From positions 1 through 36,339 of the IMG/VR virus record IMGVR_UViG_3300034012_000421: a stretch of DNA of 36,339 bases. The stretch is one strand, 5' to 3'. A program made the position numbers and the translations under genes. How positions within the stretch are numbered: position 1 is the first letter of the stretch; each line of letters starts with the position of its first letter. Below the pieces are notes generated by a model. It searched no databases. It worked only from the letters and a program-made list of their open reading frames with translations, and was not told where the DNA came from. Shown one piece after another: positions 1-36,339 of this stretch. Origin of the DNA: a virus.

Positions 1-135
1 AGCGTCAACAATCTTCCAAGGCTTGCCAGCAGGTACGTCTTTAGCAGCAATCTCTTGCAGACTTAAACCGCACTCAGGGGCTGGAGTCAGGATGCAGATG
101 CCGCCGTTATCGTTAGGGTAGATGATGAGTTTCAT
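1..135 (-). CDS. Fibre-accessory protein, partial (runs off the window)
   Basis: The reading frame opens with ATG at 133-135 and is still open at base 1, giving 45 residues starting MKLIIYPNDNGG. These are identical to the first 45 residues of the gene at 36136-36339, with six base differences that are all synonymous. An AAAGG ribosome site precedes the ATG. It lies directly after two fibre-type genes, so a tail-fibre accessory or assembly role is inferred from position only. No fold is recognised. The missing C-terminus lies outside the window, or the copy is joined differently in the real genome. Confidence 0.75.
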   Translation of the reverse strand, partial: MKLIIYPNDNGGICILTPAPECGLSLQEIAAKDVPAGKPWKIVDA

Positions 136-144
136 GGTTTACCT

Positions 145-579
145 TTAGCGGAAGATGGAAATATTGGCATAGGTAGCGTCAATCAACGCGCCATCCGTAG
201 TTCTTCGGGAACCAAACCGCAATGTGGTTGTAGTTGGAGCATTTGCCGCCAAAATTCCAATATCAACAGCCAAAACTGTGGTTCCACCCAAAGCACCTAC
301 GACGTTGTAATTTGCATCCGGCAACGCATTAGTAATATTTACTGTGTAATCGCCCGTACCGTTATCCGCGACCGATGTCACATTAAACGATGCACGAATT
401 GTACAAAAGCCGCCGACGTTCGTTGTACCGTTAAAGTTTACCCAAGCGCGACAGAACGTACCAATTTGCGTACCTGCGCTATCTTGAATCGTCGGTGGTG
501 TGTTCGCTACACCGTTTCTTAGCACCAGCGTACTAGTACTGTCTGCTCGAATGGTATCTGCTACGACTGTTCCAGCCAT
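145..579 (-). CDS. Putative tail-fibre or virion surface protein
   Basis: This 144-residue protein is rich in Thr, Ala, Asn and Gly and has no hydrophobic segment, which is typical of beta-rich phage fibre tips. It begins MAGTVVADTIRADSTSTLVL and ends in a short aromatic-containing strand (ATYANISIFR). It sits between a fibre gene (589-1170) and the accessory gene at 1-135, with gaps of only about 10 bases, so the three are probably co-translated as a fibre module. The exact function is unknown; the structural role is inferred from composition and neighbours. Confidence 0.6.
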   Translation of the reverse strand: MAGTVVADTIRADSTSTLVLRNGVANTPPTIQDSAGTQIGTFCRAWVNFNGTTNVGGFCTIRASFNVTSVADNGTGDYTVNITNALPDANYNVVGALGGTTVLAVDIGILAANAPTTTTLRFGSRRTTDGALIDATYANISIFR

Positions 580-588
580 GATCGTTCC

Positions 589-1170
589 TTACTCGTAGAG
601 GATGTTAATGATACCGCCAGTATCAAAGGTATCTGTGCCGTTGACTGTGGTGACGCGAACGCGGTCTAGGGTTCCCGATAAAGTTCGAGTTCCGCCAGTT
701 ATCGTTAAATAATCCGTTGAAGCATCCTTAAACAGCACACCAGATGCTTGCCATATATTGCTTCCAAATAGCGTTAGCACTATTGATCCGCTAGTATTAT
801 CGTTTGAGTTATTATTAAATATAGCGAATCCAGCAGTTGAGAGTAACTGTGTAGAACTAGATGTTTGAAATGATGCAGACAAATAGCCTGATGTATCTAT
901 ACTACCTGCCCCAATTTGTACAAGCAATCCAGACGTGCCACTCGTACCGACGTTTTGAAGCATCACCGTAATTCGCTTAACCCATGACGGTATGCCAGTA
1001 AAGTCTGCGTAAGTGTTGACAGAAAAAGGTGCCGTCTGAGCTGTACCCGACACAATCGGAGCCAACGTACCTGTGACCGCCACCAGCGTCTGCGTATTGC
1101 TACCCGATATAGCAGGAGCCGATACCGTAATAGCACCGGATGTATCGCCTGAGAGAACTAAAGAAGCCAT
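589..1170 (-). CDS. Tail-fibre protein, paralogue of the 35391-35924 product
   Basis: This 193-residue Ser/Thr/Gly-rich protein has a middle section, IPSWVKRITVMLQNVGTSG, followed by LLVQIGAGSIDTSGYL, that aligns closely with IPSWTKRITVIFQSVSTNG and VLIQLGTSGGFVTSGYL of the protein encoded at 35391-35924. The C-termini also match (LSGTLDRVRV...IINILYE against LSGTLDRLRL...TINILYE). The N-terminal 45 or so residues differ between the two copies, as expected if that part attaches to different partners. It lies downstream of the HNH gene at 1181-1711 and upstream of the accessory genes. A receptor-contacting fibre or tip is likely but unproven. Confidence 0.7.
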   Translation of the reverse strand: MASLVLSGDTSGAITVSAPAISGSNTQTLVAVTGTLAPIVSGTAQTAPFSVNTYADFTGIPSWVKRITVMLQNVGTSGTSGLLVQIGAGSIDTSGYLSASFQTSSSTQLLSTAGFAIFNNNSNDNTSGSIVLTLFGSNIWQASGVLFKDASTDYLTITGGTRTLSGTLDRVRVTTVNGTDTFDTGGIINILYE

Positions 1171-1180
1171 ATATGTACTC

Positions 1181-1711
1181 CTAATTGTAAGAGCTTAAAT
1201 TTGCAAATTCGCCATGAAGTTCAAGCGTTGCAAACTTTCTTGCTTCTACCGCTTTTTCTTCTGAATCAAATGTCCCTAGACATTTACATTTTCCATTAAC
1301 CCATATTTGAGCAGACCACTTTTCACCATATTCTCGCTTGTATACACCTTTATTTTTTCGACCAATTTTTCCAGCAACTCTGTTTCTCATTTGCTGTGAT
1401 CGATTTGCAAGTCTTAAATTTTCAATACGGTTATTTTGCGGATTATTGTCAATATGATCTATTTCACTTTCAGCCCAAAAACCTTTTTGTAAAAACCATG
1501 CTACTTTCGCAAGCGAATATCCGCGAAGTTTTTGCTTAAACCATACAAAACAAACTTGATGACCTGATTTTTTTGTTGCCAATCCGACTAGATCATCAAT
1601 ATTTTTGCCGCGATTTGTTTTTCTTGCCCAAACCAAATTGCCATTTTCATTCATTTTCCAAGATGACTTAATAAATGTTAACTCATCTGCATCAAGAATT
1701 CTAAGTTTCAC
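1181..1711 (-). CDS. HNH homing endonuclease with AP2 DNA-binding domain
   Basis: A DNA endonuclease probably acting as a homing element. The central HNH core reads SEIDHIDNNPQNNRIENLRL followed by NRSQQMRNR, with the His, paired Asn and terminal Asn/Arg of the HNH_3 type. The last third (KGVYKREYGEKWSAQIWVNG, then LGTFDSEEKAVEARKFA) is an AP2-like DNA-binding domain. I chose the GTG at 1709-1711, which overlaps the TGA of the upstream fibre gene (GTGTGA), over a GTG four codons upstream. The stretch is visibly more AT-rich than the fibre genes on both sides, fitting insertion of a mobile gene between fibre genes. Confidence 0.85.
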   Translation of the reverse strand: MKLRILDADELTFIKSSWKMNENGNLVWARKTNRGKNIDDLVGLATKKSGHQVCFVWFKQKLRGYSLAKVAWFLQKGFWAESEIDHIDNNPQNNRIENLRLANRSQQMRNRVAGKIGRKNKGVYKREYGEKWSAQIWVNGKCKCLGTFDSEEKAVEARKFATLELHGEFANLSSYN

Positions 1712-2601
1712 ACGATCACCCACCGAGAACCAGTAGGTAAAGTTACCGTTACTCCTGTGTTAATCGTTACATCACCAGCAGACATCGCATTTTTATTAGT
1801 TGTTATTGTATAGTCAACTGTTACCGCATTGCTATTTTCTACGAAAACAGTATCTCCACCGCCACCAGTAGCACCACCACCTAGCTGACCCCATGCAGAG
1901 CCGTTATAGCCCTCAAATTGAGCTGTCGTGGTGTTATAACGAACGTAGCCAACCCTAGCCGATGTCAAGACTGAGGAGCTAACAGTCTGAGATTCGCTGA
2001 CCGTGTAAGTACCAGCACCACCAGAACCTGTGCCTAAAGCAGTTATCGTAGTATTAACAGTTACGCCAGTTCCATTAACCGTCTGACCTACAGCAATAGT
2101 TCCAACAGGAGCCGGAGAAGATGCCACCGTCATCGTCGTACCGCTGATCGAAGCAGTAAATGTAGCGTCTGGTCTCTGAGCCGTAGTTCCCACAGGAATA
2201 CGGATAGCATTAGTTGAATTAACGTGAAGCGATACATCCGGAGTTGCAGTACCTACGCCTACACGGTTATTAGCAGCGTCAATAACCAGCGTATTAGAGT
2301 CAAAATTCACACCGTTAGGAGTGGAAATAGTCGCTGCGTTAAAGGTTACAGACGATGTTGATGCGCTACCTAAAATGACGTTATTGGTAAAGGTAGACGT
2401 TGAGCCAGAAACTAATAAATCCCCGCCTACGGTAAAACTATCCCCATCAGTACCTGACTGCATATCCTTTAGCTGTGCCATTAGCTCACGGATAGCGTTA
2501 TTGATACCACTAGGCGCACATCCTTCAGCAATGTTAATCCCACCAATGTCGGTGTTATTAGCCGCTGTTGCGCTGTATTCGCTAACTTTGTTCTTTGGCA
2601 T
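1708..2601 (-). CDS. Tail-fibre protein
   Basis: 297 residues. The N-terminal section (SGINNAIRELMAQLKDMQSG) resembles the short helical attachment region seen in many podovirus fibres. The rest is Thr/Ser/Gly/Val-rich, beta-type sequence with a Gly run (GGGATGGGGD). The final stretch, INTGVTVTLPTGSRWVIV, is nearly identical to the end of the 11254-11754 product, suggesting a shared C-terminal cap. It lies immediately upstream of an inserted HNH gene and downstream of large ejection-type proteins. The role in host binding is inferred from composition, the N-terminus and position. Confidence 0.75.
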   Translation of the reverse strand: MPKNKVSEYSATAANNTDIGGINIAEGCAPSGINNAIRELMAQLKDMQSGTDGDSFTVGGDLLVSGSTSTFTNNVILGSASTSSVTFNAATISTPNGVNFDSNTLVIDAANNRVGVGTATPDVSLHVNSTNAIRIPVGTTAQRPDATFTASISGTTMTVASSPAPVGTIAVGQTVNGTGVTVNTTITALGTGSGGAGTYTVSESQTVSSSVLTSARVGYVRYNTTTAQFEGYNGSAWGQLGGGATGGGGDTVFVENSNAVTVDYTITTNKNAMSAGDVTINTGVTVTLPTGSRWVIV

Positions 2602-2603
2602 GA

Positions 2604-4640
2604 TTATTCCCTTGACTCTAACATTCCATAATCAGCTAACAACTGAGCAGTACCAGCCCATCTCTTAGCGGAAGTAGGAGACATTTTCCGTAATTCCTTG
2701 AGTCTGTTAATACCATCTGGACTCGTTATGATCTTAGCAATTTCTTCAGCATTGACAGCAGCATCTTTACGGATAGCCCAGTCAGCAAGGGCTTTAGCAG
2801 GTTGGTCTAGCTTGATCCCACCAACAGCCCTAGCAACGCCAGTCGTAACGCTAGTAATCGGAGGATTCTTGAACATTTCCTCAGTCACTAGCTGGTTAAA
2901 TGCAGTATCAGAACCTAGCTTCTTAGCCCGTCCAGCAGCCTCTAATACCTCAGCCAAATCACGCAATGCCTTGAACTGCTCCGGTGATAATGCGGCTTGC
3001 ATAGCCTTCATCTGCTTAGGATCACCGATAATAATATTCTGCCAAGTGTTACCTGTGTCTAGTTTAGTCCCTTGCTGAGTCTTTGCTGGCTTCTTAGCAA
3101 GCGTCCATTGCTCCTCAAGGAAAGACCTTGTAACAGCATTCCATGCCTCCTCGCCACCACCAGCAATGATCTGCTTCTTGGCGTAACGGATAGTACCCGG
3201 ACTAGGATTCTCAAATATACGGTTAGCAAAGTTCTTGAGATTGTCAGGAGACATCTGCATCAATGAAACGCCTGTAATACGCTCATTGAACTCGTTAAGC
3301 GGCTGAGAAAACCGTTCAAATGCCCTGTTAGCAGCAATGTAATCAGCATTATCCTTGCCCATCTGCTCTAACAGGTTGCTCTTAATCGCCTGTAACTGAC
3401 CTTGGATTTTGTTGTCTAATGAAGAAAATGTTTCTTCCTTAAACATCTTATCAATCTCAAACTTTGAATTCTGCAAGTTAGGTAGACGATCTTCAGGAAC
3501 AAACTCTTTTAGCTGATTGCCCTCAGCATCAATCCCCGGCTTTTGCAGCAAGTCCCTAATCCTGCGTAGATAACCAGCAGCCGTACCAGTAGGAGGCTGC
3601 GTCTTTAGCATATTGTCAATCTGATTGATTACAGGAGCCGTATTCACAGGCACAGAGGCCTCAAATGCAGCCGTGTAGAGAGGCTCCGTAGCAGCCTCTC
3701 TATCAGCGATTAACTTCTGCTTTTGCTGTTCTAGTGCAGCTACGCCACGATTTCCAGCAACCGCAGCATCCTCAACCTGAGAGATAGTTGCCAAGTAATC
3801 ATCTACTGCACTCTGTACCTTGGCTTCTCTTTCCCTGTAAAACTTCTGCATCTGTACAGAAGACTCAGGAACATTACCAATAACCTTCTGCTGGCTTAGT
3901 AACGACGATAGGTTGGTCAACTCAGCCGGAGTCAATGGGATACCGTATTGACCTGATTTAGCCCTGAGTGAAGCAACTAGATTAGGATCAACCTGAGCAA
4001 TATCCCTAGCCAGTCTACGTTCTTGGAAGCCCTTACGAACAGCAGGAGCCAACTCAGCAGTACCAGACAATAGACCAGACAGACCAACTTGGAACGGATC
4101 AAGCTCTTGACCTGCAATCTTCCCTGCAATCTTCTGCCGCAGATAGTTCGTTCCAGCAGCCACAGCACTAACACCACCAGCAGCAGTCGCAGTCCCTAAC
4201 GGGCTAGCTATAGCCAATGGAGACAAAGCAATACCAGCACCAATGTCAGGAGCCATCTCCATTACGTCAGGAGCATAGTACGCAGCAGTAGCACCTAAGC
4301 CAGATACCTCTTTGTAGAACTTGCCATCATCAGCCTGATACGCAATATCACCATCGATGATTTGGTATCTGCTAGGCGATATACCACGCTGTGCTGCAAA
4401 GTAATTAACCGCTGCTTGCTTGTCCGTAGGGATACCACCCATGAAAGCAGTAAGCGCACTAGCACCCCTAGATGGCTCTGAGATGACTGTAGGCTTTGGC
4501 TCTATAGGCGCAAACTGACCTGATCCAACCTGTCTACCAGACGTAGCTTTATTGCCATACAACAACTCATCCGTTACGTTGCTGGATACGGTTGGCTTTT
4601 TTGTACTATCACCATAAAGCAACTCGTCAGTAATAGCCAT
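2604..4640 (-). CDS. Large internal virion or DNA-ejection protein
   Basis: 678 residues, mainly helical and rich in Ala, Gln, Lys and Glu. The N-terminus contains two copies of TDELLYG (residues 4-10 and 23-29). A hydrophobic Gly/Ala stretch at about residues 130-170 could cross or perturb a membrane. The remainder looks like long amphipathic helices. It is the second of two very large helical proteins encoded between the tail hub and the fibres, where podoviruses put ejection or inner-core proteins. No lysozyme motif was seen. Function is inferred from size, composition and position. Confidence 0.6.
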   Translation of the reverse strand: MAITDELLYGDSTKKPTVSSNVTDELLYGNKATSGRQVGSGQFAPIEPKPTVISEPSRGASALTAFMGGIPTDKQAAVNYFAAQRGISPSRYQIIDGDIAYQADDGKFYKEVSGLGATAAYYAPDVMEMAPDIGAGIALSPLAIASPLGTATAAGGVSAVAAGTNYLRQKIAGKIAGQELDPFQVGLSGLLSGTAELAPAVRKGFQERRLARDIAQVDPNLVASLRAKSGQYGIPLTPAELTNLSSLLSQQKVIGNVPESSVQMQKFYREREAKVQSAVDDYLATISQVEDAAVAGNRGVAALEQQKQKLIADREAATEPLYTAAFEASVPVNTAPVINQIDNMLKTQPPTGTAAGYLRRIRDLLQKPGIDAEGNQLKEFVPEDRLPNLQNSKFEIDKMFKEETFSSLDNKIQGQLQAIKSNLLEQMGKDNADYIAANRAFERFSQPLNEFNERITGVSLMQMSPDNLKNFANRIFENPSPGTIRYAKKQIIAGGGEEAWNAVTRSFLEEQWTLAKKPAKTQQGTKLDTGNTWQNIIIGDPKQMKAMQAALSPEQFKALRDLAEVLEAAGRAKKLGSDTAFNQLVTEEMFKNPPITSVTTGVARAVGGIKLDQPAKALADWAIRKDAAVNAEEIAKIITSPDGINRLKELRKMSPTSAKRWAGTAQLLADYGMLESRE

Positions 4641-4642
4641 GA

Positions 4643-6583
4643 TTACTCCATTAAGCCAAATTCACGAGACAAAATAGCTCTTACGATTGCCTTGTGGTTA
4701 GGGTCTTTATCGCTGTAGTTCTTACCACCAAACAACTTATTATCACCTTTCAATGCTGCTTCACGTTGACGCATCAATGTCGGTATCTTATTAACATCAA
4801 CATCTGTCATCTTTAGACCGTTCTGCTTTATGTAGCCTAGTCTCGCTTCATACAAGCGACCTTCTCTTAGTTTCGCATTTAGCTTTGACAGGAATTGTGT
4901 CGGGCTATCTTTCTGCGGATCAGGAACACCCTTTCTAATACGGGCTTCTTCTTCACCAGAACCAACAGCAGCACCAGTAATCAAATTGATATAGCCATTC
5001 AACTGGTTATAAGCATTTTGAGCAAACTCAGAATATTCAGCCAACTCTGCGGCTTGTTCAGGAGAAGGCTTTTTCCCAAACTTCTCCATTGCCGCTATAG
5101 CTTCCATTTTTAACTGGAATGGCTTTTCTAAATACTTAGGGTTAAAGTTTGTAGCAATGCTCTGCAAGTTCAATCGGTTTTGACCTAACTCAAGCAGTTG
5201 AGCATCTACTTTATTAGCACCCTCCTTACCGGGGGCAACTGCTCCGGGTGGGTAAACATTAACCTGTGGTGCTGATGACTTCTTTGCCGCTTGTAATTGC
5301 GGATTCAATTGACCAAGAATTTCTGAGTTAGATTGAAGTATCTTCTCCAACTCGGTGTTGATATCTTTATCAGTCAATGACTCAGCACGAGCCATCAATG
5401 CAGAGGCTTGTGTCTTTAATGTTGGATGAACATTAGCTAATTGTGTTGGCAATGATGCAATAAGTTGCGATTTGCGCTGTTCTGGAGAAACGCCAGTATT
5501 AGGAATCAAAGCAGGAATGTTGTCAGATATTTGCCATTTCCCTAGCCTTGGATCAAGACCCATAGAAGTTGCTTCAGCGTCATTTAGAATACGCTTACCG
5601 CTTACATCTGCAATTAGACCTCTTGTCGTAGAGAAAGCCTTACCATCTCTAAAAAAAACTTGTTCTTTAGGATCAAGTCTTTCTGCTCTATCTTGTAGTA
5701 GTTTTGCAAAACCCTCATCACCATTCATTTCAGCTAAAGCGGCTCTTTGCCTCAAATTTTCTGCATTTGCCTTGTTTTCAGGACTTACGCCAGCAAAGTA
5801 CGGAGCTTGAACATTAGGCGCACCAGATAGCACAGAAGATGGGACAGCAGGTGCTACAGCGGCAGGAGCAGGTTCAGGTTGAGTGGTTACAGGAAGCATC
5901 TCGCCACGGCCTCGTAACCCTACAAGGTCTTTCATCTCAATTTGTGGTTGTGCAGTAAGACCAACAGTAGGAGTCAGTCCACCAGCCAAACCACCAACCA
6001 TTGATTCTAGTTGACCATCTTTCCCAAGGGTAAACCCAATGTCTTTAGTAGGCTGTTTTAACGTGATTCCTCCTACTGATTCTGCTGGTTGTGCAGAAAT
6101 TAAACTAGGAGAAGGACTAGGAGCAGGACTAGGAGCCAGAGCAGTTTGGCTAGAAGGTACATTGAACCCGTACATCTGCATACGTTTACGAGCAGATACC
6201 TGCTTAACAAATTCCTCTGGGCTTACATCAGCCAGATACGCCAAGTCTGGATTAGCCGCTTTCATTTCAGCCAAACCAGTTAGTTGACGCTTTGCCTGAG
6301 CTAACTTCATTACGTTACTGACTTGATTTAGACCAGCATCGTAAGTCTGACCAGCAGCACCATAACCAGCACCTAGCGCAGTAAGAATGTTCTGAGCAGG
6401 ACTACGACTATAACCCTGTGGACTCATACCTTGAGCCAATGCACTAGCAAAGCCTAGCAAGCCGCCAATGTTTGCTCTATTTTCTAAAGAAGCCCGTTCA
6501 GGAGCATCTAATAGCCCACGATAAACCTCTGGAGTCGTTCCAAAGACTTTAGGCAACTTAGATAGGAAATCTTCAATAGCCAT
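4643..6583 (-). CDS. Large internal virion or DNA-ejection protein
   Basis: 646 residues. The N-terminal 100 or so residues are Gly/Ala-rich (IGGLLGFASALAQGMSPQGY and on). A Pro/Ala/Ser-rich linker follows at about residues 150-260 (APSPAPSPSPSL), then a long charged helical region. It follows two small Gly/Ala-rich proteins and precedes another giant helical protein, the order expected for injection proteins released from the capsid with the DNA. No catalytic motif was identified, so the structural call rests on composition and position. Confidence 0.6.
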   Translation of the reverse strand: MAIEDFLSKLPKVFGTTPEVYRGLLDAPERASLENRANIGGLLGFASALAQGMSPQGYSRSPAQNILTALGAGYGAAGQTYDAGLNQVSNVMKLAQAKRQLTGLAEMKAANPDLAYLADVSPEEFVKQVSARKRMQMYGFNVPSSQTALAPSPAPSPSPSLISAQPAESVGGITLKQPTKDIGFTLGKDGQLESMVGGLAGGLTPTVGLTAQPQIEMKDLVGLRGRGEMLPVTTQPEPAPAAVAPAVPSSVLSGAPNVQAPYFAGVSPENKANAENLRQRAALAEMNGDEGFAKLLQDRAERLDPKEQVFFRDGKAFSTTRGLIADVSGKRILNDAEATSMGLDPRLGKWQISDNIPALIPNTGVSPEQRKSQLIASLPTQLANVHPTLKTQASALMARAESLTDKDINTELEKILQSNSEILGQLNPQLQAAKKSSAPQVNVYPPGAVAPGKEGANKVDAQLLELGQNRLNLQSIATNFNPKYLEKPFQLKMEAIAAMEKFGKKPSPEQAAELAEYSEFAQNAYNQLNGYINLITGAAVGSGEEEARIRKGVPDPQKDSPTQFLSKLNAKLREGRLYEARLGYIKQNGLKMTDVDVNKIPTLMRQREAALKGDNKLFGGKNYSDKDPNHKAIVRAILSREFGLME

Positions 6584-6591
6584 ACGTCACC

Positions 6592-7164
6592 TTAGATCAG
6601 ACTAATTCTTGGGCTACCCATTGCATACTGTGTAGGCTGTTCCATCTCAAATTGCTGACCACGCGCTAACCCCGGTGGAGGAGCCATCTCAGGAGGAGGA
6701 GGAGGAGTTACTGCACTTTGTAACGCACCCAATCCAACTTGAGTAGCTATAGGATTTTGGTTAGCAAATGTATTCAAAGCACTCATCCCACCAGACAACT
6801 GATTGCCAATCGTTACAGGCGCAGTTGTTGATCCGATAAGACCTGTAGTGCCACCTGTAGCCGCATAAGTAGGCATTGAAGGAGTGGCAAAAACGGTACT
6901 AGCCCCCGGAGCCAATGCCTTTGCTGATGTAGCAGCAGCGGGTACTACAGTACTCCCCATACCAGCAGTACCCATCAAGGCAGGATTAGCCCCAGTCATT
7001 GCAGCAGTAGACGCAGTATTGCTAGCAGTCAAAGCACCTTTAGCAAACGAACCACCAAAGCCACCTAGCGCACCACCCATTAGCGCACCCTGTAATGGAT
7101 TACGACGATTGGTCATAGCCCCAACACCAGCACCAATCATTGCCATAGTTACCGGATCACCCAT
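6592..7164 (-). CDS. Small Gly/Ala-rich ejection-type protein
   Basis: 190 residues. The N-terminus (MGDPVTMAMIGAGVGAMTNR, then a GALMGGALGGFGG stretch) is a hydrophobic glycine-zipper-like segment of the kind found in small podovirus injection proteins that insert into membranes. The middle is Ala/Thr/Ser-rich low complexity and the C-terminus has a proline run (PPPPPEMAPPPG). It overlaps the stop of the preceding gene by one base, so it is translationally coupled. A role in DNA delivery is inferred. Confidence 0.55.
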   Translation of the reverse strand: MGDPVTMAMIGAGVGAMTNRRNPLQGALMGGALGGFGGSFAKGALTASNTASTAAMTGANPALMGTAGMGSTVVPAAATSAKALAPGASTVFATPSMPTYAATGGTTGLIGSTTAPVTIGNQLSGGMSALNTFANQNPIATQVGLGALQSAVTPPPPPEMAPPPGLARGQQFEMEQPTQYAMGSPRISLI

Positions 7165-7880
7165 TATTTGCCTCCAGACGGTGTAGACGTTGACATAGAA
7201 GTTGTCTCCAAAGGCGCACCATAAACAACTTGAGCAGCACGTTGCAATCTTTGTAACGGTATGTCTTGAGCAGCCAATCGACCTTGGATAGCCTGTTGCT
7301 CGTACCCTTCTCTAGCCTGACCAACCTGTAACAGTCGCTGGAGATCAGCGTAATCAGCAGCAGACATCTGTGGAGCAGCCTGAGCAGCCGCTACCTGTCT
7401 AGCCCTCTCAGCCTCAGCCGAGGAATACGCTAGCTCACCACCTCGTTCCGCTAAAGCACGGGCAAAGATGTCTTGAGCCTTACCAGCCTGTTGACCCATT
7501 GCAGCCGAGCCATAACGACCTGCTGAAGAAGCCTGAGATTGTAGGTCTTGGATATTCTGTGTATAACGCTCACCCGCTAAACGATTGGCTTGCTGTAGCG
7601 CACCGCCTAGAAACGGATTAACGCCACGACCTTGAATCGTAGCGAGTTGTTCAGCCTGACCAGCACGGAGTAGCGGAGAACCGCCTACAGCCCTCTGTTG
7701 AGCCATCTGTAGGGCTTGCTGAGTAGCCGCTGACGGAGATACCGCTAGGGTCTCAGGAGCCGCTGGCATACCCTGATAAAGCCTCTGAGACTCACCTAGC
7801 GTATAAGTGATATAAGGCTTAAATGCCGGATCGATTTGCGTTCTTGATGTTTGCGTTTGACCGCCGCCACCACCACCCAT
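7164..7880 (-). CDS. Virion injection-type protein, Gln/Ala-rich
   Basis: 238 residues starting with six glycines (MGGGGGGQTQTSRT). A helical Gln/Ala/Arg-rich body follows, with a conserved-looking RYGSAAMGQQAGKAQDIFAR segment at about residues 120-140. This layout is common in ejection proteins of P22-like and SU10-like podoviruses encoded just downstream of the tail hub. No transmembrane segment is obvious. It is coupled to the next gene by a one-base overlap. Function is inferred from family resemblance and gene order. Confidence 0.6.
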   Translation of the reverse strand: MGGGGGGQTQTSRTQIDPAFKPYITYTLGESQRLYQGMPAAPETLAVSPSAATQQALQMAQQRAVGGSPLLRAGQAEQLATIQGRGVNPFLGGALQQANRLAGERYTQNIQDLQSQASSAGRYGSAAMGQQAGKAQDIFARALAERGGELAYSSAEAERARQVAAAQAAPQMSAADYADLQRLLQVGQAREGYEQQAIQGRLAAQDIPLQRLQRAAQVVYGAPLETTSMSTSTPSGGK

Positions 7881-7881
7881 A

Positions 7882-8283
7882 TTAAACCTCGCTTATCCAC
7901 TTTCTAGGCCTGAAACCGTAAGCCTTAGCCCTACGATCCCACCCCGGTCTATGACTTGAGAATGTTAGGTATTTGTTACCACTTTCCCTTGCCATATTTT
8001 TGATGAATTGTAAACCTTTTTGCACCATCTGATAATCATTTTCTAACGTCCAAGCACACCAGATATGGAGTTCTTCCCCCAATGGTTGCAATATAAAGAA
8101 CGCTTTGAAATGGTTATCCTCTAGTCCAACCCATAGGCCAGATTTCTGATTCCAGCAGTCCGTGTACACATCCTCCACGATCCAACTTTCAGAACTGACA
8201 CTCTTAATTTTGTCTAACCCCGGCTTGACGCTCATCCACCACTTTCTGAGTTGGTCAGGCTCGATATATTTCCATTCTGTCAT
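7882..8283 (-). CDS. GNAT-like protein resembling T7 gp13-type virion accessory proteins
   Basis: 133 residues with alternating strands and helices: an N-terminal helix, a stretch reading LWVGLEDNHFKAFFILQPLG (beta hairpin), and a late KYLTFSSHRPGWDRRAKAYGF segment resembling the final strand-helix of an acyltransferase fold. Podoviruses often encode a small GNAT-fold protein of this size beside the tail genes. No complete acetyl-CoA-binding R/Q-x-x-G-x-G/A motif was seen, so it may be structural and non-catalytic. It overlaps the upstream gene by four bases (ATGA). Confidence 0.5.
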   Translation of the reverse strand: MTEWKYIEPDQLRKWWMSVKPGLDKIKSVSSESWIVEDVYTDCWNQKSGLWVGLEDNHFKAFFILQPLGEELHIWCAWTLENDYQMVQKGLQFIKNMARESGNKYLTFSSHRPGWDRRAKAYGFRPRKWISEV

Positions 8284-9068
8284 CCGACGATTATGTATCC
8301 GTAAGTTTTGTCAGCCGTACTATTAGCCCAATGACTAATGGTTGCTGATCCTTGTTGTTGAGTAGAAACGTATAAGTTCGTTGTAGCCGATGGTGCAACG
8401 TAAGACATCGTAACAATAGCACTAGGAATCGATGGCCTGTCAGGACTTGTACTCGTAGGATATTGTTCTAATGAAACACCAATATCCGTAGTTCTCCAGA
8501 ATACCTCAACATAATCCCCTGCGTTCATTTCCAGAAAATAATTCATCGCAGTAACTAGGTGACTCGGATCACCCGTACTCTTTCTAGCTGGCATATGGAA
8601 TCGACTATTGGAACCAGCGACGTTAGTGCCGTTCTTCTTGAACCAAATATCAATGTCCTGACCGTCATTCGTCGTGTTCTTGTATTGGAACGAGAACTGG
8701 ATGTTGTAAATCCCATAATTCCTGACGTTTAGTCTAGAACTATTGGAAACGTAGATTCCATTGGAATAATCTGTTGTGTTAAAGGTAACTGCGTACCCTG
8801 TGGTTGTATTAGCCGCTGTCTGGTCTGTAGAGTCCTGAAACGCCCCATAGGGAGCTGAATCAGCCTCGGCATTAGCAGATACCGGGACAAAGAAAATAAG
8901 GCTGTCATAGCCTATACGCGAGTCATTAAGGGTCGTTGTAGTCGCATTACCAGTCGCTAGGGTAATCAGACCTGTGTTGTTGGTCTTTCCGTCCATAATG
9001 CCACGAACGACCTCAGCAACAGCCCTCTCATCCCCTCCAAACTGCGGTAATGTCCGAAACTGAGTCAT
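8280..9068 (-). CDS. Tail or virion surface protein, beta-rich
   Basis: 262 residues. A short N-terminal helix (MTQFRTLPQFGGDERAVAEV) leads into a Thr/Asn/Ser-rich beta region. The stretch from IYNIQFSFQYKN to WFKKNGTNVAGS looks like the jelly-roll (C1q/TNF-like) heads found in some phage fibre tips, where strand pairs carry exposed Tyr/Phe. It is encoded directly after the tail hub and overlaps it by four bases, so a tail knob or short fibre is likely. The assignment is structural inference. Confidence 0.6.
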   Translation of the reverse strand: MTQFRTLPQFGGDERAVAEVVRGIMDGKTNNTGLITLATGNATTTTLNDSRIGYDSLIFFVPVSANAEADSAPYGAFQDSTDQTAANTTTGYAVTFNTTDYSNGIYVSNSSRLNVRNYGIYNIQFSFQYKNTTNDGQDIDIWFKKNGTNVAGSNSRFHMPARKSTGDPSHLVTAMNYFLEMNAGDYVEVFWRTTDIGVSLEQYPTSTSPDRPSIPSAIVTMSYVAPSATTNLYVSTQQQGSATISHWANSTADKTYGYIIVG

Positions 9069-10483
9069 CGATTACCCTGCTTTGTTATCTCTATGTCCGT
9101 TCCGACAACTGTTTTCCAGTTATCACCAGTCGGAGTTACCTTGACCCTATGGTAATTACCGTTAGCCCTGAGAGATACCCGATTCTCACTATCAGCAGCT
9201 ACAGCCGTACCAAACAATACCTGATCCGTTAACAAAGTACGACTCGCTATAGCAACTTGTGCGCTACCACCATCGACTATCGGTTTAGCCAGCGTAATCG
9301 TAGAGCGACCCTGATTGATGTCCCCTGAGACCACATAAGCGGCTTTCTTCGAGTTGCCGAACGTAATCACCCTCTGACCACTAGTACCGATCAAAATCAA
9401 CTGATTACCAGCCCATTGAGGATCATCTAGCGATACCTGCAAGGCATCAATGCTTGCCGAGTAGTTATCCAACTGCTCAAGAGTCACGGTCGCTGACAAA
9501 GCAGACGCTACAGAAGTCGCCGTGGTATCAAGATACGACCATTTCCCTAGCGGAATGTTATAAACAAGAATCCCATAACCCCCAGACTGTAGTGGGAAGC
9601 ACCATAACGCTAGCTTACGGATAGGGTCAACCGTAGCAGAGACTTTTAGGCGTATATCTTGCCGGGAAACACGGTCAAAAAACCAGCGGTTAACCTTTTC
9701 CTCGCCGATATTGGAAAAAGACTGACCATTACAGGAGTAAAACCCGTCATCCGCTAGGAAATACGTTATCCCACCGAATTGTGTGACTGATCCCGGAGAC
9801 ATACACCCCAAAGACCGAGAAATTGCGTCAAATTGAAAGAAAAACGGGGAGCCTGAATAGCTCATCCGATATATGGCACGTTCTAGGAATATCAGGCCAT
9901 ACTCGCCACCCGCTAAACCCGTAATATCCCCACCGTCAGGGATAATCTGCGTATCAGACTGAGAGGCTGCACCGGGAGTCCAGTCTGTTTCGTCGTTAAT
10001 GTCCGACCAATAGACCTTGTTTTCATCACCTGAGACATTCGCAGCCACCACAAAATCACGAACTACTGTCACATACTTAGCAGCAGGAGCAGCAGCAGCC
10101 AAATCAGCGAAATAAGTGCTAACACCAAGCTCAAAAGACTGTAATTTATCAGCACCATTAGCTGCAATTACCTTAGCTCCGTACTGAGTAACGTCCCAAT
10201 ACTCAATGTTTGAGTACCCAGTTGTTGTCATTGGGTCTAAGTCTAGGTCAGCCGCATCAAACTTGTACAAGTTAGACGCTGATCCAGCAAAAATCGTCGT
10301 TACATTGCCTAGCTTGGCACTAAAAGTTACCAATAATTCAGCCCCAGCAGCATCAGACAGGTTAGATTCCCCGTTAAAAGGTGCGTATCCATTGGTTACT
10401 GGATAGCAATTAACGGCCTCTGTGACTGCTCCTGTCACTCCGGGCTGATCTGGTAGCCATTCTCCGAAATTGATCGTTGCCAT
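9065..10483 (-). CDS. Tail hub, packaged-DNA stabilisation protein (P22 gp10-like)
   Basis: 472 residues that resemble the P22 gp10 family, which closes the portal channel after packaging and forms the tail hub. The N-terminus (FGEWLPDQPG, then TEAVNCYPVTNGYAPF) is the family signature for entering a beta-propeller. Later segments repeat the propeller blade pattern: SNLYKFD, NKVYWSDINDETDW, GLIFLERAIYRM and LVYNIPLGKWSYL. It lies three genes downstream of the head-tail adaptor, the usual order in P22-like or SU10-like podoviruses. Confidence is good for the family, less for the exact role. Confidence 0.75.
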   Translation of the reverse strand: MATINFGEWLPDQPGVTGAVTEAVNCYPVTNGYAPFNGESNLSDAAGAELLVTFSAKLGNVTTIFAGSASNLYKFDAADLDLDPMTTTGYSNIEYWDVTQYGAKVIAANGADKLQSFELGVSTYFADLAAAAPAAKYVTVVRDFVVAANVSGDENKVYWSDINDETDWTPGAASQSDTQIIPDGGDITGLAGGEYGLIFLERAIYRMSYSGSPFFFQFDAISRSLGCMSPGSVTQFGGITYFLADDGFYSCNGQSFSNIGEEKVNRWFFDRVSRQDIRLKVSATVDPIRKLALWCFPLQSGGYGILVYNIPLGKWSYLDTTATSVASALSATVTLEQLDNYSASIDALQVSLDDPQWAGNQLILIGTSGQRVITFGNSKKAAYVVSGDINQGRSTITLAKPIVDGGSAQVAIASRTLLTDQVLFGTAVAADSENRVSLRANGNYHRVKVTPTGDNWKTVVGTDIEITKQGNR

Positions 10484-11253
10484 TATTGTCTAACCCAGTT
10501 GTTATTTCCTGCACTTTGGTTTGTCCAGACGCTATCACCACTAGGAACAACCGTCCATGTATCAGACGATGGAGAAGGCTGAGACCATGTATTTGATCCA
10601 GCAGACTGAGCATCCCAAGTATTAACGCTAGGTGTCGTATCAGCCCATTCCGCACCAATATTGTCACCAAAGCACGACAGAATAGCTAGACCATTAACCG
10701 ATGCTGAACCACCCATGATTCGAGATGGTGAGCAGATAACAGTAGCATCCACCTCAATCGATGCAAAACCTTCGTACTCAACACCACCGTTAGCCGTTAC
10801 AGTCGCATCACCTGTAATCTGACCTGATCCAGTCCTGACCCGAATACCATTAGCCGTAACCGTAGCAGCACCAGATACAGCAGCGTTACCAAGCTGAATC
10901 CGAATTCCTGTCGCAGTAACCGTCGCAGTTCCACTAACAGCACCGCTACCTGCATACACCGCAAAACCAGCCGCTGCTACCGTTGCCGATGCTGTAATAC
11001 TCGCTGAGGCTGATGCAACAATACCGCCTAGAGCCGTGACTGTAGCCGTACCAGATATAGCAGCAGCAGCATTTTGAATTCGTATTGCGTCTGCTGTAAC
11101 AGTCGCTGTACCGCTGACAGCACCACTCGTAAACCTAATCCTAAAAGCACTTACCGTAACCGTCGCACTAGCCGAAATACTCGCATCGCCAAACAATACA
11201 GCCCCACCTAGTGAGGCAAATGGAGACTGAGCTAATGCGCTAATCCCAAACAT
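10483..11253 (-). CDS. Repetitive structural protein with valine/threonine and tryptophan repeats
   Basis: 256 residues made almost entirely of repeats. Residues about 25-190 hold around eight degenerate units of about 24 residues, recognisable by xISGTATVTAxGIRI or variants (AVSGTATVTADAIRIQ, AVSGTATVTATGIRIQ, QITGDATVTANG). The C-terminal 45 residues hold five Trp units about ten residues apart (NTWDAQSAG, NTWSQPSPS, DTWTVVPSG, VWTNQSAG, NWVRQ). The first block would suit a beta-solenoid. It starts one base into the stop of its neighbour (the tail hub), so it is probably part of the tail. Function unknown. Confidence 0.65.
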   Translation of the reverse strand: MFGISALAQSPFASLGGAVLFGDASISASATVTVSAFRIRFTSGAVSGTATVTADAIRIQNAAAAISGTATVTALGGIVASASASITASATVAAAGFAVYAGSGAVSGTATVTATGIRIQLGNAAVSGAATVTANGIRVRTGSGQITGDATVTANGGVEYEGFASIEVDATVICSPSRIMGGSASVNGLAILSCFGDNIGAEWADTTPSVNTWDAQSAGSNTWSQPSPSSDTWTVVPSGDSVWTNQSAGNNNWVRQ

Positions 11254-11754
11254 TTAGACAATCACCCATCTAGCACCAGTCGGAACCGTTACCGTCACCC
11301 CTGTGTTTAACGTGACGTTCCCAGAACTCAGACCATTGTAATTCGTTGGCAAAGTCAAAGATGTAGCTACAGTATTAGCATTTAGGAAAATGCCGTTAGA
11401 CGCAGCAAATGAAGCATCGTAAGCAATGTCTGAGGCATCCCCATATACCGCTTTACTTGATGGATACGTTACGAATACGTCTTTGCTATTGGCTGCAAAG
11501 TTAATCGCTGCTGTAGTGCCTGAGCTATTCGATAAGATCGTATCCCTAGATAACGTCGTGCCGCTAGACGTATATGTGCCGATACCGACTTCCCATGTTC
11601 CAGCAGTCGTATCAACAATGGCGTAGTACGTTGTATTCGCATTGCCAATGTCAGCAAACGAGCGAAATCCTGACGCAGCACCAGCTAACGTCAAAGTACC
11701 AGTACCGGAAGTCGTACTGGTCTCTTTGATCCTATCCTTTACGACCAAAGGCAT
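11254..11754 (-). CDS. Tail structural protein with fibre-type C-terminus
   Basis: 166 residues. The N-terminus MPLVVKDRIKETSTTSGTG followed by TLTLAGAASGFRSF is a recurring start of phage virion proteins found near tail hubs. The end (VTLNTGVTVTVPTGARWVIV) nearly matches the end of the fibre at 1708-2601, so the two share a C-terminal cap. Composition is Thr/Ser/Ala/Gly-rich with no transmembrane segment. It probably decorates the tail or is a minor fibre. Confidence 0.65.
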   Translation of the reverse strand: MPLVVKDRIKETSTTSGTGTLTLAGAASGFRSFADIGNANTTYYAIVDTTAGTWEVGIGTYTSSGTTLSRDTILSNSSGTTAAINFAANSKDVFVTYPSSKAVYGDASDIAYDASFAASNGIFLNANTVATSLTLPTNYNGLSSGNVTLNTGVTVTVPTGARWVIV

Positions 11755-11763
11755 GATTTATCC

Positions 11764-12150
11764 TTATGCCAGAGTGACGCTCAAGCTACCGATAGCAATC
11801 TTGAAAATATCGCCGTTATCAATCGTCTTGGATGTATCTAGGGCTGTGTGATACAGCAGGTTTCCGCTAGTCAAGGCATCGTGGATGCCAATCCAGCCAA
11901 CCGTACCCCAGTTACCAGTAGCCTGTGGGAACTCTACCGCTGCACTATTCGTTGATACACCGTTACTAGGCGAACCAAAAGTCACCGCAGTCCGAGCATA
12001 CGAACCACCGGATACCTCAGTACCGCTACCAGCATCAGTCGGGTCAGAAGTAAAAAGACCAACATAAACCGTTGCAGGGCTGGTGTAACTGGTATTTCTC
12101 AGAGTCGCGTTAATCAGCGCGTTCTCAAGATAATTCGACATTTCTGCCAT
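11764..12150 (-). CDS. Virion-associated protein of the adaptor-tail region
   Basis: 128 residues. It starts MAEMSNYLENALINATLRNT, a short helix of a type common in small phage structural proteins, followed by an alternating beta region (ATVYVGLFTSDPTD, GWIGIHDALTSGNLLYHTAL). Such proteins are regularly encoded between the head-tail adaptor and the tail hub in podoviruses. The role (tail decoration or fibre base) is not known. Both gaps to its neighbours are short (3 and 9 bases). Confidence 0.6.
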   Translation of the reverse strand: MAEMSNYLENALINATLRNTSYTSPATVYVGLFTSDPTDAGSGTEVSGGSYARTAVTFGSPSNGVSTNSAAVEFPQATGNWGTVGWIGIHDALTSGNLLYHTALDTSKTIDNGDIFKIAIGSLSVTLA

Positions 12151-12153
12151 GAT

Positions 12154-12774
12154 TTACCTCACGTTATAAGACATAGACATAGGCTGACCGCTGTACTCAC
12201 TTGATTGGTCAGAGTTCGTAATCGTCGTTACAGCACGATCATATAAGGTTGCCCATGTCTGGATACGGGCATCATTCATTAAGTACGGCTCTGCTTCCGC
12301 TAGCGACGCATACAGCAAAGCATCAGGATAATTAGCTAGGAAGATGTTGCTAGCGTTCGTACTAGACAATAGTGGAGGCTTGCCGTAGTACAACATCTGA
12401 AGCACATAAGTGCTGTCTGGAGTTGGTGCTAGCTGTATCTCAGAGCCTAGAATTGTGTAATCGACTGGCTTACCTCCATCCGTTACGCGAGACTCAGCGT
12501 AGAACGAATTAGGAGCCTTGTAGCGCAATGTAGTCACCGGATTCGTATTCAGGTGAATATCGCGCATCTCTAAGAAGTCTGTCGGCAGTCCAACAGTAGA
12601 ATCACCGCCTGTCGTTGATGCCGTTGCGACAATCAACATCTGCCGAGTTCTCAAGTCTCGACGTAGCCTTTCCTCAGCTAGTCGGATGAAATCGGGGATA
12701 ACCGACGTTAGATCACTACGGGCTAGATAATTTCCTACCGTAGTCCTTAAATCCGAATAGCTAGTAAATGGCAT
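12154..12774 (-). CDS. Head-tail adaptor protein, SU10-like
   Basis: 206 residues, mainly helical at the N-terminus: YSDLRTTVGNYLARSDLTSV followed by IPDFIRLAEERLRRDLRTR is the signature of podovirus adaptor proteins that bind the portal base and the tail hub (SU10 adaptor family, functionally like P22 gp4 and T7 gp11). A beta insert follows (VGLPTDFLEMRDIHLN, LRYKAPNSFYAE), then a C-terminal helical bundle. Its position between capsid and tail hub genes fits. The adaptor call is family knowledge. Confidence 0.8.
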   Translation of the reverse strand: MPFTSYSDLRTTVGNYLARSDLTSVIPDFIRLAEERLRRDLRTRQMLIVATASTTGGDSTVGLPTDFLEMRDIHLNTNPVTTLRYKAPNSFYAESRVTDGGKPVDYTILGSEIQLAPTPDSTYVLQMLYYGKPPLLSSTNASNIFLANYPDALLYASLAEAEPYLMNDARIQTWATLYDRAVTTITNSDQSSEYSGQPMSMSYNVR

Positions 12775-12775
12775 A

Positions 12776-13429
12776 TTATTCCTCTAACTGCTCAAAGTCC
12801 TTCCAGCCATATTCGTATGTACCTATGTGCCTAATGTGCATCGATAGCTCATGGTCTACATACGTCTGAAAGCCCTCAGAACCAGCCTTGACGCAGAAAT
12901 ATACATCCTCACCACATACACCGTTAGAACCCCATCCAGCATCAAACCAAGGTCTACCAGTCTTCTCAAATACTTCCTTGCGGATCATTACAGCACCAAA
13001 CCCAACCGCTGTAACTTCCTCGATTCCCTCTTTACCGCGAGAATCTACATTAGACCACCTACGAACCTCAGTATCCCCATCCATGTACCTAGTCAAAATC
13101 TTTGCCGTAGGTGTGACAGGCTTTCTCCGAGTCGTAGCATTAACCCCAACAATAGGCACATCGCGGCTTAACATGATGCTAATGATGTCGTGTGGGAACC
13201 GCATATCGCTATCGATAAACAGCAATGCTTCACACCCTTCACTCAAAGCAACCTGTGCTAGCTTTTCCCGTTGATCGAAAATCAGCGTTCCCGGCATTGT
13301 GTAAAGGCTTAGTCCACCCTTACCGTCCTTGCAACGAACTGACGCATCGTGTGCAGCCATCCTCGCAAAGTCGAAAGCAAAACCAGTATGAACCTCATCC
13401 CTACACGGTACGCAAACTCCTACTCTCAT
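12776..13429 (-). CDS. Glycosyltransferase, GT-A fold, family-2-like
   Basis: 217 residues. It starts MRVGVCVPCRDEVHTGFAFD, the nucleotide-sugar-binding first strand and loop of GT-A enzymes. A DxD-type metal-binding segment follows (CEALLFIDSDMRFPHDII), then an acceptor-side region (GFGAVMIRKEVFEKTGRPWF, GEDVYFC) typical of GT2 enzymes. I chose the ATG at 13427-13429 over one eight codons upstream because it forms an ATGA overlap with the preceding stop and has a GGGGAA ribosome site. It sits between capsid and adaptor genes, so it may modify the virion or a host surface sugar; the substrate is unknown. Confidence 0.75.
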   Translation of the reverse strand: MRVGVCVPCRDEVHTGFAFDFARMAAHDASVRCKDGKGGLSLYTMPGTLIFDQREKLAQVALSEGCEALLFIDSDMRFPHDIISIMLSRDVPIVGVNATTRRKPVTPTAKILTRYMDGDTEVRRWSNVDSRGKEGIEEVTAVGFGAVMIRKEVFEKTGRPWFDAGWGSNGVCGEDVYFCVKAGSEGFQTYVDHELSMHIRHIGTYEYGWKDFEQLEE

Positions 13430-13728
13430 ACAGTTCCCCGGTACGTTTTCCACACAGCATTATCAGGATCGTTCAGCCACCTAGCAAATCCGATCTCATC
13501 CACCACGTTAAATCCCTTCATAACCCCTTGCTGATTCAGTACGTCAATCACCGTAAAGGGTATTCTGGCAACGTGATGAAGCTCGTTTAGGTGTCCTTGT
13601 CGAGATTTGTCGTAGTCCAGTTGCCGCTTATTGGCCTCGATAATCTCGGTTACATCCTGTTTAGTCTCGATGACAATCCCACCATCACCGTCTTCAAATG
13701 CTGTTTGAGTCCGTATCGGAGTACTCAT
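13426..13728 (-). CDS. Conserved-looking capsid-region protein, function unknown
   Basis: 100 residues, charged and soluble, with a mostly helical pattern (TQDVTEIIEANKRQ-like segment, then RQGHLNELHHVARIPFTVID). It is the first gene after the capsid gene, separated from it by a hairpin, and is coupled to the glycosyltransferase gene by ATGA. Position suggests a head-completion or capsid accessory role. I recognise no family with confidence. Confidence 0.6.
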   Translation of the reverse strand: MSTPIRTQTAFEDGDGGIVIETKQDVTEIIEANKRQLDYDKSRQGHLNELHHVARIPFTVIDVLNQQGVMKGFNVVDEIGFARWLNDPDNAVWKTYRGTV

Positions 13729-13743
13729 AAATCCTTTCGTAGG

Positions 13744-13769
13744 TAGCCCCCACCGTTAGGCAGGGGCTA
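13744..13769 (-). terminator. Hairpin after the capsid gene, candidate partial terminator
   Basis: Read on the minus strand, TAGCCCC and GGGGCTA pair over 7 bp and the stem extends inward through two wobble pairs and two C-G pairs to a TAAC loop. It lies 12 bases after the major capsid stop. No strong T run follows, so it could act as a partial terminator or an mRNA 3'-end stabiliser that raises capsid mRNA over downstream genes. Confidence 0.55.
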
Positions 13770-13780
13770 TTTGCTACTTA

Positions 13781-14725
13781 TTACAGAGCCATGTTCAAGT
13801 CAGCAACGATGCCATGAGCAGCCTCGTTCTTGACTTCTAGAGTAACTTCAGCCAGAAGCTGAGTGTTCTCGCTGTCACCAGTCTTAGCCAGATCATTAGT
13901 CTGGAATGGACGTAGATATGCGAGTGCTGCGTACTCAGGATCAAGGATCAGAGCATCGCGTGCGCGCATGAAGCGGTTAGGAACAACCGACATCGTGCCA
14001 AAGTCCGACATATAAACGTCAGCCGCACCGATAATGGTGGTCGGAGTATTGCCCGGAGCCATGTAACGCTGTGCAGCGATACCAGCAAACGACGATACCT
14101 TCTGCTTACCAAGTGCGCCAACCATCAGAATCTTAGGCGAACCACCTGATACGAACACCTCGGAAACAACAGTCTTCAGCAGAGCCTCGGTAAAGGTACG
14201 AACAGTACCGTCAGTACGGGTCGATACACCGATAGTTGCTGGATCGGAACCGTCAGAAGCCTTGTCCGAGTTAGTCTTGATCCACGACAGGATCGAACCC
14301 ATAGTACGAGCGATAGTGGACGAACCAGCCGAACGACCTTGGTTAGCCAGCAGGATAGTTTCCAGATCGCGCTTCAGTTCAGCAGAAGCCTTAGCCAACT
14401 GATAAGCCTTTTCCGACTTACGACCAGCCTTGTTTACTGTGTCCAGAGTACCCGAAACCTGAACGGTCTTCTGGATGATCTGGGTGTAGTTACCAAGACG
14501 AACGGTTGGTGACAGGGTTGCCGATGTAGCGTCAGCACCTTCAATCGCAGCGTTAGCTGTAGTAGCAGCAGCCAGCGAATCAGTCTGCCACTCGTGATAC
14601 ACGGCGGTAGCTTTGGTCTTGCCAATCGAAGACATAAATGGTGTCTCAGTTGGCGAGATGTCATAGATGATGTCGGTCAAATCTTCCCGCTGACCAATCG
14701 CGGTATGTGCTGTAAATGTAGGCAT
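13781..14725 (-). CDS. Major capsid protein, SU10-like
   Basis: 314 residues matching the SU10_MCP (DUF5309) family in character. The N-terminus TAIGQREDLTDIIYDISPTE followed by TPFMSSIGKTKA is the family opening. The E-loop region (HEWQTDSLAAATTANAAIEG), RLGNYTQIIQKTVQVSGT and the spine-helix-like AYQLAKASAELKRDLETILL follow. The late section has the capsid pattern MSVVPNRFMRARDALILDPE. It is flanked by a scaffold-like gene upstream and a stable hairpin downstream, as expected for the most abundant virion protein. Confidence 0.88.
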   Translation of the reverse strand: MPTFTAHTAIGQREDLTDIIYDISPTETPFMSSIGKTKATAVYHEWQTDSLAAATTANAAIEGADATSATLSPTVRLGNYTQIIQKTVQVSGTLDTVNKAGRKSEKAYQLAKASAELKRDLETILLANQGRSAGSSTIARTMGSILSWIKTNSDKASDGSDPATIGVSTRTDGTVRTFTEALLKTVVSEVFVSGGSPKILMVGALGKQKVSSFAGIAAQRYMAPGNTPTTIIGAADVYMSDFGTMSVVPNRFMRARDALILDPEYAALAYLRPFQTNDLAKTGDSENTQLLAEVTLEVKNEAAHGIVADLNMAL

Positions 14726-14734
14726 GATAGTTCC

Positions 14735-15700
14735 TTATAAAAAACGTTCAAACGCTTTAGCGGCATCAGCGACCCTTCCGGTCTGCTTTGCCCTAGCCTT
14801 TAGTTTCTTCATCTCGTCGCTGCTATCACGAGGCTGTGAAACTCCTGACTTAATTACCTTCGGAGCCTCATTAACCTTCTTCGTGATTCCCGGCTTTGCA
14901 GACTGTAGCTTGTCGTACTGCATTGCCTTCCACAACGTTAATACTGCACGCGAATCGTAAACATTCGCTAATTCTTGCTCTGAGAATCCCGCCTTTACCC
15001 CGAATTCACGGAGTTCACGACGTAATGTCTCGCCTTTCTGCGGGTCAGCATACTCAGGGATTACCTCTGCCAGCTTACGAGACTCAGCCTGTACTACCTG
15101 ACCAAGTTGCTCCTGCTGCTCCCTCTGTTGCTGATCGTAAATCCTAGCCTGTTCTGCTCGAACTTGGGCTAGTTGCTTCTCCCGCTGAGACAATTCTGCG
15201 ACCTTAACTGCGTAACCGATAGGATCGGTTTCCTTCAGATAGTCCAGATTCTCAGTTTCCGGCTGCTGGTTAAGCATCTGCTCAATGACCTGCAACCGTT
15301 CCGCATATTGGTCGCGGAGATACCTAGCTTCCTCGATACGCTGACGTTCGGCCTCAACAACCTTGCGTTCTTCAGCTACAGCTTGCGATTTCTTCGTATA
15401 GTCTGTGCCAAGTTGATAAGACTTGATAAGCTCATCGAGCGTTACCTCCCGTTCTTCGCCAGCGGCTTTGACTCGGTATTTAGGCTGCTCTTGCTCATCC
15501 TCGCCTTCATCTTGTTCTACCTCCGATTCATCGTAAGATTCCTCGGATTCGGCTTCGCTATCATTGGCTTCGAGTTGGGTTTCAGGTTGTTCCTGTTCGG
15601 AGCCTTCTTCCGTACCCATAAGACCCATGATAGCGTCGGCTGCACCACCTACGTCTAACTGAGTATTCCCTTCCGGGGTCATACTTCCAGTATCGCTCAT
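14735..15700 (-). CDS. Capsid scaffolding protein
   Basis: 321 residues with a strongly acidic N-terminal third (many Glu/Asp, for example SEESYDESEVEQDEGEDEQE). A long coiled-coil middle follows (YTKKSQAVAEERKVVEAERQ onward), then a basic C-terminus (KKLKARAKQTGRVADAAKAF) suited to binding the inner capsid surface. This charge layout and the position directly upstream of the capsid gene are the usual signs of a podovirus scaffold. No protease triad was seen. Confidence 0.8.
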   Translation of the reverse strand: MSDTGSMTPEGNTQLDVGGAADAIMGLMGTEEGSEQEQPETQLEANDSEAESEESYDESEVEQDEGEDEQEQPKYRVKAAGEEREVTLDELIKSYQLGTDYTKKSQAVAEERKVVEAERQRIEEARYLRDQYAERLQVIEQMLNQQPETENLDYLKETDPIGYAVKVAELSQREKQLAQVRAEQARIYDQQQREQQEQLGQVVQAESRKLAEVIPEYADPQKGETLRRELREFGVKAGFSEQELANVYDSRAVLTLWKAMQYDKLQSAKPGITKKVNEAPKVIKSGVSQPRDSSDEMKKLKARAKQTGRVADAAKAFERFL

Positions 15701-15720
15701 ATATTGTTTCCTAAATTATA

Positions 15721-15735
15721 TCGGGAACTGCCCGA
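15721..15735 (-). other. Short hairpin before the scaffold gene
   Basis: TCGGG and CCCGA form a 5-bp stem with a 5-base loop in the 40-base gap between the 15741-15971 gene and the scaffold start. Read on the minus strand it is followed by TATAATTTAGGAAACA and the scaffold ATG. It is too weak to call a terminator; it may define an mRNA end or help expose the AGGAAACA ribosome site. Confidence 0.3.
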
Positions 15736-15740
15736 CTCAG

Positions 15741-15971
15741 TTACAAAATTTTCAGCCGCTTTTCGTCTATCAGCTTCTGTGCCGATAGCCCTTCAAGGTA
15801 GGCTTCAATCTTCTCTAATGCCCTTAGCTGGTGGTAAGCATCTTCCCTTACGTTAGCCTCGCTAGCAGCACTCATCGCAAACTTACTAACCTCTACTGAC
15901 CGGAGTTCTTCCATCATTGCCTGAAAGCCCTCATCCCTTAGTAGATTCTCAGCCCATTGGGATTTATTCAT
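15741..15971 (-). CDS. Small helical protein between portal and scaffold genes
   Basis: 76 residues, predicted entirely helical and charged (SQWAENLLRDEGFQAMMEEL, later LRALEKIEAYLEGLSAQKLI). It is ATGA-coupled to the ART-like gene upstream. Small helical proteins at this position are common in podoviruses and are often of unknown function; a head-assembly chaperone is a possibility only. No motif was recognised. Confidence 0.6.
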   Translation of the reverse strand: MNKSQWAENLLRDEGFQAMMEELRSVEVSKFAMSAASEANVREDAYHQLRALEKIEAYLEGLSAQKLIDEKRLKIL

Positions 15972-16705
15972 TTTTGTATTTTTAGCAATGAAGGATTTTC
16001 AAAAACAACACTCTGCGATAAACCACCACTAACTCCAGCATCCGGCATTTTTACGGCATCATATTTAGAAAACAGTTCACTTAAGAAAGCATTTTGTGTT
16101 CTTTGACCACCACCGACTTGATACATTTGACCAGTCATTAAATCATTTAAGAATGTTTCAAATGGATAGTATTTGTCTGTGATTCCGGCATCTTTTGCTG
16201 CTTTTTTAATCGCACTTGTTGTTGTTTTATCAAGTTTATCGTAATCAGAGAAATCAATCATTTTTTTAGGACTTGCTTCTGCTCTTATCAAATTTTTACC
16301 ATATACGGCAGCATCAGCAGCAAAATTCTCTGGAGTTGTATAAATGTGTTTTGCAGTTACGCCCATCCCACGCTGGAATTCATCAAACTGAGCATTTGTT
16401 CCATGAGCAACTTTGAACGGAGCAGGATTTTTAATAACAGTACCAGCAAACCCCATCGCTAGGTTCTCAGTACGTTGCCGCATGGCATCCATAGCAGCCA
16501 TTTGCTCAGGAGTCGGCTGTCTACCTGCAAGCATGGCATTTTTACCCTGAACCGCTAACGCATCCTGTCGATTGATGTCTCTGGCTGACTCGTTAATCTG
16601 ACGCGCATACTCTTGCGGATTGTCCATCAGCAAGCCAACATTAGCCCTAGTGGACTGTTTAGCCCTGTCTACAAACCCTAGAATATCACTCAGTAAGCCA
16701 GCCAT
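15968..16705 (-). CDS. ADP-ribosyltransferase-like protein with phage N-terminal domain
   Basis: 245 residues in two parts. Residues 1-90 (RANVGLLMDNPQEYARQINE, then RQPTPEQMAAMDAMRQRTEN) resemble an N-terminal region shared by phage proteins encoded beside portals. Residues 95-245 look like the ART domain of phage polyvalent proteins: VAHGTNAQFDEF (His-Gly-Thr at 101-103), IYTTPENFAADAAVYG (121-136) and a terminal strand VVFENPSLLKI with a Glu (233-243). These would be the NAD-binding His, the Tyr/Ser strand and the late strand. The second part is clearly AT-richer than the first and than the portal gene. Activity and target are unknown. Confidence 0.6.
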   Translation of the reverse strand: MAGLLSDILGFVDRAKQSTRANVGLLMDNPQEYARQINESARDINRQDALAVQGKNAMLAGRQPTPEQMAAMDAMRQRTENLAMGFAGTVIKNPAPFKVAHGTNAQFDEFQRGMGVTAKHIYTTPENFAADAAVYGKNLIRAEASPKKMIDFSDYDKLDKTTTSAIKKAAKDAGITDKYYPFETFLNDLMTGQMYQVGGGQRTQNAFLSELFSKYDAVKMPDAGVSGGLSQSVVFENPSLLKIQK

Positions 16706-18813
16706 TACATCTGATTCCCAGTCAGATTACCTAGCTCTTTAATCGCCTTCAAAACAATATCAGCCTGTTTGTTACGGCTGTCCTCGTCAGCAATGTCCAT
16801 CGCCAAGATAGCCTGAAGTTGTTTAACAGCTAACTCAGCCTCTTTGATCCGCATCTCGGAAGCAGTACGCTCCTTCTGCATCGACAATTCAATACCCTTA
16901 CGAGTGAACTCAGCCTCTAGTTGCTCTCTCTGCAACTCTAGTTTTGCAGCCTCAATCTGAGCCTTAGCTTCGGTCTTTTCTCTTTCTACCTGAGCCAGCA
17001 TCTGAGCTACTTCAGCCTGAGCATCTGGAGCAGGTGGCTGTGGCTGAGACAATGCGTCGTTCAGTTCAGGACTGATCTCGTTAATGAACGCCTTAGCATC
17101 CTTGAAACCAGCCGATTCAATCAGTCTCGCTAAGGTATCTCGGTACTGAGCCACAGATACCACAGGATTCGATGCGCCGAACTGAGTCAGAATCTGCTCT
17201 TGCTTGGCAAGGATCATTTGCAACATAGCCAGTTTCTGCTCACGATCCCCTGAACCCAGACCGACGTTAATCGCTACATCGTACTGATTAGTCCATGTCC
17301 GAGGATCAAACGTTACAAATCGACCTCTCATACGGACAATCTTGGCCTGATCCTGATACTTGCCCAATAAGTGCAGAATCCCCTTAAACAAGCTCTTAAC
17401 GCCTGTCTCAGCAAAGATTCGAGCAATTAACTCCAGCTTGCCAGAGTTCGACTTCATCATCGCGGCAATAGCCGTAGCCGAGACGTTGTTCATTACGTCA
17501 GGATCAAGACCCTGCTGCTGGTCGCTAACGCCTGTACGCTTGGCCTGAACCTGATCCATGTACTCAAGCAATGGGAAAGCCTGAGCCGTTACAGCAGGAA
17601 CCTCGATAGGCACAATCGCACCAGCCTGTTTCATCCTGACAATACCGCCCGGAGTTGCATTAAGAGCATCATCCAAGTTGACCTGACCATCGACTACACC
17701 CAGACGGGCATTGTTCGTGAGATACAGGTTATCCAGCATCTGACGAGTAACCGTGGACTTGATTAGCTGGATGTCCATTGTCCGGTCTGCTAGAGACTGT
17801 CCAAAAAATTTATGCGGGATCGGAATCGGACAAAGGCTATGGAACGGTACTAGATCACATTCCTCGTCATCCAAGATTTCGTTGCCAGCGTAAACAATCT
17901 TACGCAGTTCAGCGATTCCATCACCGTTAACGTCAATCTTGATGTAGCACTCGTAGACCTCACAAACCTGCATCGTTGGGTCGAGGCTGATGTTCTCATC
18001 CGGCTGCTCACCCTGACTGAATCGAGCAATACGCTCAGTCGTGAACTGAAGATCGTCGTAACTAGGTAATCCCTCTACGATGTCCTTATCGAAACCCATT
18101 GCTATGAGTTCAGAACGAGTCATCAAGCGACGATGAGCCACAAACGGGCTATCCTCAATAGTTCTTGCCGATTTGCTAATTAGGAATTCTTCTGGCGGTA
18201 CGTTCTCAATCTTGACGCAGCCGTACTTCTTAACCTTCTTAACCTTGACCGAGTAGTAAGGAATCTGGATAGGCATACCCATCATATCCACACCACCGTC
18301 AACCATCTCTACCTTCTGGCTCACTACCTCAATGGCAGGATCAGACAGCAATAAGGCTAGCTCATCTTCGGTCAGGTTCTTGTAGGACTCTTTATTAACG
18401 TCCTCTTGGGCTTCCCAATACGCCTTGACCACGCCAACCTTCATCATCAGCGCATCTTTGAACCAGTTGTGCAGGATGATTAGACCGTCATTCTCACGGT
18501 AGAACACCCAATTACAGTAGTCTGTGGCCTGTTTAGCGGACTCCTCATCTTCTGGAGTCTGAGGCTCAAAAGAGACAATATCCTCGGTAGTCGTAAAGAC
18601 CCGGATAAGTTGGGGCAATGCACCGTCGATAGCCTCAGCTACCTCACCAGTTACGATCTGGCTACGGCCTTCTACCTCGTTACCATACGGATAACGTAGG
18701 TAATACTCTAGTGCTTTGGATCGCTGATCCGTAGTCTCGGTATCAATGTATCCGATGGAGTTATCGATCTCATTCTCGATAATCCCCTTGATTTGACCCT
18801 CATCCATCTTCAT
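16705..18813 (-). CDS. Portal protein
   Basis: 702 residues, the usual length for P22-like portals, which form the dodecameric DNA channel of the capsid. Recognisable segments are the N-terminal RSKALEYYLRYPYGNEVEGR, then VTGEVAEAIDGALPQLIRVF, the wing region HNWFKDALMMKVGVVKAYWE, CPIPIPHKFFGQSLADRTMD and the tunnel-side TGVSDQQQGLDPDVMNNVSA. The C-terminal 130 residues are a long Gln/Glu-rich coiled coil (barrel-like). It follows the large terminase by 25 bases and overlaps the ART-like gene by one base (TAATG). Confidence 0.9.
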   Translation of the reverse strand: MKMDEGQIKGIIENEIDNSIGYIDTETTDQRSKALEYYLRYPYGNEVEGRSQIVTGEVAEAIDGALPQLIRVFTTTEDIVSFEPQTPEDEESAKQATDYCNWVFYRENDGLIILHNWFKDALMMKVGVVKAYWEAQEDVNKESYKNLTEDELALLLSDPAIEVVSQKVEMVDGGVDMMGMPIQIPYYSVKVKKVKKYGCVKIENVPPEEFLISKSARTIEDSPFVAHRRLMTRSELIAMGFDKDIVEGLPSYDDLQFTTERIARFSQGEQPDENISLDPTMQVCEVYECYIKIDVNGDGIAELRKIVYAGNEILDDEECDLVPFHSLCPIPIPHKFFGQSLADRTMDIQLIKSTVTRQMLDNLYLTNNARLGVVDGQVNLDDALNATPGGIVRMKQAGAIVPIEVPAVTAQAFPLLEYMDQVQAKRTGVSDQQQGLDPDVMNNVSATAIAAMMKSNSGKLELIARIFAETGVKSLFKGILHLLGKYQDQAKIVRMRGRFVTFDPRTWTNQYDVAINVGLGSGDREQKLAMLQMILAKQEQILTQFGASNPVVSVAQYRDTLARLIESAGFKDAKAFINEISPELNDALSQPQPPAPDAQAEVAQMLAQVEREKTEAKAQIEAAKLELQREQLEAEFTRKGIELSMQKERTASEMRIKEAELAVKQLQAILAMDIADEDSRNKQADIVLKAIKELGNLTGNQM

Positions 18814-18838
18814 AGCAAATCCTTATGGGTTTTGCCTA

Positions 18839-20110
18839 TTATACAATCCATTTTGTAGAAATTGGCAACGATGTCTGCCATGAACTATCGCCCTCGTCAA
18901 GACCTATCGCTAGGTATCTAAAGCTGTCTGCCATATGTGATGACCAATCGTGGAGTGGCTTTTCATAGAATATCTGCCGCCTCTCGTCGTGTTCCCTGCG
19001 GTAGTTCCGTAAGGCATCTAGTCCCGGCTTAGTCCTCGGATGGAACCAGCATCTAGGCAACAGTCTCCTGACAGCCTGAATCCCGTCAGCTACAGGCAAT
19101 CTAGGAGCAACCGTTATGGATAGCCCTGCTTCCTCTAAGACTTCCTTACGGCTCTTGCCTGTGCCTAGTTCCCTTACCTGTACGTCATGGGGCAGGATTT
19201 GACTGAACCCTGCGTAGTCATTGTCTTTTAGCCAACGTACGTACCAATCTAGTCCCTGTCCATGGTTTTCGACGCAATCGAGTAGTCGAACCTCTTTTCC
19301 AGCCAGTTGTGCAACCCATAGAGCAGTCGAGTCACCCATTCCAAGATCCCAAGCAACAAAGCTACGGCAGAGATCATCACGAGGAAAATCACTAATATGA
19401 CCATTCCCTTCAAGATCGTTAATGATTTTGCCATAGTAGCTGCCCTCAACCGCTGCGTTAAAGGAACACTCGAATTCCTGATTGTACTTGTCCTCACCCA
19501 TCTCTCGATAGGCAGCCTTTAGCTCGGACTCAGGCAGTATCTTGGTCTGGCTAGCCTTGTACTCTAGGTACTTCCAGCCTTCTTCAGACTTGGCTCTGTC
19601 AGCTAGTTCAGCGAAATGGTTAGCACCTTTAGGAGTGCCAATGAAGCAAGCCCACCCAAGACGGTCGGCAAGAGCAGGTCTGAGGATTTCGTTCCAAATT
19701 CTCGGATTCTGATCGCCAACTTCGTCGATAACCACGCCATCAAAGTACTGACCGCGAAGGCTATCAGGATTGTCAGACCCATAAAGACTAACCCTACGCC
19801 CCCAAAAATCAACCCGTAACTCAGCAATGTTGGCAGTTGCATTAAGTGGCCTTGTGTACTCTAGTAGGTAATCCCAAGCGACTCTCTTGGCTTGGCTGTA
19901 GGTAGGTGCTATGTAGGCAAACCGTGGGTTAGGCTTGTCGCACTCTATCGCGGCTTTGATAAGGTGATTGATTGCGGCTACTGTTTTGCCAGCACGACGG
20001 TGCATAACGGCAACAACAAACCGCTGATTGTCTAGCGCATCATGTAGCTCGTGCTGGTGCGGTCTAGGATCGTACGGAATCAGGATTTCTTCCAATTTGC
20101 CCCTGCCCAT
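18839..20110 (-). CDS. terL: Terminase large subunit (packaging ATPase and nuclease)
   Basis: 423 residues. The ATPase half has a Walker A, HRRAGKT (37-43), an adenine/coupling-type YIAPTYSQAKRVAW (66-79), a Walker B GVVIDE (125-130) and a FIGTPKG coupling motif (157-162). The nuclease half has WDLGMGDSTAL (Asp 255 and 260), HDVQVRELGTGKSR with Asp 309, and a final MADSFRY with Asp 395. This is a complete motor protein. The start ATG at 20108-20110 lies inside the 3' end of the HNH gene (31-base overlap); an in-frame TTG five codons later is a weaker alternative. Confidence 0.93.
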   Translation of the reverse strand: MGRGKLEEILIPYDPRPHQHELHDALDNQRFVVAVMHRRAGKTVAAINHLIKAAIECDKPNPRFAYIAPTYSQAKRVAWDYLLEYTRPLNATANIAELRVDFWGRRVSLYGSDNPDSLRGQYFDGVVIDEVGDQNPRIWNEILRPALADRLGWACFIGTPKGANHFAELADRAKSEEGWKYLEYKASQTKILPESELKAAYREMGEDKYNQEFECSFNAAVEGSYYGKIINDLEGNGHISDFPRDDLCRSFVAWDLGMGDSTALWVAQLAGKEVRLLDCVENHGQGLDWYVRWLKDNDYAGFSQILPHDVQVRELGTGKSRKEVLEEAGLSITVAPRLPVADGIQAVRRLLPRCWFHPRTKPGLDALRNYRREHDERRQIFYEKPLHDWSSHMADSFRYLAIGLDEGDSSWQTSLPISTKWIV

Positions 20111-20556
20111 ATTTGATAAATCGTTGACTTGTGAACGCCAAACTTCCTAGCCAATGCCGTTCCAGTCCCCTTTTTACCGCCTTTAGCCGCTTGGATTTCT
20201 CGTGCCTGTTCCTCGTTTAGCTTCGCCCACTTCGCATTTTCGCCTGAATTATCTGGGATGAAATGCCTACCCATCCGCAGCATATCAGCCGAGTTTTCTT
20301 TGTAGGTTCCTGCTTCTAAGTGGCTTGGATTGACGCAAAATGGATTACCGCACTTATGCAGGACTATCTTGCCATCTGGGATTTCTCCCTTGTACAGCCG
20401 ATACGCAAGTCGGTGGGCTTTCTCATTACCCTCGCCACGCCTTCCACGGCCTATTACCCCATAGCCATGCTCGTTTGCCGCACCTGTCCATATCCAACAA
20501 GGCATGAACGGAACACGCTCGACTTTAGACTCGAATCTGGCTGCTATCTCAGTCAC
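20080..20556 (-). CDS. HNH endonuclease with C-terminal helix-turn-helix
   Basis: 158 residues. The core CWIWTGAANEHGYGVIGRGR, later HRLAYRLYKGEIPDGKIVLH and CGNPFCVNPSHLEAGT, is the phage HNH_3 homing type with the Cys pairs of a structural zinc. The C-terminal ALARKFGVHKSTIYQIWAG is a helix-turn-helix for site recognition. I chose the GTG at 20554-20556, which overlaps the TGA of the zinc-ribbon gene (GTGA), because family members begin near this point; a TTG start further upstream would read through the zinc-ribbon gene. Its last 31 bases overlap the large terminase start, so it looks inserted between the terminase genes. Confidence 0.82.
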   Translation of the reverse strand: MTEIAARFESKVERVPFMPCWIWTGAANEHGYGVIGRGRRGEGNEKAHRLAYRLYKGEIPDGKIVLHKCGNPFCVNPSHLEAGTYKENSADMLRMGRHFIPDNSGENAKWAKLNEEQAREIQAAKGGKKGTGTALARKFGVHKSTIYQIWAGANWKKS

Positions 20557-20636
20557 TTCACATACCCGCAGTTCAGGCACTTGTTGTTCACTAGGAACGC
20601 GCTGCATTGTGGGCAATTTACTGGCTTATAGCTCAT
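20553..20636 (-). CDS. Tiny zinc-ribbon protein
   Basis: 27 residues. It contains CPQC and CLNCG, two Cys-x-x-Cys pairs twelve residues apart, the minimum for one zinc ribbon. A strong GGAGG ribosome site lies six bases before the ATG, and the ATG overlaps the TGA of the small terminase gene (ATGA). The downstream HNH gene overlaps its end by GTGA. A nucleic-acid-binding or protein-contact role is inferred. Confidence 0.7.
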   Translation of the reverse strand: MSYKPVNCPQCSAFLVNNKCLNCGYVK

Positions 20637-20971
20637 TTCCGTCCTCCCCATCTCACAATATGTTCTTGGGCTTCACCATCCTTACCCGTTACCTCTGTCC
20701 TAGCCAGCTTGGGTATATGGTACTCAGATAGCTTCTGCATTAGGTCTAATGCCTTAGCTGGATCAGGCTTTAACCCTAGCACCTCATCGCCCTCAGCTAC
20801 CCTCTGAAGCCATCTGTCCATGTAAGGCACGTTCTTCTCTAGCAGAGTAGCAATAGCATTACGCACTACCGCAGTACTCTTATTAGGCACTCCTGCTGGC
20901 CTACCCTTACCTGCGTTAGTTAGCCCCGGATACGCTGTAACTTCTTCCTCTTTACTGTGTTCTGTTTCCAT
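20633..20971 (-). CDS. Putative terminase small subunit
   Basis: 112 residues. It carries an N-terminal basic motif GKGRPAGVPNKSTAVVRNAI, often seen at the start of small terminase or terminase-associated DNA-binding proteins, followed by helices (LEKNVPYMDRWLQRV, PAKALDLMQKLSEYHIPKLA). It is encoded just upstream of the zinc-ribbon, HNH and large terminase genes, the normal place for a small subunit. The identity rests on the motif and position, and no cos or pac site was mapped. Confidence 0.65.
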   Translation of the reverse strand: METEHSKEEEVTAYPGLTNAGKGRPAGVPNKSTAVVRNAIATLLEKNVPYMDRWLQRVAEGDEVLGLKPDPAKALDLMQKLSEYHIPKLARTEVTGKDGEAQEHIVRWGGRK

Positions 20972-20992
20972 TTTTGCATTACCTCTCAGGTG

Positions 20993-21676
20993 TCATGCGT
21001 ATATCGCTTCGTACATATCTGGGCGGTTTTCTAATATCCACGCCCTCGGTTCTTCGTGACATTTTTTGAAATCAACACCTACGGTCTGAGAGCCAGCGTG
21101 ATGCACATAAGCCCTGCTGACGAAATGCTGATAACCCGCCACGTTCAAGTCATGGCATATTATATTATCTGAATACCAATTAGTTGACGGAAACTTAGCG
21201 ACTTCCCATGCTTCCCGGCTTATCGACGCGAAAATAGGCGCAATTACCGGAGTCAGCTTGATCTGATGCTCACTTTCCCACCTCAACCCCAACCTTCTGT
21301 CCCCTTCTACCGGGAATCTTATGTTCTGATCCGGCAACACATAGTCACTTCTTGCACCTAAAAATCCGTATTTCACGCCACGAGATTCCAGAATTCCCGC
21401 ATCTGCCCGCATTAACGATAGCGTATCTGGATTAAGAACCACATCATCGTTAGCTAAAATCAATGAGTCGTAGTTTCCATCTTTGAAAGCATAGTCTACC
21501 GCTGCGTTATAAGCATCCCCAAAGGTGGAACCATTATTCGGTATCACCTTATGTGTCGTTTTTATCGGGTTTTTTGAACTTATGTAGACTGGTATGTCCT
21601 TAGCGTAAACATTGATCGATTCCAGCAATACCGAAATACCGGGGTTTCCTACCGTGCAAATGACTATTCCTTGCAT
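20993..21676 (-). CDS. Glycosyltransferase, family-2-like
   Basis: 227 residues. It opens MQGIVICTVGNPGISVLLES, a nucleotide-binding first strand of GT-A enzymes. NNGSTFGDAYNAAVDYA is the usual second helix. SLILANDDVVLNPDTLSLM holds the metal-binding Asp-Asp, and IAPIFASISREAWEVAKFP with ICHDLNVAG forms the acceptor side. It is last in a three-gene overlapping cassette with a methyltransferase and an acetyltransferase. The cassette probably alters a glycan; its target (host envelope or virion) is unknown. Confidence 0.78.
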   Translation of the reverse strand: MQGIVICTVGNPGISVLLESINVYAKDIPVYISSKNPIKTTHKVIPNNGSTFGDAYNAAVDYAFKDGNYDSLILANDDVVLNPDTLSLMRADAGILESRGVKYGFLGARSDYVLPDQNIRFPVEGDRRLGLRWESEHQIKLTPVIAPIFASISREAWEVAKFPSTNWYSDNIICHDLNVAGYQHFVSRAYVHHAGSQTVGVDFKKCHEEPRAWILENRPDMYEAIYA

Positions 21677-22194
21677 AAAATGACACTCATCGAATCCACA
21701 GCCCTCGGCGTTCTCAGTATCTCTGCGTCTGTTACTTTCTTTTCTGCTAACTCGTTGCCGTACTCGGACAGGTTAAACGCTAGTTGCTTCATGTAAAACC
21801 GATCTCCCCAACCTAAGTACCAATGCCAGTCTGTGTAGTACAGCCAGCTATTCTCGTTGAACGCCCTTACGTGAGTCGGGTCTTGCCACGCCCCTAGACT
21901 TAGCTCGTAAGGAACGTGAATGTGGAACTCACCCCTAGCTTTCAGCAGATTCTTGCAGTTCGTCATCGCGGCTACTAAGTCCGGGATATGCTCCAGCACA
22001 TCGTTAGCAATGATCTTATCGAACATATACGGCTTGATCTGCATTTCCCCGAACCGAGTCGCTATGATCTCGCCAAAGTTCACCCTAGAAATGTCTGTCA
22101 CCCAGTCCGGCTTGACCCTAGCCTGAATGTCTGCGTTTAAGCAGTCATCCCGCCAATCCTTACCAGAACCTAAATTAAGCGTTAAGGGCTGCAA
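21664..22194 (-). CDS. SAM-dependent methyltransferase, class I
   Basis: 176 residues. It begins MQPLTLNLGSGKDWRDDCLN, the class I motif I (LNLGSG) and the acidic end of strand 2 (NADIQ). Motif IV-like FDKIIANDVLEHIPD and the helix after it (LVAAMTNCKNLLKARGEFHI) match methyltransferases that act on small molecules or sugars. It overlaps the glycosyltransferase gene by 13 bases and the acetyltransferase gene by 20. In this context methylation of a sugar is the most likely job. Confidence 0.8.
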   Translation of the reverse strand: MQPLTLNLGSGKDWRDDCLNADIQARVKPDWVTDISRVNFGEIIATRFGEMQIKPYMFDKIIANDVLEHIPDLVAAMTNCKNLLKARGEFHIHVPYELSLGAWQDPTHVRAFNENSWLYYTDWHWYLGWGDRFYMKQLAFNLSEYGNELAEKKVTDAEILRTPRAVDSMSVILCKE

Positions 22195-22684
22195 TTAAGT
22201 CCTCTACCTTGTCTGAACACAGTAACGGGATTAAATCGTTTATACGGGCTTCTGGTAGTTCCCACCAAGGATTCTCTAACAGCTTGTCTATCTGATCCCC
22301 GTTGAAACGGTACTTTAAGACCTTAGCTGGATTCCCACCGACTACCGCATAAGCAGGGACATCCTTTGTAACCACAGACTTAGCCGCTAGGACAGCACCG
22401 TCACCTATCGTAACGCCAGACATAATCGTACATCCCGACCCTATCCAAACATCGTTACCAATGACAACATCGCCTTTAGTACCCGGATGCCCTTCACCAT
22501 GCCAAGGGAATACATCCTCATGAATATGCCCAAAAGGGTAGGTCGTTACCCAATCTGTCCTGTGATTCCCGCCTAAAAATATCTCGACGTTATCGCCAAT
22601 CGAGCAGAAAGACCCGATCCGAATGTCTGCTTCCTCGCCCCAATGACGAACCCGGACGTTCTCCAGCCCGTAGGTATATCTCAT
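22175..22684 (-). CDS. Left-handed beta-helix O-acetyltransferase (CatB/LbH type)
   Basis: 169 residues. Hexapeptide repeats are clear: IRIGSFCSIGDNVEIFLGG, then VVIGNDVWIGSGCTIMSGVT and IGDGAVLAAKSVVTKDVPAY, with the GGNPAKVLKYRF end typical of xenobiotic and sugar O-acetyltransferases. HEDVFPWHGEGHPGTKGD is the loop that carries the catalytic His in this family. It heads the glycan cassette and overlaps the DUF6321-type gene by four bases. Likely acetylates a sugar. Confidence 0.82.
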   Translation of the reverse strand: MRYTYGLENVRVRHWGEEADIRIGSFCSIGDNVEIFLGGNHRTDWVTTYPFGHIHEDVFPWHGEGHPGTKGDVVIGNDVWIGSGCTIMSGVTIGDGAVLAAKSVVTKDVPAYAVVGGNPAKVLKYRFNGDQIDKLLENPWWELPEARINDLIPLLCSDKVEDLIAALNA

Positions 22685-22980
22685 TTCTTCTTGTTTCTTG
22701 CGGATATTGCGGCTGCTTTAGCCTTGGCATCAGCCTTAGAACTAGCTCCCCATGCCTGTAGGCTTAGAAGTAATCTAGTAGGCTCACCGTTAGGCTTACG
22801 CTCTGCTCCGGGCATATTACCCATCCGGGCTAGAAATGAAGCACGACGAGGGTTATCGCCAGATTTAACAGGAGGCTTAAGATTAGAGCCGGGATTTGCA
22901 GCCTCGTAGGACTTTCTGCCCTTTTCATTCAAGCCACCTTTAGGGTTCTTCCCGGCCTTTTTAGTCCATGCTGCGGCCAT
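22681..22980 (-). CDS. Lysine-rich DUF6321-like protein
   Basis: 99 residues, strongly basic. AWTKKAGKNPKGGLNEKGRK followed by a PPVKSGDNPRRASFLARMGN segment is the pattern of a widespread phage family of unknown function (DUF6321 by memory). The C-terminus is Ala/Lys-rich (KADAKAKAAAISARNKKK). It is ATGA-coupled to the acetyltransferase gene and follows three tiny genes. A nucleic-acid-binding role is possible but not shown. Confidence 0.7.
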   Translation of the reverse strand: MAAAWTKKAGKNPKGGLNEKGRKSYEAANPGSNLKPPVKSGDNPRRASFLARMGNMPGAERKPNGEPTRLLLSLQAWGASSKADAKAKAAAISARNKKK

Positions 22981-23119
22981 TTTTACCCCGCTTCTGCTTA
23001 CCCATAGGAATCTTGATCTCGATTTCTATCTCATTAACACCATTTTTCTTTTTTTCTTTTTCTTCGTCGAGATATTCTTTTAGCAACTCTTTGTCAGATT
23101 TCTTCTTTCCGTTCTTCAT
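22961..23119 (-). CDS. Small Lys/Glu-rich protein
   Basis: 52 residues, starting MKNGKKKSDKELLKEYLDEE and ending NGRSMD, with a short beta-looking IEIEIKIPMG segment. The ATG overlaps the stop of the next upstream gene (ATGA), and the last 20 bases overlap the following gene. Charge is very high, alternating Lys and Glu. Function unknown. Confidence 0.6.
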   Translation of the reverse strand: MKNGKKKSDKELLKEYLDEEKEKKKNGVNEIEIEIKIPMGKQKRGKNGRSMD

Positions 23120-23271
23120 TTTTTCTTCCTCGGCTTGGCTGTCTTAGCGGCTTCCTTAAAGTCTGCCTTAGTAGGCGCACCCTTGGAGCCTACCTTACGC
23201 ATCTTCTCGCCAGAACCTTCAGCGATACGTTCACGTTTTCGGTGGATATTGGCGTATAGGCCGGACTTCAT
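23116..23271 (-). CDS. Tiny basic phage protein (KSGLYANIH family)
   Basis: 51 residues. The start MKSGLYANIHRKRERIAEGS and the later KMRKVGSKGAPTKADFKEAA match a very common small phage ORF of unknown function, usually found near DUF6321- and DUF6496-like genes. It is ATGA-coupled on both sides. High Lys/Arg content suggests nucleic acid binding. Confidence 0.7.
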   Translation of the reverse strand: MKSGLYANIHRKRERIAEGSGEKMRKVGSKGAPTKADFKEAAKTAKPRKKK

Positions 23272-23435
23272 TTCTTCTTGCCCTTCTTAGCCATGCCAGC
23301 TTCACTTAAAGCAATAGCTACGGCTTGCTTAGGGTTAGTTACGACCTTGCCACCCTTGCCTGAGTGCAGAGTTCCCTCTTTGTACTCACCCATGACCTTA
23401 CCGACCTTCTTTTGAGCCTTAGACATCTTTTTCAT
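23268..23435 (-). CDS. Small basic DUF6496-like protein
   Basis: 55 residues. VGKVMGEYKEGTLHSGKGGK followed by VVTNPKQAVAIALSEAG is the pattern of the phage DUF6496 family. It ends in a Lys-rich tail (MAKKGKKK). The ATG at 23433-23435 lies within the last 17 bases of the HNH gene; an internal ATG three codons later is an alternative. Function unknown. Confidence 0.68.
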   Translation of the reverse strand: MKKMSKAQKKVGKVMGEYKEGTLHSGKGGKVVTNPKQAVAIALSEAGMAKKGKKK

Positions 23436-23712
23436 TTAGCAACTCCATCACTAAGTCTTGCAGTTCAGATTCAGTCACGGAATACCGTCGCTCAAATGCC
23501 TTACGACCCAAACCGTGATACCCAGTATTACCCCTATGATGCTCAGGACAAAGGGGAATAGCGTTAGAATGAGAATTCCTGACTCCCAGTCCTAACCCTA
23601 TCCCCCTTATGTGATGAATCTCAGCAGGAGTACCTGCGTATCCAAGTTTGTAACATAATATGCAACCTATGTCAGCAATCTCGGATAAGAATTCACGTTC
23701 TTTTTTCCGCAA
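23419..23712 (-). CDS. HNH nuclease, Ref-like
   Basis: 97 residues. IGCILCYKLGYAGTPAEIHH, followed by RGIGLGLG and NAIPLCPEHHRGNTGYHGLG, then KAFERRYSVTE, is the zinc-HNH layout of Ref (recombination enhancement function) and related phage proteins: two Cys, His-His, Cys-x-x-His-His. I chose the TTG at 23710-23712 because an AGAGG site sits seven bases upstream; a TTG two codons earlier is spaced too closely. It probably makes cuts during recombination or packaging. Confidence 0.75.
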   Translation of the reverse strand: MRKKEREFLSEIADIGCILCYKLGYAGTPAEIHHIRGIGLGLGVRNSHSNAIPLCPEHHRGNTGYHGLGRKAFERRYSVTESELQDLVMELLNEKDV

Positions 23713-23896
23713 GCGCAAACCTCTTAGACGGATAATTTACAAACGACTCGCCTTCGTTACATTCCTCACAGCAGGTAACGATCTCGCCGGATAAGTCCCT
23801 AGCCCTCGGAACCTCATCCCAATCTACTACCCAGCCGCAATACTCACATTGTGCCAAATTGCTATCGTCTGGTACGTTATCTTGTAGGTCAGTCAT
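23693..23896 (-). CDS. Zinc-finger protein, acidic
   Basis: 67 residues, with CEYCGW and CCEECN pairs (Cys-x-x-Cys spaced by about 24 residues), so one zinc site is likely. The rest is acidic. ATGA-coupled to the NrdR-like gene. No family known to me; a regulatory or protein-binding role is possible. Confidence 0.6.
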   Translation of the reverse strand: MTDLQDNVPDDSNLAQCEYCGWVVDWDEVPRARDLSGEIVTCCEECNEGESFVNYPSKRFALAEKRT

Positions 23897-24138
23897 GGCG
23901 AACCTCGCTTTAGTAATGTTTTAATTGTTTTGTTGCCCCACCTATTAGCTTGTTTTCGCATTTCCGCCATGTGTTCCGGTGTGCGTCTCCCTCCGGCTAA
24001 TTCTCCGGTGTCAACAACTTTTTCGTGCGTTGTAAAACGTATGCTGCAACTATCGCAAATGTGCCGCCGCCTAACATGCGATTTAAGTTGGCGTGTGTCC
24101 ATCACCGTTGACCTAGAATTACAGTTAGGACATTTCAC
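23893..24138 (-). CDS. NrdR-like zinc-ribbon protein
   Basis: 81 residues. It begins MKCPNCNSRSTVMDTRQLKS, then VRRRHICDSCSIRFTTHEKV, which follows the N-terminal zinc ribbon of NrdR (Cys-x-x-Cys, Arg-Arg-Arg, Cys-x-x-Cys, Phe-Thr-Thr-x-Glu). The ATP-cone domain of NrdR is missing and a short basic tail replaces it. I chose the GTG at 24136-24138, which has GGGAGG six bases upstream and gives the normal NrdR start; an ATG 11 codons upstream has no such site. It may bind DNA; regulating ribonucleotide reductase is only a guess. Confidence 0.65.
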   Translation of the reverse strand: MKCPNCNSRSTVMDTRQLKSHVRRRHICDSCSIRFTTHEKVVDTGELAGGRRTPEHMAEMRKQANRWGNKTIKTLLKRGSP

Positions 24139-24181
24139 AATGCGCCTCCCGCTCCATGCGGATAATGTCATCTCTGGTCAT
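24125..24181 (-). CDS. Very short ORF with a phage-type start (MTRDDIIRM)
   Basis: 18 residues, MTRDDIIRMEREAHCEMS, opening with ATGA overlap on the upstream gene's stop and ending 14 bases into the NrdR-like gene. MTR(D/E)DIIRMAREA is a recurring start of longer phage proteins, so this may be a truncated remnant or a coupling peptide that carries ribosomes to the GTG start at 24138. Expression is not certain. Confidence 0.4.
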   Translation of the reverse strand: MTRDDIIRMEREAHCEMS

Positions 24182-24504
24182 TGTGTCACCCTATCCATAG
24201 TCCGATTAGAAGCCTCCTGACTGCGCCACACATCGATGCGAGCCTGTGCTGCTATCAATTGCCATCTAAGCTCCTCAGCAGCCTCCACAGCCGCCTGAAG
24301 CCCCTTTAACAAGGCTTGATACTCTGGATGAGCGTAAGCCTGATTCTCCCTGTCAGCTACCGTATTTCCGATAGCCTGACTGAACAGGATTGCTTTCTTG
24401 CTCTTGCGAAACTCCTCAAGGTACGTTACCTCAGCCTTAGCCTTAGCGTAAGCCGTAGAGTTTTTGTAAATGAAATCGATTGCTTCGTGCGGATTAACTT
24501 GCAT
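24178..24504 (-). CDS. Conserved-looking helical protein
   Basis: 108 residues, all helical and charged: PHEAIDFIYKNSTAYAKAKA, then YLEEFRKSKKAILFSQAIGN and VAEREN-type repeats (here TVADRENQAYAHPEYQALL). The start is the ATG at 24502-24504, not the TTG 12 codons upstream. Proteins with this (E/K)YLEEFRKSKKA pattern occur widely in phages of Proteobacteria; function unknown, probably early. Confidence 0.68.
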   Translation of the reverse strand: MQVNPHEAIDFIYKNSTAYAKAKAEVTYLEEFRKSKKAILFSQAIGNTVADRENQAYAHPEYQALLKGLQAAVEAAEELRWQLIAAQARIDVWRSQEASNRTMDRVTQ

Positions 24505-24682
24505 ATAGCACCCGACCAATAGCGATTTGTAATGCCTCAACCAGCTTGTCAGCGTTCTCTGGAGTTATGCAGAGATTGGCACTACCGTTTCTGACTATGA
24601 TGTTGACCCAGACATCCTCGCCTATGGTGTCAACGTAAATGCCTGTGTGCTGCTCTACACCTTCAATTTTGATTGATTCCAT
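24494..24682 (-). CDS. Small protein of unknown function
   Basis: 62 residues, alternating strands and a final helix (PENADKLVEALQIAIGRVLY). A strong AGGGGA site seven bases before the ATG supports the start. It lies after a hairpin (24699-24716) and overlaps the next gene by 11 bases. No family recognised. Confidence 0.6.
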   Translation of the reverse strand: MESIKIEGVEQHTGIYVDTIGEDVWVNIIVRNGSANLCITPENADKLVEALQIAIGRVLYAS

Positions 24683-24698
24683 GTTGTTCCCCTAGAAC

Positions 24699-24716
24699 GC
24701 CGGGGTTTCCCCCGGC
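24699..24716 (-). terminator. Perfect 7-bp GC hairpin, attenuator candidate
   Basis: GCCGGGG and CCCCGGC pair perfectly around a four-base loop, 7 bases after the 24724-25035 stop and 16 bases before the next ATG. On the minus strand it is not followed by a T run, so it may stop only part of transcription or mark an mRNA end. Its position between two genes with the same GGGGAACA-type ribosome site suggests separate control of each. Confidence 0.5.
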
Positions 24717-24723
24717 TGGTTGA

Positions 24724-25035
24724 TTATTGTTTGCCAAAGCTTTGAATGAATTGTTGAAGTTTGGCAACCTCTGATGCTGCCCATTCGTATTCTGCTTCGC
24801 CTAATTCGCCAATATACGATTCGTTGTTGAGATGGCCAGACTCAAAAAATGTTGATAAGACATATTTTGCTTCGGCAACAACTTCTTTGCGCGTATAACT
24901 TTCAAGGGTTCGCTTGTCATCATTGCTGATGTTTTCTAATGTGACTCGCAATTCGTCAATGTTAAGCGCATCGTTCCACATATTTGCGCGCTTGGTACGC
25001 TGCCTGACATTTTCATGATTGGTCAATGTTTGCAT
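24724..25035 (-). CDS. Hypothetical protein, helical
   Basis: 103 residues, starting MQTLTNHENVRQRTKRANMW. Helical and acidic (DELRVTLENISNDDKRTLES, then EYEWAASEVAKLQQFIQSFG). The ATG at 25033-25035 has AAGGGGA 7 bases upstream; an upstream in-frame start would include an improbable N-terminal 18 residues. It is the first gene after a 124-base gap holding direct repeats. Function unknown. Confidence 0.6.
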   Translation of the reverse strand: MQTLTNHENVRQRTKRANMWNDALNIDELRVTLENISNDDKRTLESYTRKEVVAEAKYVLSTFFESGHLNNESYIGELGEAEYEWAASEVAKLQQFIQSFGKQ

Positions 25036-25119
25036 TTTGTTCCCCTTAGAAATCCCGCTGTGTGCTGCGGTATGGACGTATCTTCTCAAAACTGTTTCGG
25101 AGCGTCAACAAATATATTT

Positions 25120-25149
25120 CTATGGGTAAATGTATTGCTATAGGTAAAT
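25120..25149. repeat. Two 12-base direct repeats, 18-base period
   Basis: CTATGGGTAAAT (25120-25131) and CTATAGGTAAAT (25138-25149) differ by one base, with six bases between them; CTAT follows once more. They lie in the longest gap in this part of the genome (25036-25159), upstream of the 24724-25035 gene. The minus-strand hexamer TTGACG (25108-25103) lies just after them, but no good -10 follows. A protein-binding site is plausible. Confidence 0.45.
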
Positions 25150-25159
25150 CCTATCCCTG

Positions 25160-25624
25160 CTATTTCCAAGGGTTTAGCTTCTCTTGATCCATGACGTAGG
25201 TTTCTCCATGCCCTAAGTTCTTTAGATTTTCGTCTTTGATTAGCTGACTCTTTCTCGTCCATCCGGGGAAAGTTACGCTCTTGCCATTAACGATAGCCAG
25301 CACATAGACATCTACATCGTCGTTTAGTTTGGTCGTTGCCAATAACCTACCATCTTTGTATTTGGTTGTTTTTATGTCAATCCGCTGTCCCTTGAAAAGA
25401 CAGTCGTAAGACCCTGACCTAGTTTTAGCGATTAAGTCTGGAAAGATATTGTGTAGCTTACAAAATGCGTACTCGCCAATGATCCCTGTTAAGTCTGTCT
25501 CTAGCGCAGACTGATTGCCCATTTGACGGTCTTTGGTATTGCTAGCCCTAGAAACCATATTCCTCATGGCTGCAACCATTACGCATAAATCGTAATCTTC
25601 ATCCGTTATCGTTATGGTCTTCAT
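25160..25624 (-). CDS. PD-(D/E)XK-type nuclease-like protein
   Basis: 154 residues. TGIIGEYAFCKLHN (Glu 51), RSGSYDCLFKGQRIDIKTTK (Asp 74 and Asp-Ile-Lys at 83-85) and LNDDVDVYVLAIVNGKSV form the core of a restriction-endonuclease-like fold. The start is the ATG at 25622-25624 (ATGA overlap) rather than four codons upstream. It is adjacent to a second such protein. It could process host or phage DNA; substrate unknown. Confidence 0.65.
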   Translation of the reverse strand: MKTITITDEDYDLCVMVAAMRNMVSRASNTKDRQMGNQSALETDLTGIIGEYAFCKLHNIFPDLIAKTRSGSYDCLFKGQRIDIKTTKYKDGRLLATTKLNDDVDVYVLAIVNGKSVTFPGWTRKSQLIKDENLKNLGHGETYVMDQEKLNPWK

Positions 25625-25902
25625 GGCTCCCGACAAACCTCTTTCACCGCTTTAACCGCATCGATTACGTTAGTGACAATAGCTACCTGACCTTTCCAAC
25701 TGTGATGCCATAGCACCTGATCCGGGGTCAGCTTGGCCTTATCGTCCTTCTTTATCTCCAGCAGGACGTTCTTGCCCTTGTATCCCACCAGAATGTCAGG
25801 ACAGCCTTTCCCTACGGTATGCAGATGCTCAACTTCCATCCCCAAACGTCTTAGCTCTTTGACAATTTGTGCTTGCGTTGAATCAACCCGTTTATAAACC
25901 AC
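25621..25902 (-). CDS. VRR-NUC-like PD-(D/E)XK nuclease
   Basis: 93 residues. GKGCPDILVGYKGKNVLLEI followed by KKDDKAKLTPDQVLWHHSWK carries Asp 36 and Glu 49-Ile-Lys 51, and the later helix is typical of VRR-NUC phage nucleases (often Holliday-junction or flap enzymes). I chose the GTG at 25900-25902 with GGGGAG six bases upstream; a TTG 14 codons earlier lacks this support. It overlaps the preceding gene by 11 bases. Confidence 0.72.
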   Translation of the reverse strand: MVYKRVDSTQAQIVKELRRLGMEVEHLHTVGKGCPDILVGYKGKNVLLEIKKDDKAKLTPDQVLWHHSWKGQVAIVTNVIDAVKAVKEVCREP

Positions 25903-26107
25903 GCCAATCTCCCCATTTACCTCGGTTTCCACGTTCCCACTCAATCCGGCAATCTCGCTCTAACTTATCAGCAGCTTCATCGCCCCTCTTTTGTCTGACT
26001 TTGACCAGATAGTCCATTGCCTTACCCCTGTCCTCAGTACGCCAAGCTAATATTTGACGGACTTCAGTTTGATGTCTGAATAGTTCACTACTTTTATCAA
26101 TTAACAT
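25892..26107 (-). CDS. Small phage protein of the RQ-AWRTEDR type
   Basis: 71 residues, helical and charged: EVRQILAWRTEDRGKAMDYL, then VKVRQKRGDEAADKLERD and a Trp-rich end (WERGNRGKWGDWRGL). Similar small proteins occur next to nuclease and replication genes in phages of Betaproteobacteria; function unknown. Its ATG lies in the last 11 bases of the HNH gene. Confidence 0.6.
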   Translation of the reverse strand: MLIDKSSELFRHQTEVRQILAWRTEDRGKAMDYLVKVRQKRGDEAADKLERDCRIEWERGNRGKWGDWRGL

Positions 26108-26633
26108 GATTCCAAGCCTTATTTCGCTTGATGTTTGAAATTAAAGCTCGTGAGACATTAAATTTTTTTGCCAACACATGAGATGATTCATCGCTAACCT
26201 TTATGAGTCTTGCAATTTCTTCATTTATTTTTGCGTCCGATCTTTCACTTCCTTTTTTGTTGATTGGCTTGTAATGCGTACCATGAGCCATTGCATCTCT
26301 TACGTTGTCTGATCTGGTTCCATATCTCAAATTATTTACGCAATTATTTTTTCTGCTGCCGTCTGCATGACAGACCTCTTTTCCTTCTGGCTTAACGCCA
26401 ATAAATGCTTCAGCAACAATTACATGGATAAATTTTTGAACTCTACAATCTTTTTTTCGTAGCGTTGTAAACAGATACCCATGATGGTCTGATCCTAAAA
26501 TTATTTTTTCATTAATTTTGAGTCTTACATCATTTTTCCTAACAATAATTCGCTCAAGTGACTTTAATCTTCCCAATGAAGATACTTTGTAAATTCCTTC
26601 AAATCCAACAACATCTTTCCAGATTTCATCCAT
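26097..26633 (-). CDS. HNH homing endonuclease with NUMOD4-like domain
   Basis: 178 residues. EIWKDVVGFEGIYKVSSLGR at the start is the NUMOD4 domain. The HNH part has FIHVIVAEAFIGVKPEGKEV, CHADGSRKNNCVNNLRYGTR and SDNVRDAMAHG. The end (SSHVLAKKFNVSRALISNIK) is a helix-turn-helix. The ATG at 26631-26633 has an AGGTGAT site; the GTG three codons upstream is less likely. The gene is clearly AT-richer than the helicase and nuclease genes next to it, consistent with recent insertion. Confidence 0.9.
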   Translation of the reverse strand: MDEIWKDVVGFEGIYKVSSLGRLKSLERIIVRKNDVRLKINEKIILGSDHHGYLFTTLRKKDCRVQKFIHVIVAEAFIGVKPEGKEVCHADGSRKNNCVNNLRYGTRSDNVRDAMAHGTHYKPINKKGSERSDAKINEEIARLIKVSDESSHVLAKKFNVSRALISNIKRNKAWNHVN

Positions 26634-26642
26634 GACTATCAC

Positions 26643-27641
26643 CTATGCCTGAAAACTTCCTCGGTTATCAAAGTCAATTCTCGCCCCTATCCTCTCCACA
26701 AACTGCTGACTTAGACTGTCGTACCAAAGTCCGTACCATTCCTGACCGTCACCATTCCTCTGCTTCTCGCACATTAGGAAAGTATCCGGCTGAGTCTCGT
26801 CTATCTGCTCACCCCGGTTCTTCTGGTTTTCTTTTTTCTTGTTTCTCCAAACCAAAAAGACGTTATCCACCTGATCCGAGATACTTCCAGACCCTTTAAG
26901 GTCGTTCTTGTTCGGCTGTGTCTCGTCCGACTGCTGCTTGCGGATATGGTGGACTAGATGAATATGGACGTTATGATCCCTAGCCAATGCCGTTAGCTCG
27001 TCGATAAACGATTTCTGACCGTTGAAGTCATCCTCGTTCTTGACGCACTTCATCAGGCTGTCGATAACGATATGCTTGACCTTTAGCTCAACAGCGCAGT
27101 ATCTCGACATAGCAATCACCTTCTCCGGTGACGTAGTTCCCTGCTGGTCGTAAAGATACATCTTGTCGGATAGAAACTTGTCCATCCGGTCAACCATCTT
27201 CGTGATAAATCCTGCCCTGTCATGCGTCAACGGATCATCCAGAGATTCCCCGGAGAACTGTCTCAGCATCCTCTGTAGCGTCCTCTCAGGCTTCATCTCA
27301 AACGATGCTATGCAGACTGATTGACCCTGCTTGACCAGACTCAACGCTATCTGACCCGTGATGAGCGACTTACCACCACCGTTAGAACCAGCGTATACAG
27401 TTACCTCACCCTCACGATAGGCAAAGGAATCATGTGTCTTAGTCCAAGGCATAACGACTTTCTTCTCTACCGTTTCCGACAGGTAAGCATCTTTGATGGA
27501 ATCTAGCCAGTCAGAAGCCTTCTTGACCCGTATCGTTACGTCGTTGGAATGTAGATACTTCTCAACGTCAATACTCTCTGACTTTAGGATTCGAGCCTTC
27601 CTAGCCTCGTCTAGTTCTATTGCCCGTGATTCAAGACTCAT
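26643..27641 (-). CDS. DnaB-like replicative helicase (C-terminal type)
   Basis: 332 residues. It has a Walker A AGSNGGGKS (84-92), SFEMKPERTLQRML (113-126, the catalytic Glu), Walker B VKHIVIDSLMK (188-198), the LVHHIRKQ sensor region and GSGSISDQVDNVFLVWR for subunit contacts. The N-terminal domain of DnaB is reduced to about 60 residues. It unwinds DNA at the fork; the partner is probably the zinc-finger protein encoded next to it. AGGGGAAACT precedes the ATG. Confidence 0.85.
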   Translation of the reverse strand: MSLESRAIELDEARKARILKSESIDVEKYLHSNDVTIRVKKASDWLDSIKDAYLSETVEKKVVMPWTKTHDSFAYREGEVTVYAGSNGGGKSLITGQIALSLVKQGQSVCIASFEMKPERTLQRMLRQFSGESLDDPLTHDRAGFITKMVDRMDKFLSDKMYLYDQQGTTSPEKVIAMSRYCAVELKVKHIVIDSLMKCVKNEDDFNGQKSFIDELTALARDHNVHIHLVHHIRKQQSDETQPNKNDLKGSGSISDQVDNVFLVWRNKKKENQKNRGEQIDETQPDTFLMCEKQRNGDGQEWYGLWYDSLSQQFVERIGARIDFDNRGSFQA

Positions 27642-27649
27642 AGTTTCCC

Positions 27650-28078
27650 CTAGTTAATGTAACTAACAGCTTCGTTGATTCTGGATACAGCCGTTTTAAG
27701 CCGTTTTCTGTCTACTTCCGATACCTGCCTACCCTCGCTCAAATCAAACGCCGCTACGGACGTTAGAAGTGCCTCAAATTGGATTATTTTCAGCAAGTCT
27801 GATGCGTAAAACGGTCTTCGGACTGGTTTATTAAAATGTTTTTCCTTGAGGGAACTTAGATTGTTGTCGTTAGGAAATAGGTCTGTCAAGTCCATTCCTA
27901 CCGCTTCAACGACTTGTTGCGCTGAACATCCGGCAAAGCACTTGAGCAGGATTCGACCATCATCAGTCTCCGTTATGGCAAGGCTTGGCGATCTATCAAC
28001 GTGAGCAGGACAGCAAGCTACCCACCTACCTTTTGAGCCTTTAACCTTTTCCAGCTTGTTTAGTAAATCGCCAATCAT
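27650..28078 (-). CDS. Primase-type CHC2 zinc-finger protein without a catalytic domain
   Basis: 142 residues. GRWVACCPAHVDRSPSLAIT followed by DGRILLKCFAGCSAQQVVEA is the CHC2 zinc finger of DnaG or T7 gp4-type primases, with Cys 23, His 26, Cys 47 and Cys 51. The rest is a helical C-terminal part with no TOPRIM or other primase catalytic motif. It may recognise the priming site and work with the host primase, or act only in helicase loading. ATGA overlap with the initiator gene. Confidence 0.75.
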   Translation of the reverse strand: MIGDLLNKLEKVKGSKGRWVACCPAHVDRSPSLAITETDDGRILLKCFAGCSAQQVVEAVGMDLTDLFPNDNNLSSLKEKHFNKPVRRPFYASDLLKIIQFEALLTSVAAFDLSEGRQVSEVDRKRLKTAVSRINEAVSYIN

Positions 28079-28797
28079 AGAACTCGTCTCCCCATAGAAA
28101 CATTGACGTTAGGTACGACCTCATCTTTCCATCGTTTGCCATTGAGCCATGTTGACGCATGAGGAACGTATTGAACATCTTTGGTAAGCAATCCTTGTTC
28201 ACGTACAGCATTTATCAACATAGAAACAAATGTTTCATCGACTTTTAATTTCTTAAATGCTTTCCAACCGGCTTCTTTAGCTTTCTTGTTTGGATAGACA
28301 TTCCAGAATTTCAAAAAATGATCGTTATATTCTTCTTTTGAAGATGAAGATGAAGATGAAGATGAAGATGAAGATGAAGATGAAGGGGTTGGATTTTGCT
28401 TAACCTCTTGGATAACCTTAAGGTTAACCTTATCACCATTTATTAGTGCTGGATTTCCACCGAGTTTTCCACCTAAAGCTCTGATTTGTCTAAGGCTTTC
28501 ATCCCGGATCATCCTACGGCTGCATATAGTCCCATCTTCAGTAAGGTCATAGACACCTGCATGATGTAGCTCTTTTAGCCAACCTTCGACAACCTCTAAG
28601 GTTTCCCCAACCATACGGGCAAGGTTTACTGGATGGATAACCTTATCCCCAACCTTAAGATGTCCGTAAGGATTACCTTCGTGCATGAAACAGATCATGT
28701 CTATCCATAGACCTCTGGCTCCTGTTGAGCATGACCTTAGTGCCGTATCCCTCAGCCAATCGGAGGGATAGAACTGGAATGATGGACGTTTAGGCAT
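28075..28797 (-). CDS. Replisome organiser / initiation protein with poly-serine linker
   Basis: 240 residues. The N-terminal winged-helix-like part (FQFYPSDWLRDTALRSCSTG, then ARGLWIDMICFMHEG, LARMVGETLEVVEGWL) resembles phage replication initiators (DUF1376-type). Next come 15 serines in a row and a C-terminal domain (FWNVYPNKKAKEAGWKAFKK, then VPHASTWLNGKRWKDE) like that of phage DnaD or helicase-loader proteins. The poly-serine stretch is coded by a six-base repeat. It likely binds the origin and brings in the helicase encoded downstream. Confidence 0.72.
   Translation of the reverse strand: MPKRPSFQFYPSDWLRDTALRSCSTGARGLWIDMICFMHEGNPYGHLKVGDKVIHPVNLARMVGETLEVVEGWLKELHHAGVYDLTEDGTICSRRMIRDESLRQIRALGGKLGGNPALINGDKVNLKVIQEVKQNPTPSSSSSSSSSSSSSSSKEEYNDHFLKFWNVYPNKKAKEAGWKAFKKLKVDETFVSMLINAVREQGLLTKDVQYVPHASTWLNGKRWKDEVVPNVNVSMGRRVL
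28339..28385 (-). repeat. Hexanucleotide microsatellite (GAAGAT on the plus strand, about 7.7 copies)
   Basis: The plus strand reads GAAGAT seven times from 28340 and then GAAG. On the coding strand it gives alternating TCA and TCT codons, so 15 serines. Length changes by one unit would add or remove two serines without breaking the frame. It lies inside the initiator gene, where an origin could also lie. Confidence 0.85.
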
Positions 28798-29005
28798 TTG
28801 GAGGCTCCTGAATCAGCCCCTCGTTCCAATCGTTGACCATTTCATCGTGGAAATCTTCAATCAATTGCTTAACGTGATAAGCCTGTCCGGGAGTCAAAAC
28901 TACAGTTACTTCCTTGCCAAATTCAAAACTATCTTGCTTTAACACTAAGCAACCTACGTCGCTGATGTAAACCTCTAATCCTTCTGATCCACGAAATTTC
29001 AACAT
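28790..29005 (-). CDS. Small acidic protein at the head of the replication operon
   Basis: 71 residues, starting MLKFRGSEGLEVYISDVGCL, with a late helix (PGQAYHVKQLIEDFHDEMVN). The ATG at 29003-29005 follows a GGA-type site; a TTG four codons upstream is the alternative. It is the first gene after the structured RNA at 29019-29099 and overlaps the initiator start by 8 bases. Function unknown. Confidence 0.6.
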   Translation of the reverse strand: MLKFRGSEGLEVYISDVGCLVLKQDSFEFGKEVTVVLTPGQAYHVKQLIEDFHDEMVNDWNEGLIQEPPNA

Positions 29006-29018
29006 AGCTTTTTCCAAT

Positions 29019-29099
29019 AAAAAAAGCCCTAGGAGAGACTCTCACCGATTAAGGTGTTGGCAGACTGGTAGGTAACCAGCAGAGTCCCTTCTAGGGCTT
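29019..29099 (-). ncRNA. Structured leader RNA ending in seven Us (attenuator or small RNA)
   Basis: On the minus strand, AAGCCCUAG (29099-29091) pairs with CUAGGGCUU (29032-29024) over 9 bp. One mismatch later AGGGACUCU (29089-29081) pairs with AGAGUCUCU (29042-29034) over 9 bp with one G-U. Two hairpins lie inside: CUGG-UUACCUA-CCAG (29079-29065) and CACC-UUAAUC-GGUG (29056-29043). The result is a three-way junction followed by seven Us, 14 bases before the first replication gene's ATG. It could stop transcription conditionally before the replication operon or be a stable small RNA. Confidence 0.6.
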
Positions 29100-29131
29100 A
29101 CCTGTTATCGCGCTGCCAAGCACGAGTAAAA

Positions 29132-29308
29132 CTATACCTTGATCTCTCTTAACTGGCAAATCTTACAAACATTGTGTTCCTTGAACTGTCCTGCTGATCT
29201 GGACTTTTTACAGCCGTAGCAATAACGTAGGCCAAATTGGTATTGCTTAGTCGTTCCAGTTTTGTCGCTTGACGTTGGAGCTAAGGATTTTGAAGGTTCT
29301 TCTTTCAA
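29132..29308 (-). CDS. Small zinc-finger protein, start uncertain
   Basis: 58 residues from a TTG at 29306-29308 with GAGG eight bases upstream. The end, YCYGCKKSRSAGQF and NVCKICQLREIKV, carries two Cys-x-x-Cys pairs 14 residues apart. It overlaps the gene at 29247-29405 by 62 bases in another frame, so one of the two may start elsewhere. It is not a strong match to any family I know. Confidence 0.45.
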   Translation of the reverse strand: MKEEPSKSLAPTSSDKTGTTKQYQFGLRYCYGCKKSRSAGQFKEHNVCKICQLREIKV

Positions 29309-29405
29309 CTGGCTGTCCTCTAGGCGTTGTCTTTCTAGGCTCTGGGTACTTATCGAGCTTCGGCTGAGTTTCTTTCAGTTTTTGCAATGTTTTCTCGTAT
29401 TTCAT
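29247..29405 (-). CDS. Small basic protein in the early leader
   Basis: 52 residues, starting MKYEKTLQKLKETQPKLDKY and ending KILSSNVKRQNWND, with many Lys, Arg and Pro. It is the first ORF on the minus strand after the divergent control region. No good ribosome site is visible before the ATG, so translation is uncertain. Function unknown. Confidence 0.45.
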   Translation of the reverse strand: MKYEKTLQKLKETQPKLDKYPEPRKTTPRGQPVERRTFKILSSNVKRQNWND

Positions 29406-29532
29406 TATCGCAGAATGTTGATGGTTGGTAATAGAACTTCGCTATTGATTTCTATTTCTTTATAGAAAATATTTCACAATTACCTGTTAATCTGTGGCAC
29501 TATTTCGTGGCGGTAACTACTAGGGGATAAAT
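29406..29532. promoter_or_regulatory. Divergent promoter/operator region
   Basis: This 127-base gap separates the two outward-facing early blocks. TTTCTAT (29449-29455) and ATAGAAA (29462-29468) form a perfect 7-bp inverted repeat with six bases between, the right size for a small repressor dimer. For the plus strand, TTGATT (29445-29450) and AATATT (29468-29473) are 17 bases apart, a moderate sigma-70 promoter; for the minus strand a TATAAA (29464-29459) lies inside the palindrome. The palindrome may thus control both directions. Confidence 0.4.
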
Positions 29533-29862
29533 ATGAACGCACAAGAATTCGAGCAGTTCCTACTTTACGAGTTGTTAGAAGGCCATCCAGACGATGTACT
29601 TTGCCACATGACAGCCGCTGATATTGGTGAAGAATTCTCGCAGATGTTATGGGTTTGGTCGCAGCATCATCAAAATCCTATCCAACTTAGGGACAACCTG
29701 CAACGGTTCATTATCGGAATGATTAACCGCACCGTTAAGGAAAAGAATTTACCGGAGTACGAGGAGACTGAAGAAGATCGTTACTTTGACCGTGAAGATC
29801 GACTCTACCAAGAACGTAAAGACCGTGAAGCCGAAGACCACTTTAAGGGGAAAGAAGCATGA
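29533..29862 (+). CDS. Acidic protein at the start of the plus-strand block
   Basis: 109 residues with an AGGGGATAAAT site before the ATG. The first half is helical with a Trp/His patch (MLWVWSQHHQNPIQLRDNLQ). The end is highly charged (EETEEDRYFDREDRLYQERK), probably a coiled helix. It is the first gene of the plus-strand operon, so early expression is likely. No family is recognised. Confidence 0.6.
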   Translation: MNAQEFEQFLLYELLEGHPDDVLCHMTAADIGEEFSQMLWVWSQHHQNPIQLRDNLQRFIIGMINRTVKEKNLPEYEETEEDRYFDREDRLYQERKDREAEDHFKGKEA

Positions 29863-29969
29863 ACAAACTATTCAGAGCAGACGATAAGCTAGCTGACTTC
29901 ATTGACCGCCATTCTGGTAAAGTCATCTTTCTAATGTTTCTCCTAGCGTTACTCTTGGACAGCCTATGA
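29859..29969 (+). CDS. Tiny single-pass membrane protein
   Basis: 36 residues. A charged N-terminus (MNKLFRADDKLADFIDRHSG) leads into KVIFLMFLLALLLDSL, a likely membrane helix. Both ends overlap neighbours as ATGA. Its small size and early position suggest interference with a host membrane process, but function is unknown. Confidence 0.55.
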   Translation: MNKLFRADDKLADFIDRHSGKVIFLMFLLALLLDSL

Positions 29970-30136
29970 CATCAATCCTAGACCCTTCATTCAAATATGT
30001 CCCGTCTGGCAAAACAAACATTCGTAAAACTTTTGACCGTATTCGCAAAGAGCAAAAGGAGGCTGCAAAGATACAAGCTACTAAGGAAGCACAACCTAAC
30101 AATATCATCTTCAATAAGAAATTCGCTAAAGGATAA
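29966..30136 (+). CDS. Small basic protein
   Basis: 56 residues, starting MTSILDPSFKYVPSGKTNIR, then a Lys/Glu-rich helix (FDRIRKEQKEAAKIQATKEA). ATGA overlap with the membrane protein gene. The PSFKYVPS(G/H)xTN(I/V)R(K/E)TF pattern occurs at the start of small phage proteins near recombination genes. Function unknown. Confidence 0.58.
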   Translation: MTSILDPSFKYVPSGKTNIRKTFDRIRKEQKEAAKIQATKEAQPNNIIFNKKFAKG

Positions 30137-30139
30137 ATA

Positions 30140-30760
30140 ATGGATACCAAGGTTTATGAGAAGCTACAGCAAGCTAGAGTCAAGCTCCAGAACGTAGAAC
30201 TCAAGAAGTCAGGACACAATAAGTTCGCAGGTTATCGGTACTTTGAACTCACCGACTTCCTGCCTACCGTCAACTCAATATTCAATGAACTCGGACTGTG
30301 CCATACGCTAGAGTTCACCAGCGACCTAGCAACCATGCAGGTTATTGATACAGTTAATGGTGGAATTGCTAAGTTCACTTGCCCTATGGCTTCTGCTCAA
30401 CTCAAGGGATGCCATGAAGTCCAGAATCTAGGTGCATCGATTACCTACATTACTCGGTATCTACTGGTAATGGCTCTGGCAATCTGTGAGCATGACGCAC
30501 TAGACGCTACCACAGGCTCAGAGGAACCTAAGTCCGCTAAACCGATTACTAAGTCCGTATTCGATACGTTAGACGAACAATCTCAAGATGAGATTCGTAG
30601 CTACGCAGCAGACATTATCCTCATGATTCACAAGGATCAGGTAGCAGAGGCTGTGGAGTACATCAATTCGCTGGAACTAGACGCAGATTGGAAAACTGCA
30701 CTCTGGAGCCAGTTGGATAGCAAGCAACGATCAGCAATCAAGAAATTTACTAAAGGATAA
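30140..30760 (+). CDS. erf: Erf-family single-strand annealing protein
   Basis: 206 residues. KLQNVELKKSGHNKFAGYRY followed by FELTDFLPTVNSIFNELGLC is the signature of the ERF superfamily; GASITYITRYLLVMALAICE is the usual central helix. The protein anneals complementary single strands during phage recombination and genome circularisation. It is followed directly by an SSB-like gene, a common pairing. The C-terminal 70 residues are helical and less conserved. Confidence 0.85.
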   Translation: MDTKVYEKLQQARVKLQNVELKKSGHNKFAGYRYFELTDFLPTVNSIFNELGLCHTLEFTSDLATMQVIDTVNGGIAKFTCPMASAQLKGCHEVQNLGASITYITRYLLVMALAICEHDALDATTGSEEPKSAKPITKSVFDTLDEQSQDEIRSYAADIILMIHKDQVAEAVEYINSLELDADWKTALWSQLDSKQRSAIKKFTKG

Positions 30761-30762
30761 TC

Positions 30763-31002
30763 ATGGAATACGACAACACTAATCGCGGTATGTTGGGTCG
30801 CAACACTAACAAGCAGTCTGACAAGCACCCGGACTATAGCGGAACGATCAACATCGATGGCAAGGATTACTGGCTCTCTGGCTGGCTTAAGGAGGGCAAG
30901 AACGGTAAGTTTTTCTCTCTAGCGGTTAAGGAGAAAGAAACTAAAAAGCCAGCAAAGAAGGTTGAGTTTCAAGACGATGATCTTAGTGATGCGCCATTTT
31001 GA
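30763..31002 (+). CDS. Small SSB-like OB-fold protein
   Basis: 79 residues. HPDYSGTINIDGKDYWLSGW, then LKEGKNGKFFSLAVKEKETK, gives four or five short strands of an OB-like barrel. The tail VEFQDDDLSDAPF copies the acidic, Phe-ending tip by which SSB contacts partner proteins (compare the DDDIPF of SSB). It lies three bases after erf. It may coat single strands or displace host SSB partners. Confidence 0.6.
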   Translation: MEYDNTNRGMLGRNTNKQSDKHPDYSGTINIDGKDYWLSGWLKEGKNGKFFSLAVKEKETKKPAKKVEFQDDDLSDAPF

Positions 31003-31011
31003 GGAGGAGTC

Positions 31012-31158
31012 ATGAAATACCTATTCGCACTTTGGTTAGCCGTTACAGCACCACTCGTTTACGCTACTTGTACCTATCATACATACTGTGATGCTGGTCG
31101 ATGCGTAAATTGTACAACTTGCTGTTATGGAGCCTCATGTAATACGAACTGCTATTAA
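31012..31158 (+). CDS. Secreted cysteine-rich peptide
   Basis: 48 residues. MKYLFALWLAVTAPLVYA is a signal peptide with a Val-x-Ala cleavage site. The predicted mature peptide is 30 residues with eight Cys (at 2, 8, 13, 16, 19, 20, 25 and 29) including a Cys-Cys pair, so up to four disulfides. A GAGGAGGAG ribosome site is very strong. It is predicted to go to the periplasm. No known toxin or inhibitor match is claimed; a role in superinfection exclusion or envelope change is a guess. Confidence 0.6.
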   Translation: MKYLFALWLAVTAPLVYATCTYHTYCDAGRCVNCTTCCYGASCNTNCY

Positions 31159-31359
31159 CCATGAGGGAAAGCGGATGCCAGCTTTTCGATTAATAATCGT
31201 CAAGGATAGAACTGGTGTAGCGAGTACCTCACCCTTCGGCCTAGCGATAGGTGGCAAGTAACCTACGCAGCATACGCATAGCTCCTTTACGTTTGTCTCC
31301 CCTTCTATGTGAGTATGCCGACTGACCGCCGTAAGCGGTCTACTAACTCAGGAGAAATC
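31159..31359 (+). other. 200-base gap with a perfect hairpin before the regulator gene
   Basis: The gap contains GACCGC-CGTAA-GCGGTC (31324-31340), a 6-bp hairpin ending 10 bases before the GGAGAAATC ribosome site of the regulator gene. It could cover or expose that site. A 28-codon ORF (31175-31261, with an AGGGAAAGCGG site) is possible but unsupported. No promoter that I trust was found. Confidence 0.35.
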
Positions 31360-31551
31360 ATGAAACTGTTGGACTATTTGAAAGAAACGCACAAGATTAA
31401 GAACGACCGTCAATTAGCCCTAAGAATAGGCGTATCAATGCCTACGATTAGCAAGATTCGTAACGGTCATAACGGGGTGTCGGCTGAGACTAAGATTGCC
31501 ATTCACAAGGCTTTCAATATGCCTATCGTTGAGATTGAGAGCTTCCTATGA
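31360..31551 (+). CDS. Cro/CI-like helix-turn-helix regulator
   Basis: 63 residues. DRQLALRIGVSMPTISKIRN is a clear helix-turn-helix of the XRE/Cro type, followed by a third helix (SAETKIAIHKAFNMPIVEIE). The size suits a Cro-like dimer without a protease domain. The start is the ATG at 31360 after GGAGAAATC. The palindrome at 29449-29468 is a possible operator, untested. No integrase or second repressor is present. Confidence 0.78.
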   Translation: MKLLDYLKETHKIKNDRQLALRIGVSMPTISKIRNGHNGVSAETKIAIHKAFNMPIVEIESFL

Positions 31552-31856
31552 GCTACGAGGCTACAGAACTATTAGTAGTTCGTTGGGGTGAGGCTAGAGG
31601 GATTATTCAGAACTCTGACGCTAAGACGCAGCTATTGAAGGCTTTTTCTGAAATGGGAGAGTTAGCCGATGCGATTACCAAACGAGACCGTGAATCAATT
31701 ATCGATGGACTTGGGGACGTTCTTGTATGCCTTACTATGGTTGCTGCTATTGAAGATGTCGATCTAAAGCAATGCTTCCAGTCAGCCTACGAGCAGATTA
31801 AGGATCGTAAAGGCTATCTAAACAAAGAAGGAGTATTCGTTAAAGATGACAAATGA
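31548..31856 (+). CDS. MazG-like nucleotide pyrophosphohydrolase
   Basis: 102 residues. LKAFSEMGELADAITKRDRE carries Glu 35 and 38 (ExxE), and SIIDGLGDVLVCLTMVAAIE carries Asp 53 and 57, the four metal ligands of MazG/all-alpha NTP pyrophosphatases. It would hydrolyse (d)NTPs or (p)ppGpp-like nucleotides, as phage MazG proteins are thought to do. ATGA overlap with the regulator gene. Confidence 0.75.
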   Translation: MSYEATELLVVRWGEARGIIQNSDAKTQLLKAFSEMGELADAITKRDRESIIDGLGDVLVCLTMVAAIEDVDLKQCFQSAYEQIKDRKGYLNKEGVFVKDDK

Positions 31857-32040
31857 CATCACCAAGGCAATCGAAATGGTCAATAAATGGTGGGCTAAGT
31901 CTATCGTTGCCATCATCCTCTGCGTTATCGGCTGGTATATCGGTGGGGTTCAAACAGAATCTCGGATAGCCTCTGATTGCAAGTTTGCAGGGGCATTTCG
32001 CGTAGACATCCAAGCCTTTACCTGCCAGCGTAGACTATGA
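31846..32040 (+). CDS. Small membrane protein with two cysteines
   Basis: 64 residues. NKWWAKSIVAIILCVIGWYI is one membrane helix, followed by an outside part with DCKFAGAFRVDIQAFTCQRR holding two Cys. The order suggests the C-terminus is periplasmic and disulfide-linked. Overlaps the MazG gene by 11 bases. The family is unknown to me. Confidence 0.58.
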   Translation: MTNDITKAIEMVNKWWAKSIVAIILCVIGWYIGGVQTESRIASDCKFAGAFRVDIQAFTCQRRL

Positions 32041-32240
32041 CTAGATTTTGTACGAGTTGCCAAGCCACTAGAGATGAGAACGGTGGCATAACAAGACCCA
32101 CTAAAGGCACTACCAGATGGATTTGCAAGTCCTGTATTGAAAAGAAATCCCCAAGTATCTACAGGAACCTATCTGGTAAACCGACACCAGTAAATCACAT
32201 TAATAGAATTGTCAAACAACTAAGGGAACGTAATGGGTAG
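32037..32240 (+). CDS. Small zinc-finger protein
   Basis: 67 residues. RFCTSCQATRDENGG and TRWICKSCIEKKSPS contribute two Cys-x-x-Cys pairs about 22 residues apart, a zinc ribbon, followed by a basic tail. ATGA overlap with the preceding gene. Probably binds nucleic acid; function unknown. Confidence 0.6.
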   Translation: MTRFCTSCQATRDENGGITRPTKGTTRWICKSCIEKKSPSIYRNLSGKPTPVNHINRIVKQLRERNG

Positions 32241-32439
32241 ACCTCGTAAGAATCCTGATGATCCTAAGTGGCAACCTGTGGCAGAACAAGTTACGGGAGT
32301 ACCAGTCAACGATGATTGGCGCATCTTCTTCGCAGCGGCTCTAGGAGGCTTAATTGCTAGGGGTAGTGGTCAGACCTATGACCAGATGATAAAAACGGCT
32401 TCAGAGATCGCTAAAGAGGCTCAGAAGTCACTTTCTTAG
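32233..32439 (+). CDS. Small phage protein ending the plus-strand block
   Basis: 68 residues, beginning MGRPRKNPDDPKWQPVAEQV, then a helical part (IFFAAALGGLIARGSGQTYD, MIKTASEIAKEAQK). Its last 12 bases overlap the end of the convergent spanin gene, leaving no room for an ordinary terminator between the blocks. Function unknown. Confidence 0.58.
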   Translation: MGRPRKNPDDPKWQPVAEQVTGVPVNDDWRIFFAAALGGLIARGSGQTYDQMIKTASEIAKEAQKSLS

Positions 32440-32886
32440 GGCTTCGTACTGGGTGTAGCATTGCTTGAGGGCTGTTCTGAGTTCGTCGGCCTCTCCAGCG
32501 ATCCTGACAAGAAATTGCCCATCCTCTCGGTAAAGCTCTTTTCCACTACAGGATGCCTGTCTAGCACCGGAGGAACTGGACAGGGAATCTGCTTCGGAAC
32601 GGGACTGACGGTGCTGCAAGCTGTTAGAGAGAGCAGTAGCCCTAGCGTTAATGTTCCTGATTTCCGCATCCTTTTCCCTCCTTAATTGATCCGCATTAGC
32701 CTGTAGCTCTTGCTCTCTCCTACGGGCTTCTTCTTGTCCCTTGGCGTACTCTGCGTATTGTGCAGCCTTCTCTTTATCCCATGCCTGTTGAACCTCAGCC
32801 TTACCTAGCTTGTGACCTTGGTATAAGCCTCCTGCTCCGGCTGCACCGATTGCGAAAACAACGCCAATGATGACGTAGGGGTTCAT
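32428..32886 (-). CDS. Inner-membrane spanin (Rz-like)
   Basis: 152 residues. NPYVIIGVVFAIGAAGAGGL is the N-terminal membrane helix; KEKAAQYAEYAKGQEEARRR and QELQANADQLRREKDAEIRN form the periplasmic coiled coil of Rz proteins. A lipoprotein gene is nested in another frame. With that partner it fuses inner and outer membranes at the end of lysis. Two C-terminal Cys may link dimers. Confidence 0.85.
   Translation of the reverse strand: MNPYVIIGVVFAIGAAGAGGLYQGHKLGKAEVQQAWDKEKAAQYAEYAKGQEEARRREQELQANADQLRREKDAEIRNINARATALSNSLQHRQSRSEADSLSSSSGARQASCSGKELYREDGQFLVRIAGEADELRTALKQCYTQYEALRK
32436..32669 (-). CDS. Outer-membrane spanin lipoprotein (Rz1-like), nested in Rz
   Basis: 77 residues. The signal MRKSGTLTLGLLLSLTAC ends in a lipobox with Cys 18, followed by a Pro-rich part (TVSPVPKQIPCPVPPVLDRH). 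A GGAGGGAAAAGG ribosome site lies before the ATG. It sits fully within the Rz gene in a different frame, the usual nested architecture, and both genes end within ten bases of each other. Confidence 0.82.
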   Translation of the reverse strand: MRKSGTLTLGLLLSLTACSTVSPVPKQIPCPVPPVLDRHPVVEKSFTERMGNFLSGSLERPTNSEQPSSNATPSTKP

Positions 32887-33065
32887 TTCGGCGGTACTTT
32901 CGTGGCATCAAGTTTCTTGTGTATCTTGACCTCACGGCATACCTGAACCTCTTTGCCCTTCTTGTCTTTTTGGGCATTACAGACTTTTTTAGTTTCTCCT
33001 GCGTGAATGTTAAACACAAGAAATAAACTAAAAAACACAGTTCCAGCCATACGTAACGCAATCAT
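32883..33065 (-). CDS. Small secreted basic protein
   Basis: 60 residues. MIALRMAGTVFFSLFLVFNI and HAGE give a signal peptide with a likely cut after HA. The mature part is Lys-rich with two Cys. ATGA overlap with the holin-like gene. It is in the lysis block and may help damage the envelope; function unknown. Confidence 0.58.
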   Translation of the reverse strand: MIALRMAGTVFFSLFLVFNIHAGETKKVCNAQKDKKGKEVQVCREVKIHKKLDATKVPPK

Positions 33066-33472
33066 GCTACCTCCGGGTGGGGTGGTTGTTCAGGTTTAGC
33101 TTTAGGGTCATAAATTGGCGCAATGCTAGGTTCCATGCGTACAGGAGCCTGTGTAGGTGACGGTGGTGGTGCTTTAGGTGGATCAGTCCAATCACTCGCC
33201 TTAGATACTCCCGGTGGTGGATCGATCAACTTAGCAACCCCATCCTTACCTTTAATGGCAAGCAATGTCGCTAACGCCCCAAGTATGTACTTAGACATAT
33301 CTGAGAGCAACATAAAGAACTGCTTATCCGCAGGTGCAATAGCGTTCATCGGCTGAGTCACAAAGACTACCGAATACATGGCTAGGCTAGACATCATCAG
33401 CAGCACAGCACAGAAGGTCGTGCCGATAACTAGCTTAATGATTGAATCAATATGGTCAGGAGTCCACTTCAT
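33062..33472 (-). CDS. Candidate holin, two membrane helices and proline-rich tail
   Basis: 136 residues. IIKLVIGTTFCAVLLMMSSL, AMYSVVFV form the first hydrophobic stretch and MSKYILGALATLLAIKG the second. Residues 85-136 are Pro-rich. A GGAGGAAAA site precedes the ATG. Its position between endolysin and spanins, size and two helices fit a class II holin, but the long tail is unusual, so the call is tentative. Confidence 0.5.
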   Translation of the reverse strand: MKWTPDHIDSIIKLVIGTTFCAVLLMMSSLAMYSVVFVTQPMNAIAPADKQFFMLLSDMSKYILGALATLLAIKGKDGVAKLIDPPPGVSKASDWTDPPKAPPPSPTQAPVRMEPSIAPIYDPKAKPEQPPHPEVA

Positions 33473-33651
33473 TTTTCCTCCGGCTTAAAATCCGCAGCAG
33501 GTACTAGCTGGTCAGGACAAGTCCCAGTTACAGCACAGGTAGGACGCTGACACTCAGGTTTATTCCAGTTCTTGTTATCTTGGCAAGGATAGCGAAACCT
33601 ATCCTCACAGCCTACGAGACTAAGAATGAACAACAGCCAAAGCGCGCGCAT
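33469..33651 (-). CDS. Small lipoprotein in the lysis block
   Basis: 60 residues. MRALWLLFILSLVGC is a signal with a lipobox (Leu-Val-Gly-Cys 15). The rest (DRFRYPCQDNKNWNKPECQR and PTCAVTGTCPDQL) has four more Cys. It overlaps the endolysin by 32 bases and the next gene by four. It could be a superinfection-exclusion lipoprotein or an accessory to lysis; the family is common in phages but its role is not known to me. Confidence 0.65.
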   Translation of the reverse strand: MRALWLLFILSLVGCEDRFRYPCQDNKNWNKPECQRPTCAVTGTCPDQLVPAADFKPEEK

Positions 33652-34258
33652 ACTGAGCCTCTCTATCTTCCATACCCTTATAACCGCCGTTAATGACCTT
33701 AGTCATGCCTCGTAAGTCTGTGGCATCAGCAAACCGATTTAGCTTGTTAGTCTCCCAGAACCAGCAAGCAGACTGAGCAGCACCTTCGAAACTTTGGGTG
33801 TATTCTGAGGCTTCTTCTGGAGTCATCTCTAGGCTAGCAGCGAACCAAAAATAGTTATCCTTGCCGGTAAGCTGGATTAATCCTCTGCCCTTGTAGACGC
33901 TCCCCTCTTGGCTAGCCTCATCACCGTTACCCATGCGATTCGCATAGACGTAATTAGCGATCTTATCCGGCTGTTTAGCGTAAGCCTTAGCCTGTGAGTC
34001 GGTCTGGAAATACTTAGGGAAGACTTTAAGGAGACCTTGAGCAGAGTAGTTCAGGTTCTCCGTTAGCCACACGAATCCACCTGATTCATGGTGACATTGG
34101 GCTAGGAAAGCCGCTATACGGTTAGGAGTCGTTATTTCGTATTCTTCTAGTAGTGACTTCCCACCGAGTTCGTGTTGCTTGCCGAATAAAGCCTCGTACC
34201 ATTGATCCGGGTACTTTGAATTAGGGATAAACTTTCTCCAAGCCTTGCGATCAATCAC
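33620..34258 (-). CDS. Endolysin, GH19 (chitinase-like) family
   Basis: 212 residues. AFLAQCHHESGGFVWLTENL, NYSAQGLLKVFP carries the catalytic Glu 58 and the second acidic residue Glu 67. VYKGRGLIQLTGKDNYFWFA (121-140) is the hallmark of GH19 endolysins, and TKVINGGYKGMEDREAQYAR is the C-terminal motif. It cleaves peptidoglycan. No signal peptide, so it would need a holin. The start is a GTG, overlapping the preceding stop by eight bases. Confidence 0.9.
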   Translation of the reverse strand: MIDRKAWRKFIPNSKYPDQWYEALFGKQHELGGKSLLEEYEITTPNRIAAFLAQCHHESGGFVWLTENLNYSAQGLLKVFPKYFQTDSQAKAYAKQPDKIANYVYANRMGNGDEASQEGSVYKGRGLIQLTGKDNYFWFAASLEMTPEEASEYTQSFEGAAQSACWFWETNKLNRFADATDLRGMTKVINGGYKGMEDREAQYARALAVVHS

Positions 34259-34556
34259 GATACATCCTCTCTAACAGTATGTCTCGCCGTAACTCTTTCA
34301 TCCTTCTGACTTCATGGACAGCAGCCTGAGTCGCTACGTGCATATCCCAAAGCATAAATCCAATAACAGGCATTACGATAAAGAAGGTTAATAACACCGC
34401 CATGACAGTAATCAATAATGTCCAAGGGATGTTCTCATCGTCTCGCTTCTTACTATCAGAACCATTAGCATTATTGCCCATAGAATTGTAAGAACGACTG
34501 CCCCAATCCATGCCAGCTGACTTTTTACCCGATTTATCTGTTGCCTTCGTTGCCAT
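34251..34556 (-). CDS. Small membrane protein in the lysis region
   Basis: 101 residues. A polar N-terminus is followed by PWTLLITVMAVLLTFFIVMP, VIGFMLWDMHVA, one or two membrane passes, then a charged C-terminus (HEVRRMKELRRDILLERMYR). Its first 145 bases overlap the end of the gene at 34412-35113 in another frame, and no good ribosome site is visible before the ATG. Could also be a holin or a holin partner. Confidence 0.55.
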   Translation of the reverse strand: MATKATDKSGKKSAGMDWGSRSYNSMGNNANGSDSKKRDDENIPWTLLITVMAVLLTFFIVMPVIGFMLWDMHVATQAAVHEVRRMKELRRDILLERMYRD

Positions 34557-35113
34557 CGAGCCGCTTGAATCTTTCTAGTCTCTATCGCCAGAGCATCTGC
34601 TTGCTCGTTCTGGATGTCAGCCCATGCCTTCTCAAAACGGCTCCAAACTGACCCTAACTCTGGTGGAGTGTTATAGACCATCTGCTCCCTGACTTGAGCC
34701 AGCATCTCGTTTAACTTGGATTCCAGCCTGATCCTCTCTAATGCCCTACGGCCTAACGATAAATCTCCTCGGTAAACCTCTTTAGCCGCTGCTTCACTCT
34801 GGACGTATATCTTTACTAGAGCCTCGTACTGGTCAATAAACGTACCTAGATTCGACCAAATATCGTTAAGCACATCATCTGGTACAGCCTTGGATACTTC
34901 CTGAACTCTTTTTACTTCTTCGTTATATTGCTTCTTCTGCTCAGGACTAGGATCGACTATCTTGTGATACTGTTCTTTTAGGTCTTTCAGTACGTCGCTA
35001 ACATCACCACTCGTTGACTTAATCTGCTTGTAAAGGTCTACGCCTTTTTTAGCGAGATCGATTGCTGTAGTACAGGCTTTATAAGCCGCAGCAATGGTTA
35101 TCGGGTCAATCAC
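34412..35113 (-). CDS. Helical protein with C-terminal membrane anchor
   Basis: 233 residues from a GTG (GTGA overlap). The N-terminus MIDPITIAAAYKACTTAIDL, AKKGVDLYKQ resembles a group of phage proteins of unknown function. A long charged helical body follows, then LAWIGAVVLTILWAIMLMVL as a membrane helix near the end. It may span or tether to the envelope during infection or be a membrane-associated virion protein. Confidence 0.6.
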   Translation of the reverse strand: MIDPITIAAAYKACTTAIDLAKKGVDLYKQIKSTSGDVSDVLKDLKEQYHKIVDPSPEQKKQYNEEVKRVQEVSKAVPDDVLNDIWSNLGTFIDQYEALVKIYVQSEAAAKEVYRGDLSLGRRALERIRLESKLNEMLAQVREQMVYNTPPELGSVWSRFEKAWADIQNEQADALAIETRKIQAARWQRRQQINRVKSQLAWIGAVVLTILWAIMLMVLIVRSETMRTSLGHY

Positions 35114-35388
35114 TCTACATGGAGACGCATCTTTATATCGCTTAACTCACGACGTAATTCTTCGTTATGCTCCTCGCATTTACGGTTCTGCTCTTCTACC
35201 TTGGCAAGACGCTCTGACATACGCTCTACTTCTTCACGTAAGGTAGCAATAACCTGTTGCCATGCAGCATCAGTTATCTCAGCAGACTTATTGTTCCGGT
35301 TATCGGCCTGAATCTTCTGATACATAGCCCAAGCTCCTGCACCTAGACCACCAATACCTACGACGATTTGAGAGAATAAGTTTTCCAT
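35110..35388 (-). CDS. Small membrane and coiled-coil protein
   Basis: 92 residues. SQIVVGIGGLGAGAWAMYQK is an N-terminal membrane helix; ATLREEVERMSERLAKVEEQ, RKCEEHNEELRRELSDI is a coiled coil. Looks like a second spanin-type or a holin-related protein; function unknown. Overlaps its downstream neighbour as GTGA. Confidence 0.55.
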   Translation of the reverse strand: MENLFSQIVVGIGGLGAGAWAMYQKIQADNRNNKSAEITDAAWQQVIATLREEVERMSERLAKVEEQNRKCEEHNEELRRELSDIKMRLHVE

Positions 35389-35390
35389 GA

Positions 35391-35924
35391 CTACTCATAA
35401 AGTATATTGATTGTTCCAGCGTCGAACTGCTGAGTTCCGTCGATGAAAAGACGCAGCCGATCCAAAGTTCCCGACAATGCAATTGACGCACCAGTATAGA
35501 CCGCAGTTGCTGCATCGCTATAACCGATACATCCTTGAGCTACCCAGTTATTTCCAGAAAGCTGCGTGATAACAATTGCTCCATGCCTAGAAGCATTACC
35601 AACTGACGCACCCCCAGCTCGTATTGCTATACCAGTAGTGTAGTTATTTGATCCAGCAGCCCCGCTAGCGATAGAAGCACTTGCTCCTAAGTATCCACTA
35701 GTTACAAAACCACCAGATGTACCTAGTTGAATCAGAACGTCACCGCTTCCGTTTGTCGATACGCTTTGAAATATCACCGTAATCCGCTTCGTCCACGATG
35801 GTATGCTTGTAAATTCAGGAGCAGTCTGGTTAGTCAGCGTGATTGCAGTACCCCGCTGGATACCGTCATACACAGCACCACTGTTCGTAGTAACTCCTGC
35901 GCTACCGTTAATAACTACTGACAT
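35391..35924 (-). CDS. Tail-fibre protein, paralogue of the 589-1170 product
   Basis: 177 residues, Ser/Thr/Gly/Ala-rich. IPSWTKRITVIFQSVSTNG, DVLIQLGTSGGFVTSGYL and the C-terminal LSGTLDRLRLFIDGTQQFDA, TINILYE match the gene at 589-1170. The N-terminus and loops differ, which suggests two versions of one tip. It is followed downstream by the lysis genes and preceded by two accessory genes. Receptor binding is inferred from the family resemblance. Confidence 0.68.
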   Translation of the reverse strand: MSVVINGSAGVTTNSGAVYDGIQRGTAITLTNQTAPEFTSIPSWTKRITVIFQSVSTNGSGDVLIQLGTSGGFVTSGYLGASASIASGAAGSNNYTTGIAIRAGGASVGNASRHGAIVITQLSGNNWVAQGCIGYSDAATAVYTGASIALSGTLDRLRLFIDGTQQFDAGTINILYE

Positions 35925-36139
35925 GATAGCCCCCTTAGTTCATCCAAAGTCGTGCAAGTATCCACCTGAGCTGTGATGTCACGCAGACGCTGCTTCTCAG
36001 CCACAATCGCTGATGTATCGCCATTAGCCTCTAGCGCACGCTGAAACGCGACATCTTGAGCAGCTAGGAGTGGCGCACGTTCAGCACGAAGCCGATCTTT
36101 AGTAATGGCTTGTGCCTTCTGAAAATCGATCGTAATCAT
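35915..36139 (-). CDS. Small helical protein of the fibre module
   Basis: 74 residues. MITIDFQKAQAITKDRLRAE, RAPLLAAQDVAFQRALEANG, then a C-terminal helix. This pattern of a short N-terminal strand and long basic helix is seen in small proteins beside phage fibres, often called fibre assembly or accessory proteins. ATGA overlap with its upstream gene. Role inferred. Confidence 0.65.
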   Translation of the reverse strand: MITIDFQKAQAITKDRLRAERAPLLAAQDVAFQRALEANGDTSAIVAEKQRLRDITAQVDTCTTLDELRGLSCQ

Positions 36140-36339
36140 TCAGTCACCTCAGTAAAGTCAGCAGTCCAAGCGTCACGGAATTCACGTGTAGCCGGAATGT
36201 CAGCAGCGTCTACGATCTTCCAAGGCTTGCCAGCAGGCACGTCTTTAGCCGCGATCTCTTGCAGACTTAAACCGCACTCAGGGGCTGGAGTCAGGATGCA
36301 GATGCCGCCGTTATCGTTAGGGTAGATGATTAGTTTCAT
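36136..36339 (-). CDS. Fibre-accessory protein, complete copy
   Basis: 67 residues, starting MKLIIYPNDNGGICILTPAP, ECGLSLQEIAAKD and ending DAWTADFTEVTE. The first 45 residues equal the partial copy at 1-135. The ATG uses the last three bases of the window, so the upstream ribosome site is not visible. It resembles a family of short phage proteins found next to fibre genes; function unknown. Confidence 0.65.
   Translation of the reverse strand: MKLIIYPNDNGGICILTPAPECGLSLQEIAAKDVPAGKPWKIVDAADIPATREFRDAWTADFTEVTE

Follow-up and report, generated by a model that had tools for sequence, protein, structure and literature searches.

Promoter-proximal termination in a short leader gates phage operons in the lambda pR'-tR' system, with its 6S leader and Q antitermination, and in phage P4, with its replication-operon leader and CI RNA. 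In phage HK022 the put RNA, a pair of stem-loops behind an early promoter, acts in cis and prevents termination; HK022 has two put sites. Rfam also holds a phage RNA without assigned function, int-alpA (RF02996). The IsrK RNA of the Salmonella prophage Gifsy-1 has a promoter and a terminator of its own; reportedly, read-through makes IsrK the 5' part of an mRNA, and its alternative structures involve the ribosome-binding site (PMC4825925).

The RNA described here lies on the minus strand, approximately from position 29125 to 29019, of the window, by which we mean the whole 36,339-nt stretch of viral DNA that was analysed (IMG/VR record IMGVR_UViG_3300034012_000421). It is an uncatalogued leader RNA of about 105 bases, found before the DNA-replication genes of many freshwater phages. 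That these RNAs form a family and share a compact double-pseudoknot fold we regard, on comparative sequence evidence, as nearly certain. With IsrK it would have in common the prophage setting, its own promoter and terminator, the read-through into an mRNA and the alternative structures involving the ribosome-binding site; IsrK, however, acts through antQ and not at a replication operon, and in the part of its description considered (PMC4825925) no double-pseudoknot three-way junction appears and kinship to the new RNA is not apparent. The likeness to the lambda and P4 leaders is the promoter-proximal termination in a short leader gating a phage operon, but there Q protein or antisense pairing is needed, neither of which is seen here, and no conserved double-pseudoknot fold is known from them. 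The put RNA is likewise a structured, cis-acting RNA directly behind a phage early promoter. A pseudoknotted three-way junction which ends in a terminator differs, however, from the two-stem-loop put fold, and the new RNA, being the terminator itself and having two pseudoknots, was rejected as a member of the put RNAs. In combining a pseudoknotted, aptamer-like junction with an intrinsic terminator directly ahead of the Shine-Dalgarno sequence (SD), the RNA recalls a riboswitch; yet the genes behind it are replication or homing-endonuclease-like genes, not metabolic ones, and no antiterminator is visible in the predicted folds. The int-alpA RNA, here also found just before replication or HNH genes, differs in sequence and structure. 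Its RF02996 model gave no match to the new RNA and did match elsewhere in neighbouring phages, so the model works on this material.

Fold and covariation of the leader RNA

The predicted parts of the RNA, its promoter and the genes of the operon are given in Table 1. In the first-pass annotation the segment 29099-29019 had been read as two outer helices separated by a single mismatch, enclosing two inner hairpins and ending in seven U residues. This fold is right: on the minus strand it reaches -40.4 kcal/mol with a z-score of -5.3, and none of 200 shuffled sequences folded equally well. The terminator stem P1 comprises two helices of about 9 bp on either side of an A·C mismatch, and the hairpins P2 and P3 are enclosed by it. 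The extent of the element was underestimated, however. The 5' hairpin P0 and both pseudoknots, PK1 and PK2, had been overlooked, and these are its most telling features; the 5' boundary is at about 29125, and extending the RNA to this position, by which P0 is added, gives a z-score of -6.4. The remark that simple terminators need no such fold was apt, as covariation marks the element as more than a simple terminator.

Table 1. Positions of the predicted RNA parts, the promoter and the operon genes in the window
Feature	Position	Strand	Details and basis
Sigma-70-type promoter	29131-29159	-	-35 TTGCCA 29159-29154, 17-nt spacer, -10 TATAGT 29136-29131; 10/12 match
P0, 5' hairpin	29108-29125	-	29125-29120 with 29113-29108; hexaloop UUGGCA 29119-29114; folding, two-sided changes in 5/6 pairs
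PK2 5' strand AGGUA	29099-29103	-	before P1; pairs with P2-loop UACCU 29074-29070; 96.5% of cells paired, two-sided changes in 4/5 pairs
P1, terminator stem	29025-29098	-	29098-29081 with 29042-29025; sole mismatch A29090·C29033; folding and covariation
P2, hairpin with PK2 loop	29065-29079	-	29079-29076 with 29068-29065; folding and covariation
PK1 3' strand UGCCAA	29057-29062	-	P2-P3 junction; partner is the P0 loop 29119-29114; all six pairs in each of 171 distinct RNAs
P3, hairpin	29043-29056	-	29056-29053 with 29046-29043; two-sided changes in 3/4 pairs
U7 tract, intrinsic terminator	29019-29025	-	seven T in the sequence; U4-U9 in relatives
P4, possible alternative helix in read-through mRNA	29007-29027	-	GCUUUUU (P1 3' end and U-tract) with AAAAAGC around SD; SD GGA 29015-29013
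First operon gene, 71 aa, function not assigned	28790-29005	-	ATG 29005-29003
Replication initiation/primosomal protein, second gene	28075-28797	-	PHROG 9327 (5.9e-22), PHROG 270 (3.9e-21)
Primase-like zinc-ribbon protein	27650-28078	-	replication operon
DnaB-like helicase	26643-27641	-	replication operon

Relatives were obtained from IMG/VR by fetching loci with the initiator gene and the 71-aa first gene, many of which carry the RNA, and by a context-free scan with a DNA pattern, which matched at least 120 stretches. About 170 distinct sequences were analysed, and the family has at least that many. In an alignment of 52 sequences (A1), 97.1% of the pair cells are standard pairs, and two-sided changes are seen in 30 of the 42 pairs (348 cells), compared with 21-47 two-sided cells when the partners were slid; no shuffle reached the real values. 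Five of the six helices, both pseudoknots included, show compensatory changes. P2 is invariant in A1 because the search pattern fixed it in most rows: the loci L081-L199 were chosen by a pattern fixing P2 and the PK1 3' strand, so that constancy at these two places is an effect of ascertainment. In the loci found through their proteins, which are free of this bias, P2 varies with compensation. Thus, two of them (L040 and L042) have GCGG/CCGU in P2 and UUGGUC/GACCAA in PK1, and a subgroup preceding DUF1376-type initiators has GCGAG/CUCGU or GUAGG/CCUAC in P2 together with UUGGUC/GACCAG in PK1. Further members have UUGGAA/UUCCAA or UGGGGA/UCCCCA in PK1, and the P2 stem types include GCUGG/CCAGU, GCGAG/CUCGU, GUAGGU/ACCUAC, GCACCG/CGGUGU, GGCGG/CCGUU and others.

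All distinct RNAs have a complete PK1, with seven loop types. For PK2 the longest helix averages 5.99 pairs with the RNA's own partner versus 3.69 +/- 0.07 with permuted ones. Of 102 distinct RNAs, 96 have one and only one mismatch in P1, which is usually an A·C or A·G located 8-9 pairs from the junction. Almost all conserved columns of A1 fall within P0, PK1, PK2, P1, P2, P3 or the U-tract. The G·U pairs number 80 and the A·C pairs 9; therefore, the minus-strand RNA is what selection acts on. Compensatory changes in relatives had been proposed beforehand as the check on the fold, and with the covariation in A1, PK1 and PK2 this check was strongly passed.

Promoter, terminator and gene context

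Of 137 loci, 3 have a -10 box with at least five of six matches in a control zone, but 95 have one before P0, where it mostly lies 10-13 nt upstream. Because of this near-fixed distance we place the start of transcription at the 5' edge of P0, which in the window would be at about 29124. The gene upstream varies among the loci, as judged by eye (Cro-like, MazG-like, small zinc-ribbon and others), and often stops within 10-20 nt of P0. In the window it encodes a zinc-ribbon-like protein of 58 aa (CxxC...CxxC; 29132-29308, minus strand), the TAG stop codon of which is located inside the -10 box. No match to this protein was found in Pfam or PHROG; relatives of it precede the RNA in several related loci.

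On the other side, the start codon of the first gene in the window begins 14 bases past the last T of U7, which agrees with the position noted before. The distance from the U-tract to the first start codon is 8-13 nt in most loci, with the SD in between, and 0-3 nt where the start codon was called upstream of the SD. The first genes come from many families unrelated to one another, with replication initiators in the majority (PHROG matches are to primosomal proteins, O-like initiators, DnaD-like loaders, ParB-like and HNH proteins), and therefore the fixed spacing is a property of the RNA. Of two sets of 80 initiator loci that were collected through the protein alone, 54 loci and 23 loci, respectively, carry the RNA, always on the strand of the gene, and it is single-copy in each phage record checked. 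The statement that it stands in front of the first replication gene has to be modified: it does head the replication operon, but the first gene is that for the 71-aa protein and the initiator comes second. Within the initiator gene a long serine-coding simple repeat (28311-28440, minus strand) is seen, with similar ones in some relatives; it is possibly a linker or an origin-like region.

Behind the U-tract, the sequence surrounding the SD shows complementarity to the P1 3' end of the same RNA (-6.99 kcal/mol, compared with -5.90 +/- 0.17 for permuted partners, a value reached in 0 of 300 permutations), and five control segments had no comparable effect (20 to 273 of 300). This predicted complementarity, termed P4, ties the RNA to the downstream gene. 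Since P4 would be made only after the U-tract, it can have no influence on termination and could matter only in the read-through message, in the predicted fold of which P1 persists and P4 is not formed.

Distribution and other RNAs at the same site

As expected from the first-pass annotation, in which no known Rfam family was recognised, no family of Rfam 15 reached its gathering threshold, and at E<=10 only chance-level matches appeared. A description of the motif was not found in the open-licence papers searched. BLASTN of the window region against phages gave no match, and with the RNA variants only MW202462 and MW202544 were found, two records of 34.7 kb out of 50,697 for phages; they come from one spring and probably represent the same uncultured phage. 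Both have annotated hypothetical ORFs on the opposite strand across the RNA (MW202462.1:33654-33896 and MW202544.1:14777-15019), which are probably spurious. The RNA variants had no match in plasmids. When 84,980 bacterial and archaeal genomes were scanned with the pattern, two of ten exact matches carried the RNA, in Polynucleobacter sp. UK-Kesae-W10 and in a betaproteobacterial MAG contig; the other eight look like chance. A covariance model found it in 1 of 186 genomes of the genus Polynucleobacter and in 3 of 398 of its family, the Polynucleobacter copy being included in both counts. Two Burkholderiaceae genomes (L404 and L405) have a divergent class I RNA, as we call the RNA type of the window, with a weak U-tract and before an HNH-like endonuclease gene. 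The carriers are almost all uncultured viral contigs.

Two loci without the class I motif (L008 and L036) have two hairpins with kissing loops at the same place. A pattern derived from them matched 23 stretches, and an alignment of 13 sequences of this class II (A3; L008, L036 and L217-L239) shows 100% pairing with compensatory changes in four of the seven kissing pairs, the loops being GUACGAG/CUCGUAC, GGACUAG/CUAGUCC, GUAACAG/CUGUUAC and others. Class II also has a promoter-like -10 box and a terminator and stands before unrelated first genes; its structure is supported by covariation, and it is unrelated to class I. A possible third type, represented by a single sequence, is a three-way-junction terminator in another locus (L065), within 330 bases upstream of position 566, in which segments of the leader are complementary to the loops of both hairpins.

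A number of loci (L011, L014, L015, L036, L164, L226 and others) have the int-alpA RNA, or look-alikes of it, a short distance before a replication initiator or HNH gene, and a few of them contain it together with a class I or II RNA. Owing to this co-occurrence, and to the different slot, int-alpA was rejected as a substitute class. In two class II phages (G195 and G197) a class I RNA is present as well, in front of another gene that differs between the two. In G195 it is located between ERF and an HNH-like/SSB-like pair (L403, G195:C1:4326-4434); the window has ERF and SSB side by side, and the RNA and the HNH gene may move together.

Proposed role in the replication operon

An attenuator or a small RNA before the replication operon had been suggested at the outset, and the covariation and the constant spacing to promoter and start codon are in line with this. 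We favour, with moderate confidence, a cis-acting attenuator in the operon leader in which a factor acting on the fold sets the read-through. Transcription would begin at the dedicated promoter with the first base of P0; as the RNA emerges, P0, P2 and P3 would fold, and PK1 and PK2 would tie the 5' leader to the interior of the terminator hairpin. P1 and the U-tract would then stop most transcripts, presumably at U7, leaving a compact RNA of about 105 nt. There is no room for a promoter between the U-tract and the SD, and so the operon would be expressed only when RNA polymerase reads through, at a level set by a factor that recognises the fold, such as a host protein, a metabolite or RNA polymerase itself. 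A second control on the read-through message may be exerted by P4 at the SD. A GC-rich stem and U-tract between the promoter and the first gene are indeed the arrangement of an attenuator. Against this reading count the lack of a competing antiterminator helix upstream of the terminator in the predicted folds, so that no switch as such can be seen, the weak U-tracts of a few members (for instance L404), the many initiator relatives which have no such RNA within up to 6 kb on either side, and the fact that an own promoter and terminator would also fit a stand-alone small RNA. A sensor of translation, one of the initial suggestions, finds no support, as the subfamilies have no leader ORF in common: ATG ORFs are found in the first 45 nt of only 93 of 169 RNAs, and an AUG common to one subfamily lies within P1 and is absent from the other. 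A trp-type attenuator was rejected for want of a conserved leader ORF.

The fixed 5' end and the own promoter and terminator would also suit a dual-function RNA of the IsrK kind, the short form of which acts in trans and the read-through mRNA of which is kept translationally silent, via P4, until activated. The complementarity of the SD region to the P1 3' strand is compatible with this, and a translationally inactive read-through transcript has a precedent in a prophage (PMC4825925). Nearly all conserved bases are paired internally, however, which leaves no conserved free seed, and the very stable P1 is kept in the predicted read-through fold at the expense of P4; we therefore consider such an RNA unlikely. 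A pure antisense small RNA was rejected, as A1 contains no conserved unpaired seed. Rather improbable is a stable stand-alone small RNA or protein sponge sited at the operon start, with leaky termination feeding the replication genes. Such an RNA would be compact, with hairpins at both ends, and present in a single copy per phage, as observed, and the conserved single mismatch in P1 could help it to avoid RNase III; but the constant 8-13 nt to the starts of unrelated genes points to cis action, and a stand-alone RNA would not need an SD region that coevolves with its P1, which supports the attenuator in cis.

A dedicated phage protein as the factor is hardly indicated, since no family is common to all of 22 carriers (best 14 of 22) within the sensitivity of BLASTP at 1e-4. 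The same result would favour a self-contained RNA or a host factor, such as a put-like leader which, by direct binding to host RNA polymerase, renders it resistant to termination. The position right behind the promoter would also suit this, as would the two phages with RNAs of two classes before two operons; yet the RNA itself ends in a terminator, and class I carriers have one copy only compared with the two sites of HK022, and we think it quite improbable. That upstream genes often end within 10-20 nt of P0 could suggest a plain terminator of the upstream gene, a DNA cruciform or an origin element. This would leave the pseudoknot covariation, the excess of G·U over A·C pairs, the strand bias and the fixed promoter unexplained and is extremely improbable. 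Going beyond the attenuator reading, one may imagine a self-contained RNA gate, in which unrelated and interchangeable RNA cassettes (the double-pseudoknot class I, the kissing-loop class II and perhaps more) let a host molecule or RNA polymerase control replication without a dedicated phage protein, the 5' leader clamping the terminator loop by tertiary contacts; we put this forward as a doubtful idea.

Summarizing, this is a new RNA family whose structure is strongly proven by comparative evidence and whose function is proposed from its features. From the fold with its pseudoknots, the own promoter and the stop signal at the end we conclude that it is probably the leader RNA on which the switching-on of the replication genes depends. 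The family is widespread, with at least about 170 distinct sequences, and nearly invisible in isolate genomes; with an architecture that is clear and open to test, it sits where phage DNA replication is decided upon. Thereby it becomes testable whether phage replication is gated by an RNA sensor that needs no dedicated protein, and nature offers several RNA designs for the same site.
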